Origin: Flavobacteriaceae bacterium PS02337
Lineage (GTDB): Bacteria > Bacteroidota > Bacteroidia > Flavobacteriales > Flavobacteriaceae
Assembly: GCA_029959285.1 (NCBI GenBank)
Contig: JASCOE010000001.1
Coordinates: forward strand, 124,001 to 188,000
DNA length: 64,000 nucleotides
Direction: 5' to 3'
Shown here: in pieces, positions 1-64,000 of the stretch
Layout: each line of letters opens with the position of its first letter
Numbering within the stretch: position 1 is the first letter of the stretch
Notes under the pieces: model-generated
Databases searched by the model: none
What the model saw: the letters and a program-made list of their open reading frames with translations, nothing else
Told to the model about the DNA's origin: nothing
Program-made: the position numbers and the translations under genes

Positions 1-1
1 T

Positions 2-928
2 TCAATTTATGCGTTAGTATTTTTAGGTGGTTTAGTTCGTGCCTTTCTTGGTCCAACAATTTTCTCTCTTCTATCTTTAATTATTCCTAAAAAAGTATAT
101 CCAAATGCCGCAACTTGGAGCAGTTCTGTTTGGCAAATTGGAGCTGTTATGGGTCCCGCGTTGGCAGGATTTTCAATAAACTGGATTGGAGTTCATTGGT
201 CTATGTGCCTCGTTTTCGGGTTCTCTATTCTTTCTTTAATTGCTTTATCACAAATTAGTGCAAAACCAATCATAAATCCGAAAATTGGTGAATCTATAAA
301 AGACAGTCTTACTGAAGGTTTGAATTTTGTATTTAAAAACCAAATTGTTTTAGGTGCTTTATCTCTTGATATGATTGCGGTACTTTTTGGTGGAGCCGTA
401 GCATTATTGCCAGTTTTCGCTCAAGATATTTTAAAAGTTGGTGCTGAAGGTTTTGGAATATTAAGAGCCGCTCCAGCTGTCGGCGCTTTCATTACCATGA
501 TTGTTTCTGCTTATGTGCCTTTATATCAAAATGCAGGAAAAAAACTTTTGGTTGCCATTTTTGTTTTCGGATTGTCAATTATTCTATTTGGACTTTCAAC
601 GTCTTTTTGGCTTTCAGTTTTTGCCTTATTTTTGAGCGGACTTGCCGACGGAATTTCAGTTGTTATTCGCCAGACCATTTTACAGCTTAAAACTCCAGAT
701 CATATGCGCGGACGCGTTGGTGCAGTAAATTCGATTTTTGTTGGATCTTCTAATGAATTAGGCGCTTTTGAAAGTGGTGCAACGGCTAAATTAATGGGTG
801 CTGTAACTTCAGTTATTTTTGGAGGAAGCGTTACGCTTTTGACGGTTTTAGGTTTTGGATTTATATCGCCAACGTTTAGAAATTTAGATCTGAAAAAAGA
901 TATGGACGATCACCATAAATTAGAATAA
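2..928 (+). CDS. MFS transporter, 5'-truncated by window edge
   Basis: The reading frame is open from base 2 and the first in-window Met (149) is internal, so the true start lies upstream. About 308 residues are visible. They form repeated hydrophobic helices with short charged loops, and a D-H-M-R-G-R-V cytoplasmic-loop motif (near 700-720) typical of the MFS_3/EntS-like exporter group. It probably exports small molecules across the inner membrane; the substrate cannot be read from sequence. The stop codon abuts the ATG of the next gene, so the two are probably co-transcribed. Family assignment is firm, substrate unknown. Confidence 0.85.
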   Translation, partial: SIYALVFLGGLVRAFLGPTIFSLLSLIIPKKVYPNAATWSSSVWQIGAVMGPALAGFSINWIGVHWSMCLVFGFSILSLIALSQISAKPIINPKIGESIKDSLTEGLNFVFKNQIVLGALSLDMIAVLFGGAVALLPVFAQDILKVGAEGFGILRAAPAVGAFITMIVSAYVPLYQNAGKKLLVAIFVFGLSIILFGLSTSFWLSVFALFLSGLADGISVVIRQTILQLKTPDHMRGRVGAVNSIFVGSSNELGAFESGATAKLMGAVTSVIFGGSVTLLTVLGFGFISPTFRNLDLKKDMDDHHKLE

Positions 929-1510
929 ATGCCGAAATTGAAAAAAATACTTTTAAGAATTCATTTAGCGACATTAATTATGCTTGTATTTAATGTCCTG
1001 GTTATTGGCGCTTTTGGATTTAATTTAATCTCTAATCTTAGCTTAATTCTTAAAATTTTATTTTACGGTTCAGGTTGCTTACTTTTCTTTTTTTATATAA
1101 AACCTTTTAAAAAGAAAGCAATCTATTTCGGATTTTATTTCTTCTATCCAATATTTGCCTTTTTCGGCTGGCTAATGGATGGAATTTTTGGAGCTATTTT
1201 GTCTTCTTTTTTATTCCTTTTCTTTATGCCAAATGATTGTCGATTTGAAAACGATCAAATTCAAATAAATAAAAAATTTGCAGGTTTCTTTGGCGGGTGC
1301 TGTAAATATGAAATAATTGAAAAGAAATATTTTCTATTTCAAAAAAAAGTCTATGATTTTCAATACGAAGAGGATATGCATTTCAGAAAAAATGATATTA
1401 AAATTCAGGATAATTCTTTGCAAATACATCTTATTTTAAAGGATTATGATTATAATGAAAATCATGAAATAACAAAAGACACCATTCTAAAAATACCTTT
1501 AAAAGATTAA
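929..1510 (+). CDS. Hypothetical membrane protein
   Basis: 193 aa, starting directly after the TAA of the transporter gene, which implies translational coupling. Residues about 10-105 hold four hydrophobic segments. The C-terminal 90 residues are soluble and charged, with a G-G-C-C at about 123-126. I do not recognise a family. Its role may be tied to the upstream exporter, but nothing in the sequence shows this. Confidence 0.7.
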   Translation: MPKLKKILLRIHLATLIMLVFNVLVIGAFGFNLISNLSLILKILFYGSGCLLFFFYIKPFKKKAIYFGFYFFYPIFAFFGWLMDGIFGAILSSFLFLFFMPNDCRFENDQIQINKKFAGFFGGCCKYEIIEKKYFLFQKKVYDFQYEEDMHFRKNDIKIQDNSLQIHLILKDYDYNENHEITKDTILKIPLKD

Positions 1511-1522
1511 GCCTTTTAATAA

Positions 1523-2437
1523 ATGAAATTATTTTTTCTTTCTATATTCTTGACAATTTCTCTTTTTGCGAAAGGACAAAACCTTTATATCAAAACTTAC
1601 GGAAACGAGAAAAACAAAACCATTATTTTCATTCATGGCGGTCCAAGCGGAAATGCCACTTTATTTGAAGGAACAACTGCACAAAAAATGGCTGATAAAG
1701 GTTTTTACGTTATCGCTTACGATCGTCGTGGCGAAGGAAGATCTACAGATCCAAATGCGAAATTTACTTATGAAGAAGCTTTTCAAGATTTAAATTCGAT
1801 TTACAAAAAATATCATTTAAAAAAAGCAGTTCTACTTGGTCACAGTTTTGGGGGTTTAGTTGCAACGCTTTATACCAATAAATATCAACAAAATGTTAGC
1901 GCTTTGGTTTTGGCTGGCGCATTATTTTCTCAGCAAGAAACTTACGATCATATCTTAAATTCTATAAAAAAGATTCATTATTACGATTCTAAAACGCACA
2001 ATAAAATCGATTACGTAGAAAAACTTGATAAACATTCTGCAGGGTACAGAAAACATTGTTTTGATTTGGCAAGTGATGAGGGTTATTTTAAAATGCCAAA
2101 ACTAACCAAAGCTTCAAAAAAATTATATGCCGATTATGAAGCCAGTGAGTTTTATAAAACGAACATTCGAAACAAAAATGCGCCTTTGCTTTTTTATCAA
2201 AACGAAAAACAAAACAACATTGACACGCGTCCAATTTTAAAGAAAATCAAAGCGTCAGGAATTCCCATTTTTGGAATTTATGGAAAAAATGACGGGATTT
2301 TTTCAACTAATCAATTGACTTCACTAAAAGAAATTGTTGGCAAAAAACACTTTGTTTTATTAGACAATTGCTCTCATTATTTATTTGTAGATCAACAAAA
2401 TGCATTTCTTTCAAATGTTAAAAATTGGCTAAAATAG
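1523..2437 (+). CDS. Secreted alpha/beta hydrolase (proline-iminopeptidase-like)
   Basis: 304 aa with an N-terminal signal peptide (hydrophobic residues 3-16, cleavage after A-K-G-Q). The oxyanion region H-G-G-P lies at 38-41, the nucleophile elbow G-H-S-F-G-G places the catalytic Ser at 108, and a late N-D-G and C-S-H-Y supply the acid and His. The D-R-R-G-E-G-R-S strand motif is characteristic of the prolyl aminopeptidase/alpha-beta hydrolase group. It is probably periplasmic and cleaves small peptides or esters. It lies 12 bp after the previous gene on the same strand. Fold is certain, substrate is not. Confidence 0.82.
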   Translation: MKLFFLSIFLTISLFAKGQNLYIKTYGNEKNKTIIFIHGGPSGNATLFEGTTAQKMADKGFYVIAYDRRGEGRSTDPNAKFTYEEAFQDLNSIYKKYHLKKAVLLGHSFGGLVATLYTNKYQQNVSALVLAGALFSQQETYDHILNSIKKIHYYDSKTHNKIDYVEKLDKHSAGYRKHCFDLASDEGYFKMPKLTKASKKLYADYEASEFYKTNIRNKNAPLLFYQNEKQNNIDTRPILKKIKASGIPIFGIYGKNDGIFSTNQLTSLKEIVGKKHFVLLDNCSHYLFVDQQNAFLSNVKNWLK

Positions 2438-2483
2438 ATTTCTGATTTAATCTTATTCCATTTCTTTATTTAAAAATAACGGA

Positions 2484-3347
2484 ATGAAATATACTTCTAC
2501 TCTAGTTCTCCTCTTTTTATCTTTCGAAATTTATGCTCAGGAAAATCTAATTTCTGGCGAAATAAAAGATTCACAAACGAATTCTTCTTTACAATATGTC
2601 AATATCGGAATCGGCAATAAAAATGCTGGAACTGTTTCTAACGAAAAAGGAATTTTCAAATTAAAATTGAACGAAAAAGTAAATCCAAACGATACAATTG
2701 TATTTTCTCATATCGGTTTTGAAACTAAAAAAATAATTGTAAATCAATTAAAATCGGAGCAAAATGTGATTGAAATGAAGCCTTCTGAAAATTCTTTGAA
2801 AGAAGTCGTTGTAACATTCAAAAAACCAAAACCTAAACAATTTGGTAGAAGTGCAAAAGGTCTTGGACTTATGCATTTCAATTTTTTTACTGCTTTAGAC
2901 AAAACCGTTGATGATTATTTAAGTCGAGAAAGAGGAATGGAATTTCGAATTAAAAAAGACTGCAAAGTAACCGACTTCAATTTTAACATTACTTCTAACG
3001 AATTTAAATCGGTTAAATTTAGATTGAATTTTTATAAAGTTGAAAATGGTTTGCCTTCTAAAATCTTAATTGAAAAAGACATTATTTTTGAAGTAAAAGA
3101 TAACAAACTTGGGTTATTTACAGTCGATTTAAAACCATACGATATTTATCTGGATAAAGAAATGGGCGATATTGCCGTAACAATTCAATGGATTGAAAGT
3201 GTAAAAAGCTATGAAAAAAGCAAATACTTTTCTATTTCTACAGCAATGTCAGCCACAGAAAATAGTTTTTACAGAGAAAAAAATATGGCAAACTGGAGCA
3301 AAACGGGACAAAGTTTGACTTTTTACCTCAACACTTTGTGTCAATAA
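2484..3347 (+). CDS. Secreted protein with carboxypeptidase-D regulatory-like domain
   Basis: 287 aa. A signal peptide (residues 1-18, ending I-Y-A-Q) is followed by a beta-sandwich of the CarboxypepD_reg-like type at about 20-100 (I-S-G-E-I-K-D-S ... A-G-T-V-S-N-E-K-G-I-F-K-L). This is the fold that begins many TonB-dependent receptors, but no plug or barrel follows. The remaining 170 residues are an uncharacterised domain. It is probably periplasmic or outer-membrane associated. Same strand as the preceding genes with a 46-bp gap. Confidence 0.78.
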   Translation: MKYTSTLVLLFLSFEIYAQENLISGEIKDSQTNSSLQYVNIGIGNKNAGTVSNEKGIFKLKLNEKVNPNDTIVFSHIGFETKKIIVNQLKSEQNVIEMKPSENSLKEVVVTFKKPKPKQFGRSAKGLGLMHFNFFTALDKTVDDYLSRERGMEFRIKKDCKVTDFNFNITSNEFKSVKFRLNFYKVENGLPSKILIEKDIIFEVKDNKLGLFTVDLKPYDIYLDKEMGDIAVTIQWIESVKSYEKSKYFSISTAMSATENSFYREKNMANWSKTGQSLTFYLNTLCQ

Positions 3348-3360
3348 ATAATTATCATTC

Positions 3361-3412
3361 TTGCTTTGCGCAAATCCTTCGACTTCGCTTAGGAAGACAG
3401 AATTGTGAGATT
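3361..3412. repeat. Short intergenic repeat remnant
   Basis: This stretch contains an imperfect palindrome, TCCTTCGACTTCGCTTAGGA. It resembles a dispersed intergenic element I associate with flavobacterial genomes. It lies between two plus-strand genes and could weakly attenuate transcription. Copy number was not checked. Confidence 0.35.
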
Positions 3413-3484
3413 TAATATCTTATTCATTTAAAAAAAATAACATTTTTTATGATTTTTTTATTTAGAATTAATATAAATAATATT

Positions 3485-3492
3485 TATATTTG
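3485..3492 (+). promoter_or_regulatory. Bacteroidota -7 box (TATATTTG)
   Basis: TATATTTG matches the Bacteroidota -7 consensus TAnnTTTG exactly and sits 20 bp before the ATG of the 118-aa gene at 3513. No convincing TTG -33 element lies at 17-23 bp upstream, so strength is uncertain. Confidence 0.5.
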
Positions 3493-3512
3493 TTGAATTA
3501 AAAGGTTTTACG

Positions 3513-3869
3513 ATGAGAGAAATTGAACAGATATATCATAATAATTTTGGAATAGCTTTTTACTGGAAAGATCATAACACGACAATTTCAGACAAAATAC
3601 AATTGGTTTTTAAGGAAACTGGTTTTTATTTTACCGTTCAAGAATTAAATCTTTTCTGCGATTTAATTGAAGACAGTATGATTGAAAACGCTTGTTGCGA
3701 AGCTTGCGAAATGAAATATTCTTGCCATAAATTTCTATTAAAAACGCCTTGCAATTCTATAGATTTGGCTGTAAATATGACCGAATTAAAATCGATTAAA
3801 GATTTGGTTGAAGGTTCATTATTCAAAATTGAATTGGATGAATATGTTTACGGAGTTGGGATGAATTAA
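3513..3869 (+). CDS. Conserved-looking small cysteine-rich protein
   Basis: 118 aa, no signal peptide or membrane segment, so probably cytoplasmic. A central cluster C-C-E-A-C-E-M-K-Y-S-C (about residues 61-71) could bind a metal or form a redox centre. An exact -7 promoter box lies 20 bp upstream, which suggests its own transcription unit. I do not recognise a characterised family. Confidence 0.7.
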   Translation: MREIEQIYHNNFGIAFYWKDHNTTISDKIQLVFKETGFYFTVQELNLFCDLIEDSMIENACCEACEMKYSCHKFLLKTPCNSIDLAVNMTELKSIKDLVEGSLFKIELDEYVYGVGMN

Positions 3870-3918
3870 GAAACATTCTAAATATTTTAACAGCATTTTT
3901 TCATTATTGAAATATATT

Positions 3919-3947
3919 TTGATTCAAATCAAAAAAAAGTATATTTA
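3919..3947 (+). promoter_or_regulatory. Promoter of the multiheme cytochrome gene
   Basis: TTG (3919-3921), an 18-bp spacer and TATATTTA (3940-3947) match the TTG-N17..23-TAnnTTTG consensus with one mismatch in the last -7 base. The ATG is only 5 bp further on, so the leader would be very short. Confidence 0.5.
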
Positions 3948-3952
3948 CAGCA

Positions 3953-5164
3953 ATGAAAAAAGCTGTATTTCTACTTTCGATTATTCTTTTGACAACTTTC
4001 ATTGTCAGCTGCAACAATAAATCTGAAGAATACATTGATCCGCGTGGCACCGATTACGCAGGTTCAGAAAGTTGTGTGCAATGCCACAAAGTGCAATCTG
4101 AAATGGTTTTTCACAGCTCGCATTTTAAAGCGACAGCTCCAGCTATTTTAGAAAATGTTTCTGGAGATTTCGATTCTAAAAATCATACTTTTATTTACGA
4201 CAAAGACACCAAATTGGTCATGGAAAAACATGGTGACAGTTTGTATCAGGTTTTATATAAAAACGGAAAAGAAACCGCAAAATATAAATTTGAAATTGTT
4301 TTTGGAACTAAACACGCTCAAACGTCTGTTTATTGGAGAAACAATAATTCTTACGAATTACCACTTTCTTTTTATCATTCGATAAATAATTGGGCAACAA
4401 GTCCGGGATTTCCAGCAGACAAACCTTATTTTGACCGAATGGTTGTTAAGGATTGTTACGCTTGCCACAGTTCTAACGTTAGTTCCAGAATGGTTGAACA
4501 AAGTTCTGAACAAAAGAATTTTATGTCTATGGATGTGGAAGACATCATTAACAAAAAAACAATTGTTTACGGCATTGACTGCGAGCGCTGCCATGGACCC
4601 GCTAAAAAACACGTCGAATTTCATTTAAAAAATCCAAATGTAAAAGTTGCTAATAGCATTACAAGCTTTAAAACATTAAATCGTCAGCAGAAATTAGATG
4701 CTTGCGCGTTATGCCACTCAGGAAATGACGGAATGAAATTAAGATCTCGTTTTGAATTTAAACCCGGAGACAATTTATTAGAATTTTTTCGTGAAAACAG
4801 AAATATTACCGATAGCGCTAAATTTGATGTTCACGGTAATCAATTCCGTTTAATGGCGCAAAGCAAATGTTTTATAAAAAGTGATAAAATGGATTGTATT
4901 ACGTGTCATAATCCGCATGAAAATGCTTCTAAAAATATGGCTTCGTATTCTAAAATCTGTATGAGTTGTCATCAAGGTTTAAAACACAACGAAACAACGC
5001 TTAAAACAATGCCAGAGAAATTATTAGCCGATAATTGTGTAGAATGCCATATGCCGAAAAAAGCTTCAAACGCGATTAGTTTTCAGCTTTCGAACAGCAA
5101 ACAATTATCAAATTATATTTTGAGAACGCATAGAATCGGAATTTATCCGAATGTGAAAAAGTAA
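3953..5164 (+). CDS. Seven-heme c-type cytochrome lipoprotein
   Basis: 403 aa. The N-terminus is a lipoprotein signal with the lipobox Cys at 20 (F-I-V-S-C), so the mature protein is membrane-anchored on the periplasmic or outer face. Seven C-x-x-C-H heme sites start at residues 41, 168, 210, 251, 315, 336 and 362. The overall plan (an isolated first heme, then a paired C-terminal set) resembles cytochrome c554-like multiheme proteins of the NapC/NirT-partner type. No quinol oxidase or terminal reductase gene lies nearby, so its redox partner is unknown. Convergent with lpxH; the stops abut. Confidence 0.88.
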   Translation: MKKAVFLLSIILLTTFIVSCNNKSEEYIDPRGTDYAGSESCVQCHKVQSEMVFHSSHFKATAPAILENVSGDFDSKNHTFIYDKDTKLVMEKHGDSLYQVLYKNGKETAKYKFEIVFGTKHAQTSVYWRNNNSYELPLSFYHSINNWATSPGFPADKPYFDRMVVKDCYACHSSNVSSRMVEQSSEQKNFMSMDVEDIINKKTIVYGIDCERCHGPAKKHVEFHLKNPNVKVANSITSFKTLNRQQKLDACALCHSGNDGMKLRSRFEFKPGDNLLEFFRENRNITDSAKFDVHGNQFRLMAQSKCFIKSDKMDCITCHNPHENASKNMASYSKICMSCHQGLKHNETTLKTMPEKLLADNCVECHMPKKASNAISFQLSNSKQLSNYILRTHRIGIYPNVKK

Positions 5165-5908
5165 TTATTTTTGGAATTCTTTCAATTCGAATTTTTCGCC
5201 GTCAAAAACGCCGTATGTAAAATAGCCAATCCAATCGCCAAGATTAACATATTCTGAGTTTTCGCCAACTGAGCGAATCATTGGTAAATGGCGATGTCCG
5301 AAAACAAAATAATTATAATGTTTGGTTTCTAGTTTTCGTTTAGCATATAAAATCAACCATTCTTTTTCTTCGCCTAAAAATTTGATATCTTCATCGCCAG
5401 AAATCAATTTATTTTTGACCGATAAATATTGTGCTAAACTTACACCAACATCTGGATGAAGCCAACGAAAAAGCCATTTTGAAAACGGATTTGTAAACAC
5501 CTTTTTCATTCTTTTATAACCTTTATCACCAGGACCTTTTCCGTCGCCGTGACCTATTAAAAAAGTTTTTCCGTTAAAAGTAAATTCTTTGTTATCGTGA
5601 TAAACCGGAATATTCAATTCAGTTTCAAAGTAATCATTCATCCACAAATCGTGATTTCCAACGAAGAAATAAATCGGAATTCCGCTGTCGCGAATTTCAG
5701 CCAGTTTGCCTAAAATTCGAACAAAACCTTTTGGAACGACCGTTTTGTATTCAAACCAAAAATCAAATAAATCACCCAATAAAAAAATGGCTTCAGCATC
5801 TTCTTTGACCTCATCTAGCCAAGCAACAAATTTTTTCTCGCGCGGCAAACTCAATTCTGGAGTTGGCGCACCAAAATGTTGATCTGAAGCAAAATATATT
5901 TTTTTCAT
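5165..5908 (-). CDS. lpxH: UDP-2,3-diacylglucosamine diphosphatase
   Basis: 247 aa metallophosphoesterase. The metal-ligand motifs appear in canonical order: D-Q-H at 9-11, G-D-L-F-D-F-W, G-N-H-D, H-G-D-G and the late G-H-R-H. The G-D-L-F-D-F-W and H-G-D-G-K-G-P-G-D forms are typical of LpxH and its Bacteroidota relatives, which cleave UDP-2,3-diacylglucosamine to lipid X in lipid A synthesis at the inner face of the inner membrane. Length matches LpxH (about 240 aa). A different UDP-sugar hydrolase specificity cannot be excluded. Confidence 0.85.
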   Translation of the reverse strand: MKKIYFASDQHFGAPTPELSLPREKKFVAWLDEVKEDAEAIFLLGDLFDFWFEYKTVVPKGFVRILGKLAEIRDSGIPIYFFVGNHDLWMNDYFETELNIPVYHDNKEFTFNGKTFLIGHGDGKGPGDKGYKRMKKVFTNPFSKWLFRWLHPDVGVSLAQYLSVKNKLISGDEDIKFLGEEKEWLILYAKRKLETKHYNYFVFGHRHLPMIRSVGENSEYVNLGDWIGYFTYGVFDGEKFELKEFQK

Positions 5909-5911
5909 TGA

Positions 5912-6034
5912 AATGAATTATGAATTATGAGTTATGGGTTATAAGTCGAAATTAGAAGTTAAAAATTATGCGTTATATTTTAATTTTAAACTTGAGGTTT
6001 AACTCACAACTCATAACTCACAACTTATAACTCT
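5912..6034. repeat. AT-rich inverted repeat between queD and lpxH
   Basis: Iterations of ATTATGAGTTATGGGTTATA near 5920-5942 are mirrored by CACAACTCATAACTCACAAC-like sequence at 6004-6030, forming a long imperfect hairpin. It separates the queD stop from the lpxH start on the minus strand. Because the arms are degenerate simple repeats, it is more likely an intergenic repeat than a specific regulator. Confidence 0.5.
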
Positions 6035-6035
6035 T

Positions 6036-6488
6036 TTACAAATTATCTGAAGCGTACCATTCTGCAAAAGACGATTCTGTTTCCTGAAGTTTTAGTGAGA
6101 AAAGAGCAATTCCAGCCGGAAGTCTTGCTATAATTCTTTCAGCAAAATCAACTACCATATTTTCACTTGTTGGCTGATAATCAACCAAAATAACATGATG
6201 TCCACGGTTTTTCAATTCGGCAGCTAATTCAACATGCGGAGTAGTTTGATTGAAAACAGTTGCATGATCAAACTGATCGACGATTTCTTCTTTTACAATT
6301 TTCTTTAGATCCGAAAAGTCAATAACCATTCCGTATTTCACATTCGATCGATCTGTAATTGGCGAACCAATAACCGTTACCGATAATTTATAACTGTGTC
6401 CGTGAACGTTCTTGCATTTTCCGTCGTAACCGTACAAAGCGTGTCCAGTTTCGAAGCTAAATTGTTTTGTAATTCTGATATTACTCAT
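6036..6488 (-). CDS. queD: 6-carboxy-5,6,7,8-tetrahydropterin synthase (QueD)
   Basis: 150 aa, the usual length of the PTPS/QueD family. The zinc ligands are visible as F-E-T-G-H-A near residue 16 and the V-H-G-H pair near 29-31. The catalytic Cys lies between them (G-K-C-K-N) and an E-T-E-S near the C-terminus is the substrate-anchoring Glu region. It converts dihydroneopterin triphosphate to carboxytetrahydropterin for queuosine synthesis. Other queuosine genes are not in the window. Confidence 0.88.
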   Translation of the reverse strand: MSNIRITKQFSFETGHALYGYDGKCKNVHGHSYKLSVTVIGSPITDRSNVKYGMVIDFSDLKKIVKEEIVDQFDHATVFNQTTPHVELAAELKNRGHHVILVDYQPTSENMVVDFAERIIARLPAGIALFSLKLQETESSFAEWYASDNL

Positions 6489-6521
6489 CGATGTTTAATT
6501 TTAAGCTTGCAAATTTACAAA

Positions 6522-6698
6522 TTAATAACCGTTTTTGTCTCTTTTTTTAGCGCGGTTATACATCCACAAAGCAATTCCGCCTAAAATAAGAAACGGAATA
6601 AAAGATCCGATGACAACGCCAATTTGATAACCGCTGTCTGGAGCGTCTTTTATTTTCTCTGCAATGTCAACTTTTTGTAGTAATGATATGAATTTCAT
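6522..6698 (-). CDS. Small single-pass membrane protein (58 aa)
   Basis: An ATG-initiated 58-codon frame lies upstream of queD on the same strand with a 33-bp gap. An amphipathic N-terminus (to about residue 22) leads to one hydrophobic helix at about 25-46 (I-G-V-V-I-G-S-F-I-P-F-L-I-L-G-G) and a positively charged tail N-R-A-K-K-R-D-K, so the tail should be cytoplasmic. Composition is far from random for a short frame. Function unknown. Confidence 0.65.
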   Translation of the reverse strand: MKFISLLQKVDIAEKIKDAPDSGYQIGVVIGSFIPFLILGGIALWMYNRAKKRDKNGY

Positions 6699-6731
6699 TT
6701 TGAATTATATTTACTTTTTACTCTAATGTTC

Positions 6732-6764
6732 AACTTTGTCAAAGTTTGAAACTTTGACAAAGTT
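6732..6764. repeat. Tandem perfect palindromes
   Basis: Arms 6732-6747 and 6749-6764 are perfect 16-bp reverse complements around one central base, and each arm is itself a palindrome of the form AACTTTG-T-CAAAGTT. Lying between two minus-strand genes, it may be a dispersed repeat or a weak terminator after the enoyl-CoA hydratase gene. Confidence 0.6.
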
Positions 6765-6795
6765 ACTGTAAACCGAGACTGAGACTGAAAATTTT

Positions 6796-7560
6796 CTATT
6801 TCTTAAACTGAAGCAATGCCTTTTTGGTGAAATCAGACAAAACCAATTTTCCAGTAATTGCCGCACGTTCAAAAAGAAGCGATTCCCATTGTTCTGTTCC
6901 TTCCCAAATAACCTTTTTCATTTCATATAAAGCTTCTCGATTGTACGAACTTAATTTTTTAGCAAAGCTCTCTACTTCTTCATCCAAACTTTCGGCTTCT
7001 GTCAAAACTGAAAAAAGTCCTTTTTGAAAAGCCCATTCTGCCGATTTCCATTTATCTCCCGACAAAGTCATTTCTGTCATTGCCGTTTTGCCAATTTTAC
7101 GAGAAACCGCTGGTTCGATTACAAAAGGTCCGATTCCGATAACCAATTCAGATAATTTAATATCGCTTTGCGGAGTTGCAAAAACATAATCGCAAGCCGA
7201 AATAATTCCGACGCCGCCGCCAACCGCTTTTCCTTGAACGCGGCCAATAATTAATTTATTGCAATTTCGCATGGCATTTAATAAATGCGCAAAACCCGAA
7301 AAGAATTCTAAACCTTGTTCTTCATTTTCAACTTTCAAAAGTTCATCAAAAGAAGCGCCAGAACAAAAAGTTTTAGTTCCTTCACTCTTCAAAATAATCA
7401 CCGAAACATCTTCATTTCTACTCAGCAAATTAATTTCAGCAGTCAGACAATCTAACAATTCACGCGGAAAAGAATTACTCGCAGGATGACCAAACTGCAC
7501 CGTTGCAATTGTATTTTGAATAGTGGTTTCTAAACTTCCGTTTGCATTTTCTAAACTCAT
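6796..7560 (-). CDS. Enoyl-CoA hydratase/isomerase family protein
   Basis: 254 aa crotonase-fold protein. The oxyanion-hole segments are present as C-S-G-A-S-F-D-E-L (about 66-75) and G-K-A-V-G-G-G-V-G (about 109-118), followed by A-C-D-Y-V-F-A and L-S-E-L-V-I-G-I-G-P. Crotonase members act on acyl-CoA thioesters; the isomerase/hydratase split and chain-length preference are not readable here. Monocistronic in context, with a repeat downstream. Confidence 0.82.
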   Translation of the reverse strand: MSLENANGSLETTIQNTIATVQFGHPASNSFPRELLDCLTAEINLLSRNEDVSVIILKSEGTKTFCSGASFDELLKVENEEQGLEFFSGFAHLLNAMRNCNKLIIGRVQGKAVGGGVGIISACDYVFATPQSDIKLSELVIGIGPFVIEPAVSRKIGKTAMTEMTLSGDKWKSAEWAFQKGLFSVLTEAESLDEEVESFAKKLSSYNREALYEMKKVIWEGTEQWESLLFERAAITGKLVLSDFTKKALLQFKK

Positions 7561-7665
7561 AAAAATAGATTTAAAGGTAAAGTTACGCTTTTGAAAAATT
7601 ATATTCCTGAATCTCTTTCAAATTTGTTTTTTGAAGATTATTTGACTTTATTTGTTTACACTTTT

Positions 7666-7739
7666 GGGGGATTAGCTCATTTGGCTAGAGCGCTACGCTG
7701 GCAGCGTAGAGGCGATCGGTTCGAATCCGATATTCTCCA
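7666..7739 (+). tRNA. tRNA-Ala(GGC), island integration target
   Basis: A 74-nt cloverleaf: acceptor GGGGGAT pairs with ATTCTCC (two G-U pairs), the anticodon stem CTACG/CGTAG encloses loop CTGGCAG with anticodon GGC, and the T stem is ATCGG/CCGAT around TTCGAAT. The discriminator is A and no CCA is encoded. Its last 17 nt plus 3 flanking bases recur at 21114-21133, which marks this gene as the attachment site of the island to its right. Confidence 0.95.
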
Positions 7740-7742
7740 CAA
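7723..7742 (+). repeat. Left attachment-site repeat (att)
   Basis: The 20-bp sequence gaatccgatattctccacaa covers the 3' end of tRNA-Ala and recurs without mismatch at 21114-21133; flanking bases differ at both ends. This is the usual footprint of tyrosine-recombinase integration into a tRNA 3' end. Confidence 0.92.
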
Positions 7743-7752
7743 CATTATTTTT

Positions 7753-7783
7753 AGCCCTTTTATTGACTTAAAAGGGCTTTTTT
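7753..7783 (+). terminator. Terminator after tRNA-Ala, brought by island
   Basis: AGCCCTTTT (7753-7761) pairs with AAAAGGGCT (7770-7778) around an 8-nt loop, followed by a T-run. It lies inside the island, so after insertion the tRNA uses this terminator; another hairpin follows the right repeat (21140-21172). Confidence 0.8.
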
Positions 7784-7807
7784 ATGCTCAAAAAAGAACA
7801 ATTTTAA

Positions 7808-7832
7808 GGTAATTTAGCACTGTTTTAGCACT
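7808..7832 (+). repeat. Left candidate integrase arm site
   Basis: GGTAA followed by two TAGCACT copies at 7815-7821 and 7826-7832, repeating with an 11-bp period (one helical turn). It matches the right-end site at 21031-21055 in 23 of 25 positions and the same orientation. It starts 66 bp inside the left att repeat. Confidence 0.65.
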
Positions 7833-7855
7833 CTAATTTTTTCAACAAAAACAAC

Positions 7856-8350
7856 TTAATCCTTTAGTCTATCTAGCTTCTTTATCATTTCAATTTGCCT
7901 CTCGGCTGATTTTTTGTTTGCTAGCTCTTGCATTTGCTCCTTTTTTGATGGTTTTTTCTCTGATTTTTCAGGTATTAGTATCTTATTCAACACTTCTTTG
8001 GCCATTTCTTCAACGTCTTTTTTTGCTCCATTTTCACGTAATTCTTTAAACATTTCATGAAGTTTCAATTTTGATGGTACTGCATGAATTTCGTGCATTA
8101 ATTCATAGGAAAGAATAAGCGTATATAGACTTTGTTTGACAATAGTAATGTCATCCAGTGTTATTTGTAAGCCTACATGCCTTCCAGTGTTGATACCGTT
8201 TTTGAAATTGTGTTCCAATTCAATCAACCTACTTTGAGTTACTGCAACGTTGCTTGTCTCAAATGTCACACTGTATAGCATGCTTGAAGTATGTTTAAAG
8301 GATGTGGTAAAAACACTCTCAAATAAATTAATTAAATTTATTGTTGTCAT
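7856..8350 (-). CDS. Hypothetical island protein
   Basis: I take the ATG at 8350 (164 aa, M-T-T-I-N-L). A longer frame to 8434 would overlap the upstream gene by 62 bp. The protein is soluble and helical, with a charged C-terminal third (E-K-S-E-K-K-P-S-K-K-E-Q ... E-R-Q-I-E-M-I-K-K-L) suggestive of a coiled coil. It begins 22 bp after the stop of the polymerase-like gene, so they probably form one operon. No known family recognised. Confidence 0.65.
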   Translation of the reverse strand: MTTINLINLFESVFTTSFKHTSSMLYSVTFETSNVAVTQSRLIELEHNFKNGINTGRHVGLQITLDDITIVKQSLYTLILSYELMHEIHAVPSKLKLHEMFKELRENGAKKDVEEMAKEVLNKILIPEKSEKKPSKKEQMQELANKKSAERQIEMIKKLDRLKD

Positions 8351-8372
8351 AGAAAAATAGGATTGAGACTGG

Positions 8373-9815
8373 TTATAAATTATTTTCAATTTTAATTTGT
8401 GGAACAACTCCGATTTCATTTTTAAGAACCTCACTCATTACATCAAAGGTTCTTTTTTCAAATTCATTCGAAACCAACAAACCATCATGAAGGGTATAAG
8501 GCAAAATTCCTTCATTTACTAAGATTCTACAAATTTTATCTATAAAAACTTCACTCTCTATAATTTGTAAAGCTATTGCAAATTGTTCGTATTTCTCTTT
8601 TTTAATGGATTTCATGACTGAAGAAATAAATGGGTACTCTTCGGCAAATCTTTTTTTCAAGCCTCGTAAATCTTTATTTTGAGAATAGGCCAACAACATC
8701 CATGTTTTCTTAGCGGTGTTCCTAGAAGTAGCGAAAGTTGTTGTTTTTGGGTCTCCGTATTTTGTAATATCAAAAACTCGTATCAACTCCTCATACCATA
8801 AACCTGAAGTAGTAGCTTCTAAATACCTATCCAATTCCTTTATAACCTTGTCAGATGCTCCTTCTCGATGTTTTTTAAGTAGGATGTTAAACAATACGGG
8901 TTGTGAGTTGGAAAGGTCTAAATAAGACATGTTTTCATAACCAACAATAAAAGGTCTCAGGTCACTGGCCATGTTGGTTAAATTAGTATCTAGTCTTTTG
9001 TTGGTATCGTTCCGTTTGAATCTAAGCGTTTTATTGTTTCGGCCATTATGTATATTGTTTATGGATGAAATCCTTGATGAGTAGCGTTTAAATGCCTTAG
9101 ATTCTTCATCCGAATTTGCTGATGCCTCAAGTTCTTTTAAATATTGCTTTTCAGTATGAGCTATTGCTTCACCATAATTTAGCTCTAAATTCTTTCTGTA
9201 ATAGCTCCCCATTTTTTTGACATGAGTGGGAGCGTTATTTATTTCTTTGGAATCGGCCTCATAATCCTTAGTCAAAAACTTTTTATTCGTTTTCGTAATT
9301 GGTACTTTAATCCTGTACCATGAATCATAAATCCTACTTTTTTGAATCGCTTTAATCCCTTTGGCATCGGTGCTTTCAAGAGTAATTTGTATGTTGTCAC
9401 GTAAACAATAGGTATATACTACGTCTTCTATCTTATCACCATTTATCTTCACTAAACTATTTGTCTTTAAAATATAAGTTTCCATAAGTTGAAGATAATA
9501 ATATGTTGCTCTTCCTTCATAATAGAAATCATGCCAAATAATATTATTAACTACCAACCATGTCATATAGTTATTGTAATCATTTCCATATTTCAATTGT
9601 AGATACCTTGAATCCATTGGAATAAAATGAAAAGGATACTCTTCCAAATTTCTATTTTGATTTGATTTTGATAAAATATCATTTATCACAGTCAACCCAA
9701 TTATGATTTCGGATTCTTTATTGTTTTCTATTGGTGAGATGTGAGCTGAAAGAAAAAGTAAATCAACAATTTCTTTTGGTAAACAGAAGGTTCTGTACTT
9801 GGTGTATGTGGTCAT
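8373..9815 (-). CDS. Island protein with family-A-polymerase-like motifs
   Basis: I take the ATG at 9815 (480 aa), because the longer frame to 9968 runs through a good promoter and a hairpin. Three motifs appear in DNA polymerase I order. The first is Y-L-D-L-S-N-S-Q-P with Asp300 (motif A, D-x-S-x-x-E in Pol I). The second is R365-x3-K369-x7-Tyr377 (O-helix spacing R-x3-K-x7-Y). The third is L-H-D-G at 442-445 (motif C, H-D-E in Pol I). A-E-E-Y-P-F-I precedes motif C as in Pol I. The Pol I Glu residues are replaced, so activity is uncertain. It may replicate the island or act as a primase-polymerase. No exonuclease domain is visible. Confidence 0.6.
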   Translation of the reverse strand: MTTYTKYRTFCLPKEIVDLLFLSAHISPIENNKESEIIIGLTVINDILSKSNQNRNLEEYPFHFIPMDSRYLQLKYGNDYNNYMTWLVVNNIIWHDFYYEGRATYYYLQLMETYILKTNSLVKINGDKIEDVVYTYCLRDNIQITLESTDAKGIKAIQKSRIYDSWYRIKVPITKTNKKFLTKDYEADSKEINNAPTHVKKMGSYYRKNLELNYGEAIAHTEKQYLKELEASANSDEESKAFKRYSSRISSINNIHNGRNNKTLRFKRNDTNKRLDTNLTNMASDLRPFIVGYENMSYLDLSNSQPVLFNILLKKHREGASDKVIKELDRYLEATTSGLWYEELIRVFDITKYGDPKTTTFATSRNTAKKTWMLLAYSQNKDLRGLKKRFAEEYPFISSVMKSIKKEKYEQFAIALQIIESEVFIDKICRILVNEGILPYTLHDGLLVSNEFEKRTFDVMSEVLKNEIGVVPQIKIENNL

Positions 9816-9860
9816 AAAATAATATTCTCTCTTTGTATTATAATTCTCTCGTTTATTTAT

Positions 9861-9922
9861 GCTGGGGAGAGAACCAAATGGAGCTACCATTTGGAACCCA
9901 GCTAACGGTATTAATATCGTTA
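9861..9922. promoter_or_regulatory. Nested hairpin and palindrome upstream of polymerase-like gene
   Basis: GCTGGG (9861-9866) pairs with CCCAGC (9897-9902), enclosing a perfect 8-bp repeat CCAAATGG/CCATTTGG (9874-9881, 9887-9894). Directly beside it is a 20-bp near-perfect palindrome (9903-9922: TAACG, TATTAATA, CGTTA). All lie between the candidate promoter and the ATG at 9815, so they would be in the mRNA leader or act as an operator or origin. Confidence 0.55.
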
Positions 9923-9926
9923 TCAA

Positions 9927-9956
9927 TAAATATACTAAACATGAAAAGATTGTCAA
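9927..9956 (-). promoter_or_regulatory. Promoter of the polymerase-like gene
   Basis: On the minus strand TTG (9956-9954), a 19-bp spacer and TATATTTA (9934-9927) match the Bacteroidota consensus with one mismatch. Transcription would start near 9920, giving a leader of about 100 nt that contains the hairpin at 9861-9902. Confidence 0.55.
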
Positions 9957-10198
9957 TACCAAAAGCAATAAAAACCATTACTTTTTATGATAAAATTGAA
10001 TTTTTAAGCCATTTTACACGTACCCCATAGCGTCACGCTAGCCTGTAAGAGCTCTAATGATACCTAACCTAAATCATCGATTTTAACCTTTCTACCATAC
10101 ATTTTAGCCAATAACCAGTAGATTAATATGATACCATGTTCACGCTCTCAATCTTTTTTAAAAATAAAATTATTTAAACTAAAACATCACTCATTTAA
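9957..10198. other. Intergenic region with palindrome, no gene seen
   Basis: No convincing reading frame. TAGCGT-C-ACGCTA at 10028-10040 is a perfect 13-bp palindrome in a locally GC-richer patch, and ATGAT...ATCAT arms flank 10047-10077. With the hairpins at 9861-9922 this makes a compact palindrome cluster between two minus-strand genes, compatible with an origin or an operator region. Confidence 0.4.
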
Positions 10199-10477
10199 TT
10201 AGTTAATCCTAACCAAGCTATCCATCAATTCTCCTCGTTTATAATAGACCCGATTACCAATTCCATAGGACTTTATTCTTCCTTTTTTTGACCAGTTCCA
10301 TAAGGTAGTCATATTAATTTTCAACAAAGTACAGGCCTCTGCTCTAGTTAATAACTCATCTGGATTTTCTGTTGAGGTATTTTTTCGAAATGCTTCTAGT
10401 TGTTCAATAACAACTTTTCTAATTAACTCCTCCAAATCATTAGGAGTCAAATTGTGTAACATGATTGCGTTTTCCAT
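10199..10477 (-). CDS. Excisionase-like helix-turn-helix protein
   Basis: 92 aa. The C-terminal half is a MerR/excisionase-type winged helix (HTH_17): L-L-T-R-A-E-A-C-T-L-L-K-I-N, then T-T-L-W-N-W-S-K-K-G-R-I and G-N-R-V-Y-Y-K-R-G-E-L. Residues 10-40 form an acidic helix that may mediate dimerisation. Proteins of this kind act as directionality factors for integrative elements or as transcription factors. It is divergent from hsdM (154 bp between starts), so it could also control the restriction operon. Confidence 0.82.
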   Translation of the reverse strand: MENAIMLHNLTPNDLEELIRKVVIEQLEAFRKNTSTENPDELLTRAEACTLLKINMTTLWNWSKKGRIKSYGIGNRVYYKRGELMDSLVRIN

Positions 10478-10631
10478 GAACGTAACATTTTAATTTTTAT
10501 AATAGTAGCAAATATTTTAAAAAACTCCAAACAAGAAAACAATTCAATAGGACAGTATTCAACAAAAAATCATTCTAAATTCCTTTATTTTCTTATATAT
10601 TTACGCTTCAAATAAAAGAACAAATACCATA

Positions 10632-12194
10632 ATGGCAGAAAATAAATTATCACTAGCTACACTTGAAAGCTGGCTTTGGGATTCGGCAAACATATTAAGA
10701 GGAAGTATTGATTCCTCTGATTTCAAGAATTACATCTTTGGATTATTGTTTTTAAAACGTTCCAACGATGTGTTTGAGGAAGAGGTTGAAAACATCATGA
10801 ATCGTGATAGTGTTTCTCGTGAAGAGGCCGAAGATGCAACTTATTTTCAAATGCCAATAGAATCCCGCTGGGAAACCATCAAAAAAGAAACTGAGAATAT
10901 TGGTATTGCTTTAGATAAAGCTTTTGCTGGAATCGAGCGTGAAAACACTTCTTTGGAAGGCGTTATGACTGCTACCAAGTTTGGTGATAAAGAAAAACTA
11001 TCTGACGAATTATTACAACGTCTTTTAAGACACTTTAACCAACATTCATTAAGAAACTCTCACCTAGAATCGAATGATTTATTAGGCGATGCCTATGAGT
11101 ATTTGATTAAGATGTTTGCCGATGATGCAGGTAAAAAAGGAGGAGAATTCTATACGCCTCGTGGTGTGGTACAGTTGATTGTACAACTGATTAAACCTGA
11201 ACCAAAGCAAAAAATATACGACCCAACATGTGGCTCTGGTGGCATGTTGATTGAATCGGCTCGTTATATTGCAGAACAACCCAACGGAAAAATAGGAAAC
11301 AATATCAATGTATCGCTTTTTGGTCAAGAAAAGAACCTTGGAACATGGGCAATTGGTAAATTAAACATGTTGCTCCATAACTTCATGGATGCCGATATTC
11401 GTAAAGGAGATACTTTAATCACTCCCCAACACAAAAACGAAAACAACGAGTTAGAGTTATTTGACCGTGTCATTGCCAATCCTCCATTCTCAATGGATGG
11501 ATGGTGGACACCAGCTGAAAACTCTATTGAAGTAAAGCTAGATAAAGACGGTAAAGAAAAAAAAGTCACTCCCAATTATGCCAAAGTTGTTACTGACCCT
11601 TACGGCCGTTTCCAGTACGGAATACCGCCAAGAGGCTATGCCGATTTGGCTTTTTTGCAACACATGGTAGCCGTATTAAAACAAGATGGAAGAGCTGGTG
11701 TTGTTTTACCTCATGGAACTTTATTTAGAAGCGGAGCTGAAGGCACCATCAGACAAGGCTTATTAGAAGCTGATTTGATTGAAGGCATTGTAGGGTTGCC
11801 AAGTGCTTTGTTTTACAATACAGGAATACCTGCTTCTATCTGGATTATTAATAAAAATAAAACCGAAGCTCAAAAAGGCAAAATAACCATTATTGATGCC
11901 AGTAGTGATTATAAAGAAGGCAAAAACCAAAACGAATTATTACTTGAGCACATTGCTAAAATCGTAAAAGCATACGATGGAGCAACTGATGTAGAAAAAT
12001 ACATGCGTATTGTTAACGTTGCTGAATTAGCTAAAAACGATTACAACCTAAACATTTCTCGATTTATTGATACCTCTGAAGCTGAAGTTGAAGTAGATAT
12101 TAAAGCAGTTCACGAGAAACTATCCGAATTAGAAAACCGTGAAACGGAAATAGATTTAAAATTGGCTGAATTTTTAAAAGAATTAGGTATATGA
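10632..12194 (+). CDS. hsdM: Type I restriction-modification DNA methyltransferase subunit
   Basis: 520 aa N6-adenine methyltransferase. An N-terminal HsdM helical domain (about 10-140) precedes the catalytic domain with SAM motif I D-P-T-C-G-S-G-G from residue 197 and catalytic N-P-P-F at 283-286. With HsdS it methylates adenine in a bipartite target; with HsdR as well it forms the restriction complex. Its stop overlaps the hsdS start in an ATGA. The divergent HTH gene starts 154 bp away. Length and motifs are complete, so it looks functional. Confidence 0.96.
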   Translation: MAENKLSLATLESWLWDSANILRGSIDSSDFKNYIFGLLFLKRSNDVFEEEVENIMNRDSVSREEAEDATYFQMPIESRWETIKKETENIGIALDKAFAGIERENTSLEGVMTATKFGDKEKLSDELLQRLLRHFNQHSLRNSHLESNDLLGDAYEYLIKMFADDAGKKGGEFYTPRGVVQLIVQLIKPEPKQKIYDPTCGSGGMLIESARYIAEQPNGKIGNNINVSLFGQEKNLGTWAIGKLNMLLHNFMDADIRKGDTLITPQHKNENNELELFDRVIANPPFSMDGWWTPAENSIEVKLDKDGKEKKVTPNYAKVVTDPYGRFQYGIPPRGYADLAFLQHMVAVLKQDGRAGVVLPHGTLFRSGAEGTIRQGLLEADLIEGIVGLPSALFYNTGIPASIWIINKNKTEAQKGKITIIDASSDYKEGKNQNELLLEHIAKIVKAYDGATDVEKYMRIVNVAELAKNDYNLNISRFIDTSEAEVEVDIKAVHEKLSELENRETEIDLKLAEFLKELGI

Positions 12195-13402
12195 TGCAAT
12201 TACCAAATAAATGGAAGGATTATACTTTTGGAGATATTGTAAAGTTTTCTGGAGGTGCACAGCCACCCAGGAATACTTTTAAGTTTGAATCACAAAAAGG
12301 GTACATCAGATTAATACAAACTAGAGACTATAAGTCAAGTAAATATATTACATATATACCTGAAGAATTAGCTAGAAAGAAATGCGAAAAAGATGACATA
12401 ATGATTGGTAGGTACGGGCCTCCAATTTTTCAAATACTACGAGGTCTAGAAGGTGCTTACAACGTAGCGTTAATAAAAGCAGTTGCGGATGAACAACAAT
12501 TAAATAAGGAATATCTTTTTTATTACATTAGTCAATATAACGTTTGGGCTTTTGTGGAAAATTTATCACAGAGAAGCGGTGGTCAAACAGGAGTAGATTT
12601 AGAAAAACTTAGAGAATACCCTTTTCCACTTCCCCCTTTAGAAGAGCAACGAAAAATTGTACAAATATTAAAAACTGTTGATGATAAAATTGAGGTCATA
12701 AAACATCAAATTATCGAAACTCAAGAACTCAAAAAAGGCTTGATGCAACTCTTATTAACCAAAGGTATTGGACATACAGAGTTTAAGGATTCTTCTTTGG
12801 GGATGATTCCTGAGAGTTGGAAGGTAGAAAAACTTGGAAAAGTGGCAAAATCATTCGCAGGAGGAACACCAAAAAGAGGTGTGAACGGTTATTATGGTGG
12901 TTCAATACCTTGGATAAAATCTGGAGAAGTAAATAATAATTCAATTAAAGGAGCTGAAGAACATATAACAGAACTAGCATTGAAGGAATCATCTGCAAAA
13001 CTTATTGAGGCTAATTCCATTCTAATAGCTATGTACGGTGCTACTGCTGGAAAAATAGGAATGCTTAAAGTATCAGCATGTAGTAATCAAGCTGTGTTAG
13101 CGGTTTCTTCAAAAACATCAGGTATTATAACCAACCTTTTTTTATATCATTACTTAAAAAAAAGTACAGTTGAGTTATTAAATCTTTGCCAAGGTTCTGG
13201 TCAGCCAAATTTAAGTAAAGGAATTGTTGATAATTTACAAATTCCTTTACCCCAGATTCCAGAGCAACAAAAAATATCTCAAATCTTGAATTCGGTTGAC
13301 GATAAACTAGAAGTTTTATTAGAAAAGAAAACCTATTACCAAGAACTTAAACAAGGCTTGATGCAACAATTGTTAAAGGGAAAAATTAGGGTACAAGTTT
13401 AA
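12191..13402 (+). CDS. hsdS: Type I restriction enzyme specificity subunit
   Basis: 403 aa with the expected twofold plan. Target recognition domain 1 (about 5-155) is followed by the conserved spacer helix P-P-L-E-E-Q-R-K-I ... L-K-K-G-L-M-Q-L-L-L. Domain 2 (about 200-345) is followed by P-Q-I-P-E-Q-Q-K-I ... L-K-Q-G-L-M-Q-Q-L-L. The two spacer helices are clear internal repeats. The target sequence cannot be predicted from this alone. It overlaps hsdM by 4 nt; an alternative ATG three bases downstream is possible. No inverted hsdS fragments suggest phase variation. Confidence 0.95.
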   Translation: MMQLPNKWKDYTFGDIVKFSGGAQPPRNTFKFESQKGYIRLIQTRDYKSSKYITYIPEELARKKCEKDDIMIGRYGPPIFQILRGLEGAYNVALIKAVADEQQLNKEYLFYYISQYNVWAFVENLSQRSGGQTGVDLEKLREYPFPLPPLEEQRKIVQILKTVDDKIEVIKHQIIETQELKKGLMQLLLTKGIGHTEFKDSSLGMIPESWKVEKLGKVAKSFAGGTPKRGVNGYYGGSIPWIKSGEVNNNSIKGAEEHITELALKESSAKLIEANSILIAMYGATAGKIGMLKVSACSNQAVLAVSSKTSGIITNLFLYHYLKKSTVELLNLCQGSGQPNLSKGIVDNLQIPLPQIPEQQKISQILNSVDDKLEVLLEKKTYYQELKQGLMQQLLKGKIRVQV

Positions 13403-13423
13403 TCAAGAAAATTAGCAAGCGAT

Positions 13424-14116
13424 ATGAAATTTGAAGTTTTTTGTGACGAAAGCAGTCCAGAAGTATTATGGGATAGAAAAGCGAATACCTTTTTAGTCCT
13501 TGGTAGTATTTGGATTCCTGCTGACTATAGACCAGAATTTAAAGAGAACATCAAAAAAATTAAAGAAGCTCATAATTACCGAAATGAAATCAAATGGAAT
13601 AAAGTTTCACCTTCTTCTTTAATGTTTTTCAAATCTTTAATTGCATACTTTTTCAGTACCGAGAATATCCGTTTTAGAGGTATATTGGTCGAAGCCGAAA
13701 AAGTTGACATGGTCAAATTTCATAATGATGATAGCGAACTGAGTTTTTACAAATTCTATTATCAATTGTTGCATCATTGGATTTTAGATTTTAACGAATA
13801 CACTATTTTAATAGACCACAAAGTAAACAAAGACCATAACAGAATACAAAGCCTAAAAAAGATATTAAATCATACTAATTTGTTTTCTAATATCGAAAAC
13901 GTACAAGCATTGCCTTCTCATGAAGTATTAGGGGTGCAACTGGCCGATTTTCTAACAGGAGCATTGAACGGAAAGTTTAACAACAAAATAACCAGCGAAG
14001 CCAAAAAAGAAGTTATTCGAGAAATTGAAAAACATATTCAAGGGGAAATAAAACCAACTCCAAAAGCAGAAGAAAAATTTAATGTTTTCAAAATTAATCT
14101 TCAAGGAGGCTGGTAA
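13424..14116 (+). CDS. DUF3800 protein, first gene of module copy 1
   Basis: 230 aa. The DUF3800 signature is clear: F-C-D-E-S at 6-10, E-I-K-W-N-K-V-S at 55-62, I-D-H-K with Asp131, and S-H-E then Q-L-A-D-F-L-T-G-A with Asp175. The spaced acidic residues suggest an RNase H-like metal site. It aligns over its length with the protein at 41077 (shared E-I-K-W-N-K-V-S and V-Q-L-A-D). It begins 21 bp after hsdS and its TAA overlaps the next ATG (TAATG), so the two are translationally coupled. Function of this family is not established; here it interrupts the hsdS-hsdR order. Confidence 0.85.
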   Translation: MKFEVFCDESSPEVLWDRKANTFLVLGSIWIPADYRPEFKENIKKIKEAHNYRNEIKWNKVSPSSLMFFKSLIAYFFSTENIRFRGILVEAEKVDMVKFHNDDSELSFYKFYYQLLHHWILDFNEYTILIDHKVNKDHNRIQSLKKILNHTNLFSNIENVQALPSHEVLGVQLADFLTGALNGKFNNKITSEAKKEVIREIEKHIQGEIKPTPKAEEKFNVFKINLQGGW

Positions 14117-14571
14117 TGAGTTATAAAAAATTAAAACCACATACACTAGACGAAGCAACTAGAGAGGCTGATTTACGATTACTTTGGAAAGAGGTTTATT
14201 GTGACAACACTAAGCCTATACATACTTTTGATGGTATTTTGGTCAAGTTTTATGAGGATATGTTTGACCATTGTTTTTATGAAAGTGCAAATAATAAGGC
14301 AAAAGACAAATCGATTTTATCCTTAAACAGATTAGAGAAATTGCATTGGATTAAAGACACTTTAGAAGATACTACTTCCTTATTGAAACAAGGTTGGGAT
14401 AGCCAGAAAAAAGCTTATATCGCTAATAGAAGAGTAACATTAGTAAAGGGTAATTATATTGTAATAATCAGTATTAATAAGCTTAGAACTCAAGCGAGAT
14501 TTATAACAGCTTATGAAATTCAAAATGAAGATAAAATTATTGAAATTCAAAAATCACCTGATTGGACATGA
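14116..14571 (+). CDS. Putative BECR-like nuclease partner of DUF3800, copy 1
   Basis: 151 aa. The C-terminal half aligns with the protein at 41823: N-R-L-E-K-L (71-76, R-x-E), Trp94, R-R-V (105-107), Tyr114 with I-V-I, then F-I-T-A-Y-E-I (129-135). A late T-A-Y after paired strands is what I would expect of barnase-EndoU-ColicinE5-RelE-type RNase folds, but this is inference, not a search result. An upstream F-D-G-I-L-V (38-43) is also shared. Start overlaps the DUF3800 stop by one base. It could be a toxin restrained by its neighbour. Confidence 0.6.
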   Translation: MSYKKLKPHTLDEATREADLRLLWKEVYCDNTKPIHTFDGILVKFYEDMFDHCFYESANNKAKDKSILSLNRLEKLHWIKDTLEDTTSLLKQGWDSQKKAYIANRRVTLVKGNYIVIISINKLRTQARFITAYEIQNEDKIIEIQKSPDWT

Positions 14572-14583
14572 AACAATAAGGCA

Positions 14584-14647
14584 TAAAAAAACGCTGATTA
14601 CTGGTTCAGCGTTAGACCTTTTTAGATTCCAGACCTTGGGTAAAGAA
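14584..14647 (-). ncRNA. Candidate opposite-strand small RNA, copy 1
   Basis: On the minus strand a TACATTTG box (14660-14653) is followed about 40 nt later by a perfect hairpin, AACGCTGA (14590-14597) with TCAGCGTT (14606-14613). A seven-base T-run then follows (14591-14585). The T-run exists only in the minus-strand direction. A -33 TTG is not evident. An RNA of about 63 nt would end just past the stop of the small module gene. The arrangement recurs at 42300-42382. Confidence 0.35.
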
Positions 14648-14726
14648 CAGTGCAAATGTACATAATAAATATCAATATTGTTGATAAAATTATTTTTTAT
14701 ACTTTTTTTATAATAATAAAACACAC

Positions 14727-17700
14727 ATGAATAACAAGCCAGAGTATATATTTAGCGAGTTGCCAGCCATAGCTCTGTTCCAAGAAATGGGCTATCATTA
14801 TTTTAATGGAGAGCAACATCAAGAACGCAATGATATAACCGAGGTGATTCTTAAAACACGATTATTAGACGCTATTAAGCGTATCAATCCTTGGATAAAC
14901 GACAATAACCTTAACAAAGCCTATACATTAATCACATCGGTTACGGGAACTTCTTTAATGGAGATTAACCAGAAGGCTTGGGAACTTATCAAAGGAGGAA
15001 CTTATACCGTGAAACAAGTTATTGATGAGGTTGAAGGATTTCATCCAGTACATTTCATAGATTATGAAACCATTGGCAATAATGATTTTTTGGTGGTGAG
15101 TCAAATGAAATTCCATGGTAGATTTCGACACTCTATTCCAGATTTGGTCATTTACATCAACGGCTTACCTATTGGTATAATTGAATGTAAATCTCCTATT
15201 GCTCCAACTGCTTGGGATTCTGCTTATGGAGATTTAAAATATTATCAGGAAAACTCAGAGAAGCTATTTCACTTCAACCAGATATGCGCTGGTATATGGC
15301 AAGTTGGGGGGAAATACGGAGCGATTAACTCACCACAGCAATTTTATTCTGTTTTTAAAACTAATAAAGAAGATACAGATATTTTGGCAAAAGCCAAAAC
15401 AGAACAGGATAAACTCCTTATTGCTCTGTTCAAGAAAGAGCGAGTGTTGGATATTATTCGTCACTTTGTTTTGTTTGAATTGGACGAAGGCATTACCATA
15501 AAAAAGTTACCACGATACCAACAAATAAGAGCCACCAACAAAACGATAGAACGCTTGCAAGCTGGAGAAGGTGGAGTGGTTTGGCATACTCAAGGTTCTG
15601 GTAAATCGTTAACGATGGCTTATGTTGCCCGTAAATTACAAGCTCCAGAATATGGATTTGATAATCCAACGGTGATGATAATGACCGATAGAAAGGATTT
15701 GGACAGACAAATCACAACCACATTACAAAACGTTGGATTCAAGAATGTAAACCAAGCTTCATCTGTAGTTCATTTAGATAAATTGCTTCGCAATGATTAT
15801 GGTGGGATAATTACGGCCACGATACAAAAATTTCAAGAAACGGATAAAGAAGCAACGAACTCTACTGACCAAACCGAACTAGAGGAGCAAGGCAATTTCA
15901 TGATTGAAAAGCATCTAAAAGATAAAACACTTGTCAAGATTACCAAAGAACTCCAAAAAGGGAAATGGGTAGAAATTGACCGTGTTGAAATTGAATTAGA
16001 AGAGCTTTCAAGAAAAGAAAATCTTTATATTTTAGTAGATGAAGCACACCGTAGTCATTATGGCTTTCTAGCTTCATTCATGCGTACTGTATTACCCAAC
16101 GCTAAGTTTATAGCCTTTACAGGAACTCCAATCTCGAAAGAAGATAAATCAACTTTGGGAGAGTTTTATGGCGGTGAATATATTGATGTTTATACCATTA
16201 TAGAATCTGTTGCCGATGGAGCAACTGTTGAGTTATTGTATGATGAAGGAATCTGCAAATTGGATGTTAAGAAAGAAGCATTAGATGCTGAATTTGAAGC
16301 AAAATTTGCTGATGCATCTGAAGAAAAAAAGGATAAACTAAAACGAGAGGCACTTAAAAAATACCAATTATCAGCAGAACGGATTGATGATATTTCCAAA
16401 CATCTAATTGACCATTTCAGAGACAAGATTTTTCCTGATGGCCATAAAGCCATGTTAGTATGTAGCGGAAGAGAATCGGCTATTAAATATCAACAAACCT
16501 TACATAGACTAAAAGTAGAAGGCTATCACGATTTTGATTCCAAAGTGGTAGTTAGTATTAGTTCGCCAAAAACGGATGCCATTGCCAAAGATTATTATGA
16601 AACTTTAGAATGGAACCGTAACAATCCAACTAATAAAAAACCAATATACGTTGTACCACCCGAAGACATCAAAGATGCTACGGATGATTTTAAATTGCCT
16701 TATGGAAACGAAAACGAAACAGAAAAATCAGGTAAAAAGAAGTATGATAATACAGCTATCATGATAGTTTCGGACATGTTGCTTACTGGTTGGGATGCTC
16801 CAATTGCATCTTGTTTGTATCTGGATAAACCGTTGAAGGAACACAACCTTTTACAAGCCATTGCCAGAGTAAACCGTTCTAGAAAAGGAAAAAATGCGGG
16901 TTATATTGTAGATTATAACGGAATCACAGCCTATTTGATTCAAGCTTTAGAAATCTTTTCTGGAGACATAAGACCCGATGATATTTTGAAGAATATCAAC
17001 GAAGAGTTTCCAAAGTTAGAAATGAATCATACCAAACTTGTTGATTTCTTTAGACCAATGAAAATTGATAGAAATTACGAGAGGGAGACCTATATTGATT
17101 CCGCTGTTCGATTCATTGAACCAATCGACAGGCGAGACGATTTTAAATCACTATTGAAAGACTTCAACAAATCAATCAATATCGTATTGCCGAATACCAG
17201 AGCTTTGAAATATCAAGGCGATTTCAAATTGTTTAATGAAATTAAATTAAGAGCTAGAAACACTTTTCCCGATGATGATGAGTTAAAAATCAGCAAGGAT
17301 GAAAGTAAAATGCTCCAAACGATGATAGATGAACATCTAAAATCAAACGGAGTCCATAGTTTATTATCAGAGCCTATTTCCATAATTGATAAAGATAAAT
17401 TCAAGGAGGAAATCATGAACGCATCACCAGCAACCAAAGAGCTAAAGATGCGAAACAACTTGAAACATGTCATTAAAGTTGGATTAGATAAGAACCCAGA
17501 TTTTTACAAACCACTTGCTCAAAGATTGGATGAATTGTTAAAGCAAAAAGAAGCCCAACGAATTGATGAAGCGCAATTACTTGTAGCTTACACCGCATTG
17601 CAAGATGAAATTATCAATGAACAAAAAGAAGGTGAGGAAAAAGGTTTTGTGACAGAACGAGAACGAGCAGTGTACAACTCCATGAAAACGTTATTTGATG

Positions 17701-17903
17701 GTACTGCCGAAGATGCTACCAAAACACTGTTTGACCTTATCCAAGGCGAACTGAGTATTGTGGCTTGGGAAAACAAAGGTCAAGTTCAAAAAGATATTGA
17801 AAACAAAATTGTTAGATTTTTGAGTACTAAGTTAGAACGGTCAGAAGCTAAGGCCAAAGCCAAAGAGATGGTAGACGTTTTAAAGAAGAATAAAGATGTA
17901 TAG
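14727..17903 (+). CDS. hsdR: Type I restriction endonuclease subunit
   Basis: 1058 aa. The N-terminal PD-(D/E)xK nuclease shows P-D at 138-139 and E-C-K at 153-155. The SF2 translocase follows: Walker A Q-G-S-G-K-S at 289-294, D-E-A-H at 438-441, F-T-G-T-P, and a late Q-A-I-A-R-V-N-R. The C-terminal 250 residues are helical and probably bind the methyltransferase. It cleaves unmethylated DNA after ATP-driven translocation. It is separated from hsdMS by the DUF3800 module and a 155-bp gap holding the candidate RNA; its own promoter is therefore likely. Confidence 0.96.
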   Translation: MNNKPEYIFSELPAIALFQEMGYHYFNGEQHQERNDITEVILKTRLLDAIKRINPWINDNNLNKAYTLITSVTGTSLMEINQKAWELIKGGTYTVKQVIDEVEGFHPVHFIDYETIGNNDFLVVSQMKFHGRFRHSIPDLVIYINGLPIGIIECKSPIAPTAWDSAYGDLKYYQENSEKLFHFNQICAGIWQVGGKYGAINSPQQFYSVFKTNKEDTDILAKAKTEQDKLLIALFKKERVLDIIRHFVLFELDEGITIKKLPRYQQIRATNKTIERLQAGEGGVVWHTQGSGKSLTMAYVARKLQAPEYGFDNPTVMIMTDRKDLDRQITTTLQNVGFKNVNQASSVVHLDKLLRNDYGGIITATIQKFQETDKEATNSTDQTELEEQGNFMIEKHLKDKTLVKITKELQKGKWVEIDRVEIELEELSRKENLYILVDEAHRSHYGFLASFMRTVLPNAKFIAFTGTPISKEDKSTLGEFYGGEYIDVYTIIESVADGATVELLYDEGICKLDVKKEALDAEFEAKFADASEEKKDKLKREALKKYQLSAERIDDISKHLIDHFRDKIFPDGHKAMLVCSGRESAIKYQQTLHRLKVEGYHDFDSKVVVSISSPKTDAIAKDYYETLEWNRNNPTNKKPIYVVPPEDIKDATDDFKLPYGNENETEKSGKKKYDNTAIMIVSDMLLTGWDAPIASCLYLDKPLKEHNLLQAIARVNRSRKGKNAGYIVDYNGITAYLIQALEIFSGDIRPDDILKNINEEFPKLEMNHTKLVDFFRPMKIDRNYERETYIDSAVRFIEPIDRRDDFKSLLKDFNKSINIVLPNTRALKYQGDFKLFNEIKLRARNTFPDDDELKISKDESKMLQTMIDEHLKSNGVHSLLSEPISIIDKDKFKEEIMNASPATKELKMRNNLKHVIKVGLDKNPDFYKPLAQRLDELLKQKEAQRIDEAQLLVAYTALQDEIINEQKEGEEKGFVTERERAVYNSMKTLFDGTAEDATKTLFDLIQGELSIVAWENKGQVQKDIENKIVRFLSTKLERSEAKAKAKEMVDVLKKNKDV

Positions 17904-18588
17904 CGTACAATACGGCAATCGTACTATCGAGTATTCGATTCTAGAGAAAGAAGGCCTTAAATCATATTATATTAGTGTAGAAAAAGGAGTTGGTGTAGTC
18001 CTTAAAGGCAAACCCATTTCAACTGAGCAAGCAGATAAATTGATACTAAAAAAAGCCAAATGGATTTTAGATAAATTGGATTTGGTAAGCTCCATTAGTG
18101 ATGGTGAAATTGTCACTGGTTCCAGAATTCAATATCTGGGAAGAAAGTACTATGTTGAGGTTTTAATTGATAATTCAACTTCCAAAATAAACATTGATTT
18201 TACCGAATCTAAATTCAAGATTTCACTACCAGATGGCTTGAATACTCAAGAAAATTTGCTTAAATCTTTTGAAAACTATTTCAGGATAAAAGCACAAGAA
18301 AAAATTGAGCCTATTCTAAAAAAGAAATCCAAAGCAACAGGTTTACAATACAACAACGTCAAGTTCATGAAGCTTGAAAAACGTTGGGGCAGTTGCACAC
18401 CATCGAACACGATTATTATCAATAACAACGCTATTAAATTACCATTTTCACTCATAGAATATTTGGTTGTTCACGAGCTAGTACACACAAAGATAAAAAG
18501 CCATTCCAAAGAGTTTTGGGCTGAACTATCTAAACATGTTTCCAATTGGAAGGATTTAGATGCTAAAATGTATGGTATGAAGTTATAA
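17896..18588 (+). CDS. YgjP-like (DUF45) metallopeptidase domain protein
   Basis: 230 aa. The C-terminal domain carries R-W-G-S-C (163-167) and zinc motif H-E-L-V-H (193-197) with third ligand His203 in S-H-S-K-E-F-W, the hallmark of the YgjP/SprT-like family. It overlaps hsdR by 8 nt, so it is translated from the same message. YgjP-like genes are often found at the end of type I restriction operons; a role in processing the complex has been suggested but is unproven, to my knowledge. Complete in length. Confidence 0.88.
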   Translation: MYSVQYGNRTIEYSILEKEGLKSYYISVEKGVGVVLKGKPISTEQADKLILKKAKWILDKLDLVSSISDGEIVTGSRIQYLGRKYYVEVLIDNSTSKINIDFTESKFKISLPDGLNTQENLLKSFENYFRIKAQEKIEPILKKKSKATGLQYNNVKFMKLEKRWGSCTPSNTIIINNNAIKLPFSLIEYLVVHELVHTKIKSHSKEFWAELSKHVSNWKDLDAKMYGMKL

Positions 18589-19315
18589 TCAATAACTAGA
18601 TTTTTGGTGGTGTTTCACTAACTGTGTAAGCAGAAAAGTTATTTTGCAAAAAACATTCTTTGAAATGTAGGGTTAAGAACTATTTCTCTCAATTAGGGCA
18701 ATCTGATTTTTATTCTCATTTTATTACATCAGAATATACCCTAGTGAGTCTTAATTATTAGCGTAAGCCAATAAGACGTGCAGTGTGGCTTGAATCAAGA
18801 GCTTTATTATCTTGTAAGACATCCTTGGCGATACTGTAACTCGCAAGCAAATTTTAAATTTCATATATGAATATTTAAAGATTAGCCTACAGTTTCAAAG
18901 AACATTTGCAAATCTAAGATATTTATGATAAAATTTGTCTGATAATTATATTTTTTTCTTCAGTTTATATTATCCAAAACCCCGACACTGATTTTAATAT
19001 AACTAAAATATCATCTATCTTTTAAAGAGGCTTCATAACCGTGAAAGGGGGAGTGAATATAATTTCTTCATCTATAAATTCTCCAGAGAATTCATGACTC
19101 CACTTTTAAATAGGTATTTAAAAAATGTACACATACGATTGGATGTGTAAACACATTTTTATTCTTAAATCACCATTTTAAATATTATTTGATTTTTCAG
19201 AAATTTCCCAAATCACCCCATGGAATTCAAAATCGTCAAAAATTTTTTTTGGAATTTTTTACTCAAAAAAATGACTAAAAGTCTTCATTATTGATATTTA
19301 TAAAAAAGTAAAAAC
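18589..19315. other. Long non-coding stretch with tandem hairpins
   Basis: 727 bp with no supported gene. Positions 18765-18847 hold three hairpins in a row: AAGCCA/TGGCTT (18765-18770, 18786-18791), CAAGA/TCTTG (18796-18800, 18810-18814) and CTTGGCGA/TCGCAAG with one bulged G (18824-18831, 18841-18847). This part is more GC-rich than its surroundings. A 16-bp palindrome AATTCTC-CA-GAGAATT lies at 19077-19092. Possibilities are a structured RNA, a transfer origin or the remains of a lost gene. Confidence 0.45.
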
Positions 19316-19741
19316 ATGGAGCAAAATGATTTAATTACAATACCACCAAGTGTAGTAGACCAACTTAAAAAAAACGTTGATAAGTATATTTTAAAAGACA
19401 AAAAACCAGAAGGGTTTGAAGAAGCGTTGAGGTACGTTGCCCTTGAAAAAGCAACAAAGTCACAGATAGCAAAGCTTAATTCATTTTCGAATCATCATTC
19501 ATTGTCAAATGAAGAAGACAAAGAGAAAATTGAAATTTTAGATAAAATGATTGTATTTGCAAAGAATTGGACAATTCAGTACAATAGGAAAAAAGAGTTA
19601 TCCAATAAATCAGAACCACTACAGACCATCCAACTGGAGCATCCACTAAAAAGCAATCTGGAAGGGAGATTGACAGACTTCAACCAAGTCTTTCATCGAC
19701 AAGACCATATACTACGGCACAGATTAAAGATGATGGTTTGA
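19316..19741 (+). CDS. Hypothetical island protein
   Basis: 141 aa, soluble, with a helical N-terminal half (V-V-D-Q-L-K-K-N-V-D-K-Y-I-L, then E-A-L-R-Y-V-A-L-E-K-A-T-K-S-Q-I-A-K-L). The C-terminal 40 residues look poorly structured. It is convergent with the integrase gene, 70 bp away. No family recognised and no strong promoter seen, so the call rests on frame length and composition only. Confidence 0.5.
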   Translation: MEQNDLITIPPSVVDQLKKNVDKYILKDKKPEGFEEALRYVALEKATKSQIAKLNSFSNHHSLSNEEDKEKIEILDKMIVFAKNWTIQYNRKKELSNKSEPLQTIQLEHPLKSNLEGRLTDFNQVFHRQDHILRHRLKMMV

Positions 19742-19811
19742 TGAATGAATGTTTCCGTATTATTGAGCTTATGAAAAGCATGTAATCGATTCTTGAGATG
19801 ATTTAATCTTT

Positions 19812-20993
19812 TTATATAACTGGAATTGCTTTAGTTTTAATATCAACAAACTGCCCTAGTTTTCTAAGATATATTTCAGTGGTAGTAATTGAAGTATGGC
19901 GGTTTGCCTTCATTATTTCGGCTAAAGTCCATCCGTTCATATACTTCTTAATGTTTGAAGTATGCTTGAAAGAATAAAGGTCATATCCTTTTTCATTAAG
20001 TTCTAGTTTCTTTAAGGCTGATATAAGTTTGTTATATGGTGTATTTTCTCCGACTCGTTTTTCTCCTATAATATTTTTAGAATCTCCAGTTAAGTAATAT
20101 TGATTAGGGTATTGGTCAAGATTCAATTGTTCTAAAAATGGCTTAAAGCTTTCATTGATTTCAATTATTTCTTTTTCATTGTTTTTTGTTACCTTTTTTA
20201 CGCTTGGTGGTATTGTGATTGTGTTATTAACTAAATCAATATTCTCCAATTTTAGGCCTCGAATTTCAGCGGGTCTCAAACAGGTATAGTAAATCATTCG
20301 ACAGAAAAAAGCACAATACATATCATTCTGGTCTAAATATGTGAATATGGTATTCAAATCACCATCATTAAATGGAGTGTGTTGCTCTTTGGTTTCTTTT
20401 GTACTATTGATTTTTTTATCAAAACCTTCGTACGGATTTATTTTAATTAATCCTTCAACAATACAAACATTAAAAAAAGTACTAAAAGTACGTTTAGCAC
20501 TCTTTACACTAGCTTGGCTATAGGTGCCATCGGCTATTTTAGCTTTTATGAATGCTTGAAGTTTCTTAGTAGTAATTTCTAAAAGCAGAATGTTTGGATA
20601 GAAGGAACTGAGCGCATTAAGTTTGCTCATGTACGTTCCAATCGTTTTAATACGGCTATTATTTTCTTTGTGGTATTGCTTAAAATGTACAATAGCTTTA
20701 GAAAGCGAACATGTTTCTTTTATTCTGTCGGCCACCCATTGAGTTTCATCCAAAGGATTATAGCCATTCGCTAAATCCAGTTTTATGCTCTCTAAAAGCA
20801 CCTGAGCTTGAAATTCTTTTTCAGAAGCATCTTTTATTCTGTTTAAATCACCTTTTACCCTAATTTGCTTACCTTCGTATGTGTAATTCACGTACCAAAT
20901 ATTTTTAGCAAGTTCTTTTGATTTTGTACTACCTTTTGGTACAAATGTTATTGCTTTTCCTGTATATAATTTTGGTGTGGTATACTTACTCAT
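19812..20993 (-). CDS. Tyrosine recombinase (island integrase)
   Basis: 393 aa. A core-binding SAM-like domain (about 95-190) leads to the catalytic domain, with Arg240 in C-L-R-P-A-E-I-R-G, His344 in Y-S-F-K-H-T-S-N, His366 in N-R-H-T-S-I and nucleophile Tyr375 in T-E-I-Y-L-R. The box-II arginine of H-x-x-R is Asn347 here, a substitution seen in some Bacteroidota integrases as far as I recall. It catalyses recombination between the tRNA-Ala att sites. Its start lies 38 bp from the right arm site, so integrase binding could repress its own gene. Confidence 0.93.
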   Translation of the reverse strand: MSKYTTPKLYTGKAITFVPKGSTKSKELAKNIWYVNYTYEGKQIRVKGDLNRIKDASEKEFQAQVLLESIKLDLANGYNPLDETQWVADRIKETCSLSKAIVHFKQYHKENNSRIKTIGTYMSKLNALSSFYPNILLLEITTKKLQAFIKAKIADGTYSQASVKSAKRTFSTFFNVCIVEGLIKINPYEGFDKKINSTKETKEQHTPFNDGDLNTIFTYLDQNDMYCAFFCRMIYYTCLRPAEIRGLKLENIDLVNNTITIPPSVKKVTKNNEKEIIEINESFKPFLEQLNLDQYPNQYYLTGDSKNIIGEKRVGENTPYNKLISALKKLELNEKGYDLYSFKHTSNIKKYMNGWTLAEIMKANRHTSITTTEIYLRKLGQFVDIKTKAIPVI

Positions 20994-21030
20994 GACGACT
21001 GTTTTATTCTACAAAAATACAAATCGTTTG

Positions 21031-21055
21031 GGTAAATTAGCACTATTTTAGCACT
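21031..21055 (+). repeat. Right candidate integrase arm site
   Basis: GGTAA then TAGCACT at 21038-21044 and 21049-21055 (11-bp period). It matches the left site 7808-7832 in 23 of 25 positions and ends 58 bp before the right att repeat. It lies within the integrase upstream region. Confidence 0.65.
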
Positions 21056-21100
21056 TTTGTTTTTAAACATATTGTAAAGCCTTTAAAAATAACTTGTTAC

Positions 21101-21119
21101 GGATTCTCGTAGAGAATCC
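21101..21119. repeat. Palindrome overlapping the right att repeat
   Basis: GGATTCTC-GTA-GAGAATCC is a perfect 8-bp inverted repeat with a 3-bp centre, whose right half runs into the att repeat starting at 21114. Inverted core-type sites of this size are what a tyrosine recombinase binds at the crossover region. Confidence 0.55.
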
Positions 21120-21133
21120 GATATTCTCCACAA
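21114..21133 (+). repeat. Right attachment-site repeat (att)
   Basis: Exact 20-bp copy of 7723-7742, the displaced 3' end of tRNA-Ala. The rest of a tRNA is not present here, so this is the far junction of the island. Confidence 0.92.
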
Positions 21134-21139
21134 TAACAA

Positions 21140-21176
21140 AAACCCTTGTAAACTTAGTTTTTACAAGGGTTTTATT
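21140..21176 (+). terminator. Ancestral tRNA-Ala terminator
   Basis: AAACCCTTGTAAA (21140-21152) pairs with TTTACAAGGGTTT (21160-21172) over a 7-nt loop, with further T-rich sequence. Immediately downstream of the right att repeat, it was probably the tRNA terminator before insertion. Confidence 0.75.
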
Positions 21177-21186
21177 TTATACGCAA

Positions 21187-21230
21187 TCTTGTCATTTCGA
21201 GGAACGAGAAATCGGACTAGCAGCTCGAAA
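21187..21230. repeat. Dispersed intergenic repeat remnant
   Basis: Contains GTCATTTCGAGGAACGAGAA, which resembles a short intergenic repeat I know from Bacteroidota genomes. No coding function is likely; copy number unverified. Confidence 0.35.
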
Positions 21231-21244
21231 GATTTTAAAATTGA

Positions 21245-21421
21245 TTATTTCTCATTTGCCGAATCCTCAGCATCAACATCTGTTTTTTCTTCTTTTTTGA
21301 AATCGTTATTTAGTAAATTTTCCAATTTCTTTTTTTCCTTTAGATTTTTTCTGATCGTTAGCACAACCAAAATCACAACCAAGATTGCTACAACTCCAAT
21401 TATATTCCAATTAATATCCAT
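21245..21421 (-). CDS. Small single-pass membrane protein (58 aa)
   Basis: ATG-initiated 58-codon frame. One hydrophobic helix at about residues 5-24 (W-N-I-I-G-V-V-A-I-L-V-V-I-L-V-V-L-T-I) is followed by a basic patch R-K-N-L-K-E-K-K-K and an acidic tail (E-E-K-T-D-V-D-A-E-D). This puts the tail in the cytoplasm. It is outside the island, 112 bp past the right att repeat. Function unknown. Confidence 0.65.
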   Translation of the reverse strand: MDINWNIIGVVAILVVILVVLTIRKNLKEKKKLENLLNNDFKKEEKTDVDAEDSANEK

Positions 21422-21606
21422 AATTTAAATTTTACTTAAATATAAAAATTTAAAGTATTTGGCGTATTATCAAAAGGTTAAGTGTTTTTAATTTGGCTTA
21501 TTGTGATGCAAATATGTCTTTTTTGAGAGAGGTTTATACTCTACTAGTTTTAATTTTACAAACAAAATTGAAATAATTATTTTTAACTATTCTACTAAAT
21601 TTACCA

Positions 21607-21936
21607 ATGATTAAGTTCGTAAATCCCATTTTAGCTCTCACACTAGAAATAATAATGCTAATAACTTTTGGTTACTTTGGAATGACAAGACCATGGAGTT
21701 TAACGTTGCGTATTTTATTTACAATTCTTTTTATCTCAATAGCTCTATTATTGTGGGCATTTTTTGCTGCACCCAAATCAGAACATCGTTTACAGATGCC
21801 TTCTATAATGTTTTTCAGAATGCTAATGTTTACATTTTCGGCATTCCTACTTTTTCAATTAGGAAATAAAAACCTATCAATCCTTGTCTTTGTTTTTGCA
21901 TTACTATCCCAAACAATCAGTTATTTTACAGAATAG
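21607..21936 (+). CDS. DUF2568-like (YrdB-type) membrane protein
   Basis: 109 aa with four hydrophobic segments (about 8-25, 33-53, 66-84, 88-105). The F-F-A-A-P-K-S between helices 2 and 3 is the motif I associate with DUF2568/YrdB. It should reside in the cytoplasmic membrane; no activity is known for the family. Stands alone between divergent and convergent neighbours. Confidence 0.7.
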   Translation: MIKFVNPILALTLEIIMLITFGYFGMTRPWSLTLRILFTILFISIALLLWAFFAAPKSEHRLQMPSIMFFRMLMFTFSAFLLFQLGNKNLSILVFVFALLSQTISYFTE

Positions 21937-21979
21937 TAAATTGTAAATAAAAACTTAATCGAAAAACCTTAGCCCTCAT

Positions 21980-22936
21980 TTACCTCAACAAAAACCCCAT
22001 TCTAATAGACCCATAAAAATACCCACGATTCGTATCAATTCCTGGATCTTTTAATTCTTTTCCGCGGAAAATGAAAGAATACGAAATATTAAAGTTATTG
22101 TAACGGTATTTTAAACCCGCTTCGCCATTAAAACGAAGTGGCTCCAAATCAAAAGTAATCGGACTTGTATTGTTAAACATACTGCCTTCTATTGTCGCAT
22201 CATAAAATTGATAATTGACACTCGGCATGGCGTAGAAATAAAATTCTTTGATATTCGGCTGTGCTTCTGCACTTACAGAAGCCTCATGCATATTAGAATC
22301 GTAAATTGGAAGCAAATTTTTAAAACCAAATCTCGCCATAAAACCAGTTGAAACTCCAGTAAAAATAGTTCCTAAATTAGCTTCAGATTGCCAATGAAGA
22401 TCTACAAAATCATTGTGTTGTGATGGAAATAGTTTTTTAGAATACAGTACATGCGCTTGCAATCCTAAAGCGTTATGAATCTGATTTTCCCAGCCAAATA
22501 CTTTTTTATAACCAATAATTTTGTGAAATCCTTCCTGTAAATCTTGTCCTAAAGCATTCGGACCCAAAAATCCAATTTGAAAATCGGTTTTCAAAATCGA
22601 TTCACTTTGATAAAAAAAGTTTTTACCGACTTCAGCAAAAAGATAACCCGCAAAAGGACGATCGTTTACATCAACCGCTTCTGCATTAATAAATCTCGGA
22701 TTGTAAAGATATTGTCCGATTCTAAATTCGGTAATTTCTTTGTTGATTTTTTCGTTATTATTTTTACTCAAAAAACGATAAAAAAGCTCTAAACCATTGG
22801 TGTAATACATATCGTTTTTAGACGAAGTGTATAAATCATTATCTGATATAAAACCTATTTCTGAAGTTTTTCCTTGTCCAAAAGTCAGCGTAACTGTCAA
22901 TATTAGAAAAGCAAAAAATACTTTTTTACTTTCCAT
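21980..22936 (-). CDS. LpxR-like lipid A deacylase family protein
   Basis: 318 aa with a signal peptide (residues 1-19, ending T-F-G-Q). The N-terminal strand carries D-N-D-L-Y and then D-M-Y-Y-T-N-G-L, the residues that in LpxR form the Asn/Asp and Thr/Ser part of the active site. Alternating aromatic strands fit a 12-stranded outer-membrane barrel. LpxR removes the 3'-linked acyl chains of lipid A at the outer membrane. It overlaps the end of mtgA by 11 bp. Substrate here is inferred. Confidence 0.78.
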   Translation of the reverse strand: MESKKVFFAFLILTVTLTFGQGKTSEIGFISDNDLYTSSKNDMYYTNGLELFYRFLSKNNNEKINKEITEFRIGQYLYNPRFINAEAVDVNDRPFAGYLFAEVGKNFFYQSESILKTDFQIGFLGPNALGQDLQEGFHKIIGYKKVFGWENQIHNALGLQAHVLYSKKLFPSQHNDFVDLHWQSEANLGTIFTGVSTGFMARFGFKNLLPIYDSNMHEASVSAEAQPNIKEFYFYAMPSVNYQFYDATIEGSMFNNTSPITFDLEPLRFNGEAGLKYRYNNFNISYSFIFRGKELKDPGIDTNRGYFYGSIRMGFLLR

Positions 22937-23705
22937 TGTAATTTACTTTTTTTCCAATGTAACGCATTTCGCGAACAATTCGTTCTTTTCTTCTATTAAT
23001 GTAACTCGAAGAACCTGTAGCTTTAAATTTTCTCGGATTTGGAAGAATTGCTGCAATTCCCGCTGCTTGCATCGGCGTTAAACTCGACGCATCACGTCGG
23101 TACCAATGTTCTGTAGCTGCATAAGCGCCGTAAACGCCATCGCCCATTTCGATGCTGTTTAGATACACTTCCATGATGCGTTCTTTTCCCCAGATAATTT
23201 CAATTAAAACCGTAAAATAAGCTTCTAGACCTTTACGCAAATAACTTTTTCCTTGCCATAAAAAGACATTTTTTGCCGTTTGTTGCGAAATCGTACTCCC
23301 ACCACGAATTCTGCGTCCGCGTTCGTTGCTTTTATATGCTTTTTGAAGTGCTTTAAAATCGAAACCATTATGCGATAAAAAAGTGGCGTCTTCGCTGGCG
23401 ATTACAGCTTTTTGTAAATTCATTGAAATTTTTTCGATCGGTTCCCAATCATGGTCAAAATAAACCTCTTTCCCTCCCATTTTATTTTCAATCGCACGAA
23501 TTAACATCAAGGGTGTAAAAGGTACGGGAACGTATTTAAAAAATATAACAGACCCAATTGAAATAGCAAAAAACCATAAAGCGGCTTTTATAAAAAACCA
23601 TTTAATTTTTTCTCCCAAAGAGCGATTTCCCTTCTTAGAAGTCGATTTTGGTTTCGGTTTGGTTGCGGTTGTTTTTTTTGGTGCTGGTTTTTTGGGTGTT
23701 GCCAT
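22926..23705 (-). CDS. mtgA: Monofunctional biosynthetic peptidoglycan transglycosylase
   Basis: I take the ATG at 23705 (259 aa, M-A-T-P-K-K), which overlaps the stop of the oxidoreductase gene. A Lys/Pro-rich cytoplasmic tail (1-30) and one membrane helix (about 38-60) lead to a GT51 domain. Its motifs are E-D-A-T-F (catalytic Glu), R-G-G-S-T-I-S-Q-Q-T-A-K-N and later Y-L-N-S-I-E. It polymerises lipid II glycan strands in the periplasm. No transpeptidase domain, so monofunctional. Confidence 0.9.
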   Translation of the reverse strand: MATPKKPAPKKTTATKPKPKSTSKKGNRSLGEKIKWFFIKAALWFFAISIGSVIFFKYVPVPFTPLMLIRAIENKMGGKEVYFDHDWEPIEKISMNLQKAVIASEDATFLSHNGFDFKALQKAYKSNERGRRIRGGSTISQQTAKNVFLWQGKSYLRKGLEAYFTVLIEIIWGKERIMEVYLNSIEMGDGVYGAYAATEHWYRRDASSLTPMQAAGIAAILPNPRKFKATGSSSYINRRKERIVREMRYIGKKVNYNGK

Positions 23706-24817
23706 TATATTAAATCTGCTAATTCGGTTCCTATTAAACTGCCTATTGCCACTCCCATTCCGCCTAAACGCACTCCACAAAACACGTTTTCAGATAGTTG
23801 AGTTACAACAGGATTTTTGCTGTTTCCGATTCCCATAATGCCGCTCCAACGATGTGCAATCTGGAAATCCTGATTTGGTAAAATTACATTTTTCAGTAAA
23901 TCTTCCAATTTATTTTGAATAATTTTCGTCTGTCCAAATTCGGTTGTGGTTTCGCCTTCAAAATCTAGATTTCTCCCTCCCCCTAACAAAATTCTATTGT
24001 TGATATTTCTAAAATAATAATAACCGCGATCTAAATGAAACGTTCCTTTTATATCTAAATTGTGAATGGGTTCTGTAATTAAAACTTGCGCTCTGGCTGG
24101 TTTTACGGCTCCATTTGTTAAAGAATTAGCAAAACCATTTGTTGCAAAAAGCAGTTTTTGTGTTTTAAAACTAAAATCATTCAAAACCACTTCAACGTGA
24201 TTTCCTGCATCGGCGTAAGAAGTTACTGTTTGTTGATTTAAGATTAAAATATCTGCCGAAACCGCTTGTTTCAACAATTCTTGCATCATATTTCCCGTAT
24301 CAATCTGTGCTTCAAACGGATTAAAAATTAAATATTCCTGAATGTTTTCAAATCCAAAACGGTCTATTTCTTTAGAAAAAACATCAGCTTTAAAAAGTGG
24401 TTTTAGAACTTCATTTATAAACGGAATTTTAGCAATGCATTCATTAAATCCAAATTCGTCTTCTTTCAAAAATAATTCATATCCGCCGTGAGGTTTAAAA
24501 TCGATTGCAGCATCTCCGAGTCTTTTTCGAAGTAATTGAAGACCTTTCCATCGCTTTTCAATCAAACTCATAACGTCATCTTCTGAATGTGTTTTTAAAT
24601 CTTCTAAAATTTCAGAAAGACTTCCGAAACAGGCAAAACCAGCATTTTTGGTACTTGCGCCTTGCGGTAACATTCCTCTTTCGAGAACGAGAATTTTGGC
24701 TGCAGGAAATCTTTCGCGCAAGCGTAATGCGGTATGCAAACCAACAATTCCGCTTCCAACAATTGTGTAGTCAATATCTGTGAACCAGTTTTTTAGTTCC
24801 CAATAGCTCAATTCCAT
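23705..24817 (-). CDS. FAD-dependent oxidoreductase (DAO family)
   Basis: 370 aa. The N-terminal Rossmann motif is V-G-S-G-I-V-G-L (about 21-28) with the acidic strand end L-V-L-E-R-G. A-S-T-K-N-A-G-F-A-C-F-G follows, as in glycine oxidase and D-amino-acid dehydrogenase-like proteins. G-G-G-R then a late R-L-G-G-M-G-V complete the FAD fold. It probably oxidises an amino acid or amine; the substrate is unknown. Its TAA shares a base with the mtgA ATG. Confidence 0.82.
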   Translation of the reverse strand: MELSYWELKNWFTDIDYTIVGSGIVGLHTALRLRERFPAAKILVLERGMLPQGASTKNAGFACFGSLSEILEDLKTHSEDDVMSLIEKRWKGLQLLRKRLGDAAIDFKPHGGYELFLKEDEFGFNECIAKIPFINEVLKPLFKADVFSKEIDRFGFENIQEYLIFNPFEAQIDTGNMMQELLKQAVSADILILNQQTVTSYADAGNHVEVVLNDFSFKTQKLLFATNGFANSLTNGAVKPARAQVLITEPIHNLDIKGTFHLDRGYYYFRNINNRILLGGGRNLDFEGETTTEFGQTKIIQNKLEDLLKNVILPNQDFQIAHRWSGIMGIGNSKNPVVTQLSENVFCGVRLGGMGVAIGSLIGTELADLI

Positions 24818-24852
24818 TTTCAGAGTTTTTTATAAAAATAAGATTTTTTTTG

Positions 24853-24970
24853 AACCATATAAGTTATATAAGTTCATTTAAATTGACTTTTTAAACATTT
24901 AATTTTTAAAGGCTATCATTAAGAGAAACATTTATTAATGTATAAATGAACCTATATAACTTATATGGTT
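24853..24970. repeat. 28-bp inverted repeat pair (possible MITE-like element)
   Basis: Arms at 24853-24880 and 24943-24970 match as reverse complements in 27 of 28 positions, separated by 62 bp. The core is AACCATATAAGTTATATA. It lies between divergent genes. Size (118 bp) and terminal inverted arms suit a small non-autonomous element; no target duplication was established. Confidence 0.6.
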
Positions 24971-24988
24971 TAAAACCTTTTTAACATT

Positions 24989-25016
24989 TTGTTGCAAAAT
25001 TATATTCGTACTTTTA
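24989..25016 (+). promoter_or_regulatory. Promoter of the S9 peptidase gene
   Basis: TTG (24989-24991), a 17-bp spacer, TACTTTTA (25009-25016); one mismatch to TTG-N17..23-TAnnTTTG. The ATG is 27 bp further. Confidence 0.55.
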
Positions 25017-25043
25017 GCGCCACAAAAAATAGAATATTTGATT

Positions 25044-26945
25044 ATGAAAAAAGTAGTATTAACAACCTTAATAATGATGAGTTTAAGCGCTATCGGACAG
25101 AATGTAATGTCACCAGAATTGTTATGGAAATTAGGAAGAGTAACACCTCTTGGCATTTCTAAAGATGCAAAAAATGTGGTTTTTAAAGTTTCTACGCCTT
25201 CTGTAGAAGAAAATAAATCGTCTTCAAAATTGTATACAATTCCTGTAACTGGAGGAAATGCTATTGAAATTAAAGACACAAAAGATATTTTAGCTGATAA
25301 AAACATTTCTCCTGACGGAAAATTTATTGTTTATAATGAAGAAGTAAAAATCGATAAAGTTTTAGGAAAAGATTTTTACCCAAAATTGGATAAGTCTGAA
25401 GCTCAAATTTATGATGGATTAGATTATCGTCATTGGGATACTTGGAATGAAGGAAAATTTAATCACGTTTTTTATAAAGAAAATAAAGACGGAGCAAAAG
25501 GAATCGACATCTTAAAAGGTGAAACTTTCGATTCTCCGCAAAAACCTTTTGGCGGTGACGAAGATTATATTTGGTCACCAGACAGCAAAAGCATTTTTTA
25601 TGTGTGCAAGAAAAAAGCCGGAACTGCGTATGCAATTTCGACAAACACAGATATTTATGAGTATAATTTAGAAACTCAAAAGACAGTTAACAAAACAGAA
25701 GGTAATTTAGGCTACGATACGGCTCCGCAATTTTCTCCAACAGGAAATTTAACTTGGTTGCAAATGAAACGCGACGGTTATGAGTCTGATAAAAATGATA
25801 TTATTGTTGAGTTCAAAGGAATGAAACAAAACTTAACGACAAATTGGGACGGAACTGTAGATAATTTTATCTGGAGTAAAGACGGAAAAACAGTATTTTT
25901 TGTAGCTCCAATTGATGGTACAAAACAAATTTTCTCTGTTAATTTTCCAGGTTTAACTAAAATTGCAATCAATGTTCACCAAATAACAAAAGGAGATTTT
26001 GATGTAAATGATTTAGTTGGATTTTCTGGAGATGATCTTATCGTGACGAGAACAGATATGAATCATGCTGGTGAAATTTTCTCTTTTAATTTGAAGAAAA
26101 ACACTTGGAAACAACTTTCAAACGTAAATACAGAAACCTACAAATCTTTAACATTAAGCAAAACTGAAAAACGTTACGTTACTACAACCGACGGCAAAAA
26201 AATGTTGGTTTGGGTAATTCTTCCTCCAAATTTTGATGCTTCAAAAAAATATCCAACTTTGTTATTCTGTCAAGGCGGACCGCAAAGTGCGTTAACACAA
26301 TCGTATTCTTTCCGTTGGAATTTCTCTTTAATGGCGGCAAAAGGTTATGTAGTAGTTGCGCCAAACCGTCGTGGAATGCCAGGTCATGGTGTTGAATGGA
26401 ACGAACAAATCAGTAAAGATTGGGGCGGACAAGTTATGGACGATTATCTTTCTGCAATTGACGATGTTGCTAAAGAAAACTACGTTGATAAATCTCGTTT
26501 AGGATGTGTTGGCGCAAGTTACGGAGGATATTCTGTATTTTATTTAGCTGGAATTCACAAAAACCGTTTTAAAACTTTTATCGCGCATGACGGAGTTTTC
26601 AATACCGTTTCTATGTTAGGAACGACTGAAGAAGTTTTCTTTAACAACTGGGATTTTGGCGGCGCTTATTGGGAAAAAGATAATGCTGTTGCACAAAAAG
26701 CGTATACGACTTTTAACCCTGCAACTTTAGTTCAGAATTGGAACAGACCAATTTTGATTTTCCAAGGTGGAAAAGATTTCCGTGTGCCAATTGGACAAGG
26801 ACAAGAAGCTTTTCAAGCTGCACAATTAAGAGGAATTAAAAGCAGATTTGTTTATTTTCCAGATGAAAATCACTGGGTTTTAAAACCGCAAAATGCTCAA
26901 GTTTGGCAAGGTGAATTCTTTAAATGGTTAGATGAAACTTTGTAA
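25044..26945 (+). CDS. Secreted S9 family peptidase (DPP/acylaminoacyl type)
   Basis: 633 aa from the ATG at 25044 (an in-frame TTG at 25038 is less likely). Signal peptide 1-17 ends A-I-G-Q. A beta-propeller-like region spans about 30-370, with repeated W-S-P-D/S-K-D-G-K blades. The alpha/beta hydrolase domain has Ser492 in G-A-S-Y-G-G-Y, Asp578 in G-G-K-D and His610 in E-N-H-W. It should trim peptides in the periplasm. A terminator follows (26967). Confidence 0.92.
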   Translation: MKKVVLTTLIMMSLSAIGQNVMSPELLWKLGRVTPLGISKDAKNVVFKVSTPSVEENKSSSKLYTIPVTGGNAIEIKDTKDILADKNISPDGKFIVYNEEVKIDKVLGKDFYPKLDKSEAQIYDGLDYRHWDTWNEGKFNHVFYKENKDGAKGIDILKGETFDSPQKPFGGDEDYIWSPDSKSIFYVCKKKAGTAYAISTNTDIYEYNLETQKTVNKTEGNLGYDTAPQFSPTGNLTWLQMKRDGYESDKNDIIVEFKGMKQNLTTNWDGTVDNFIWSKDGKTVFFVAPIDGTKQIFSVNFPGLTKIAINVHQITKGDFDVNDLVGFSGDDLIVTRTDMNHAGEIFSFNLKKNTWKQLSNVNTETYKSLTLSKTEKRYVTTTDGKKMLVWVILPPNFDASKKYPTLLFCQGGPQSALTQSYSFRWNFSLMAAKGYVVVAPNRRGMPGHGVEWNEQISKDWGGQVMDDYLSAIDDVAKENYVDKSRLGCVGASYGGYSVFYLAGIHKNRFKTFIAHDGVFNTVSMLGTTEEVFFNNWDFGGAYWEKDNAVAQKAYTTFNPATLVQNWNRPILIFQGGKDFRVPIGQGQEAFQAAQLRGIKSRFVYFPDENHWVLKPQNAQVWQGEFFKWLDETL

Positions 26946-26966
26946 ATCATAAAAAACATCATTTTA

Positions 26967-27005
26967 CAGCCGTAGATTTTATATAATCTACGGCTGTTTT
27001 TATTT
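26967..27005 (+). terminator. Strong intrinsic terminator after the S9 peptidase gene
   Basis: CAGCCGTAGATT (26967-26978) pairs perfectly with AATCTACGGCTG (26985-26996), loop of 6, followed by TTTTTATTTT. Confidence 0.92.
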
Positions 27006-27120
27006 TCAAACATGACAATTATATAACACTTTACGGAGTTTTACGCTTCGTAAAACAGATTTTTTTAGATAAATTGCAATGTTTTAATAATCCCAAATTT
27101 CCCAAATCTTTCAGTAAAAT

Positions 27121-29553
27121 ATGGAGACTAAAAAAAGTTACACCGCAATCAAAGTTTTATTTAGCTATGTTGCATTATTGGCTTTGGTTGTCACGGTCGG
27201 CTGGTTTCTATATTCTGAAAATGTCGTTTACAACAAACTCGAAGATAAAATTGCTTTAGAAAAAACCAAAATTCTACGAGTAAGTAAATTGTATTCGAAT
27301 GTTTATAAAACAGAAAGTTTGGCAAGACAAACCATTCAAAGTAATTCTGAAAAAGATTTTAAAAATTATTTGATCGAAACAGATTCTCTTCGCAAACGAA
27401 TTGACACTCTAAAACAAGTTGTTACCACAGAATATCAGAAAACACTTTTAGACAGCGTAACTTATTTTTTGGCTGAAAAGACTGAAAACATCAAACAATT
27501 AAAGGAAATTAAAAACAAAGCAGACGACGAAACTTCTGTAAATAATGCTATTGATGAAATTACAAAAATGGAGTTTAATCTAAGAAAATTAGAACTTCAA
27601 GATTTTACCAAAAACCCGAATCAGTTAGGAAGTTATCAGCGAAACGTTTTACAGCGTTATGTTGATTATATGAATTCGAATATTCCAGATGACAGCACCA
27701 ATACGTTAAGCAAAAAAGCTTCGGATTCTATTTTAGCCAATTCTAAAAAGTTGTTGAGTTCGGTAAAAATAAAGGCCGAAAAGAAAAAAGAATCATTAAA
27801 TTTTGAAGAAAATAAATTGCTTCAAAATGAAATTGCGATTTCTGATCAGCTTCGAAAAATACTTCGAATTATCGAAAGAGAAATCATTATCAACTCCATT
27901 AAGAGTAATTCATTAAAAGAAAAATCACTAAAAAGAGTCAACGAAATTGTTACGGCTTCGGCTGTAATTGGTTTATTATTGACTTTGTTTTTCTCTATTT
28001 TAATTGTTAGCGATTACTCGAAATCTCAAGTCTATAAAAAGCAGTTGGAAATTGCGAATTTCAAAACAAAAAATCTGCTAAAAAGTCGTGAACAGTTAAT
28101 TTCGACTGTAAGTCACGATTTAAAAACACCTCTGAGTACGATTGTGGGTTATTCTGAACTTCTTGGGAATTCTGACGTAAATACGAAACAGTCTTACTTC
28201 ATTAAAAACATCAAAAATTCTTCGGAATATATTACGCAGTTAGTTCAAGATTTATTGGATTTTTCGAAAATCGAAGCGGGAAAAATTACGGTAGAAAAAG
28301 TTCCGTTTTTACTTCCGGAAATTATCGAAGATATTGCGAGAAATATTCAAACTGTTTACAAGCACAAAAACATTGATTTGATTATCAATATTGATGATAA
28401 ATTTCAGAAAAGAATTGTTGGCGATCCGTTTAGATTGAAACAGATTTTAACCAACATTATCGGAAATGCATATAAATTTACCGAAGAAGGACATATTAGA
28501 ATTGCCGCTTTCGCGAATAACGACCAGTTTTTTACGATTACAATCCAAGATACCGGAATTGGAATTGAGAAAGAAAATCAGAAATTGGTTTTTGAAGAAT
28601 TTGCACAAGCGAATGAAAACATCGAAAAGAAATATGGCGGAACTGGTTTAGGTTTATCAATTTGCCAAAAAATAATTTCTATTTTGGGCGGGAATTTAAG
28701 TTTAGAAAGTATTTTCGGAAAAGGAAGTACTTTTAAAATTCAATTGCCTTTGCTATTCGACAACAGTCAAAATAATCCTGTCAAAGAAATTAAAACCAAG
28801 ACTGCAAAAAACACTAAAAAGCAAACCTTTATTGTTGTTGATGACGATATTAATTTATTGAATTTGACTAGCGGCGTTTTAAAACAAGAGCAACACCAAG
28901 TTTTATCTTTTAGCAATCCGGCGAAAGCTTTAGAAACAATTCAAACCACACATTTTGATTTTGTAATTACGGATATTCAAATGCCAGAAATTGACGGATT
29001 TCAGTTATTAGAAAAACTTCGTGAACTTCCCGTTTTCAAAAATCAGCCTGTAATTGCGCTGACAGGAAGAACAGATTTAGATCTTTCTGTTTACAAAAAT
29101 GCTGGTTTTACTACGGTTGTAAAGAAACCTTATTCGCCAAAAATTTTACTTGAAACTATTCAGCATATTTTAGATCACGAAGAAGTTCCAGAAACTGAAA
29201 TTGCAGAAACTGAACAAAATGATAATACACAAATCTATTCTTTAGATACTTTAAAAGACTTTTTGGGTCAAGATGAATCTGCTTTAAAAGAAGTTTTAAA
29301 GTCATTTATAGAAAATTCGAAAGATAATCTTGAACTTCTAAAAACGGCTGTTGAGGAAAAAAATCACGAAGAAATAAAATCTATTGCGCATCGTATCGCT
29401 CCAATGTTCAAACAAATTCAGGCGAATGAAATTGGCGAACTTCTTAAAGATTTAGAAAAACAAGATTTAAACACGATTGATATAAAAAGTACTTTCGCGG
29501 ATTTAAAAGAAAAAATGAAAGTTCTTTTTGATGAATTAAAACAAGAAATTTAA
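27121..29553 (+). CDS. Hybrid sensor histidine kinase with REC and Hpt domains
   Basis: 810 aa. Two membrane helices (about 12-35 and 280-300) bracket a helical periplasmic sensor. The kinase follows: S-H-D-L-K-T-P with phospho-His332, an ATPase domain ending G-T-G-L-G-L-S-I-C, then a receiver with V-V-D-D-D and phospho-Asp618 (T-D-I-Q-M-P). A C-terminal Hpt domain has His757 in A-H-R-I-A-P-M-F. It is a self-contained phosphorelay, probably passing phosphate to the convergent NtrC-type regulator whose gene ends 9 bp away. Signal unknown. Confidence 0.94.
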   Translation: METKKSYTAIKVLFSYVALLALVVTVGWFLYSENVVYNKLEDKIALEKTKILRVSKLYSNVYKTESLARQTIQSNSEKDFKNYLIETDSLRKRIDTLKQVVTTEYQKTLLDSVTYFLAEKTENIKQLKEIKNKADDETSVNNAIDEITKMEFNLRKLELQDFTKNPNQLGSYQRNVLQRYVDYMNSNIPDDSTNTLSKKASDSILANSKKLLSSVKIKAEKKKESLNFEENKLLQNEIAISDQLRKILRIIEREIIINSIKSNSLKEKSLKRVNEIVTASAVIGLLLTLFFSILIVSDYSKSQVYKKQLEIANFKTKNLLKSREQLISTVSHDLKTPLSTIVGYSELLGNSDVNTKQSYFIKNIKNSSEYITQLVQDLLDFSKIEAGKITVEKVPFLLPEIIEDIARNIQTVYKHKNIDLIINIDDKFQKRIVGDPFRLKQILTNIIGNAYKFTEEGHIRIAAFANNDQFFTITIQDTGIGIEKENQKLVFEEFAQANENIEKKYGGTGLGLSICQKIISILGGNLSLESIFGKGSTFKIQLPLLFDNSQNNPVKEIKTKTAKNTKKQTFIVVDDDINLLNLTSGVLKQEQHQVLSFSNPAKALETIQTTHFDFVITDIQMPEIDGFQLLEKLRELPVFKNQPVIALTGRTDLDLSVYKNAGFTTVVKKPYSPKILLETIQHILDHEEVPETEIAETEQNDNTQIYSLDTLKDFLGQDESALKEVLKSFIENSKDNLELLKTAVEEKNHEEIKSIAHRIAPMFKQIQANEIGELLKDLEKQDLNTIDIKSTFADLKEKMKVLFDELKQEI

Positions 29554-29562
29554 AACAATACT

Positions 29563-30915
29563 TTATTCAATATTGTATTGTTTCAATTTATTGTAAAGTG
29601 TTTTTCTTGTGATTTTTAAAAGTTTAGCTGCTTCAGATTTATTATTCTGCGCTTTTGATAAAGCATAAATAATAGCTTCTTTTTCGTTTTCAGATAAAGA
29701 TAAACCTCCACTTGCTGCAGATTGTTTTTGAATTTGAAAAAACTCTGCGGGAAGCACATCTTTTTCGATAAAATCGCCACGTGTCAAAAGTGTGGCACGT
29801 TTTACGCAATTTTGCAATTCACGTAAATTTCCAGGCCAATTGTAATTTTGAAAAATAGAAACTACTTCTGGTGAAAATCCGATAACATCTTTATTTAATT
29901 GCTGATTCGCTTTTTCTAAGAAATAATCTGCAAAAAGCATTAAATCTTCGTCACGATCTTTTAAAGATGGAGATTCAATCGAGAATTCGTTAATTCTATG
30001 GTATAAATCTTCTCTAAAATCGCCGTTTTTTACTGCTTCGCGCAAATCTTCGTTTGTAGCCGTAATAATGCGTATATCGACGTTTATTTCTTTATTGCTT
30101 CCAACAGGTTTAATTTTTCTTTCTTGAAGTGCTCTCAATAACTGAATTTGATTTTCGTATGAAAGATTTCCAATTTCATCTAAAAATATAGTTCCGCCAT
30201 TTGCAGCTTCAAAATAACCCATCTTGTCGCTAATTGCTCCGGTAAAAGATCCTTTTAAATGTCCGAAGAATTCGCTTGCTGCTAATTCTTTCGGAATCGC
30301 TCCGCAATCAACAGCTATAAAATTATTGTTTTTTCTCTGACTTTGCTGATGAATGCTTTTAGCTATAATTTCCTTTCCAGTTCCGCTTTCACCAATAATC
30401 AAAACCGACATATCGGTCGGACTTACCAATTGAATGTGATCTAAAAGTTTTTTTGAAGCAACTGAGATTCCTTTTACAAATTCATTTTCTGTAGTAACTG
30501 TTTTTTTAACCGCCTTTTTTTCTTTAACTGGAGTTTCAGTTTCTTCTTCTAATTCATGAGATTTTAAAGCATTTGTAATGACAAGCAAAACCTCATCTGG
30601 ATTAAATGGTTTCGAGATATAATCTGCCGCGCCATTTTTAATTGCCTTTACAGCAGTATTAACATCAGAATAACCTGTCATTAAAATAACTGGTATTTCT
30701 GGGTAAGCATTTTTAAATTCCGACATTAAACCAATACCGTCAAAATCTGGCAAACGAAGATCAGTTAAAATCAAATCAAAAGATTCGTTTTTAATGGCTG
30801 TACGTGCTTCTGCAGCAGAGAAAGCAATCGTCACATCGAACGTTTTTTTTATTAGAAATTTTTCTAATAATTTACAAAACGCGATGTCATCTTCTATCAA
30901 TAATATCTTCGGCAT
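29563..30915 (-). CDS. NtrC-type sigma-54-dependent response regulator
   Basis: 450 aa. The receiver has E-D-D and phospho-Asp52 (T-D-L-R-L-P). The AAA+ domain has Walker A G-E-S-G-T-G-K at 175-181, the sigma-54 contact loop G-S-F-T-G-A at 222-227 (Ser for the usual Ala) and D-E-I-G. A Fis-type HTH lies at about 424-446. It activates sigma-54 promoters when phosphorylated. It is convergent with the hybrid kinase gene and followed on the other side by the PepSY-like cluster, its possible target. Confidence 0.94.
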   Translation of the reverse strand: MPKILLIEDDIAFCKLLEKFLIKKTFDVTIAFSAAEARTAIKNESFDLILTDLRLPDFDGIGLMSEFKNAYPEIPVILMTGYSDVNTAVKAIKNGAADYISKPFNPDEVLLVITNALKSHELEEETETPVKEKKAVKKTVTTENEFVKGISVASKKLLDHIQLVSPTDMSVLIIGESGTGKEIIAKSIHQQSQRKNNNFIAVDCGAIPKELAASEFFGHLKGSFTGAISDKMGYFEAANGGTIFLDEIGNLSYENQIQLLRALQERKIKPVGSNKEINVDIRIITATNEDLREAVKNGDFREDLYHRINEFSIESPSLKDRDEDLMLFADYFLEKANQQLNKDVIGFSPEVVSIFQNYNWPGNLRELQNCVKRATLLTRGDFIEKDVLPAEFFQIQKQSAASGGLSLSENEKEAIIYALSKAQNNKSEAAKLLKITRKTLYNKLKQYNIE

Positions 30916-30978
30916 TTGAGTTTAGGGAGTTTTTTGCTAAAATAAGACTATTAAAATTGTATTTTCACAAAATTATGC

Positions 30979-31011
30979 AAAAAAAAAGAGATTGCACGAC
31001 GCAATCTCTTT
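30979..31011 (-). terminator. Terminator of the PepSY-like operon
   Basis: AAAGAGATTGC (30985-30995) pairs with GCAATCTCTTT (31001-31011) across a 5-nt loop. An A-run at 30979-30987 gives a T-tail in the minus direction, after the last of five co-directional genes. Confidence 0.88.
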
Positions 31012-31043
31012 TTCACCAAAAACATAAATCTAAATTCACCTAA

Positions 31044-31340
31044 TTATATTTTCAACCAGTTACCATTGACATCTGAATACACAGTAGCCTTTTGGTCTCC
31101 AACTGATATTTCTAGTTTGTATTCTTTCTTTTCGTTTACAAATGCTTTGTCCAGTTTTGCACCTGGATAAGCGGTCTGCAAAGCCGTTTTAACAGCTGCA
31201 GGCACAGCATCTGCAGTAACTTCTGTATATTCTGACTGAACATTTACAGTTGTTTTAATGTCTTTTGAAACTGGCAATTCATTTGCTTGAATTGACATCG
31301 CTCCAAAAAGAACTACTGCTGATAAGATTAACTTTTTCAT
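31044..31340 (-). CDS. PepSY-like secreted protein, paralogue 5
   Basis: 98 aa with a signal peptide (about 1-19). The domain shows V-P-A-A-V-K-T-A-L, A-Y-P-G-A-K-L, E-K-K-E-Y-K-L-E-I and a C-terminal V-Y-S-D-V-N-G-N-W, the PepSY-like/DUF2874 repeat (helix then paired strands). It is periplasmic or secreted; members may bind or inhibit proteases or sense envelope state, but that is not shown. Last of five tandem paralogues, 18 bp after the previous one. Confidence 0.85.
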   Translation of the reverse strand: MKKLILSAVVLFGAMSIQANELPVSKDIKTTVNVQSEYTEVTADAVPAAVKTALQTAYPGAKLDKAFVNEKKEYKLEISVGDQKATVYSDVNGNWLKI

Positions 31341-31358
31341 AATGCTGATTTTTAATAA

Positions 31359-31652
31359 TTATTTCTTGATGATGTTACCAGAAGCATCTGTAAAAATGGT
31401 GTACTTCTTGTCTCCACTTGAAATCTCAAGTTTATACTCATTTTTCTCGTTTTTATAGGCTTTCTCAAGCTTAGTATTCGGAAAAGATTTTTCAATTGTA
31501 GACTTCACCTCTGCTGGAACAGCACTTAATGCTACTTCAGTAAATTCATCTTGAACAATTACCGATTGTGTGATCGAAATCGCTGGAAGAATTGCGGCAT
31601 TAACCGATAAACTTCCTAAAACAATCGCTGCTGATAAAACTAACTTTTTCAT
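31359..31652 (-). CDS. PepSY-like secreted protein, paralogue 4
   Basis: 97 aa, signal peptide about 1-19, then V-P-A-E-V-K-S-T-I, S-F-P-N-T-K-L, E-K-N-E-Y-K-L-E-I and F-T-D-A-S-G-N-I-I-K-K. The C-terminal A-S-G-N-I-K pattern is shared with paralogue 3, which suggests a close duplication. Gaps of 18 and 17 bp to its neighbours indicate one message. Confidence 0.85.
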   Translation of the reverse strand: MKKLVLSAAIVLGSLSVNAAILPAISITQSVIVQDEFTEVALSAVPAEVKSTIEKSFPNTKLEKAYKNEKNEYKLEISSGDKKYTIFTDASGNIIKK

Positions 31653-31669
31653 AATATTTTGGTTTTAAA

Positions 31670-31960
31670 TTATTTTTTCAGAATATTACCAGAAGCATCT
31701 GTATAAACAGTCGATTTTTCACCTCGAACAGTTATATCAATTTTATACTCCTTTTTTTCATTTACCCATGCTTTTTCAAGCACTACACCAGGATAAGCGT
31801 CATCAAGACCTTTTTTTACTGCTGCTGGAACTCCATCCACTTCTTTATATCCATCCTGATCATTTACTGTTTGAACCATTAAATTGGTTACAACAGGGGT
31901 TTCTGCGTGCATCGACAAACTGCCTAAAACAATTGCTGCCGATAAGATTAACTTTTTCAT
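31670..31960 (-). CDS. PepSY-like secreted protein, paralogue 3
   Basis: 96 aa, signal peptide about 1-19. The domain has V-P-A-A-V-K-K-G-L, A-Y-P-G-V-V-L, E-K-K-E-Y-K-I-D-I and V-Y-T-D-A-S-G-N-I-L-K-K. It is slightly more divergent at the start of the mature part than paralogues 1 and 2. Confidence 0.85.
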   Translation of the reverse strand: MKKLILSAAIVLGSLSMHAETPVVTNLMVQTVNDQDGYKEVDGVPAAVKKGLDDAYPGVVLEKAWVNEKKEYKIDITVRGEKSTVYTDASGNILKK

Positions 31961-31987
31961 AGTAATAGTTTTTAAGGGTTAGACCTT

Positions 31988-32284
31988 TTATTTTTTAATC
32001 CAAGTTCCGTCTGCGTTAGCAAAAAGATTTCCTGTTTTATCTCCAACAGTTACTTCAAGCTTATATTCAGATTTTGTATTTTTAAATGCTTTAGTAAGCA
32101 CAGCGTCTGGATATGCTTTTTTAAGCGCATCTGTTACTGCTGCTGGAACTTCTTCCAATTTAATTTCTGTGTAATCATCTTGGATAGAAATTGTTTTTAC
32201 GATTGTATTTGAAATTGGTGAAGTTGAAGCAAATGATGTTAAACTTCCCAAAACTATTGCGGCTGATAAAAATAAATTTTTCAT
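31988..32284 (-). CDS. PepSY-like secreted protein, paralogue 2
   Basis: 98 aa. The signal peptide and the ends of the protein are nearly identical to paralogue 1 (same start M-K-N-L-F-L-S-A-A-I and same end F-A-N-A-D-G-T-W-I-K-K), so this pair is the youngest duplication in the array. Core motifs V-P-A-A-V-T-D-A-L, A-Y-P-D-A-V-L and E-Y-K-L-E-V are present. Confidence 0.86.
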   Translation of the reverse strand: MKNLFLSAAIVLGSLTSFASTSPISNTIVKTISIQDDYTEIKLEEVPAAVTDALKKAYPDAVLTKAFKNTKSEYKLEVTVGDKTGNLFANADGTWIKK

Positions 32285-32331
32285 AGTGTGTATATTTAAA
32301 TGAGTTAATTAATTAGTAAAGTGGTTTTGGA

Positions 32332-32628
32332 TTATTTTTTAATCCAAGTTCCGTCTGCATTAGCGAAAAGATTTCCAACTTTGTCACCAACAGTAACGTC
32401 TAGTTTGTACTCTGCTTTTTCGTTTTTATATGCTTTAGTAATTACTGCCTCTGGATAAGCTTTTTTCAAAGACTCACTAATAGCTGCTGGTAATTCTTCT
32501 AATTTGATTTCAGTATATTCGTCTTCAATAGAAATCGTTTTTACGATTGTATTATTTACTTGTGTAGTTGAAGCGAATGAAGTTAAACTTCCTAAAACAA
32601 TTGCGGCTGATAAAAATAGATTTTTCAT
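32332..32628 (-). CDS. PepSY-like secreted protein, paralogue 1 (first of operon)
   Basis: 98 aa, signal peptide about 1-19, core L-P-A-A-I-S-E-S-L, A-Y-P-E-A-V-I, E-Y-K-L-D-V. It is the promoter-proximal gene of the five. Upstream, at 150-195 bp, lie three GTGTAA repeats (32776-32823) in helical phase, which could be activator sites for the neighbouring NtrC-type regulator. Confidence 0.86.
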   Translation of the reverse strand: MKNLFLSAAIVLGSLTSFASTTQVNNTIVKTISIEDEYTEIKLEELPAAISESLKKAYPEAVITKAYKNEKAEYKLDVTVGDKVGNLFANADGTWIKK

Positions 32629-32773
32629 AACGTGTATATTTAAATTAATAGTTGTTTACGCTTTAGGTAATGAAATTATTATGCCGTAAAAGAAAAGAAC
32701 TATGCCAAACGCTATAAAGTCTTGTTTTTAAAGGGTTTTCAGCAATATGCCAAAAATTGAGAAAATCTAAAAA
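32629..32773. other. Leader/promoter region of the PepSY-like operon
   Basis: No gene. On the minus strand TGGCAT followed by a TTTTC at the right distance (32693-32708) is a poor version of a sigma-54 -24/-12 site, lacking the GC at -12. No better promoter of the TTG/TAnnTTTG type is evident. Confidence 0.3.
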
Positions 32774-32823
32774 GTGTGTAAATGAGAAAAAAGGTGTGTA
32801 ATAAGTAAACACTTTAAGTGTAA
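32774..32823. promoter_or_regulatory. Phased GTGTAA repeats upstream of the PepSY-like operon
   Basis: GTGTAA occurs at 32776-32781, 32796-32801 and 32818-32823, spaced 20 and 22 bp (two helical turns). The first two sit in longer GTGTGTAA copies and the third ends a palindrome ACACTT-T-AAGTGT. Position 150-195 bp before the first gene suits an upstream activating sequence. The regulator is inferred. Confidence 0.45.
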
Positions 32824-32908
32824 CCTTAAGAAAATTTCTAGTCGAAAGTTTCAGGTTTGGGGTTTCAAGTTGAATCTAAAGAACGTATTCAAAACTTATA
32901 CAAAAGAA

Positions 32909-32935
32909 AAAGGCTGTCAAAAATTGACAGCCTTT
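32909..32935 (-). terminator. Terminator after accC
   Basis: AAAGGCTGTCAA (32909-32920) pairs with TTGACAGCCTTT (32924-32935), loop AAA. The A-rich left flank provides the T-tail in the minus direction, 5 bp beyond the accC stop. Confidence 0.88.
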
Positions 32936-32939
32936 ATAA

Positions 32940-34286
32940 TTATTCTGGATTATTCATTTTAAATGTATCCATAAATGCAGTTGTATAATCACCTGCAATA
33001 TATTTTGGATCATCCATTAATTGTCTGTGGAAAGGTATTGTAGTTTTCACACCTTCGATCACGAATTCATCCAAAGCTCTACGCATTTTGCTGATCGCTT
33101 CTTCACGAGATTGTGCAGTTGTAATTAACTTAGCAATCATAGAATCGTAATTTGGTGGAATGCTATAACCTGAATATACGTGAGTATCTAAACGAACTCC
33201 GTGTCCTCCTGGCATATGAAGCGTAGTAATTTTTCCTGGTGAAGGGCGAAAATCATTATAAGGATCTTCAGCATTAATACGGCATTCGATAGCGTGTAAT
33301 TCAGGAAGGTAGTTTTTACCAGAAATCGGAATTCCAGCGGCAACCATAATTTGCTCACGAATCAAATCATAATCAATAACTTGTTCTGTAATTGGGTGCT
33401 CTACTTGAATACGAGTATTCATTTCCATGAAATAGAAATTTCTGTGTTTGTCCACAAGAAATTCTACAGTTCCAGCTCCTTCATATTTAATGAATTCAGC
33501 AGCTTTTACAGCAGCTTCTCCCATTCTTGTACGAAGTTCGTCTGTCATGAAAGGTGAAGGTGTTTCTTCAGTCAATTTTTGGTGACGACGCTGTACAGAG
33601 CAATCTCTTTCAGAAAGGTGACACGCTTTTCCGTAAGCATCTCCAACAACTTGAATTTCGATATGACGTGGTTCTTCAATAAGTTTCTCCATGTACATTC
33701 CGTCATTCCCAAACGCTGCAGCAGCTTCCTGACGTGCACTTTCCCAAGCTTTCAAAAGCTCATCTTCTTTCCAGATTGCACGCATTCCTTTTCCACCACC
33801 ACCAGCTGTAGCTTTCATCATAACTGGATAACCAATTTCTTTAGCTGTTTTTTGTGCATGCTCATAAGAATCTAATAATCCGTCTGAACCTGGCACACAA
33901 GGAACTCCTGCCGCTTTCATTGTTGCTTTTGCAGAAGCTTTATCACCCATTCTGTCAATCATTTCTGGAGCAGCACCGATAAATTTGATTCCGTGCTCTT
34001 GACAGATTTTTGAGAATTTAGCATTCTCAGAAAGAAATCCATAACCTGGGTGAATTGCGTCTGCATTTGTAATTTCTGCAGCAGCAATAATATTTGACAT
34101 TTTCAAATACGATAAGTTACTCGGAGGAGGGCCAATACAAACCGCTTCATCAGCAAATTTAACGTGTAAACTTTCTGCGTCGGCTGTAGAGTAAACTGCA
34201 ACAGTTTTGATTCCCATTTCCTTACATGTACGAATTACACGTAGTGCAATTTCTCCTCTATTCGCAATTAATATTTTTTTAAACAT
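32940..34286 (-). CDS. accC: Acetyl-CoA carboxylase, biotin carboxylase subunit
   Basis: 448 aa, the usual AccC length. N-terminal [14 protein letters not shown]-grasp glycine loop [20 protein letters not shown] and M-N-T-R-I-Q-V-E-H are all present. It carboxylates the biotin on AccB using ATP and bicarbonate, the first step of fatty acid synthesis. Followed by a terminator; accB lies 105 bp upstream in the same direction. Confidence 0.97.
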
Positions 34287-34391
34287 CTTATTTTAATTAG
34301 ATAATTAGACAATTTGAGAATTAGATAATTTTAGATGATCAATAAAAATCGCTTATAAATCAACCTAAAATCTAAAATCTAAAATCTAAAT

Positions 34392-34877
34392 TTATGATGG
34401 ATCTACTAAGAATAAAGGTTGGTCAAATTCTACTGGAGACATATCGTCTACAAGAATTTTTACAATTTTACCAGAAACTTCAGATTCGATTTCGTTGAAT
34501 AATTTCATTGCTTCAATTACACAAAGAACATCTCCTTTAGATATAGAGCTTCCAACTTCTGTGAAAACTGGTTTGTCTGGAGATGGTTTTCTATAGAATG
34601 TTCCGATAATTGGAGATTTTATAGTAATATATTTAGAATCGTTAGCAGCAGGTGCTTCTGGAGCCACATTTACAACTACAGGAGCTGTTACTTGTGGAGC
34701 TGTTACTTGAGGTAAAGCTTGTTGAGTTGGCAATTGCTGTACATAAGTTGCTTCAGTTACATTTGTTTCTAAAGTTGTTCTAATGGTGATTTTTACATCA
34801 TCCATTTCCAACTTCACTTCTGCAACGCCCGAATTTGCAACAAATTTGATTAGGTTTTGAATTTCTTTTAAATCCAT
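34392..34877 (-). CDS. accB: Acetyl-CoA carboxylase biotin carboxyl carrier protein
   Basis: 161 aa. The N-terminal helix ([12 protein letters not shown]) is followed by a Pro/Ala/Val-rich linker (about 45-75) and a biotinyl domain with E-A-M-K-L, whose Lys carries biotin. It carries the carboxyl group between AccC and the carboxyltransferase. It lies 23 bp after fabH in the same direction, giving a fabH-accB-accC cluster. Confidence 0.97.
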
Positions 34878-34900
34878 AATGATTCGTTTTTAGTTTTAAT

Positions 34901-35899
34901 TTATTTCTTATCGTAAGCCCATTTTAAGTAAATAGATCCCCAAGTGAATCCACCACCAAATGCAGCAAAAATAACATTATCTCCTTTTTTAAATTTACCT
35001 TCAAAATCAGCTAATACTAATGGTAAAGTTCCAGAAGTAGTATTACCATATCTTTCGATGTTTACTAAAACTTTAGAATCTTCTAATTCTAATCTTCCAG
35101 CAGTAGCATCAATGATACGTTTGTTAGCTTGGTGTGGTACTAACCAATTAACATCCTGATTTGTCAAATTATTTCTTTGTAAAATTAATTCGCTAGCATC
35201 TGCCATATTGGTAACAGCATATTTGAAAACAGTTTTACCATCTTGCATAATATTATGCTGTCTGTTTCTAACAGTTTCTTCAGTAGGCGGAATCAAAGAA
35301 CCTCCAGCAGGGATTTTAAGGAAATCGCGTCCTACTCCGTCACTTCTTAAATACTCATCCTGTAAACCTAGACCTTCATAATTTGGTTCAAAAAGAACTG
35401 CACCAGCTCCATCACCAAAAATAATACAAGTTGCTCTGTCTGTATAATCTACAATTGAAGACATTTTATCAGCACCTATTAAAAGTACTTTTTTGTAACG
35501 TCCAGACTGCACATAAGCTGCAGCAGTTGACATTCCGTATAAGAAACTTGAACAAGCTGCTTGCAAATCGTATGCGAATGCATTTGTAGCTCCAATTTCT
35601 GTTGCAACATAAACTCCTGTAGAAGCCACCATCATATCTGGTGTTGCAGTTGCCATTATAACCATATCAATCTCTAACGGATCAATATTTGCTTTTTCAA
35701 TCAAATCCTGTGCTGCTTTTATGGCAAGGTAAGATGTTCCTTTGTCAGCATCTTTAAGAATTCTTCTTTCTTTAATTCCTGTTCGAGTGGTAATCCACTC
35801 ATCATTGGTTTCAACCATTGTTTCTAAAACTTTGTTCGTAAGAACATAGTCAGGAACGTATCCTCCAACAGCGGTAATTGCGGCTGTGATTGTATTCAT
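34901..35899 (-). CDS. fabH: Beta-ketoacyl-ACP synthase III
   Basis: 332 aa. Cys in Q-A-A-C-S-S-F (about 116), His in V-P-H-Q-A-N and Asn in R-Y-G-N-T-T-S-G form the KAS III triad. It condenses an acyl-CoA primer with malonyl-ACP to start fatty acid synthesis. In flavobacteria the primer is often branched, but specificity is not visible here. Clustered with accB and accC. Confidence 0.95.
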   Translation of the reverse strand: MNTITAAITAVGGYVPDYVLTNKVLETMVETNDEWITTRTGIKERRILKDADKGTSYLAIKAAQDLIEKANIDPLEIDMVIMATATPDMMVASTGVYVATEIGATNAFAYDLQAACSSFLYGMSTAAAYVQSGRYKKVLLIGADKMSSIVDYTDRATCIIFGDGAGAVLFEPNYEGLGLQDEYLRSDGVGRDFLKIPAGGSLIPPTEETVRNRQHNIMQDGKTVFKYAVTNMADASELILQRNNLTNQDVNWLVPHQANKRIIDATAGRLELEDSKVLVNIERYGNTTSGTLPLVLADFEGKFKKGDNVIFAAFGGGFTWGSIYLKWAYDKK

Positions 35900-35916
35900 T
35901 ATATTCTATTATTTCC

Positions 35917-35938
35917 TTTCAAATATTATTATTTGAAA
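35917..35938. promoter_or_regulatory. Palindrome just upstream of fabH
   Basis: TTTCAAATA (35917-35925) and TATTTGAAA (35930-35938) are perfect reverse complements with a 4-bp loop, 18 bp before the fabH start. It may be an operator or a leader hairpin controlling fabH-accB-accC. Confidence 0.4.
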
Positions 35939-36021
35939 AATTTTTAAAAGACTTGAAAATTACAAAAAAAAACGAAACGATTTTGTGTATATTTTCCTAA
36001 AAAACGAAAATTATAACCAAC

Positions 36022-36047
36022 AAAAAAAACTCTCACTATGTGAGAGT
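36022..36047 (-). terminator. Terminator after rpmF
   Basis: ACTCTCAC (36029-36036) pairs with GTGAGAGT (36040-36047) over a 3-nt loop, with an eight-base A-run on the left giving the T-tail on the minus strand. It separates rpmF from fabH, so these are distinct transcription units. Confidence 0.85.
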
Positions 36048-36071
36048 TCTAGTATAATTTACAAAAACGTA

Positions 36072-36266
36072 TTAAGCAACCGCTTCAGATTTATCGATAA
36101 CAACTTGCCCTCTGTAGTACATTTTACCTTCATGCCAGTAAGCTCTGTGGTATAAATGTGCTTCTCCAGTAATTGGACATGTAGCGATTTGAGCTACAGT
36201 AGCTTTATAATGTGTTCTTCTCTTATCTCTTCTTGTTTTCGAGGTTTTTCTCTTAGGATGTGCCAT
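36072..36266 (-). CDS. rpmF: 50S ribosomal protein L32
   Basis: 64 aa, starting [17 protein letters not shown] as is standard for L32. The usual first zinc Cys pair is reduced to one Cys (C-P-I-T-G-E), with no second pair, so this is a zinc-free form. It lies 9 bp after the DUF177 gene, the common bacterial arrangement. Confidence 0.97.
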
Positions 36267-36275
36267 TTTACTATA

Positions 36276-36818
36276 TTATTTATCCGTTAATAGTTTCTTT
36301 AATTTTTCCCAACGCGGGTCAATATCTTCTTCTTTGTTACTCTCTTCCTTTTGTTCTTTTACACTCAACTCATTCAGTTTTGTTAAAGCTTCTGTCTGTA
36401 AACTTCCATCTTTAACTCCTGGATGAATTCTTTTTTGAGGTACAGAAAGCGCGATCATTTCATAAATATACTGCGCAACATCTATCTCAAATTCTCCATG
36501 CGGCAAAATCAACAGCTCTTCATTATCATTGTTGAATTCATCTCCAAAGCGAACAATTAACTTCATTTTCCCTTTTATAGGCAAATCAAAATCTTCGCCA
36601 GTTAGATCACAAGGCACGTTTACCGTTCCTTTGTGTTTGAATTCTAACTCTAACATTGTACTTTTCTTATCGAAAAGCAAATTGACTTTAATATCTGAAC
36701 TTTGAAACTCATCGTATTCAAAATTCTTAAAGAACTCGTTATTTATCTGATACTCAAAATGGTGTTTTCCTAGTTTTAATCCTACGAAAGGAATTAAAAA
36801 TTCTTTTGTTTTGCTCAT
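36276..36818 (-). CDS. DUF177 (YceD-like) protein
   Basis: 180 aa. L-E-F-K-H-K-G-T-V-N-V-P-C-D-L-T is the DUF177 core (a C-D-L-x-G/T-like strand), and the tail is acidic with D-P-R-W-E-K-L. The family is linked to 23S rRNA or L32 biogenesis in bacteria and plants. Immediate linkage to rpmF supports this. An exact -7 box TATCTTTG lies on the minus strand at 36880-36873, 55 bp upstream. Confidence 0.88.
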   Translation of the reverse strand: MSKTKEFLIPFVGLKLGKHHFEYQINNEFFKNFEYDEFQSSDIKVNLLFDKKSTMLELEFKHKGTVNVPCDLTGEDFDLPIKGKMKLIVRFGDEFNNDNEELLILPHGEFEIDVAQYIYEMIALSVPQKRIHPGVKDGSLQTEALTKLNELSVKEQKEESNKEEDIDPRWEKLKKLLTDK

Positions 36819-36872
36819 TTCAACATCAATTTGATCAATTCAGTTCTAAAACTAGATATCTGAATTGGGGTG

Positions 36873-36880
36873 CAAAGATA
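36873..36880 (-). promoter_or_regulatory. -7 box for the DUF177-rpmF operon
   Basis: Minus-strand TATCTTTG fits TAnnTTTG exactly. Upstream there is TTA rather than TTG at 17 bp, so the -33 element is degenerate. Confidence 0.5.
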
Positions 36881-36923
36881 TAAAATTATTATAAATCTAA
36901 TAATCTTATTCACCTTTTTTTGT

Positions 36924-37973
36924 TTATAACTGTTTTTCTTTTATTTTAAGAGGTTTTTGGCTAATCTCCTCATACTGATTACGCGAACGAAAAATATCTA
37001 TTGCAAGATAGACTGCTTCTTTAAACGAATTATAATCTGCCATGTCTTTTCCTGCAATATCATAAGCTGTACCGTGATCTGGAGAAGTTCTAACCTTATT
37101 TAAACCTGCTGTATAATTAACTCCTTTTCCAAAAGATAATGTTTTGAAAGGAATTAATCCTTGATCGTGATACATGGCTACAATCGCATCATATTTTTCA
37201 TATTGACCGCTTCCGAAGAAACCATCCGCAGGAAATGGCCCAAAAACCATTGTTCCGCCTTCAAATATTTTCTTTAATGTGGGTTTTAAAACCAAATCGT
37301 CTTCTTTACCAATAACTCCACCATCGCCAGCATGCGGATTTAAACCTAAAACGGCTATTTTCGGTTTTACGATACTAAAATCTTGAACTAAAGATTTTCT
37401 TATGGTTTCAATTTTTTTAGTAATTAATTCCTCTGTTAAGTGAGAAGCAACTTCATTTAATGGAACATGATCTGTAATTAAACCCACTCTCAAATTATCC
37501 TGAACCATCATCATAAGTGCATTACCTTCTAATTCTTGATCGAGATAATCGGTATGTCCCGGAAATTTAAAATCTTCCGATTGAATATTATACTTATTGA
37601 TAGGCGCTGTAACCAAAACATCAATATTCCCATCTTTCAACGCTTTTGTTGCCGCTGTAAACGATTTAATAGCATATTCTCCTATTTTCTCATCATTAGC
37701 TCCAAAATTAATATCTACACCTTCTCTCCAAAGATTAAATACATTTACTTTTCCAGGAAGAACTTGATCTAGTTTATCAACTCCATGAAACTGAACTGTC
37801 GATGTAAAACTTTTTTTAACGAATGAAAGAATTTTAGCATTTGCAAAAATAACCGGCGTACACAATTCTAACATACGAGAATCTTCGAATGTTTTCAGTA
37901 TAACTTCGCTTCCAATACCGTTTAAATCTCCAATTGAAATTCCAACAATTATATTTTCTGCTTTTTTATTCAT
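36924..37973 (-). CDS. pdxA: 4-hydroxythreonine-4-phosphate dehydrogenase
   Basis: 349 aa. Metal-binding and active-site motifs appear in order: G-H-T-D-Y-L, then N-P-H-A-G-D-G-G and M-Y-H-D-Q-G-L, with S-P-D-H-G-T near the C-terminus. It oxidises 4-phosphohydroxy-L-threonine for pyridoxal phosphate synthesis in the cytoplasm. Divergent from ribE, with 57 bp between starts. Confidence 0.95.
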   Translation of the reverse strand: MNKKAENIIVGISIGDLNGIGSEVILKTFEDSRMLELCTPVIFANAKILSFVKKSFTSTVQFHGVDKLDQVLPGKVNVFNLWREGVDINFGANDEKIGEYAIKSFTAATKALKDGNIDVLVTAPINKYNIQSEDFKFPGHTDYLDQELEGNALMMMVQDNLRVGLITDHVPLNEVASHLTEELITKKIETIRKSLVQDFSIVKPKIAVLGLNPHAGDGGVIGKEDDLVLKPTLKKIFEGGTMVFGPFPADGFFGSGQYEKYDAIVAMYHDQGLIPFKTLSFGKGVNYTAGLNKVRTSPDHGTAYDIAGKDMADYNSFKEAVYLAIDIFRSRNQYEEISQKPLKIKEKQL

Positions 37974-38030
37974 GAGCTCAGTTTATTTATTACTAATTTT
38001 GATGTGCAAATTTAGTAAAATAAAACTACA

Positions 38031-38621
38031 ATGTTCACAGGAATTATAGAAACACTCGGGAGGATTCACGAAATCCAAAAAGACCAAAATAATCTTCATA
38101 TTACAGTTGACTCTTCCATAACTAATGAATTAAAAATTGACCAAAGCGTTTCGCATAACGGAATCTGCCTTACGGTTGTCGCCATTAAAGATTCTTTTTA
38201 CACGGTAACTGCGATTGACGAAACTATTTTAAAAACAAATATCGGCGATTGGAAAACAGGCGACATTGTTAATTTAGAGAGAGGAATGAAGCTTGGAGAT
38301 CGTCTTGACGGACATATAGTACAAGGCCATGTTGACCAAACCGGAACGTGCATCAAAATCGAAGAAGCAAACGGCAGCTGGAATTATACTTTTGAGTATG
38401 ATAAAAATTTAAACAATATTACTATCGAAAAAGGTTCGATTACGGTAAACGGAGTAAGTCTTACGGTTGTAAATTCAAAAACAAACGAATTTAGCGTTTC
38501 GATTATTCCTTATACTTTTGAACACACTAATTTTAAAGATTTCAAAGTTGGAACAAAAATCAATTTAGAATTTGATGTGGTAGGAAAATATATTTCTAGA
38601 CTTTACTCGATAAACAAATAA
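38031..38621 (+). CDS. ribE: Riboflavin synthase alpha chain
   Basis: 196 aa made of two lumazine-binding repeats: M-F-T-G-I-I-E, N-G-I-C-L-T-V and G-H-I-V-Q-G-H-V-D in the first half, then N-G-V-S-L-T-V in the second. It dismutates two 6,7-dimethyl-8-ribityllumazine molecules to riboflavin. Length and the start M-F-T-G-I are standard. No FMN riboswitch is seen in the 57-bp leader. Confidence 0.96.
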   Translation: MFTGIIETLGRIHEIQKDQNNLHITVDSSITNELKIDQSVSHNGICLTVVAIKDSFYTVTAIDETILKTNIGDWKTGDIVNLERGMKLGDRLDGHIVQGHVDQTGTCIKIEEANGSWNYTFEYDKNLNNITIEKGSITVNGVSLTVVNSKTNEFSVSIIPYTFEHTNFKDFKVGTKINLEFDVVGKYISRLYSINK

Positions 38622-38640
38622 AGACAAACTTTAATTCACA

Positions 38641-38673
38641 AAAAAAGCTTCAGTTAAACTGAAGCTTTTTTTA
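38641..38673. terminator. Bidirectional terminator
   Basis: AAGCTTCAG and CTGAAGCTT form a hairpin with A-run on the left and T-run on the right, so it serves both ribE (plus) and the small secreted gene (minus), whose stop codon lies in the loop. Confidence 0.85.
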
Positions 38674-38905
38674 TTTTATTTTTATATATAACGGCCAAAC
38701 CTAAAGCTAGACCTGAAATAGCAAGTAAAACAATATTTTGATCTATTGGAAGAGGTGAACCAACGGGACAAAATGGACAAGCAGATGCTGTAGTAGCCGC
38801 ACCTTTTGCTGTAGGAGCAGGTGGAGGCGGCGTTTCTGCAAATGCAAAACTCACACTAAACAATAATACAATAACGGCTAAAAATGGGGCTTTTAGTCTT
38901 TTCAT
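38654..38905 (-). CDS. Small secreted/anchored Pro-Ala-rich protein
   Basis: 83 aa. Signal peptide 1-23 (ends S-F-A-F-A-E), then P-P-P-P-A-P and an A/T/G-rich linker with two Cys, then L-P-I-D-Q-N, one hydrophobic helix (about 58-74) and a basic end. Short proteins of this plan are common in flavobacteria; function unknown. A good promoter lies at 39001-39030. Confidence 0.75.
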   Translation of the reverse strand: MKRLKAPFLAVIVLLFSVSFAFAETPPPPAPTAKGAATTASACPFCPVGSPLPIDQNIVLLAISGLALGLAVIYKNKIKKASV

Positions 38906-39000
38906 AAATTCAAGCTGTTAGCATCAAAGAGCTATAATTAATAAATAAATTTTCTTTAATGGAAATTTCCCACAAAAGAATTTCTCTTTAAAATCAAGGA

Positions 39001-39030
39001 CAAAAATATAAGTTTTTTACACAAAAGCAA
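39001..39030 (-). promoter_or_regulatory. Promoter of the 83-aa protein gene
   Basis: Minus-strand TTG (39030-39028), a 19-bp spacer and TATTTTTG (39008-39001) match the Bacteroidota consensus exactly; leader about 90 nt. Confidence 0.65.
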
Positions 39031-39247
39031 CTTTAAAAAGGAAAAACCTAAAACAAACTTTAACACTTTTTTACTAAAAATTCGAAATTCCTTAAATTCA
39101 AACGTTATAGAGCATAAAAACCTCATTTTCATTACAATTCATATATTTTTTAACCTTATAAGAATTTCCTGATTTTAACAATTGAGAAATTATTTTTGAC
39201 AACAAAATTCTCATTTACACTATCTACGAAAAAATAAAATATTTGGT
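39031..39247. other. AT-rich intergenic stretch, nothing seen
   Basis: Very AT-rich, no reading frame, repeat or hairpin of note. It is the left flank of the second defence locus. Confidence 0.6.
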
Positions 39248-39269
39248 TTTTTAGCTTCTTTTTAGCTTC
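39248..39269 (+). repeat. Tandem 11-bp repeat upstream of methyltransferase gene
   Basis: TTTTTAGCTTC occurs twice head to tail without mismatch, about 40 bp before the promoter of the methyltransferase gene. The one-turn period suits two protein monomers binding the same DNA face. Confidence 0.5.
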
Positions 39270-39307
39270 AAAACTTTATTTTAAAGAATAAATATCTTCG
39301 TAAAAGA

Positions 39308-39338
39308 TTGCAATTAGAATACAGTCTTTCTATTTTTA
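39308..39338 (+). promoter_or_regulatory. Promoter of the C5-methyltransferase gene
   Basis: TTG (39308-39310), a 20-bp spacer, TATTTTTA (39331-39338); one mismatch at the last base of the -7 box. ATG at 39388. Confidence 0.6.
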
Positions 39339-39387
39339 CTTTTAAGGGAATTAATCTCCAAATTTGAAATCTATTTAATCCACAAAA

Positions 39388-40374
39388 ATGACAAATAAAT
39401 ATACAGTCGGAAGTTTGTACGCAGGTGTTGGCGGTATTTGTTTGGGTTTTGAAAATGCTGGTTTTAAATTAGAATGGGCAAATGAATTTGACAAAAAAGC
39501 CTGCATTACTTATAAAAACAACTTTGAGCACAATTTGATTGAAGGCGATGTAATGCAACTTGACGTCAAAAAAATGCAAAAAATAGACATTCTCACCGCA
39601 GGATTTCCGTGCCAACCTTTTTCGCTTGCGGGACACAGAAAAGGTTTTGAGGACGTTCGAGGCAATCATTTTTTCAAAATATTAGATTTTGTTGACGAAA
39701 TGCGGCCTAAAGTAATATTTCTTGAAAATGTCAAAAACCTAAAAAGTCACGACAAAGGAAATACCATAAAAGTAATTGAACGCGAAATTAAAAAACGCAA
39801 TTATACTTTTGACAGCGCCATTTTGAATACAAAAGATTTCGGAAACATTCCGCACAATCGCGAACGCGTTTTTATGATTGCTTTTGATAAAGATTTCGTC
39901 AAAAGAGGTTTCAGATTTAAGTTTCCTGAAAAAGAAGAATTAACTAAAAAAGTCACCGATTTAATCACGAAAGAACAAGTCGATAAGAAATTCTATTATA
40001 CCGAAGACAAATACATGTACAATACGCTAAAAGAAGCCGTTGTGCGTGAAGACAGAATTTACCAGTTTAGAAGACATTATGTTCGAGAAAACAAAAGAAA
40101 AGTCTGCCCGACTCTAACCGCAAATATGGGAACTGGCGGACACAACGTTCCAATTATCACAACCGATTTTGGTTTTAGAAAATTAACTCCGAGAGAATGT
40201 TTCCGTTTTCAAGGATTTCCAGATAGCTATAAATTACCCAAGATCTCCAATTCTAATCTTTACAAACAAGCCGGAAATTCGGTGAGTATGCCGGTTATCG
40301 AAAGATTGGCTTCTGAAATTTTCAAATACATTCAAAAAACAGAAGCAAAAAAGGTGAAAATCCAAAAAACCTAA
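39388..40374 (+). CDS. C5-cytosine DNA methyltransferase
   Basis: 328 aa. Motif I is G-S-L-Y-A-G-V-G-G-I-C near the start, motif IV G-F-P-C-Q-P-F-S has catalytic Cys75, motif VI is E-N-V (113-115), and motif X is Q-A-G-N-S-V. It methylates cytosine at carbon 5 in an unknown short target. It overlaps the convergent Vsr gene by 4 bp. No cognate restriction endonuclease other than Vsr is recognisable in the 39.4-42.3 kb locus. Confidence 0.94.
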   Translation: MTNKYTVGSLYAGVGGICLGFENAGFKLEWANEFDKKACITYKNNFEHNLIEGDVMQLDVKKMQKIDILTAGFPCQPFSLAGHRKGFEDVRGNHFFKILDFVDEMRPKVIFLENVKNLKSHDKGNTIKVIEREIKKRNYTFDSAILNTKDFGNIPHNRERVFMIAFDKDFVKRGFRFKFPEKEELTKKVTDLITKEQVDKKFYYTEDKYMYNTLKEAVVREDRIYQFRRHYVRENKRKVCPTLTANMGTGGHNVPIITTDFGFRKLTPRECFRFQGFPDSYKLPKISNSNLYKQAGNSVSMPVIERLASEIFKYIQKTEAKKVKIQKT

Positions 40375-40790
40375 ATACTCCGAAACATTATTGCTCCTTC
40401 AATTTTAGCGATACAAACTTCAAGATTTTTCTCTATTTCTTTGCTCCAAAATCGCAAAATCGTCCAATTTTCTGAAATTAGAAAAGTATTGACTTCTTCA
40501 TCTCTTTCTATGTTTCTCTGAATTTTCGGAATCCAATATTCCCGATTCGATTTGATTCTAAGTTGTTCTGTTTCCCAATCTTTTCCGTGAAAGAATTCGC
40601 TATCAACAAAAATGGCAATTTTATATTTAGCAAAAGTAAGATCAGGCCTTCCAAATATCTTTTTATTGTTTTTTCGATATCTGTAGCCTAATTTCCATAA
40701 CGCTTTAGCAAGCCTTACTTCGCCTTTTGTAGCAGTGCTTTTTATCGCCCGCATAGTTTTGCTCCTCTGCTCGGGAGTCAATCTATCCAT
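40371..40790 (-). CDS. vsr: Very short patch repair (Vsr)-like endonuclease
   Basis: 139 aa. M-D-R-L-T-P-E-Q-R-S-K-T-M-R-A-I-K-S is the classic Vsr opening. F-G-R-P-D-L-T and I-F-V-D-S-E-F-F-H-G (usually V-F-V-D-G-C-F-W-H-G) carry the nuclease acid residues and His. The usual zinc-type Cys in G-C-F-W-H-G-C are absent. Vsr nicks T:G mismatches formed by deamination of 5-methylcytosine, which fits the methyltransferase with which it is convergent. A restriction role is also possible. Confidence 0.88.
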   Translation of the reverse strand: MDRLTPEQRSKTMRAIKSTATKGEVRLAKALWKLGYRYRKNNKKIFGRPDLTFAKYKIAIFVDSEFFHGKDWETEQLRIKSNREYWIPKIQRNIERDEEVNTFLISENWTILRFWSKEIEKNLEVCIAKIEGAIMFRSI

Positions 40791-41076
40791 CTCAAGATTA
40801 AATTTGTTTCGGATGGATAAAGTTAGGGTATTTTATAGAAAGGAGAGTTTAAATATTGACTTCCATTATTTCATTTTTTACATTTTTAAAATGGATAAAA
40901 AGCAAACAGTATTCCACCCTTGAATTGGATTATCAACAAAAAAACAAATCACAAATATTGTAAATATTTTATATTAGTTTTACATAAAAAACTTATTTTA
41001 TATTTACATCTTGTTATCTAAATAACCATTATAATTATAAAAAAAATTATGCAATGCATACTTAACTAATTTATAA
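40791..41076. other. Intergenic region between Vsr and module copy 2
   Basis: 286 bp of very AT-rich sequence holding the divergent upstream regions of the Vsr gene and the DUF3800 gene. TATATTTA near 41000 could be a -7 box for the latter; no TTG at proper spacing. No gene seen. Confidence 0.4.
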
Positions 41077-41826
41077 ATGAAAGAAACAATTAACATATAT
41101 TGTGACGAAAGTTGTCATTTGCAAAATGATAATGAATCAAGTATGGCATTAGGCGCTATATATTGTCCCTCTGCTAAGAAAGATGAAATATTTCTACGTA
41201 TATCGGAGATTAAAAGAAAACATAAATTATTTCCAAAGTATGTAAAAGATAAAAAGCAAAATAGACCTGTTTATGAGATAAAATGGAATAAAGTTTCCAA
41301 GAATAAATTAGCATTTTACAAAGAATTAATTGATTTTTTCTTTGATGATGACGATTTAAGCTTTCGAGTTTTAGTAGTCCCCGAAAAGAAAAAGATTGAC
41401 TATAAAGCTTATGGACATACACATGATACGTTTTATTATAAAATGTATTTTAGTATGTTAAAGGTTATCTTAAACCCTGAATATGCCCACAATATTTTTA
41501 TTGATATAAAAGACACTAAAAGTCGTGAAAAAGTTCATAAACTAGAAAAAGTTCTTAGAAACGACAAATACGATTTTTCTAAAGAGATTATTAAAAAAGT
41601 TCAACAAGTACGTTCTCATGAAATAGAATTAGTACAACTTGCAGATTTATTTACTGGAGCAGTTTCTTACGTAAATAGAGGCTTAAACACGAGTAACGCT
41701 AAAATGGAACTAATTGAATACATTAAACATCGTTCTAGATATTCATTACTTAAGTCAACATTAATAAAAGAGAAGAAATTCAACATATTTCTTTCGGAAC
41801 ACTCTAATTTAAACATTAATCAATGA
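41077..41826 (+). CDS. DUF3800 protein, first gene of module copy 2
   Basis: 249 aa. Y-C-D-E-S at 8-12, E-I-K-W-N-K-V-S at 67-74, I-D-I-K with Asp143, S-H-E at 180-182 and Q-L-A-D-L-F-T-G-A with Asp190 match the copy at 13424 in order and spacing, so these are paralogues. It lacks a signal peptide. Its TGA overlaps the next start as ATGA. An RNase H-like nuclease or an antitoxin-like partner are both possible; activity of DUF3800 is not established to my knowledge. Confidence 0.85.
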   Translation: MKETINIYCDESCHLQNDNESSMALGAIYCPSAKKDEIFLRISEIKRKHKLFPKYVKDKKQNRPVYEIKWNKVSKNKLAFYKELIDFFFDDDDLSFRVLVVPEKKKIDYKAYGHTHDTFYYKMYFSMLKVILNPEYAHNIFIDIKDTKSREKVHKLEKVLRNDKYDFSKEIIKKVQQVRSHEIELVQLADLFTGAVSYVNRGLNTSNAKMELIEYIKHRSRYSLLKSTLIKEKKFNIFLSEHSNLNINQ

Positions 41827-42320
41827 GTAATCTAATTTCTTTAAATTTTCCAAATCTAGAATTGTTTCAAAATTATGGCGGTAATTTTAAAACATATTTT
41901 ACTGCGGTTTATAATATTTTTGAAAGTCATTTTATCAAAAATAAAACATTATTTCAAGGAATTCATGTAACCGCTCAAAAACATCCCGAGGTTGATGGCA
42001 TTCACAGAACTTTTTATCATATAACACATGAAGGTGAAGATGAAGATAATCGCACACCTGATTTTGATAGAATGGAGAGAATACGTTTTCCTAATTTCAT
42101 GATGAATAGTTGTCCTAATGATGAACTTCTTATCTGGAAGAATCAAAGAGGCAGAGACACTCGCGTATTAATCTTTAACGAGACAGAAGGTTATTTAGTA
42201 GTAATGACAGAAAGAAAAGGGTTTAATCTTTTTTGGACAGCATATTATATCCAACAGAATCACTCAAAGAAAAAACTTTTAAAAGAATACGATGCATATA
42301 TAAAAACCAAAACCGCTTAG
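41823..42320 (+). CDS. Putative BECR-like nuclease partner of DUF3800, copy 2
   Basis: 165 aa. Shared with the protein at 14116: F-Q-G-I-H-V (44-49), F-Y (64-65), F-D-R-M-E-R-I (81-87), Trp105, T-R-V (113-115), Tyr124 with L-V-V, and F-W-T-A-Y-Y-I (137-143). An H-R-T-F-Y-H-I-T-H-E segment (61-70) adds possible catalytic His residues not present in copy 1. I infer a compact RNase-type fold. Start lies within the stop of the DUF3800 gene, so expression is coupled. Confidence 0.6.
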   Translation: MSNLISLNFPNLELFQNYGGNFKTYFTAVYNIFESHFIKNKTLFQGIHVTAQKHPEVDGIHRTFYHITHEGEDEDNRTPDFDRMERIRFPNFMMNSCPNDELLIWKNQRGRDTRVLIFNETEGYLVVMTERKGFNLFWTAYYIQQNHSKKKLLKEYDAYIKTKTA

Positions 42321-42382
42321 GGTCACTAAACGGTTTCTATACTCCTTTAACGCTAACAACACTAAATGTATGGTTACTGAGC
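42300..42382 (-). ncRNA. Candidate opposite-strand small RNA, copy 2
   Basis: From the promoter at 42388-42418 a minus-strand RNA would end at a hairpin formed by 42310-42320 and 42326-42336 (11 bp, 5-nt loop) followed by a T-rich tail. The stem has a C-A mismatch if read from the plus strand but a G-U pair in the minus-strand RNA, so the minus strand folds better. The RNA would overlap the last 11-20 nt of the small module gene. Confidence 0.42.
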
Positions 42383-42387
42383 TGGTG

Positions 42388-42418
42388 CAAATGTATGAAA
42401 GAATTATTGTTATTTCAA
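42388..42418 (-). promoter_or_regulatory. Consensus promoter facing the module copy 2 3' end
   Basis: Minus-strand TTG (42418-42416), a 20-bp spacer and TACATTTG (42395-42388) match the Bacteroidota consensus exactly. The 11-nt sequence GTGCAAATGTA (42385-42395) is identical at 14650-14660 behind module copy 1. Confidence 0.55.
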
Positions 42419-42682
42419 CTATTTTTTATGATATATTTCTATTATTTCAGTAATATGAACAATAATAAGGCGTCGCGTTTAGTAAAAATAGTAAAAAAAC
42501 ATATAAAATCATCAATTTAAGACTTATTCTGCGTTTCAAATTAGAATAAAAAAGACATTTAACATCCTGTATTCAAAATATTTGCTTATTCAAGAGGCAA
42601 ATTTAAACAAAGATTTATATAAAATTGATAGAGCTTTGGCACAAAGTATTGATGTTTATTATAAATTTTCTTTTAAAACAAA
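42419..42682. other. Intergenic stretch, no gene supported
   Basis: AT-rich. A 21-codon frame beginning M-N-N-N-K-A-S-R-L-V (about 42457-42520) is basic but too short to support. Nothing else stands out. Confidence 0.45.
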
Positions 42683-42710
42683 AAAGCCTCTACATTTCTG
42701 TAAAGGCTTT
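42683..42710 (-). terminator. Terminator of the CAT-anticodon tRNA
   Basis: AAAGCCT (42683-42689) pairs with AGGCTTT (42704-42710), with inner TACA/TGTA pairing, and an A-run on the left for the minus-strand T-tail. Confidence 0.8.
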
Positions 42711-42726
42711 CAATTTTCTAAAAGAG

Positions 42727-42800
42727 TGGTCCCACCTGGGCTCGAACCAGGGACCACCTGATTATGAGTCAGGTGCTCTAACCAGCTGAGCTATAGGACC
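42727..42800 (-). tRNA. tRNA with anticodon CAT (Met elongator or Ile2)
   Basis: 74-nt cloverleaf on the minus strand: acceptor GGTCCTA/TGGGACC, discriminator A, anticodon stem CCTGA/TCAGG around CTCATAA. CAT could be elongator Met or lysidine-modified Ile2; the sequence alone does not settle it. Its 3' end faces the second defence locus, but no duplicated 3' segment was found, so there is no sign of tRNA-targeted insertion here. Confidence 0.93.
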
Positions 42801-42813
42801 GGTTTAGAGGATG

Positions 42814-42844
42814 CAATATTACTACTATTTTTCATTCACTCCAA
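42814..42844 (-). promoter_or_regulatory. Promoter of the CAT-anticodon tRNA
   Basis: Minus-strand TTG (42844-42842), a 20-bp spacer, TAATATTG (42821-42814); one mismatch to TAnnTTTG. It lies 14 bp before the tRNA. Confidence 0.55.
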
Positions 42845-42946
42845 ATATTTTAAGACATCATTTGTATTTAATTTTAAATCTTTCCTTGAATTTCAAAAAC
42901 GAAATTGATTTTCAATGTCTTATTCAAAAACTAAACTGTCATTTTT

Positions 42947-43351
42947 TTATTTAATTTCTTGACAAAGCTCCACCAAAACGCCATTTGTGTTCTTCGGATG
43001 CAGAAAAACAACCAGTTTATTGTCGGCGCCTTTCTTCGGAACTTCGTTTATTAGCACAAAACCTTCCTTTTTTAAACGGACAATTTCTGCTTCGATATCA
43101 TCAACATCAAAAGCAATGTGGTGAATTCCTTCTCCTTTTTTGTCCAAAAATTTCGCAATCGGACTTTCTGGATTTGTTGCCACCAAAAGTTCAATTTTAT
43201 TATTTCCCGTTTGAAAAAAAGAAGTGAGAACGCCTTCGCTTTCTACTGCTTCCATTTTATAAGACGGAACGCCAAGCATTTTTTCGAACAAAACATTGGC
43301 ATCGTCCATATTTTTTACCGCAATTCCGATATGTTCTATTTTGTTTACCAT
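42947..43351 (-). CDS. mce: Methylmalonyl-CoA epimerase
   Basis: 134 aa VOC-fold protein with I-E-H-I-G-I-A-V near the start, G-I-H-H-I-A-F-D-V, and a final G-V-L-V-E-L-C-Q giving the His/Glu metal ligands. It interconverts (R)- and (S)-methylmalonyl-CoA in propionate metabolism. Length is standard. It follows the 785-aa protein gene by 9 bp in the same direction. Confidence 0.92.
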   Translation of the reverse strand: MVNKIEHIGIAVKNMDDANVLFEKMLGVPSYKMEAVESEGVLTSFFQTGNNKIELLVATNPESPIAKFLDKKGEGIHHIAFDVDDIEAEIVRLKKEGFVLINEVPKKGADNKLVVFLHPKNTNGVLVELCQEIK

Positions 43352-43360
43352 CGTTTCAAT

Positions 43361-45718
43361 TTATTGATTGACATACGTATTAAAATAACCGCATTCTGCA
43401 ATTACATCTTGATAATATTTAGTATCTGAATACTCTTTTCTCAAGGCTTTAAACGAATTCCAAGCTATAAAATTAACTTTATCATCCTGAATTTCCCAAT
43501 AACTGTTTATCGCACTGTACTTTTTATTGTAATAATCGTTTCGTTCGCATTTCGAAATCAGATACAAACATTTTGCTTTTTGTTCTTTGTTCGAAGCCGC
43601 TTCAAATGCTTTTTGATAATACATTTTCGAAACCGAATTATTGGTAATCATTTCTTTCATCGCATCCCTAAACGAATAAGGACTCGAACCGTAACCGACA
43701 ATATTAATTTCGTAGAAAGTTCTTCCGTTACCGAAATGAGAAATGTTATAAAATGCATTTCCTAATAAAAGACTGTTCGTATAAACATCTTCTTTCTGCG
43801 CCAATTTATCTTGCATTGATTTTATTGTCGTCAAAAAATCCATGTAAGTATATTTTCTTTTTTGATACGCAACGTGATCGCAATCGTGACAATCTTTAAT
43901 ACTTCCGTTAAACGGATTTCCTAAAAATTTATAATATTGAACCGAATCTGCTTGTTTTAAAAACTCAATTGCTTCTGGAATTTTGTTCTTGAAAGTCGCC
44001 TGAACCACTTGAAAATTATTAATATCTTTCAATTTTAAACTATAAATTCCCGCTCCGATTTTCTCAATTTCAGTTTTGTTCGTTTTCTCTAAAAAGCTTT
44101 TCATTTCTAACAAACTTTTTTCATTATCATAAAATGAATTTCCGTCGTTCCAGTAACTGTAACGCGATTCATTAAACAATTCTGCCATAACCGCATTTGG
44201 TTTTGATTTGTATAATGAAGACAAATAGTTTTTGCTCCATTGCGCAGCATTTTGATAACGAAATTCGTTTCCTTTATATGTTTTCGGCAATTCGAAATAC
44301 AACCAATTCAAATCGGTTAAAACTGTTTTTACGTTGTTGTCGTCCAGTTTTTCAATTTTGCTTAAATTATTTACAAAACGTAATAATCGAATTTGATATT
44401 TAGCCAATTCATTCTTTGGAAGCGTTTTTTCTGCTTTAGTATAATTCTTATCAGCATTCGCATAATCGCCTTTTAACGTTTGAAGATAGCCTATCGCAAT
44501 ATCCCATAAATATGGTTTTTGAGTATTTCCTGCAGCCGAAATTTTAGCAATTAAATCTACGGCACTGTTATCGATTTTTACTTTATTTTCGGTTTTATTT
44601 TCCGCAACAGTTTGTGGTTTTGGCTGTTGATTTTCACCAGCATTTTGCTGAAAAGAGTTGTTCATTTTTTGTTCTAAAGAATTCACCAAACGAGTTGCCA
44701 AATAATTTAAATGTTCGCTTTTTGGATCTAATTCGTAGATTTTTTCAATAGCTTGTTTTTCATCTTTATAATAACCGTGAATGGCCCAAAGTGCCGCTTT
44801 TTCTTTATTATCTTTTGCCATTGCCAAAGCTTTTGTCCAATCTGATTCGTTTTTTGGATGAAAACTATACGCCGTTACCACTCTCAATTCTGGACATTTA
44901 TCAAAAACTTGCGCGTACAAATAATTCGCAACCGCATATTTTTTCTGTTTATGATTGATTCCCGCAACATAAGCCAACGCACGATAATACAGCGTATTTT
45001 TCGCAACTGAACTTTCTGTTTTATTAAAAAAGTCAATCGCTTTTTGTTTGTCATTACTGTAAAAACGCGCTTTCATGGTCAAGAACCAATATCTATTTTT
45101 CAAAAACGGATCAGATAAAGTATTGTACACATTTTCGATAGACTGAATCATTTTGGCATCATTAAAAGTTTTTGCCACAACGGGATCGTAACTCCAATAA
45201 TCTTCGCCAATAGAAACGGTTTCTATTTTTTGAGCCAAATACAAAAATTCGATAAAGTTTTTCACTTTCTCGTCTTTCAAATTCAGCTTTTTGCCCCATT
45301 TTTGAGAACCTTTATTTTCTTTTTTGGTTTTAAGAAAAACATGCAGATCTGCTATTTCTTCTTTGTTTTTAATTCCGTTTTTATCATCAGAATAATATCT
45401 TGGTTTTTCATCGCCAATCAAAAAATAATTGACAGTTGTCGTGTCCACTTTTCCTTTTAGATAATCGGCCCAATCTGATTTTATGTTTGAGTTGAATCGT
45501 GAATTGTGCTGTGTATCAAATCCAATTCCGTAGAAAATTCCACCCGATAAAAACAAAGGCGAATACGATTTGTCGGCAAAAGTTTCGGGCGTAAAATTTG
45601 AATTGTAACCAAAGAAATCCCAATCGTCTCCTCCGGCGCAGGCGTATATAATTCCGTATGCAGAAATCAAAACCGCACTAGAAACAAGAAATAATTTGCT
45701 TAAAAGTATTTTTCTCAT
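43361..45718 (-). CDS. Large secreted TPR-like hypothetical protein
   Basis: 785 aa with an N-terminal hydrophobic export signal ending I-Y-A-C-A-G-G (possibly lipidated at that Cys). The body is helical with several A-x-Y-L/Y-x-x-A segments suggesting TPR or SEL1-type repeats (about 180-480), and a D-C-H-D-C-D-H motif near 600. No enzyme family recognised. Its start overlaps the end of the preceding lipoprotein gene by 41 bp, implying coupling. It is probably an envelope protein peculiar to Bacteroidota. Confidence 0.75.
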   Translation of the reverse strand: MRKILLSKLFLVSSAVLISAYGIIYACAGGDDWDFFGYNSNFTPETFADKSYSPLFLSGGIFYGIGFDTQHNSRFNSNIKSDWADYLKGKVDTTTVNYFLIGDEKPRYYSDDKNGIKNKEEIADLHVFLKTKKENKGSQKWGKKLNLKDEKVKNFIEFLYLAQKIETVSIGEDYWSYDPVVAKTFNDAKMIQSIENVYNTLSDPFLKNRYWFLTMKARFYSNDKQKAIDFFNKTESSVAKNTLYYRALAYVAGINHKQKKYAVANYLYAQVFDKCPELRVVTAYSFHPKNESDWTKALAMAKDNKEKAALWAIHGYYKDEKQAIEKIYELDPKSEHLNYLATRLVNSLEQKMNNSFQQNAGENQQPKPQTVAENKTENKVKIDNSAVDLIAKISAAGNTQKPYLWDIAIGYLQTLKGDYANADKNYTKAEKTLPKNELAKYQIRLLRFVNNLSKIEKLDDNNVKTVLTDLNWLYFELPKTYKGNEFRYQNAAQWSKNYLSSLYKSKPNAVMAELFNESRYSYWNDGNSFYDNEKSLLEMKSFLEKTNKTEIEKIGAGIYSLKLKDINNFQVVQATFKNKIPEAIEFLKQADSVQYYKFLGNPFNGSIKDCHDCDHVAYQKRKYTYMDFLTTIKSMQDKLAQKEDVYTNSLLLGNAFYNISHFGNGRTFYEINIVGYGSSPYSFRDAMKEMITNNSVSKMYYQKAFEAASNKEQKAKCLYLISKCERNDYYNKKYSAINSYWEIQDDKVNFIAWNSFKALRKEYSDTKYYQDVIAECGYFNTYVNQ

Positions 45719-46682
45719 AATTATTTAAATTGAATTCGTCTAAATCGTAAAATATAATTTCTTTCGGCTTTTCCATCAGATTCTCTTCCAAATCTTTTGC
45801 CATTTCTTTTAAATCTGTTGTTTTAATTTCTTCTATTTTCAACAAATCGTTCTCTTCATAAAAAACTCCATTTTTGTAATTGGATTGTTTTACTTTGAAA
45901 AAAATTGGACTTGTTTTTTCAAAATTCGGGTCGTTTTCTAATGCTTTACTATTTATTTTAGAACGAAGTCCGATTACTTTATTGTTTCGAATGTGAACTG
46001 CCCAAGAATAAATTGGAAATGCAAAATTGAGACGAAGCGGATATTTTTTTAAACTCTTAAGATATTTCGCTGCGATTTTCTGATCGTAAATAGAATTTAG
46101 AGAATCTGGTGCAATCGATCCCATATTATAATACATTAAAACGCCGGAATCAACATTGGGAATTTTTGTCTTTTTGAAATATTTCACTTGATGCAATCGA
46201 ATTGTTGCCGAAAGTTTTTTCTTCGAAAGTTTCTTAAAAACTTCAATAAATTTCAAATAATTGGTTTTGCTTTTTAAAGTCCAATCGCAATCAATTTGAA
46301 TTTCTTGGCAAGTAATTTTATTTTTAGAATTGATTTGTTCAATAAAATCAAATGTTTTTTGAGCCAATTCATTTACATCGAGATTGGTTTCCGACATAAC
46401 TTTATTCTGAATAAAAACCACAGGAACAATCTCATATTCTTTCGGATTTTCTTCAAACCGAATTGGACTAATCGGAATTGGGAATTTATTTTCTGGATGC
46501 AATCCGATGTCAAAATATCTGACATAAAGTTTATGGACATTATTTTCATCCAAAACTTCTTTTTCTGTTTTTGAAAATTTGAAGATGGTTTTCCAATAAT
46601 AAAAAGAGACAACTGGCTTTTCACTTTTACCGCAAGACAACAGCAAAAAGAAGACTAAAATTGGAAAAATTCGTTTTAACAA
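45678..46682 (-). CDS. Hypothetical lipoprotein, TIM-barrel-like
   Basis: 334 aa. Lipoprotein signal with L-L-L-S-C-G-K (Cys17). The segments Y-V-R-Y-F-D-I, I-Q-I-D-C-D-W, A-T-I-R-L-H-Q and G-V-L-M-Y-Y-N-M-G alternate strands and helices as in a barrel-type hydrolase. The E/D-rich strand ends could be catalytic, but I cannot name a family with confidence. Overlaps the start of the 785-aa gene. Confidence 0.72.
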   Translation of the reverse strand: MLKRIFPILVFFLLLSCGKSEKPVVSFYYWKTIFKFSKTEKEVLDENNVHKLYVRYFDIGLHPENKFPIPISPIRFEENPKEYEIVPVVFIQNKVMSETNLDVNELAQKTFDFIEQINSKNKITCQEIQIDCDWTLKSKTNYLKFIEVFKKLSKKKLSATIRLHQVKYFKKTKIPNVDSGVLMYYNMGSIAPDSLNSIYDQKIAAKYLKSLKKYPLRLNFAFPIYSWAVHIRNNKVIGLRSKINSKALENDPNFEKTSPIFFKVKQSNYKNGVFYEENDLLKIEEIKTTDLKEMAKDLEENLMEKPKEIIFYDLDEFNLNNYEKNTFKQIISCF

Positions 46683-46856
46683 AACTCAGAAAATTACATT
46701 TGAAATCAAAAGTAAGAAATTATGACTGTTTAAAATATTCAAAACCATAAAAAATAAAGAAGAAACGCAAAAGCTCCAAATCCTAATAAATGCCCAAAAA
46801 ATTTCAATTAAAGCAAATATAATTGTTATTTTGTGCAATCAAATTGAAAAACCGTT

Positions 46857-48545
46857 ATGTTGAAAAACACTCTTAAATATATTTCATTTATTATTTTAAT
46901 ATCAATGATAAGCTGCGCGAAAAGAGGCAGTATTACCGGCGGTTTAAAAGATACTTTAGCACCCGTTTTAATCTCTAGTTTTCCTGAAAATTACAGTACC
47001 AACTTTAAAGGAAATACTATCGTTTTAAATTTTGATGAATATATTAAACTGAAAAACACCAACAAACAGCTGATTATTTCTCCACCAATGAAGAATGAGC
47101 CGTTAATTACGCCGTCTGGCGTGAGTAAGTTTTTGAAAATTGAAATTAGAGACACTTTACAGCCCAACACGACTTACAGTTTCAATTTCGGACAAGCGAT
47201 TACAGATAATAATGAAGGAAATGCTTTAAACCAATTTAAATATATTTTTTCGACTGGACCTTATATTGATTCGCTTAAACTGGGCGGAAGAATTAAGGAT
47301 TCACGCGAAAAATATGTAGATAATTTTGTTTCTGTAATGTTGTATGAAGTAAATGATAAATTTAAAGATTCGACTATTTACAAAGAATTTCCGCGTTATA
47401 TTACCAACACTTTAGATAGTTTGAGAACTTTTCAGTTTGAGAATTTAAAGGAAGGGAAATATCTTTTGGTTGCCTTGAAGGATAAAGGTTCTAATAATAA
47501 ATTCAATCCGAAAGATGATAAAATCGGGTTTATAAAACATTATATCACAATTCCAACAGACACGGTTTACGAAATAGAATTATTTAAAGAAGTATTGCCT
47601 TTAAAAGTTTTCAAACCAATTCAGGCTTCTGGAAACAGATTATTGCTTCCGTATGAAGGAAAACAGGATTTCAAAAAATCAAAACCAAAAATTACTCTTA
47701 AAAACAATACTGAAGTTTTAGAAACTATTGTAACGCAATTTCCTAAAAAAGATTCGCTTCAAATATGGTATAAACCGTTAAAAGCCGATTCGCTTTCTAT
47801 CGAAGTAGAAAAAGAAAAATACAATAAGAAGTTTACTTTTAGAATTAAAGATCTTAAAAAAGATACGCTTAATATAAAAGCGGTGCAAAATGGCCAGATT
47901 AATTTTAGAGAACGTTTTACTTTGGAAACCGAAACTCCATTGGTGAAATTTGATAAAACTAAAATGAAATTAACCAATAAAGATTCTACGGCTGTTGATT
48001 TTACGACAGAATACGATGAATTTGATCAAAAGTTTTATGTCGATTTCAAAAAAGAGCCCTTAGAAAAATACAATATGACTTTCTTACCTGGCGCATTGAC
48101 TGATTTTTATGAAAAATCTAATGATACGCTTTCGTACAAACTCTCTACCAAAGAGTTAGAAGATTATGGTAATATGATATTGAATTTAAGAAACGTAAAA
48201 CGTTTTCCTATTATCGTAGAAATAACAAACAAAAAAGGAGATAATGTGCTTGCCAGCGAATATTCTGAAGGCAACACAAAAATCGAATTTAATTTAGTAG
48301 CTCCAGAAGAATTTACCGTTCGCGTTATCTATGATGACAATAAAAATAAAGTTTACGATACTGGAAATTTCTTAACCAAAACTTACTCAGAAGAAGTCTT
48401 TTATTACCAAAAAGGCGTCGACGTTCGAGCCAACTGGGATGTTGACGAAACTATTGATTTGAGCATACCTTTTAATCCTGAAGTCGAGAAAAAGACAGAT
48501 GATAAAAAGAAAAAAGAAGCAGAAAAGAAACGGAAAGCGTTCTAG
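46857..48545 (+). CDS. Lipoprotein with N-terminal bacterial Ig-like domain
   Basis: 562 aa. Lipobox S-M-I-S-C (Cys20), then P-V-L-I-S-S-F-P-E-N-Y-S-T-N-F-K-G-N-T-I, a typical Big_5/SbsA Ig-like opening. R-D-T-L-Q-P-N-T-T-Y-S-F-N-F-G at about 95-110 closes that domain. The rest is beta-rich, and the C-terminus is a Lys/Glu run. It is an envelope lipoprotein widespread in flavobacteria, function unknown. Convergent with the nitrilase gene, 4-bp overlap. Confidence 0.82.
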   Translation: MLKNTLKYISFIILISMISCAKRGSITGGLKDTLAPVLISSFPENYSTNFKGNTIVLNFDEYIKLKNTNKQLIISPPMKNEPLITPSGVSKFLKIEIRDTLQPNTTYSFNFGQAITDNNEGNALNQFKYIFSTGPYIDSLKLGGRIKDSREKYVDNFVSVMLYEVNDKFKDSTIYKEFPRYITNTLDSLRTFQFENLKEGKYLLVALKDKGSNNKFNPKDDKIGFIKHYITIPTDTVYEIELFKEVLPLKVFKPIQASGNRLLLPYEGKQDFKKSKPKITLKNNTEVLETIVTQFPKKDSLQIWYKPLKADSLSIEVEKEKYNKKFTFRIKDLKKDTLNIKAVQNGQINFRERFTLETETPLVKFDKTKMKLTNKDSTAVDFTTEYDEFDQKFYVDFKKEPLEKYNMTFLPGALTDFYEKSNDTLSYKLSTKELEDYGNMILNLRNVKRFPIIVEITNKKGDNVLASEYSEGNTKIEFNLVAPEEFTVRVIYDDNKNKVYDTGNFLTKTYSEEVFYYQKGVDVRANWDVDETIDLSIPFNPEVEKKTDDKKKKEAEKKRKAF

Positions 48546-49309
48546 ATTTTAATTTCAAAAGTATCACCATCTCCTAGAAAATTTAGTTTTCTACGAGTTT
48601 CCAACATTATATTTTTATCCAATTCAGCCACAAAAACACCTTCTGTTTCTTGTGGCTTTATTATATAATTTCCCCAAAAATCAATTAACTGAGAATGTCC
48701 GTTGTGTTCAAAATTATTATCATCAAAACCAATTCTGTTTACGCCGGCAACATAACTTAAATTTTCTATGGCGCGCGCATTTAGCAAAGTATCCCAAGCG
48801 CTAGTTCTCACTTTTGGCCAATTGGCAACATATAAAAGCAGGTCGTAATTTTCGACATTTCTCGCAAAAACGGGAAATCTCAAATCGTAGCAAATCTGCA
48901 AGCAAATTTTCCAATCCAAATAATCGACAATTACTTTCTCAGTTCCTGGAGTGTAAAACTCATTTTCTCCTGCAAGCGAAAACAAATGCCTTTTGTCGTA
49001 ATATTGAAAATCTCCTGAAGGAAAAACAAAAAACATTCGGTTATAAAAATTTCCGTTTTCAGTAATAACTACACTTCCTGTTATCGCTGCATTTTTTTGT
49101 TTTGCTTTCAATTTCATCCATTCAACAGTTTCTCCTTGCATCGTTTCAGCAACGTCAGAAGCATTCATTGTAAAACCCGTCGAAAACATTTCAGGAAGTA
49201 CAATTAAATTTATTTCCGAATCTATTTCGTTGATTTTTGAGTCGAAGTTTTCTCTGTTTTTTGAAGCGTCTTCCCAAAAAAGATCTGTTTGAATTAAAGC
49301 AATTTTCAT
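48542..49309 (-). CDS. Nitrilase-superfamily amidase (omega-amidase-like)
   Basis: 255 aa with the Glu-Lys-Cys triad visible: Glu40 in L-P-E-M-F, Lys106 in D-K-R-H-L-F, Cys140 in L-Q-I-C-Y-D-L-R-F-P. S-T-G-F-T-M is typical of the YafV/Nit2 omega-amidase group, which hydrolyses alpha-ketoglutaramate-like amides. Cytoplasmic. Specific substrate inferred only. Confidence 0.88.
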   Translation of the reverse strand: MKIALIQTDLFWEDASKNRENFDSKINEIDSEINLIVLPEMFSTGFTMNASDVAETMQGETVEWMKLKAKQKNAAITGSVVITENGNFYNRMFFVFPSGDFQYYDKRHLFSLAGENEFYTPGTEKVIVDYLDWKICLQICYDLRFPVFARNVENYDLLLYVANWPKVRTSAWDTLLNARAIENLSYVAGVNRIGFDDNNFEHNGHSQLIDFWGNYIIKPQETEGVFVAELDKNIMLETRRKLNFLGDGDTFEIKI

Positions 49310-49492
49310 TTCAGTATATTTTTATATAAAGGTAGAAAACATCAGCGTAACCTTCATTTATTACTCTGTAATTTTAACATTATGACTGCAAAAAAAACGC
49401 AGTTTTTGCAAAAAAAATGCGATGTGTGAAATTATTTTATATATTTGAAAATCTTACCACAATTATAACTAACTAAAAACCAATCACAAATC

Positions 49493-50812
49493 ATGAGCAT
49501 TTTGATACTCACAGCTTGCATTATTTTCTTGATTTTACAGATTGCTTGGTTTAAAATTAATCCGTTTATCGCGTTTATCATTACGTCACTTTTGGCCGCA
49601 CTTTTTTTAGGATTGCCAGTAGAAACGATTTCCCCTGTTTTGCAAAAAGGTCTTGGCGAAATGCTCGGTTCAATAACTTTGATTATTGTTTTCGGAACTT
49701 GCATTGGTAAACTCGCCGTTTCGTCTGGAGCCGCAAAAGTGATTGCGAAAACAGTTATGAATTGGACTGGGAGAAAGTATGTTCGTTTGGGTTTAATGAT
49801 TACTGGATTTATAATCGGAATTCCGCTTTTTTACAGCGTTGGTTTTGTGCTTTTGGTTCCGCTGATATTTTCAGTCGCGCATCAATTTAAATTATCAAAA
49901 GTTTATTTGGGAATTCCGATGCTGGCTTCGCTTTCTGTTGCTCATGGTTTTCTGCCGCCGCATCCTTCACCAATGGCACTGAGCAGTATATTGAAAGCAG
50001 ATATTGGTTTGGTTTTAATTTATGGAATTATAATCGCGATTCCGACCATTTTAATTGCTGGACTTTGGTTTTCGACTCGCTTTAAAAACATCCAAACCGA
50101 ATCGGAACATGAAATTTTAAATGTGGAAGAAATTACCAATGAAGGCAAACTGCCCAGTTTTGGATTGAGTTTATTCTCGGCTTTATTTCCCGTTTTCGGA
50201 TTAACGATTACTTCTTTACTTCCATTAATCTCAGATAATGAAAAACTAATTGCTATTTGCAAAATCATTGGCGATCCAAGTATCATAATGTTATTATCGC
50301 TTCTTCTATGCACTTATACTTTAGGAATTAAAATGAACAGAACTATGTCTTCTGTTATGGACGATTATACACAAGCCATAAAAGATGTGGCGTTAATTGT
50401 TTTAATTGTCGGCGGTGCGGGTTGCCTCAAAGAAGTTATGATCGTCAGCGGTGTAAACGAAACCATTGTAGCAACTTTAAATCAAGTTAACATTCATCCG
50501 TTTTTATTGGCGTGGATTATGGCGGCGATAATTCGTATTTGTGTGGGTTCTGCAACCGCAGCTGGTTTAATGACAGCCAGCGTTTTATTACCTTTACTAC
50601 AATCTAACAATCTCGATCCCAATCTCTTTGTTCTTTCTGTTGGAGCCGGAAGTTTAATGTGTTCACATGTTAACGATCCAAGTTTCTGGATGTTCAAAGA
50701 ATATTTCAATATTAGTCTAAAAGACACTTTTAAATCCTGGACGGTTATGGAATCGCTAGTTTCTGTTCTGGGAATTGTATTTATATTTATTTTAAACGCT
50801 TTAATACATTAA
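49493..50812 (+). CDS. GntP-family permease
   Basis: 439 aa, 12 or more hydrophobic helices. Family hallmarks include G-L-G-E-M-L-G-S, H-G-F-L-P-P-H-P-S-P, G-S-A-T-A-A-G-L-M-T-A-S and S-H-V-N-D-P-S-F-W. The GntP family imports sugar acids, and some members import D-amino acids such as D-serine. Here it is followed 4 bp later by a RidA-like gene and then by amino-acid genes, so a D-amino acid or similar substrate is more likely than gluconate. Confidence 0.88.
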   Translation: MSILILTACIIFLILQIAWFKINPFIAFIITSLLAALFLGLPVETISPVLQKGLGEMLGSITLIIVFGTCIGKLAVSSGAAKVIAKTVMNWTGRKYVRLGLMITGFIIGIPLFYSVGFVLLVPLIFSVAHQFKLSKVYLGIPMLASLSVAHGFLPPHPSPMALSSILKADIGLVLIYGIIIAIPTILIAGLWFSTRFKNIQTESEHEILNVEEITNEGKLPSFGLSLFSALFPVFGLTITSLLPLISDNEKLIAICKIIGDPSIIMLLSLLLCTYTLGIKMNRTMSSVMDDYTQAIKDVALIVLIVGGAGCLKEVMIVSGVNETIVATLNQVNIHPFLLAWIMAAIIRICVGSATAAGLMTASVLLPLLQSNNLDPNLFVLSVGAGSLMCSHVNDPSFWMFKEYFNISLKDTFKSWTVMESLVSVLGIVFIFILNALIH

Positions 50813-50816
50813 AATC

Positions 50817-51284
50817 ATGAGTTTAAATCCGCAAGAAAAATTCGAAAGTCTAGGTTTATCACTTCCTCCTGCTCCACAGCCGTTGGGAATTTATAAACCG
50901 TATTTAGTAGACGGAAAATATTTATATCTATCTGGTCATGGTCCTGTTCAAGACGATAAATCTTTAATCATCGGACGCATTGGAGAAGATATGGATATCG
51001 AAGCAGGAAAATTAGCCGCAAGACAAGTCGGTTTAACCATGCTTTCTACAATTGCAACCAATTTTGGAAGTTTGAATAAAGTAAAAAGAGTAATCAAAGT
51101 TCTCGGAATGGTAAATTGTACTTCAGATTTTTTGAAACATCCGTACGTAATCAACGGTTGCAGCGAATTATTTGCAGAAGTCTGGGGACAAGAAAACGGA
51201 ATCGGCGTGAGAAGCGCTGTCGGATTTGGTTCTCTTCCAGACAATATTCCTGTTGAAGTTGAAGCGCTTTTTGAATTACATTAA
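50817..51284 (+). CDS. RidA family protein
   Basis: 155 aa of the longer RidA-like subgroup: Y-L-S-G-H-G-P, A-A-R-Q-V-G-L-T-M-L-S, V-N-C-T-S-D-F and G-V-R-S-A-V-G-F-G-S-L-P with the Arg that binds enamine or imine carboxylates, ending E-V-E-A-L-F-E-L. RidA proteins deaminate reactive enamines made by PLP enzymes, which suits the PLP enzyme encoded downstream. 4 bp after the permease gene. Confidence 0.9.
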   Translation: MSLNPQEKFESLGLSLPPAPQPLGIYKPYLVDGKYLYLSGHGPVQDDKSLIIGRIGEDMDIEAGKLAARQVGLTMLSTIATNFGSLNKVKRVIKVLGMVNCTSDFLKHPYVINGCSELFAEVWGQENGIGVRSAVGFGSLPDNIPVEVEALFELH

Positions 51285-51299
51285 TTAGTTTTTTTTAAA

Positions 51300-51562
51300 T
51301 ACATAGAAACATAGTTTATTTAGATTTATAAATAAGGAAAATGAAAGAAACTAGTTTCTAACACATAGCTATGTGAATTTAAATAAGTGAAATGCCTTTT
51401 TCAACACAAAAGAAAACTATGACTCTATGTGTTAAAAATTTAGCCACAGATTACAAGGATTAAAAAGATTAAGCTGCGTGATCTGCCACACGAGCGATAG
51501 CAAACTGGCGAAGCAAATCTGCGAGAGAAAAAAATCCTTTCAAATCATTTTAATCTGTGGCA
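51300..51562. repeat. Two nested inverted repeats
   Basis: ATACATAGAAACATAGTTT (51300-51318) is mirrored by AACTATGACTCTATGTGTT (51416-51434), with a perfect CACATAGCTATGTG palindrome at 51362-51375. A second unit has arms GCCACAGATTA (from 51443) and TAATCTGTGGC (51551-51561). Both types look like dispersed flavobacterial intergenic repeats. They fill the 303-bp gap and may separate permease-ridA from the next genes. Confidence 0.6.
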
Positions 51563-51587
51563 AAAAAATTAAACAAAATATAGATTT

Positions 51588-52691
51588 ATGCAAAAGAACT
51601 GGTGGGAAATAAATTCTGAAACACGTATCGATACTCCGTTTTTAGCAGTTTACGAAGATCGTGTTCGGCAAAATATCGAAAAATTGATTTCTTATGTAAA
51701 AGGTGACACGCAGCGATTGCGTCCGCATATTAAAACACATAAAAATGCCGAAGTTTTAGAGCTTTTTAAAATTTATAATATCAAAAAAATAAAATGCGCT
51801 ACAATTGCTGAAGCTGAACTGGCCGCTAATCAGCAAATTGAAGACATTCTTTTGGCGTATCAGCCCGTTGGATTAAAAGTCGAAAGATGGATTTCATTAA
51901 TTAAAAAATTTCCTGAAATTCACTTTTCAACCATTGTAGACAATCTGAAAACGGCTTCTGATTTAAATGAAATTGCTAAAAAATATAATCTTACTCTTTC
52001 TGTTTATTTGGATTTAAATACTGGAATGAATCGAACAGGATTTTCGATTTCGGAAGATTGGACAGCATTAATTGAAGAAATTTCAAAATTTAAAAATCTT
52101 CATTTGAGCGGCATTCACATTTACGATGGACATATAAAAGGAAGTTTAGAAGAACGAAATTTAGAAGCTTCGAAAGCATTCGATCAGATTATCAATCAAA
52201 TTGAAAACATCAATTATGATTTAAAAATTGTTGCAGGCGGCTCTAATACTTTTCCGTTTTACGCATCACAGGAAAATGTAGAATGCAGTCCAGGAACTTT
52301 TGTTTTTTGGGATTCTAATTATCAAACGAATCTTCCGGAACAAGATTTTAAACCCGCATTGGTAATCGTTGGAACCATTATTTCTAAACCAACAAAAAAC
52401 ACTTTTTGCGTCGATATTGGTTATAAAGCAGTTTCATCTGAAAACCCAATTGACAAAAGATTGGTTGTTTTGAATGAAGAAAATTTGATTCCGACCGCGC
52501 ATTCTGAAGAACATTTGATTTTAGAAAATCGGGGTGAAAATGAATACGAAATCGGCGATATTATTTATACAGAACCGTATCATGTTTGCCCTACTGTTGC
52601 TTTATATGATACTCTTCAAGTCGTAAATAAAAAGCATCAAATTTACACGCAATGGCCAGTTGGCGCAAGAGGCCGAAAAAATACTATTTAA
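51588..52691 (+). CDS. PLP-dependent D-threonine aldolase/D-serine dehydratase-like enzyme
   Basis: 367 aa fold-type III PLP enzyme. D-T-P-F-L-A-V-Y at the start and R-P-H-I-K-T-H-K (PLP Lys) at about 45-52 are diagnostic. The C-terminal domain has P-Y-H-V-C-P-T, the His and Cys that hold the metal in D-serine dehydratase/D-threonine aldolase enzymes. It should cleave or deaminate a D-beta-hydroxy amino acid. Lies 15 bp before the dipeptidase gene. Confidence 0.88.
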   Translation: MQKNWWEINSETRIDTPFLAVYEDRVRQNIEKLISYVKGDTQRLRPHIKTHKNAEVLELFKIYNIKKIKCATIAEAELAANQQIEDILLAYQPVGLKVERWISLIKKFPEIHFSTIVDNLKTASDLNEIAKKYNLTLSVYLDLNTGMNRTGFSISEDWTALIEEISKFKNLHLSGIHIYDGHIKGSLEERNLEASKAFDQIINQIENINYDLKIVAGGSNTFPFYASQENVECSPGTFVFWDSNYQTNLPEQDFKPALVIVGTIISKPTKNTFCVDIGYKAVSSENPIDKRLVVLNEENLIPTAHSEEHLILENRGENEYEIGDIIYTEPYHVCPTVALYDTLQVVNKKHQIYTQWPVGARGRKNTI

Positions 52692-52706
52692 TTTTTACTC
52701 TGAATT

Positions 52707-53777
52707 ATGTTTATACTAGACGCTCATTTGGATCTCAGCATGAATGCAATGGAATGGAATCGGGATTTAAGAAACGATGTCCCGACTTTGCGCCAATTAG
52801 AAAAAGGAATGACCGATAAACCCGATCGCGAACGTGCCACGGTTTCTTTTCCTGATCTCAGACGTGGAAATATCGGAATTGTTGTGGCAACTCAAATTGC
52901 AAGATTTGTAAAACCCGACAGTATTATTCCAGGATGGAATTCGTCAGAACAAGCTTGGGCACAAACGCAAGGACAACTTTCGTGGTACAAAAGCATGGAA
53001 GAAGCCGGCGAAATGACGCAGATTACAGATAAAAAATCACTCTTAAACCATTTTAATTTATGGAATGATGGAACTCCAAACGACAAAAAGCCAATTGGAT
53101 ATATTTTAAGTTTGGAAGGCGCCGATTCAATCGTTGATATTTCCTATTTAGAAAAAGCTTATAATTACGGATTGAGAGCCGTTGGCCCAGCGCATTACGG
53201 ACCAGGAAGATATGCCAACGGAACAGATGCAACTGGAAAAATGAATCAAAACGGAATTGATTTATTAAAAGAAATGGAACGTTTGAATATTATTCTCGAT
53301 GCAACCCATTTGTGCGATGACGCTTTTTGGCAGACTTTGGATCATTTTAATGGAGCGGTTTGGGCAAGTCATAACAATTGCAGAGCTTTAGTAAATCATA
53401 ATCGTCAATACAGCGATGAAATGATTAAAACTTTAGTTTCTAGAGGAGCTGTTATTGGCGGCGCTTTAGATGCCTGGATGATGGTTCCGAATTGGGAAAG
53501 AGGAATTTCAGATCCAAAAAAAATGAATTGTAGTTTAGAAACTGCTTTTAAACATATGGATCACATTTGTCAGCTTGCAGGAAATGCAAATCATATCGGA
53601 ATTGGTTCTGATTTGGATGGCGCTTTTGGAACAGAACAATGTCCGTACGATTTAGACACCATTGCCGATTTACAGAAATTGGTTCTGATATTTAAAAATC
53701 AGGGTTATTCTGATGAAGATTTAAAAAAGATCTTTCATCAAAACTGGATTGATTTTCTAGTAAAACATTGGGATTAA
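52707..53777 (+). CDS. Membrane-dipeptidase-family (M19) hydrolase
   Basis: 356 aa. The metal-binding A-H-L-D at the N-terminus, E-G-A-D (bridging Glu), A-T-H-L-C-D-D and A-S-H-N-N-C, then I-G-I-G-S-D-L-D-G fit peptidase family M19 (renal dipeptidase). Family members can hydrolyse dipeptides with D-residues. No signal peptide, so it acts in the cytoplasm. Together with the preceding gene it suggests use of D-residue dipeptides. Convergent 4-bp overlap with the DeoR regulator gene. Confidence 0.88.
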   Translation: MFILDAHLDLSMNAMEWNRDLRNDVPTLRQLEKGMTDKPDRERATVSFPDLRRGNIGIVVATQIARFVKPDSIIPGWNSSEQAWAQTQGQLSWYKSMEEAGEMTQITDKKSLLNHFNLWNDGTPNDKKPIGYILSLEGADSIVDISYLEKAYNYGLRAVGPAHYGPGRYANGTDATGKMNQNGIDLLKEMERLNIILDATHLCDDAFWQTLDHFNGAVWASHNNCRALVNHNRQYSDEMIKTLVSRGAVIGGALDAWMMVPNWERGISDPKKMNCSLETAFKHMDHICQLAGNANHIGIGSDLDGAFGTEQCPYDLDTIADLQKLVLIFKNQGYSDEDLKKIFHQNWIDFLVKHWD

Positions 53778-54550
53778 ATTACAGTCAGACTTGGAAAGTT
53801 TTCTTTGTATAATTTTAGTTTTTTATCACTAGGTTCTTCTTCGGTAATCACATAATTTATCTCAGACAAACTAGCGATTTTCATTTTAAGAACCGTATTT
53901 AATTTTTCTGTAATAGTTAAAACTGCTGTTTTTTTAGAAGCCTGAATCATTGCTTTTTTAACCTGAACCGTTTCCCAATCAGAATCAGAGTAACCACCGT
54001 CGATGTCAAGAGCATTTGTCCCAAGAACCAAAAGATCGGCTTTAATATTCGCTAATTGATGAAAAGCTTCACCACTCACACACATCTGACTGTAAGAGGA
54101 AATGCTTCCGCCAATCATAATCGTTTTGATATTTGGTTTATCTAAAAGCTGAACGGCAGTTAAAGCCGTAATGGTAAAAACAGTCAAATTAAGATCGTTT
54201 GGAATTAATCGGATGAACTCGCGAATCGTGGTTCCGCCGTCAACAATTAAAACCATTCCGTCATGAAGAAGACCAACAGCTTTTTGAGCAATAACTTGCT
54301 TTGCTTCGACAGCATAAGTCTGATTTGATGAAGAATAGTGATATCCTTTTGTCATCGCGCCGCCTTTTACTTTAATTAAAAGCAAATCAGCGTCGAGTTC
54401 ATTAATATCACGACGAACAGTATCTTCGGAAACGCCAAGTTTAGCCGAAAGAGTTTCAAAACTCACACGCGTGTGCAAGTTGATCTCTTTTAGAATATGA
54501 TTTTTACGTTCTTCTTTACTGTAATTTAAAACTTCATTTTCAGTGCTCAT
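53774..54550 (-). CDS. DeoR-family transcriptional regulator
   Basis: 258 aa. An N-terminal DeoR HTH (R-V-S-F-E-T-L-S-A-K-L-G-V-S-E-D-T-V-R-R-D-I, about 29-50) precedes a sugar-isomerase-like ligand domain with D-G-G-T-T and G-T-N-A-L-D-I-D-G-G. It probably represses the permease/RidA/PLP enzyme/dipeptidase genes, with which it is convergent; its ligand could be a phosphorylated sugar or a pathway product. Confidence 0.88.
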   Translation of the reverse strand: MSTENEVLNYSKEERKNHILKEINLHTRVSFETLSAKLGVSEDTVRRDINELDADLLLIKVKGGAMTKGYHYSSSNQTYAVEAKQVIAQKAVGLLHDGMVLIVDGGTTIREFIRLIPNDLNLTVFTITALTAVQLLDKPNIKTIMIGGSISSYSQMCVSGEAFHQLANIKADLLVLGTNALDIDGGYSDSDWETVQVKKAMIQASKKTAVLTITEKLNTVLKMKIASLSEINYVITEEEPSDKKLKLYKENFPSLTVI

Positions 54551-54707
54551 GCCGATTGTTTTTTTCTAATTACAAAAATAAACATTTCAGCAAATAATTC
54601 ATCGAAACTAAAAGTCGTATTGACAATAAATATTTTCAAAATCCAGTTTTAAAAGCATTTACATATCTTTAAAACTCCATTTTAATAAAATCTAACGTTT
54701 TTCAATT

Positions 54708-56999
54708 ATGAAAAAATATCTTTTTCTCTTTTTTCTTCTTTCTTTTTTAAATGGAAATGCTCAAAATTCACAGCAGAACAATTCTATAATTCCTGCTCCT
54801 AATTTCTACAAATTAACTGGAGACAGTATTCGTATAAATGGAAAAGTTCAAGTTATTTTTTCAAATAAAAATTATAGTGAAAAAGAATCTAAATCAGCTA
54901 AAATTTTAGAATCGGCTTTCAATTCTAAAACCAATCAGAAGAAAACAAATATTAAAATTGAGTTTAATTCCGATGTAAATTCCAAATCCAAAGAAGGTTA
55001 TAAAATCAAAATTACTTCAAGCAAAATTTCTGTTTCAGGAAAAGAAGAAGGACTTTTTTATGCTGTTCAAAGTTTATTACAACTTCTTCCAAACAAAATT
55101 TCAAGTGAAATAAAATTGCCATGCGTGATTATTGAAGATCAACCGCGATATTCTTACCGAGGCTTGCATTTAGACGTCTGCCGCCATTTTTTATCCGTTA
55201 CTGTTATAAAAGATTTTATTACACAAATGGCTAGTTATAAATTAAATAATTTTCATTGGCATTTAACTGACGATCAAGGTTGGCGAATTGAAATTAAAAA
55301 ATATCCAAAACTTACAGAAGTTGGTTCGAAGAGAGCTCAAACTTTAGTGGGGAATAAATTCGAAAGATCACCATTTTTTTTTGATGGAAATCCATACGGA
55401 GGATTTTACACGCAAGAAGAAATCAAAGAAGTTGTCAAATTTGCCGAAGATAATTATGTGAATGTAATTCCAGAAATCGAAATGCCAGGTCATGCTTCTG
55501 CGGCCGTTTCAGCTTATCCAAATTTGGCTTGTTTTCCAGATCGAAGCTATAAAGTCGTAGAATCTTGGGGAGTTTTTGAAGATGTTTTCTGCGCAGGAAA
55601 AGACGAAACTTTTACTTTTCTGGAAGATGTTTTAACCGAAGTTATGGCTTTGTTTCCAAGTAAAAATATTCATGTCGGTGGAGATGAATGTCCGAAAACA
55701 AGATGGAAAATTTGTCCGAATTGTCAAAAACGAATCAAAGAGTTAGGTTTGAAAGACGAACATGAATTGCAAAGTTATTTCATTAAAAGAATCGAAAAAT
55801 TCCTGAATGCTAATGGCAGACAGATTTTTGGTTGGGATGAAATTCTAGAAGGCGGACTCGCGCCAAACGCAGCTGTTATGTCTTGGCGTGGAGAATCTGG
55901 CGGAATTCATGCAGCAAAACTCAAACATCCAGTTGTAATGACTCCAGAACAAACAGTTTATTTTGATTACAATCAAGGTTATTCGCCAAATGAACCTCTT
56001 ACGGTTGGCAGATTAAGCACTTTAGACAAAGTTTATAATTACAATCCAACTCCTGTTGATAGTTTAAGTCTTGAAGAACAAAAATATATTATCGGCGTTC
56101 AAGCCAATCTTTGGTCGGAATATTTGACAAGTCCAGCAAAATTAAATTATATGCTTTATCCAAGAATTTTCGCTTTGGCTGAAATCGCTTGGACAGAAAC
56201 TCCGAATAAAAACTACAATCATTTTATTCAAAATCAACTTCCGTATCATTTAGAAAAATTAGAAATGGAAAAGAGATTGTATAAAGTTCCAACTCCTTTT
56301 GGCGCCGAAGAAACGGCATTAATTGCATCAAAATATATTTTAGATTTAAAACCAACCATTAAAGACGGAAAAATCTTTTACACGATTGATGGATACAATC
56401 CTGATGAAACGGCAAATTTGTATCAAAATCCTATCACTATCAATATTCCGAAAGGAGAATATAGAATCATCAAAACAATTCAAATCAGCGAAAGCGGAAA
56501 AAGAAGTTCTATCAATAAAATCATTATTCGAAATCCAGAATTGAAACACGCTTTAGTAATTCAACCCAAAAAAAACGGTTTGAAATATGAATATTTTACA
56601 GGAATATTTAAACAGACTCAAGATTTAGAACTTGTAAAACCTGTTAATTCTGGGATTTTAGAAGGCAAAATAAGTGCAGAAAAATGGAAAACAAAATTAG
56701 AGCGTTATATTGGCTTAAAATTAAGCGGATATATCTTTATTCCAGAAACCGGAAATTATACTTTTTCGACACTTTCAGACGACGGATCGAAGCTTTTTAT
56801 TGATGATGAATTAATTGTAGATAATGACGGAATTCATTGGATGAATGAAGCTTATGGCGCGGTTAAATTGGAAAAAGGATTTCACAAACTCAACATCAGT
56901 TATTTTGACTTGACAGGCGGAACAACTTTAAATTGTTTTATTCAGAAAGAAGGTCAAAAGAAAGAAGAAATCAACCCATCACAATTGTATTATGAATAG
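54708..56999 (+). CDS. Secreted GH20 beta-N-acetylhexosaminidase with PA14 domain
   Basis: 763 aa. Signal peptide 1-18 (ends G-N-A-Q). GH20b region about 30-145, then the catalytic barrel with H-W-H-L-T-D-D-Q-G-W and H322-V-G-G-D326-E327, the Asp-Glu pair for substrate-assisted hydrolysis. A chitobiase-type C-terminal region (about 540-620) precedes a PA14 domain (about 625-755: G-N-Y-T-F-S-T-L-S-D-D-G-S-K). It releases terminal GlcNAc/GalNAc from chitin or glycan fragments outside the inner membrane. Confidence 0.93.
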   Translation: MKKYLFLFFLLSFLNGNAQNSQQNNSIIPAPNFYKLTGDSIRINGKVQVIFSNKNYSEKESKSAKILESAFNSKTNQKKTNIKIEFNSDVNSKSKEGYKIKITSSKISVSGKEEGLFYAVQSLLQLLPNKISSEIKLPCVIIEDQPRYSYRGLHLDVCRHFLSVTVIKDFITQMASYKLNNFHWHLTDDQGWRIEIKKYPKLTEVGSKRAQTLVGNKFERSPFFFDGNPYGGFYTQEEIKEVVKFAEDNYVNVIPEIEMPGHASAAVSAYPNLACFPDRSYKVVESWGVFEDVFCAGKDETFTFLEDVLTEVMALFPSKNIHVGGDECPKTRWKICPNCQKRIKELGLKDEHELQSYFIKRIEKFLNANGRQIFGWDEILEGGLAPNAAVMSWRGESGGIHAAKLKHPVVMTPEQTVYFDYNQGYSPNEPLTVGRLSTLDKVYNYNPTPVDSLSLEEQKYIIGVQANLWSEYLTSPAKLNYMLYPRIFALAEIAWTETPNKNYNHFIQNQLPYHLEKLEMEKRLYKVPTPFGAEETALIASKYILDLKPTIKDGKIFYTIDGYNPDETANLYQNPITINIPKGEYRIIKTIQISESGKRSSINKIIIRNPELKHALVIQPKKNGLKYEYFTGIFKQTQDLELVKPVNSGILEGKISAEKWKTKLERYIGLKLSGYIFIPETGNYTFSTLSDDGSKLFIDDELIVDNDGIHWMNEAYGAVKLEKGFHKLNISYFDLTGGTTLNCFIQKEGQKKEEINPSQLYYE

Positions 57000-57065
57000 A
57001 AAACAAAAAGTAATTACATGAAAAGGAAAGTTCTTTTAATTAGACAGAATAGTATATAATATTAT

Positions 57066-57120
57066 TCCATTCGCAAAAGCCCCAGCGGGGTAAAATATTT
57101 ATAGAATTTCAATAAGGCAT
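57066..57120. repeat. GC-core repeat with CCCC-AGC-GGGG hairpin
   Basis: GCCCCAGCGGGG at about 57079-57090 is a small perfect hairpin followed by TAAAATATTTATAG; it resembles a dispersed element known to me from Bacteroidota and is distinct from the repeat at 57128. Confidence 0.45.
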
Positions 57121-57127
57121 ATAGAAA

Positions 57128-57192
57128 AAAGCTCCAGCGGAGCGACATATATTGAAAATTTTAAAAAAAATATGTCGCTCCGCTGGAGCTTT
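57128..57192. repeat. Perfect 23-bp inverted repeat (REP-like)
   Basis: Arms 57128-57150 and 57170-57192 are exact reverse complements around 19 AT-rich bases; the arm includes CTCCAGCGGAG and GACATAT. REP-like in form; may be dispersed by a RAYT-type transposase elsewhere, which is inference. Confidence 0.72.
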
Positions 57193-57246
57193 ATATTATA
57201 AACATCCAATTTTTAGCTATAAATATTTTGCTTCTCCGAAGCTTAC

Positions 57247-57290
57247 AAAAAAAAAAAAAAAAAGGAGTTGTCCTTTTGAGACAACTCCTT
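57247..57290 (-). terminator. Terminator of sdhCAB with 17-bp T-run
   Basis: AAGGAGTTGTC (57262-57272) pairs with GACAACTCCTT (57280-57290) over 7 nt. The A-run 57247-57263 gives a 17-base T-tail in the minus direction, unusually long and prone to slippage. Confidence 0.92.
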
Positions 57291-57312
57291 GATTTTATAT
57301 AAAAAAGATAAA

Positions 57313-58059
57313 TTAACCTTTTAAACTTGCTGCTAAATACTCACGGTTCATACGTGCGATATTTTCAAGTGAAATTCCTTTTGGACATTCGATTTCACAA
57401 GCTCCTGTATTTGTACAGTTACCGAAACCTTCTAAATCCATTTGGTGAACCATGTTCAATACACGATCCGTTGCTTCTACTTTCCCTTGTGGCAATAATG
57501 CATATTGAGAAACTTTTGCAGAAACGAATAACATTGCTGAAGAGTTTTTACAAGTTGCAACACAAGCTCCACAACCAATACAAGCTGCAGCATCAAATGA
57601 CTTATCTGCATCATCTTTTGGAACAGGAATAGTATTCGCGTCGATTGTATTTCCTGAAGTATTTACAGAGATAAATCCTCCAGCGTGTTGAATTCTATCG
57701 AAAGAACTTCTGTCAACAACTAAATCTTTAATTACTGGGAAAGCTTTTGCTCTAAATGGCTCGATAAAAATCGTGTCACCATCTTTAAACATACGCATGT
57801 GCAACTGACAAGTTGTAACGCCTCTGTCTGGTCCGTGCGCTTCTCCGTTGATGAATAAAGAACACATTCCGCAAATTCCTTCACGACAATCATGATCGAA
57901 CGCTACTGGCTCTTCTCCTTTGTTGATTAAACCTTCGTTAAGAACGTCTAACATTTCAAGGAAAGACATATCTGGTTCGATTCCATCGATAGGATATTCT
58001 ACAATCCCTCCTTTATCTTGAGCGTTTTTTTGACGCCATATTTTTAATGTAAGTTTCAT
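57313..58059 (-). CDS. sdhB: Succinate dehydrogenase/fumarate reductase iron-sulfur subunit
   Basis: 248 aa. [10 protein letters not shown] ligates the [2Fe-2S] cluster and [11 protein letters not shown] with a later [12 protein letters not shown] supply the [4Fe-4S] and [3Fe-4S] clusters. It transfers electrons from SdhA to the membrane haem subunit. Last gene of the sdhC-sdhA-sdhB operon, followed by the terminator. Confidence 0.96.
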
Positions 58060-58110
58060 TTTGTATAAGTATTAAGTATTAAGAAAAAAGTATCAAGACT
58101 TTTTTAAATA

Positions 58111-60111
58111 CTATTTATAGCTTCTTTGAACTAATTTAATGTTTTCGTAATTAAGAGGTTCTTTGTGCAATACTGCATCACTTGGTTTTCCTTTGTATTC
58201 CCAAGCTGCAACATATGCAAAGTTATCATCATCACGAAGTGCTTCTCCTTCTTCTGTTTGGTATTCCTCACGGAAGTGACCTCCACAAGATTCGTTACGG
58301 TGTAAAGCATCTTTCGCGAACAATTCTCCTAATTCTAAGAAATCGGCAACACGAGTCGCTTTTTCTAATTCCTGATTAAATTCGAAAGCGCTTCCAGGAA
58401 CTTTTACATCTTTATAAAACTCTTCACGTAAAGCAGCAATTTCTTCGATAGCTTCAGTTAAACCTTTAGCATTACGAGCCATACCTACTTTATCCCACAT
58501 GATTTTCCCCAATTTTTTGTGGAAATAATCTACAGAATGTTTACCGTTGTTATTGATAAATTTATTGATTTGATCTACAACCGCTTTTTCAGCTTCAACG
58601 AATTCTGGTAAGTCTGTAGAAATTTCTCCCATCTTAATATCTGGAGCTAAATAATCTCCGATAGTATAAGGAAGTACAAAATATCCATCAGCTAAACCTT
58701 GCATCAAAGCAGAAGCTCCAAGTCTGTTTGCTCCGTGATCAGAGAAGTTAGATTCTCCAATTGAGAAACATCCAGGAATTGTAGTCATTAAGTTATAATC
58801 AACCCAAGTTCCACCCATTGTGTAGTGAACCGCTGGGTAAATCATCATTGGAGTTGTATAAGGATCCTCATCAACGATTTTGTAATACATTTGGAATAAG
58901 TTTCCGTATTTACTTTTCACGATTGCAGCTCCTAATTTAGTTATCAAAGCAGCATCTTTATCATCTAAACCTTTTACGTAAGCATCTTCAGTTCCGTAAC
59001 GTTTAATTGCCGCTGCGAAATCCAAGTAAACTGCTTCACCTGTTTTGTTAACTCCAAAACCAGCATCACATCTTTCTTTAGCTGCACGAGACGCAACGTC
59101 ACGAGGTACTAAGTTACCAAACGCTGGGTATCTTCTTTCTAAGAAATAATCTCTATCTGCTTCAGATAAGTCTGTTGCTTTTTTCTTTCCTTCACGAATT
59201 GCCTGAGCATCTTCTAATTTTGCAGGAACCCAAATACGACCGTCATTACGCAAAGATTCAGACATCAAAGTCAATTTTGACTGGTGATCTCCTGAAACCG
59301 GAATACATGTTGGGTGAATTTGTGTGTAACAAGGATTTGCGAAAAACGCTCCTTTTTTATGAATTTTCCAAGCTGCTGTAGCGTTACTTCCCATAGCATT
59401 TGTTGAAAGGAAAAATACGTTTCCGTATCCTCCAGAACCAACAACTACTGCGTGAGCAGAATGTCTTTCTATTTTTCCTGTGATTAAGTCACGAGCGATA
59501 ATACCTCTCGCTTTTCCGTTTACGATTACAATGTCAAGCATTTCGTGACGGTTGTACATTTTGATTTTTCCACGACCAATCTGACGGTTCATTGCAGAAT
59601 AAGCTCCTAACAATAATTGTTGTCCTGTTTGTCCTTGTGCGTAAAATGTACGAGAAACCAAAGTTCCTCCAAAAGAACGGTTATCTAAAAGTCCGCCATA
59701 TTCACGAGCCAATGGCACACCTTGAGCAACACATTGGTCAATAATATTTGCAGAAACTTCAGCCAAACGGTGGACGTTTGCCTCACGTGCACGGTAGTCA
59801 CCTCCTTTTACAGTATCGTAGAACAATCTGTAAACTGAGTCACCGTCACCTTTATAATTTTTTGCAGCGTTGATACCTCCTTGTGCAGCAATAGAGTGCG
59901 CACGACGTGGAGAATCTTGGAAGCAGAATGCTTTTACGTTATATCCTAATTCAGCCAAAGTAGCTGCCGCAGAACCTCCAGCCAAACCTGTACCAACAAC
60001 GATAATATCTAAATTACGTTTGTTAGCAGGGTTTACTAAATTAATATGATCTTTATAATTTGTCCATTTGTCCGCTATAGGACCATTTGGAATTTTTGAA
60101 TCTAATGCCAT
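58111..60111 (-). CDS. sdhA: Succinate dehydrogenase/fumarate reductase flavoprotein subunit
   Basis: 666 aa. FAD-binding [11 protein letters not shown], the flavinylated-His region A-H-S-I-A-A-Q-G-G, and the active-site H-P-T-C and R-L-G-A-S-A motifs are present. Length fits the type-B enzymes of Bacteroidota and Epsilonproteobacteria. It oxidises succinate in the TCA cycle, or reduces fumarate in the reverse direction. 51 bp before sdhB, 11 bp after sdhC. Confidence 0.96.
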
Positions 60112-60122
60112 TATAATTGATA

Positions 60123-60788
60123 TTAATTATTGAAATGATGAAATAAAGCGATTATTACGAAAAGAGCTGGAACTACAACTGCGAATCCGTAACCTACTTT
60201 TGCTAAAAATCTAGAGTATTTGTTGTGCATCCCTACAGATTGAAGAGAAGATGCGAACCCGTGCCATAAGTGGAATCCTAAAAGGATGAAAGACACACAG
60301 TATAAAGCTGTACGAATTGGGTCATGAAATTTGTGAACTAACTCACCATAGTATCTTGTAGCATCTGGCGCTGTTCCTGCTATATATTTGTAGCTAACTT
60401 CAGGAAACCAGAAATCATAAAAGTGCAATCCTAAGAAAGCTAAAATAACCAATCCAGAAATAATCATATTTCTAGAACTCCAAGAAGCGTTTGCAGCTCC
60501 GTTGTATTTAGCGTAAGCAATTGGTCTTGCTGCGCTGTTTTGTGCCGTAAGTACAAATCCCATTACGAAGTGGAAAATTACTCCAAATGCCAAAACTGGC
60601 TGCATTACATACTGAATCAGCGGATTGTATCCCATAAAGTGAGAAGCTTCATTGAAAACGTCTTCACTAAGAATAGAAATAAAATTTAAGGAAACATGCA
60701 GCGCTAAAAACGTGATTAAGAATATTCCCGAAAGAGCCATAGCCACTTTCTTTAAGATGGAAGCATTCAACTGTGCAGATTGTGCCAT
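60123..60788 (-). CDS. sdhC: Succinate dehydrogenase cytochrome b subunit (type B)
   Basis: 221 aa with five hydrophobic helices and conserved His residues in the helices (A-L-H-V-S, F-H-F-V-M-G, G-L-H-F-Y, F-H-L-W-H-G), as in the single di-haem anchor of type-B complexes. It links the catalytic subunits to the quinone pool. First gene of the operon; a full-consensus promoter lies at 60821-60851. Confidence 0.95.
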
Positions 60789-60820
60789 AAGTGTTAAGTA
60801 GTTTGTTTTAAAAAATTAGA

Positions 60821-60851
60821 CAAAAATAACTCAATTACAAAAGAACTACAA
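60821..60851 (-). promoter_or_regulatory. Promoter of sdhCAB
   Basis: Minus-strand TTG (60851-60849), a 20-bp spacer and TATTTTTG (60828-60821) match the consensus exactly; about 30-35 bp before the start of sdhC. Confidence 0.7.
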
Positions 60852-61094
60852 CCATTTCGCTGTTATTTATAATGATTTTAAAATAGCACATTACTAAGTA
60901 TTTTTACGTACAAAAATTAAATTCATTAAAAATAATTTAGTATAAAATTTTTAAGAACCTGCTTCTTAAGCCTTAAAATCAAAATGGCACTCTAAGTAGA
61001 TTAGAAAATTTTTATCATATTGTTATTTTATTCAAAGTTTTGATTTGTTTTCTTTAAAAGTTTCATCGCACATAAATTTTGTCTGAGTAAAAAA
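60852..61094. other. Divergent intergenic region, nothing else seen
   Basis: AT-rich spacer between the sdh promoter and the HMG-CoA synthase promoter. No frame, repeat or hairpin of note. Confidence 0.6.
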
Positions 61095-61124
61095 TTGTCA
61101 TTCCACAACATAGTTTTACCTTTA
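61095..61124 (+). promoter_or_regulatory. Promoter of the HMG-CoA synthase gene
   Basis: TTG (61095-61097), a 19-bp spacer, TACCTTTA (61117-61124); one mismatch at the last base. ATG 20 bp further. Confidence 0.6.
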
Positions 61125-61143
61125 GCCGCTCAAAAAAATAAGA

Positions 61144-62505
61144 ATGAAAACAGGAATTGATGCTATTTCTTTTGACGTAGCAAACATAAATTTACCCATA
61201 AAAACTTTGGCTATTGCCAGAAATATTGAACCAGAAAAATTAGAAAAAGGTCTTGGATTACTAAAAATGACTTTTCCAGACGTTCATCAGGATGCTGTTG
61301 TTTTTGGAGCAAACGCTTTAACCAAGCTTATCATCAATAATAAAATTAATTTAAAAGAAATAAGCCGAATCTATGTTGGTACCGAAAGCGGAATCGACAG
61401 TTCTAAACCAATTGCTTCTTATTTAATTAGTTTAATGGAGCAAAAATTTGGCGAAGATTCATTAGCAGAATGTGATGTTGTTGATTTTACTTTTGCTTGT
61501 ATTGGAGGTGTTGACGCTTTACAGAACTGTCTTGATTTTGTAAAACTAAATCCAACTAAAAAAGCAATTGTAGTTACTTCTGATTTTGCAAAATATGATT
61601 TAAACTCAGGCGGAGAATACACACAAGGCGCCGGAGCTGTTGCCATGTTAATTTCTGCAAACCCAAAAATTATTGCTTTTGATGACAATTGGGCAACGAG
61701 TACAAAAGGTGTTTTTGATTTCTTTAAACCATATAGAACTATTTCTAAAGAAGAAATTACTCAAAATTCTAACAACGATTCTTGGTTTGACAATTTAGAA
61801 GCAGAAATCGAAATTCATAAAGATCAACCGGTTTTTGATGGTCAATATTCGAATCAATGTTATATGGATCGTACGCGAAATGCTTACTTTTCATTCAAGA
61901 AATTAAAAAATACAACTGAAACTTTATATAATACTTGGCACAGCATCGTAATGCATTTACCTTATTCTTTTCAAGGAAGAAGAATGTTGTCTGAAATCTA
62001 CGCTTTAGATAGTGCTGAAAAAATTATTGCTGATGATATTGCGCCAGCCGATTATCAGACGAAAATTAAAGAAGTGGCAAAATCTGATGATTACAGAAGT
62101 TTTGTAACTGAGAAATTACAACCCGCAGAATTGGCTTCTTCTTTAATTGGAAACCTATATACTGGTTCCATTTTCATGGGATTATTATCGACTTTGGCTC
62201 ATTTTCATGATACAAACAAAGAAGTTGCAGGAACTAAATTCGGTTTCCTAGCTTACGGAAGCGGATCTAAATCTAAAGTTTTTGAAGGAACAATTCAACC
62301 AGAATGGAAATCGGCTTTAGAGAATGTAAAGCTTTTTGAAAATTTAGCTGAAAGCGTAGAAATTAATTTCAACACTTACGAAAGCCTTCATAAAAAAGAA
62401 CAAAAACAAAGCGTAAGAACTCCGAAAAACGAATGGGTTTTAGACCGAATTGAAAAAGAAATTCCAGTTTTGATTGGAGCTAGATATTATAAATGGATTG
62501 ATTAA
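61144..62505 (+). CDS. Hydroxymethylglutaryl-CoA synthase
   Basis: 453 aa thiolase-fold enzyme. Catalytic Cys119 sits in F-T-F-A-C-I-G-G, Glu81 in G-T-E-S-G-I-D, and a later H-L-P-Y-S-F-Q-G-R (about 245) provides the His. These are the HMGCS hallmarks. It condenses acetyl-CoA and acetoacetyl-CoA to HMG-CoA, the committed step toward mevalonate and isoprenoids in flavobacteria. Own promoter; no pathway neighbours. Confidence 0.93.
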   Translation: MKTGIDAISFDVANINLPIKTLAIARNIEPEKLEKGLGLLKMTFPDVHQDAVVFGANALTKLIINNKINLKEISRIYVGTESGIDSSKPIASYLISLMEQKFGEDSLAECDVVDFTFACIGGVDALQNCLDFVKLNPTKKAIVVTSDFAKYDLNSGGEYTQGAGAVAMLISANPKIIAFDDNWATSTKGVFDFFKPYRTISKEEITQNSNNDSWFDNLEAEIEIHKDQPVFDGQYSNQCYMDRTRNAYFSFKKLKNTTETLYNTWHSIVMHLPYSFQGRRMLSEIYALDSAEKIIADDIAPADYQTKIKEVAKSDDYRSFVTEKLQPAELASSLIGNLYTGSIFMGLLSTLAHFHDTNKEVAGTKFGFLAYGSGSKSKVFEGTIQPEWKSALENVKLFENLAESVEINFNTYESLHKKEQKQSVRTPKNEWVLDRIEKEIPVLIGARYYKWID

Positions 62506-62569
62506 GAAATTCCAATTTTTTAAATTCCAAAACCGAAGCTTCATGTTTAGGTTTTTTTATGCATTTTAA

Positions 62570-62692
62570 TTTAACCGCAAAGTTCGCAAAGGATTACGCA
62601 AGGTTCGCAAAACTTTTTATAAACACAAAGCTTTGCGAACTTTGCGTTTATTTGGATATCACAAAAATACCTTTGCGCTCTTTGCGGTTAAA
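62570..62692. repeat. Nested inverted repeat (CGCAAAG family)
   Basis: Arms 62570-62592 and 62670-62692 (TTTAACCGCAAAG ... CTTTGCGGTTAAA) match in 21 of 23 positions; a second pair, TTCGCAAA and TTTGCGAA, lies inside. It resembles a dispersed intergenic repeat of flavobacteria and may act as a terminator for both flanking genes. Confidence 0.65.
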
Positions 62693-62706
62693 TAACAAAT
62701 AAATAA

Positions 62707-62889
62707 TTAATCTTTCTTATGCTGTTCCGTATAATTCTGATTTCCTTTAATTCGAGTATCTTCCGTATGCATTCCGTTTGCCATTCCTAACATAAAGGCC
62801 GTTATTATAATTATAAATTTTCTTTTTATCCAATGAAGAACTGGTCGCTTAGATTGCTCCAAGCGATATTTTTTATTTTGTTTATACAT
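62707..62889 (-). CDS. Small membrane protein (60 aa)
   Basis: A basic N-terminus (K-Q-N-K-K-Y-R-L-E-Q-S-K-R) precedes one hydrophobic helix (about 29-40) and a polar tail. It has the same direction as the two genes upstream of it. Short and unsupported by motifs, so moderate confidence only. Confidence 0.5.
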   Translation of the reverse strand: MYKQNKKYRLEQSKRPVLHWIKRKFIIIITAFMLGMANGMHTEDTRIKGNQNYTEQHKKD

Positions 62890-62949
62890 TTTGAAAATGA
62901 TAAATGATTAGACATTCTTGTTATCATCTATGCTTAGAAATAAATTCTC

Positions 62950-63321
62950 TTAAGCGTTGTATAAACTTTTACGGAAGTAATTTGAAATGATTATTTCATT
63001 TATAAAAACAGATTGATTTATAAATGAAGTTAGTTTTTGATGAAGCAGATTTTGCAGTTTCAACAATTTCTTGATTTGTAAAGTAAAGACGTTTTCGGTT
63101 TTAAGAAAATTTAAAACAATTGAGAATCTTATTTCATTCCAAGAAACAACTTGCCCGAATTTATATAAACGAGAACTTTTAAGATCTATTTCTCTTCTTA
63201 AAACTACAAATGAAGATTCATAATATTCTGCCGATTTAGATTGAGAATATAAAGTACCATCGCCCGCAATCACGACAAATGTCAGAAAGAGTGCGATTAG
63301 GTATTTTAGATGTTTTTTCAA
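62950..63321 (-). CDS. Small secreted hypothetical protein
   Basis: 123 aa with a signal peptide (about 1-27, hydrophobic Y-L-I-A-L-F-L-T-F-V-V-I-A, ending L-Y-S-Q). The mature part is helical and Leu/Ile/Lys-rich. No family recognised. 37 bp after the 186-aa membrane protein gene on the same strand. Confidence 0.6.
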   Translation of the reverse strand: MKKHLKYLIALFLTFVVIAGDGTLYSQSKSAEYYESSFVVLRREIDLKSSRLYKFGQVVSWNEIRFSIVLNFLKTENVFTLQIKKLLKLQNLLHQKLTSFINQSVFINEIIISNYFRKSLYNA

Positions 63322-63358
63322 ATCTGATTATTATGATTATAGAACGAAAATACGATTT

Positions 63359-63919
63359 TTATTCTTTCAACAATTTTTCGTTTTCATTTTTATAAAGCAA
63401 AAGCCCTAATCCTAAAACAAAAACGAAACAACTCAAAAACATCCAAACTCCATTTTTCAAAATAAAAAACGAAAATCCAACAGCAACCGAACCCACAATT
63501 ACCATTAAAGACTTTACAGTTTCTGTTTTTATAAAAGTAAATGCGTGCAAAGCCAAACCAAGAAAAAGCAAAGACGGACCAACAATTACAAAAGGATACA
63601 AAATACTTGGTGAATTACTAATGTGTTGACTCAATTCTACTTTTGCAGTTTCATTATCGCCGTAACTTGACATTATAAAATCGATTGTACAAAGTGCGAT
63701 GTGAGCGATAACACCTAAAATTGTCAATCCCGAAGCGACAATATTTATTCTATTTTTAGGAAATAAATCATTAAACGACAATAAAAAACAGGCGCCAATT
63801 AGATTAAACCAATGCGCAAAATCAATCGATTCGCTTAAACTTGGTAAAAGGTTTGAAAAGAATAAATAACTGATTAGAAAAAAGACCAATCCGATGAGGC
63901 AAAAATATTTAGTTTTCAT
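63359..63919 (-). CDS. Hypothetical multi-pass membrane protein
   Basis: I prefer the ATG at 63919 (186 aa, M-K-T-K-Y-F-C-L-I-G) over one nine codons upstream, since it gives a clean hydrophobic start. Six hydrophobic segments fill most of the length, separated by short polar loops. No transporter signature is visible. Beyond it, 63920-64000 shows nothing further. Confidence 0.65.
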   Translation of the reverse strand: MKTKYFCLIGLVFFLISYLFFSNLLPSLSESIDFAHWFNLIGACFLLSFNDLFPKNRINIVASGLTILGVIAHIALCTIDFIMSSYGDNETAKVELSQHISNSPSILYPFVIVGPSLLFLGLALHAFTFIKTETVKSLMVIVGSVAVGFSFFILKNGVWMFLSCFVFVLGLGLLLYKNENEKLLKE

Positions 63920-64000
63920 AATTTGTTTTAAAAATTGATGAAGCAAAACTAGAATGAAAACTAAATAAAAAGTGCTTGTTTATTGACTTAGGTACAAAAT

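Follow-up and report, generated by a model that had tools for sequence, protein, structure and literature searches.

A two-gene defence candidate of the PDC-M04 type, present beside bacterial restriction genes and in phage P1, is followed by a predicted small RNA gene

The stretch of 64,000 nucleotides that was analysed (hereafter the window) carries two modules, each composed of a gene for a DUF3800 protein (gene A), a gene for a smaller protein (gene B) and a putative small RNA gene, overlooked by standard annotation, that lies behind B on the opposite strand. The modules and their surroundings are given below; the three hsd-like genes were named from their own sequence.

10632-12194, plus strand: HsdM-like gene, context of module 1
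12191-13402, plus strand: HsdS-like gene, context of module 1
13424-14116, plus strand: gene A of module 1, DUF3800 protein, PDC-M04A
14116-14571, plus strand: gene B of module 1, 151-aa PDC-M04B
14585-14652, minus strand: predicted small RNA of module 1, divergent in sequence, with terminator AACGCUGA..UCAGCGUUUUUUU and -7 box TACATTTG at 14653-14660
14727-17903, plus strand: HsdR-like gene, context of module 1
39388-40374, plus strand: C5 cytosine methyltransferase, context of module 2
40371-40790, minus strand: Vsr endonuclease, context of module 2
41077-41826, plus strand: gene A of module 2, 249-aa DUF3800 protein, PDC-M04A/RlfA-like, predicted RNase HII fold
41823-42320, plus strand: gene B of module 2, 165 aa, PDC-M04B/RlfB-like, predicted RelE/colicin-D-type RNase fold
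42302-42387, minus strand: predicted small RNA gene of module 2, convergent with B, 5' end near 42387, hairpin core 42342-42381
42302-42336, minus strand: terminator-like hairpin and U-rich run of this RNA, overlapping the last codons of B
42388-42395, minus strand: -7 box TACATTTG of the Bacteroidota type, with TTG at 42416-42418 (-33 spacing)

The two A proteins match PF12686 (DUF3800) with 51.5 and 51.0 bits, at a Pfam cut-off of 21, and are 34% identical over 237 columns in a pairwise alignment (E 2e-28), which contains the shared motifs named in the original prediction and agrees with its view of the second pair as a paralogous copy of the first. The ATGA overlap between the genes that was claimed for both modules exists in module 2 (the start of B overlapping the end of A), the overlap in module 1 being one base only. 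The B proteins had also been called related, which did not hold pairwise (E 0.52, without a significant alignment) and held modestly at the level of profiles: each matches 11 PADLOC PDC-M04B models, nine of them common to both (E up to 1), the module 1 protein scores 23.3 bits against a profile of 78 module-2-type B sequences that left out this protein and the divergent members, and an hhalign comparison of 4 versus 78 B sequences gave E 2.4e-5 at a probability of 75%. Mean column identity is 54% in the alignment of A proteins (A7) versus 36% in that of B proteins (A6), so that the DUF3800 proteins are the better conserved partners, as expected beforehand. Judged by these comparisons, the two gene pairs are paralogous copies of one real two-gene unit. 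Elsewhere in the same genome (contig C22, 251437-251967) there is a third DUF3800-like match, which is weak and interrupted by one TGA.

The C5 methyltransferase and Vsr genes reported beside module 2 are both present, and no restriction endonuclease gene was evident beside them among the open reading frames listed for 36-48 kb. Around module 1, a perfect 20-nt direct repeat (7723-7742 and 21114-21133) encloses 13.4 kb; its first copy overlaps the 3' end of a tRNA (7666-7739), and an integrase-like gene (19812-20993, minus strand) lies inside the segment. Given the repeat at the tRNA end and the integrase-like gene, module 1 probably sits on an integrative element.

The gene pair is already catalogued as candidate defence system PDC-M04, of which rlfA-rlfB of phage P1 is a member. 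Both proteins of both modules match the PDC-M04A and PDC-M04B models of PADLOC-DB with E-values of 1e-51 to 1e-88, PDC standing for phage defence candidate (PMC12429752). No paper in the literature searched uses the terms PDC-M04, PDC-M04A or PDC-M04B, and no experiment demonstrating defence by any member was found. In tblastn searches with B, 9 of 50,697 phage records and 101 of 72,556 plasmid records (Escherichia, Salmonella, Shigella) gave matches, including RlfB of P1, RapB of P7 and two P1-like records (30-32% identity) and a Bifidobacterium phage (31%). Viral contigs gave six pattern matches for B, none of them a relative. In both P1 and P7, B is preceded by the DUF3800 gene with a one-base overlap, and gene order, overlap and RNA position are as in the window modules; with A and B homologous and identically ordered, and with an RNA behind B, these modules are members of the P1 RlfAB type. 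P1 differs in that the pair lies behind repL and an annotated C1 operator, and the RNA is unannotated in its record. Other DUF3800 genes were found solitary, adjoining holin/antitermination genes of the lambdoid type or the gene for a P2-like CI repressor.

Naming and location in P1 raise the question whether the pair serves phage or plasmid replication. The prefix rlf stands for replication-like function, the P1 annotation reads 'possibly associated with lytic replication', and the position directly behind repL and under C1 control would fit. We nevertheless regard this as highly improbable, the least probable of the readings considered here: rlfA and rlfB are scored non-essential in a CRISPRi table of P1 (PMC10695390), P1-like plasmids have eight variable regions, one of which contains the pair (PMC9603915), some P1-like elements have lost or replaced it (PMC6906374, PMC9603915), and most of the loci recovered here are in chromosomes or contigs, close to restriction genes.

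To describe these loci, the A alignment was scanned over one genome per species (84,980 species) and the best 80 of 447 confirmed loci were retained, because of which close relatives of module 2 are over-represented. These best 80 span Bacteroidota, Pseudomonadota, Chloroflexota, Acidobacteriota, a cyanobacterium and others; 78 were used, as the gene caller found no A gene in two (L090 and L100). A co-directional gene of 90-215 amino acids follows within 60 bases behind A in 73/78, which supports the original prediction of a real unit rather than a chance arrangement. The five loci without a called B (L039, L061, L068, L103 and L105) are all matched by the RNA model described below, L068 weakly.

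Restriction genes are prominent among the neighbours. The gene directly upstream of A encodes HsdS in 13/77 loci according to Pfam and in 15/77 according to the best-matching PADLOC models, and beyond B there is an HsdR N-terminal domain in 10/75, a PADLOC type I restriction enzyme in 9/75 and a type III methyltransferase in 5/75. Among 77 control genes located more than 6 kb away (the first 77 of 110 drawn), no Pfam or PADLOC family had more than two members and neither HsdS nor HsdR_N was among the families listed, although these lists hold the 25 largest families by member count and a family missing from the control list may have one member. Hsd-like genes, recognized with profiles seeded with the window's own HsdM, HsdS and HsdR, made up 88 of the 530 genes within 5 kb and 11 of the 364 more distant genes of the same contigs (p 1.7e-11 by Fisher's test, a value that is too small because genes of one operon are not independent; HsdR was counted with an iterated profile, which may also have picked up helicase-type subunits of other kinds), which is the enrichment that a link of the unit to restriction would entail. 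Such a gene was present within 6 kb in 46/78 loci and by these profiles absent in 32/78, some contigs being short. The M/S genes precede and the R gene follows the module in 12/78 loci, as in module 1, and R and M/S all lie ahead of it in 9/78; other loci adjoin type III or type IIG genes. With the window proteins as seeds, the best 80 of the 447 loci contained one Dcm-like gene and no Vsr-like gene. A Dcm/Vsr neighbourhood was therefore rejected as the defining association, and the neighbours of module 2 itself are not the rule: of the proposed connection to DNA-modification genes, that to restriction genes, mainly of type I and in some cases of type III or IIG, is real, and that to a C5 methyltransferase and Vsr was not upheld. 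On a Phyllobacterium plasmid (locus L115, 3638-13335) the genes run S, M, GIY-YIG, S, A, B, HsdR, SprT without interruption, nearly the order at 10632-18588 of the window (hsd-A-B-hsdR-SprT), in another phylum.

Arrangements of this kind bring to mind a restriction guard like PrrC, in which the restriction enzyme would keep an RNase silent until phage antirestriction proteins release it. PrrC-type guards combine ABC-ATPase and HEPN domains; neither A nor B gave a Pfam match to these at E up to 1. The two hsd arrangements, the same order on the Phyllobacterium plasmid and the precedent of PrrC, which is silenced by its linked type I enzyme (PMC2610378), speak for such a guard, yet the 32 loci without an Hsd-like gene within 6 kb (some on short contigs), the loci adjoining type III or IIG genes and the P1 pair, which in the stretch seen lies away from the restriction genes of P1, make it clearly unlikely.

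With respect to the proteins themselves, A is predicted to adopt an RNase HII-like fold and B, more tentatively, a RelE/colicin-D-type RNase fold. The structural matches of A are led by RNase HII, at 9-15% identity in the respective rows, followed by Argonaute PIWI domains, and the predicted fold is of the RNase H2 type. D10, E11, D143 and D190 are present in 91/91 rows of the alignment, and this D-E-D-D set may correspond to the catalytic residues of RNase HII. For B, the first 21 rows of structural matches were RNase toxins of the BECR kind (colicin D, CdiA toxins and the RelE/HigB/BrnT kinds), and H66 and R83 are present in 84/84 rows. One of the 84 members, the B protein of locus L018 and a relative of that of module 1, scored 26.0 bits against the related Pfam family PBECR2 (cut-off 27.1), which the window's B proteins did not match; apart from PBECR2, no Pfam family rose beyond chance level among the 84 at E up to 10, and a sequence search of the PDB gave nothing meaningful for A or B. 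The pair probably encodes two RNA-cutting enzymes.

The first hint of an RNA was a near-identical sequence behind B in the window and in locus L035. A shared element was subsequently found by sequence in 79/86 regions behind B, a set that holds some loci twice via two collections (e.g. L011/L099, L012/L038 and L013/L045). The hairpin was missed in module 1 of the window, L014, L018, L019, L033, L072 (contig end) and L077, the last of which was later matched by the RNA model. On the minus strand the layout consists of a promoter, CUCA-stem-CC-loop-stem-AAGGAG, a terminator-like hairpin and a U-rich run, and the inner stem occurs as UAAC/GUUA, CUAC/GUAG, CAAC/GUUG, UGAC/GUCA, CCAC/GUGG and other variants. 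In the alignment (A9; 78 of the 79 rows, L015 omitted), to which the finder contributed a bias towards pairing by demanding at least four pairs, eight pairs stand in 94.5% of the cells of 55 distinct rows, versus 84.7% in shuffles and 41-54% in slid versions, with 51 double-change cells versus 15.6 in shuffles. For the four inner pairs these values are 99.5% versus 81.1% (slid versions at most 54%) and 49 versus 15.5. The numbers of pairs with a double change, or of pair types, did not clearly exceed the shuffles (55/500 and 68/500), and the outer U-A pair (columns 5/42) is broken in 22/55 rows. Two controls bear on the bias: for 40 of the 79 rows, chosen by sequence only, RNAalifold returned the same helix, three pairs of which show double changes (in 2, 12 and 18 rows), and a second search by sequence only found 78 elements; in 60 of these, each of the four inner pairs is a standard one when the register is kept fixed.

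Promoter and terminator signals complete what looks like an RNA gene, whose transcription would start at its own promoter. The Bacteroidota -7 box has the consensus TAnnTTTG, and this pattern occurs at a fixed spacing in 36/79 regions. Of the 43 regions without it, 16 have a sigma70-like pair, so that 27/79 have neither by these patterns; the means in mononucleotide shuffles were 0.25 for the first and 0.27 for the second. In P1 the promoter reads TTGAAA-N17-TAGATT, and the terminator hairpin is followed by AGCUUUUUA. Single-sequence folding gave z-scores of -5.75 (P1), -3.92 (L106), -2.21 (window) and -1.95 (module 1), the first hairpin being reduced to its four inner pairs when P1 is folded by itself; on the plus strand, folding of the regions behind B gave nothing significant (z -0.91, 0.71, -1.66 and 0.73). 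The module 1 RNA has the same layout and has relatives in L018, L017 and the Phyllobacterium plasmid (34 invariant columns in four sequences). A conserved peptide was rejected, since by eye the loop varies in steps as small as one base and contains in-frame stops in places, which leaves no shared reading frame.

A convergent RNA might simply tune B, or a downstream gene, by pairing with its mRNA. The terminator of the window RNA does overlap the end of B on the other strand, and in M-S-A-B-R operons the RNA lies opposite the gap between B and R; antisense control needs no conserved hairpin, however, and here hairpin and flanking letters are conserved across phyla, whatever gene follows. We therefore hold it to be very unlikely as the sole role of the RNA. 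Somewhat less improbable, and still rather unlikely, is that A is the effector, armed by the small RNA as cofactor or activator, with B as processing enzyme or second RNase. The likeness of A to RNase HII and then Argonaute PIWI domains and its invariant acidic residues fit such a nuclease, as does the suggestion in PMC10910872 that DUF3800 proteins in Cas12 loci may act in interference or crRNA handling, alongside its mention of their link to ncRNAs. It sits less well with an RNA whose hairpin is fixed and that has no variable guide part, or with the inseparability of A and B in 73/78 loci.

The distribution of the RNA was followed with covariance model R2, built on 71 sequences (A11; four duplicates and then P1, L082 and L104 omitted). 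Of 36 sources, 20 were matched by this model, made without P1; they include P1, P7 and the Bifidobacterium phage, each with the match where it was expected. On 70 further loci it found all 70 sites and one weak extra match in 1.06 Mb, a result that counts only for the scarcity of extra matches, as most of these sources were its own training rows. A single place was matched in the 5.7-Mb genome to which the window belongs (window 42333-42390), the module 1 RNA giving no match, and one place each in whole P1 and P7. Of 296 Bacteroidota genomes, 20 have the RNA and 25 have B; 16 have both, and in all 16 the two lie within around 80 bases on opposite strands. Four genomes had the RNA without B (G015, G040, G047 and G222, the last two weakly), and nine had B without an RNA match, including the divergent types of L014, L015, L018 and L019 and one (G159, locus L011) in which the RNA is visible by sequence. 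B is reduced to fragments at seven places (L124-L130) where the RNA retains a score of 36-53 bits and where no A was found in the stretch covered; at L137 the RNA is degenerate as well. More broadly, L124-L132 and L136, from several genomes of one family, have a well preserved RNA beside B fragments or where no B was found. Survival of the RNA beside broken B genes is what a harmless or protective RNA would lead one to expect; such places possibly represent protective orphan RNAs or recent decay.

The reading that we prefer, at a probability of roughly 0.4, is that of an RNA-controlled RNase module that travels with restriction systems. Its three parts would be the RNase HII-like A, the RelE/colicin-D-type B and the small RNA transcribed from its own promoter towards B. 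B would be a toxic RNase effector that cuts cellular RNA, and we infer that the RNA is produced and binds A or B, such that A and the RNA form an antitoxin ribonucleoprotein that keeps B silent. Infection may then disturb the complex and release B, which would make the module a second, backup layer of defence alongside the restriction systems. An antitoxin role of the RNA is favoured by the order of A and B, by the separate promoter of the RNA and by its preservation where B is broken, the invariant acidic residues of A leaving A in view as a possible effector. Simple prophage defence is disfavoured because of the C1 operator in P1.

Several known systems resemble parts of this arrangement. 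In type III toxin-antitoxin systems, a repeat-built RNA antitoxin precedes the toxin gene and is encoded on the strand of that gene; the new RNA is a single hairpin, downstream and on the opposite strand, and thus falls outside this type. PrrC is likewise an RNase-like effector inside type I restriction operons, with different folds and an enzyme that, in our case, is not always of type I; the module may work like a PrrC guard, yet is not one. The DUF3800 RNAs of Rfam (e.g. RF02969, DUF3800-I, and RF03075, DUF3800-VIII) are also structured RNAs beside a DUF3800 gene, from which the new RNA is set apart by its partner B and its position. It gave no match to the 4227 Rfam models where searched, and both window RNAs, that of P1 and that of L009 matched no DUF3800 family of Rfam at the gathering score. 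Identity with DUF3800-VIII was rejected: a model (R1) made from three such Rfam matches found, in 92 sources, those three and one more, in L052, which does not adjoin B. DUF3800-VIII RNAs lie behind other DUF3800 genes on the opposite strand at L014 2928-2992, L022 2347-2410 and L025 2332-2405 (all minus strand), and the same relative position may reflect a principle shared through the DUF3800 superfamily.

As catalogued, PDC-M04 is a two-protein candidate for which we found no published mechanism, the RNA being absent from its listed protein parts. What is added here to a two-gene candidate known by its label only is an RNA component and fold predictions for both proteins, together with the same three parts in P1, a standard laboratory phage whose rlfA and rlfB lack an assigned function in the records and literature found; because P1 carries this arrangement, the idea can be tested in the laboratory. 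Unexplained RNAs beside DUF3800 genes are in this way connected to a protein system with a plausible effector. We tentatively suggest, as possible rather than probable, a new class of RNA-controlled bacterial immunity, in which a small RNA of its own would form a tripartite complex with an RNase HII-like protein and a colicin-D/RelE-type RNase; this class would be spread over many phyla, coupled to restriction and unnoticed in P1.
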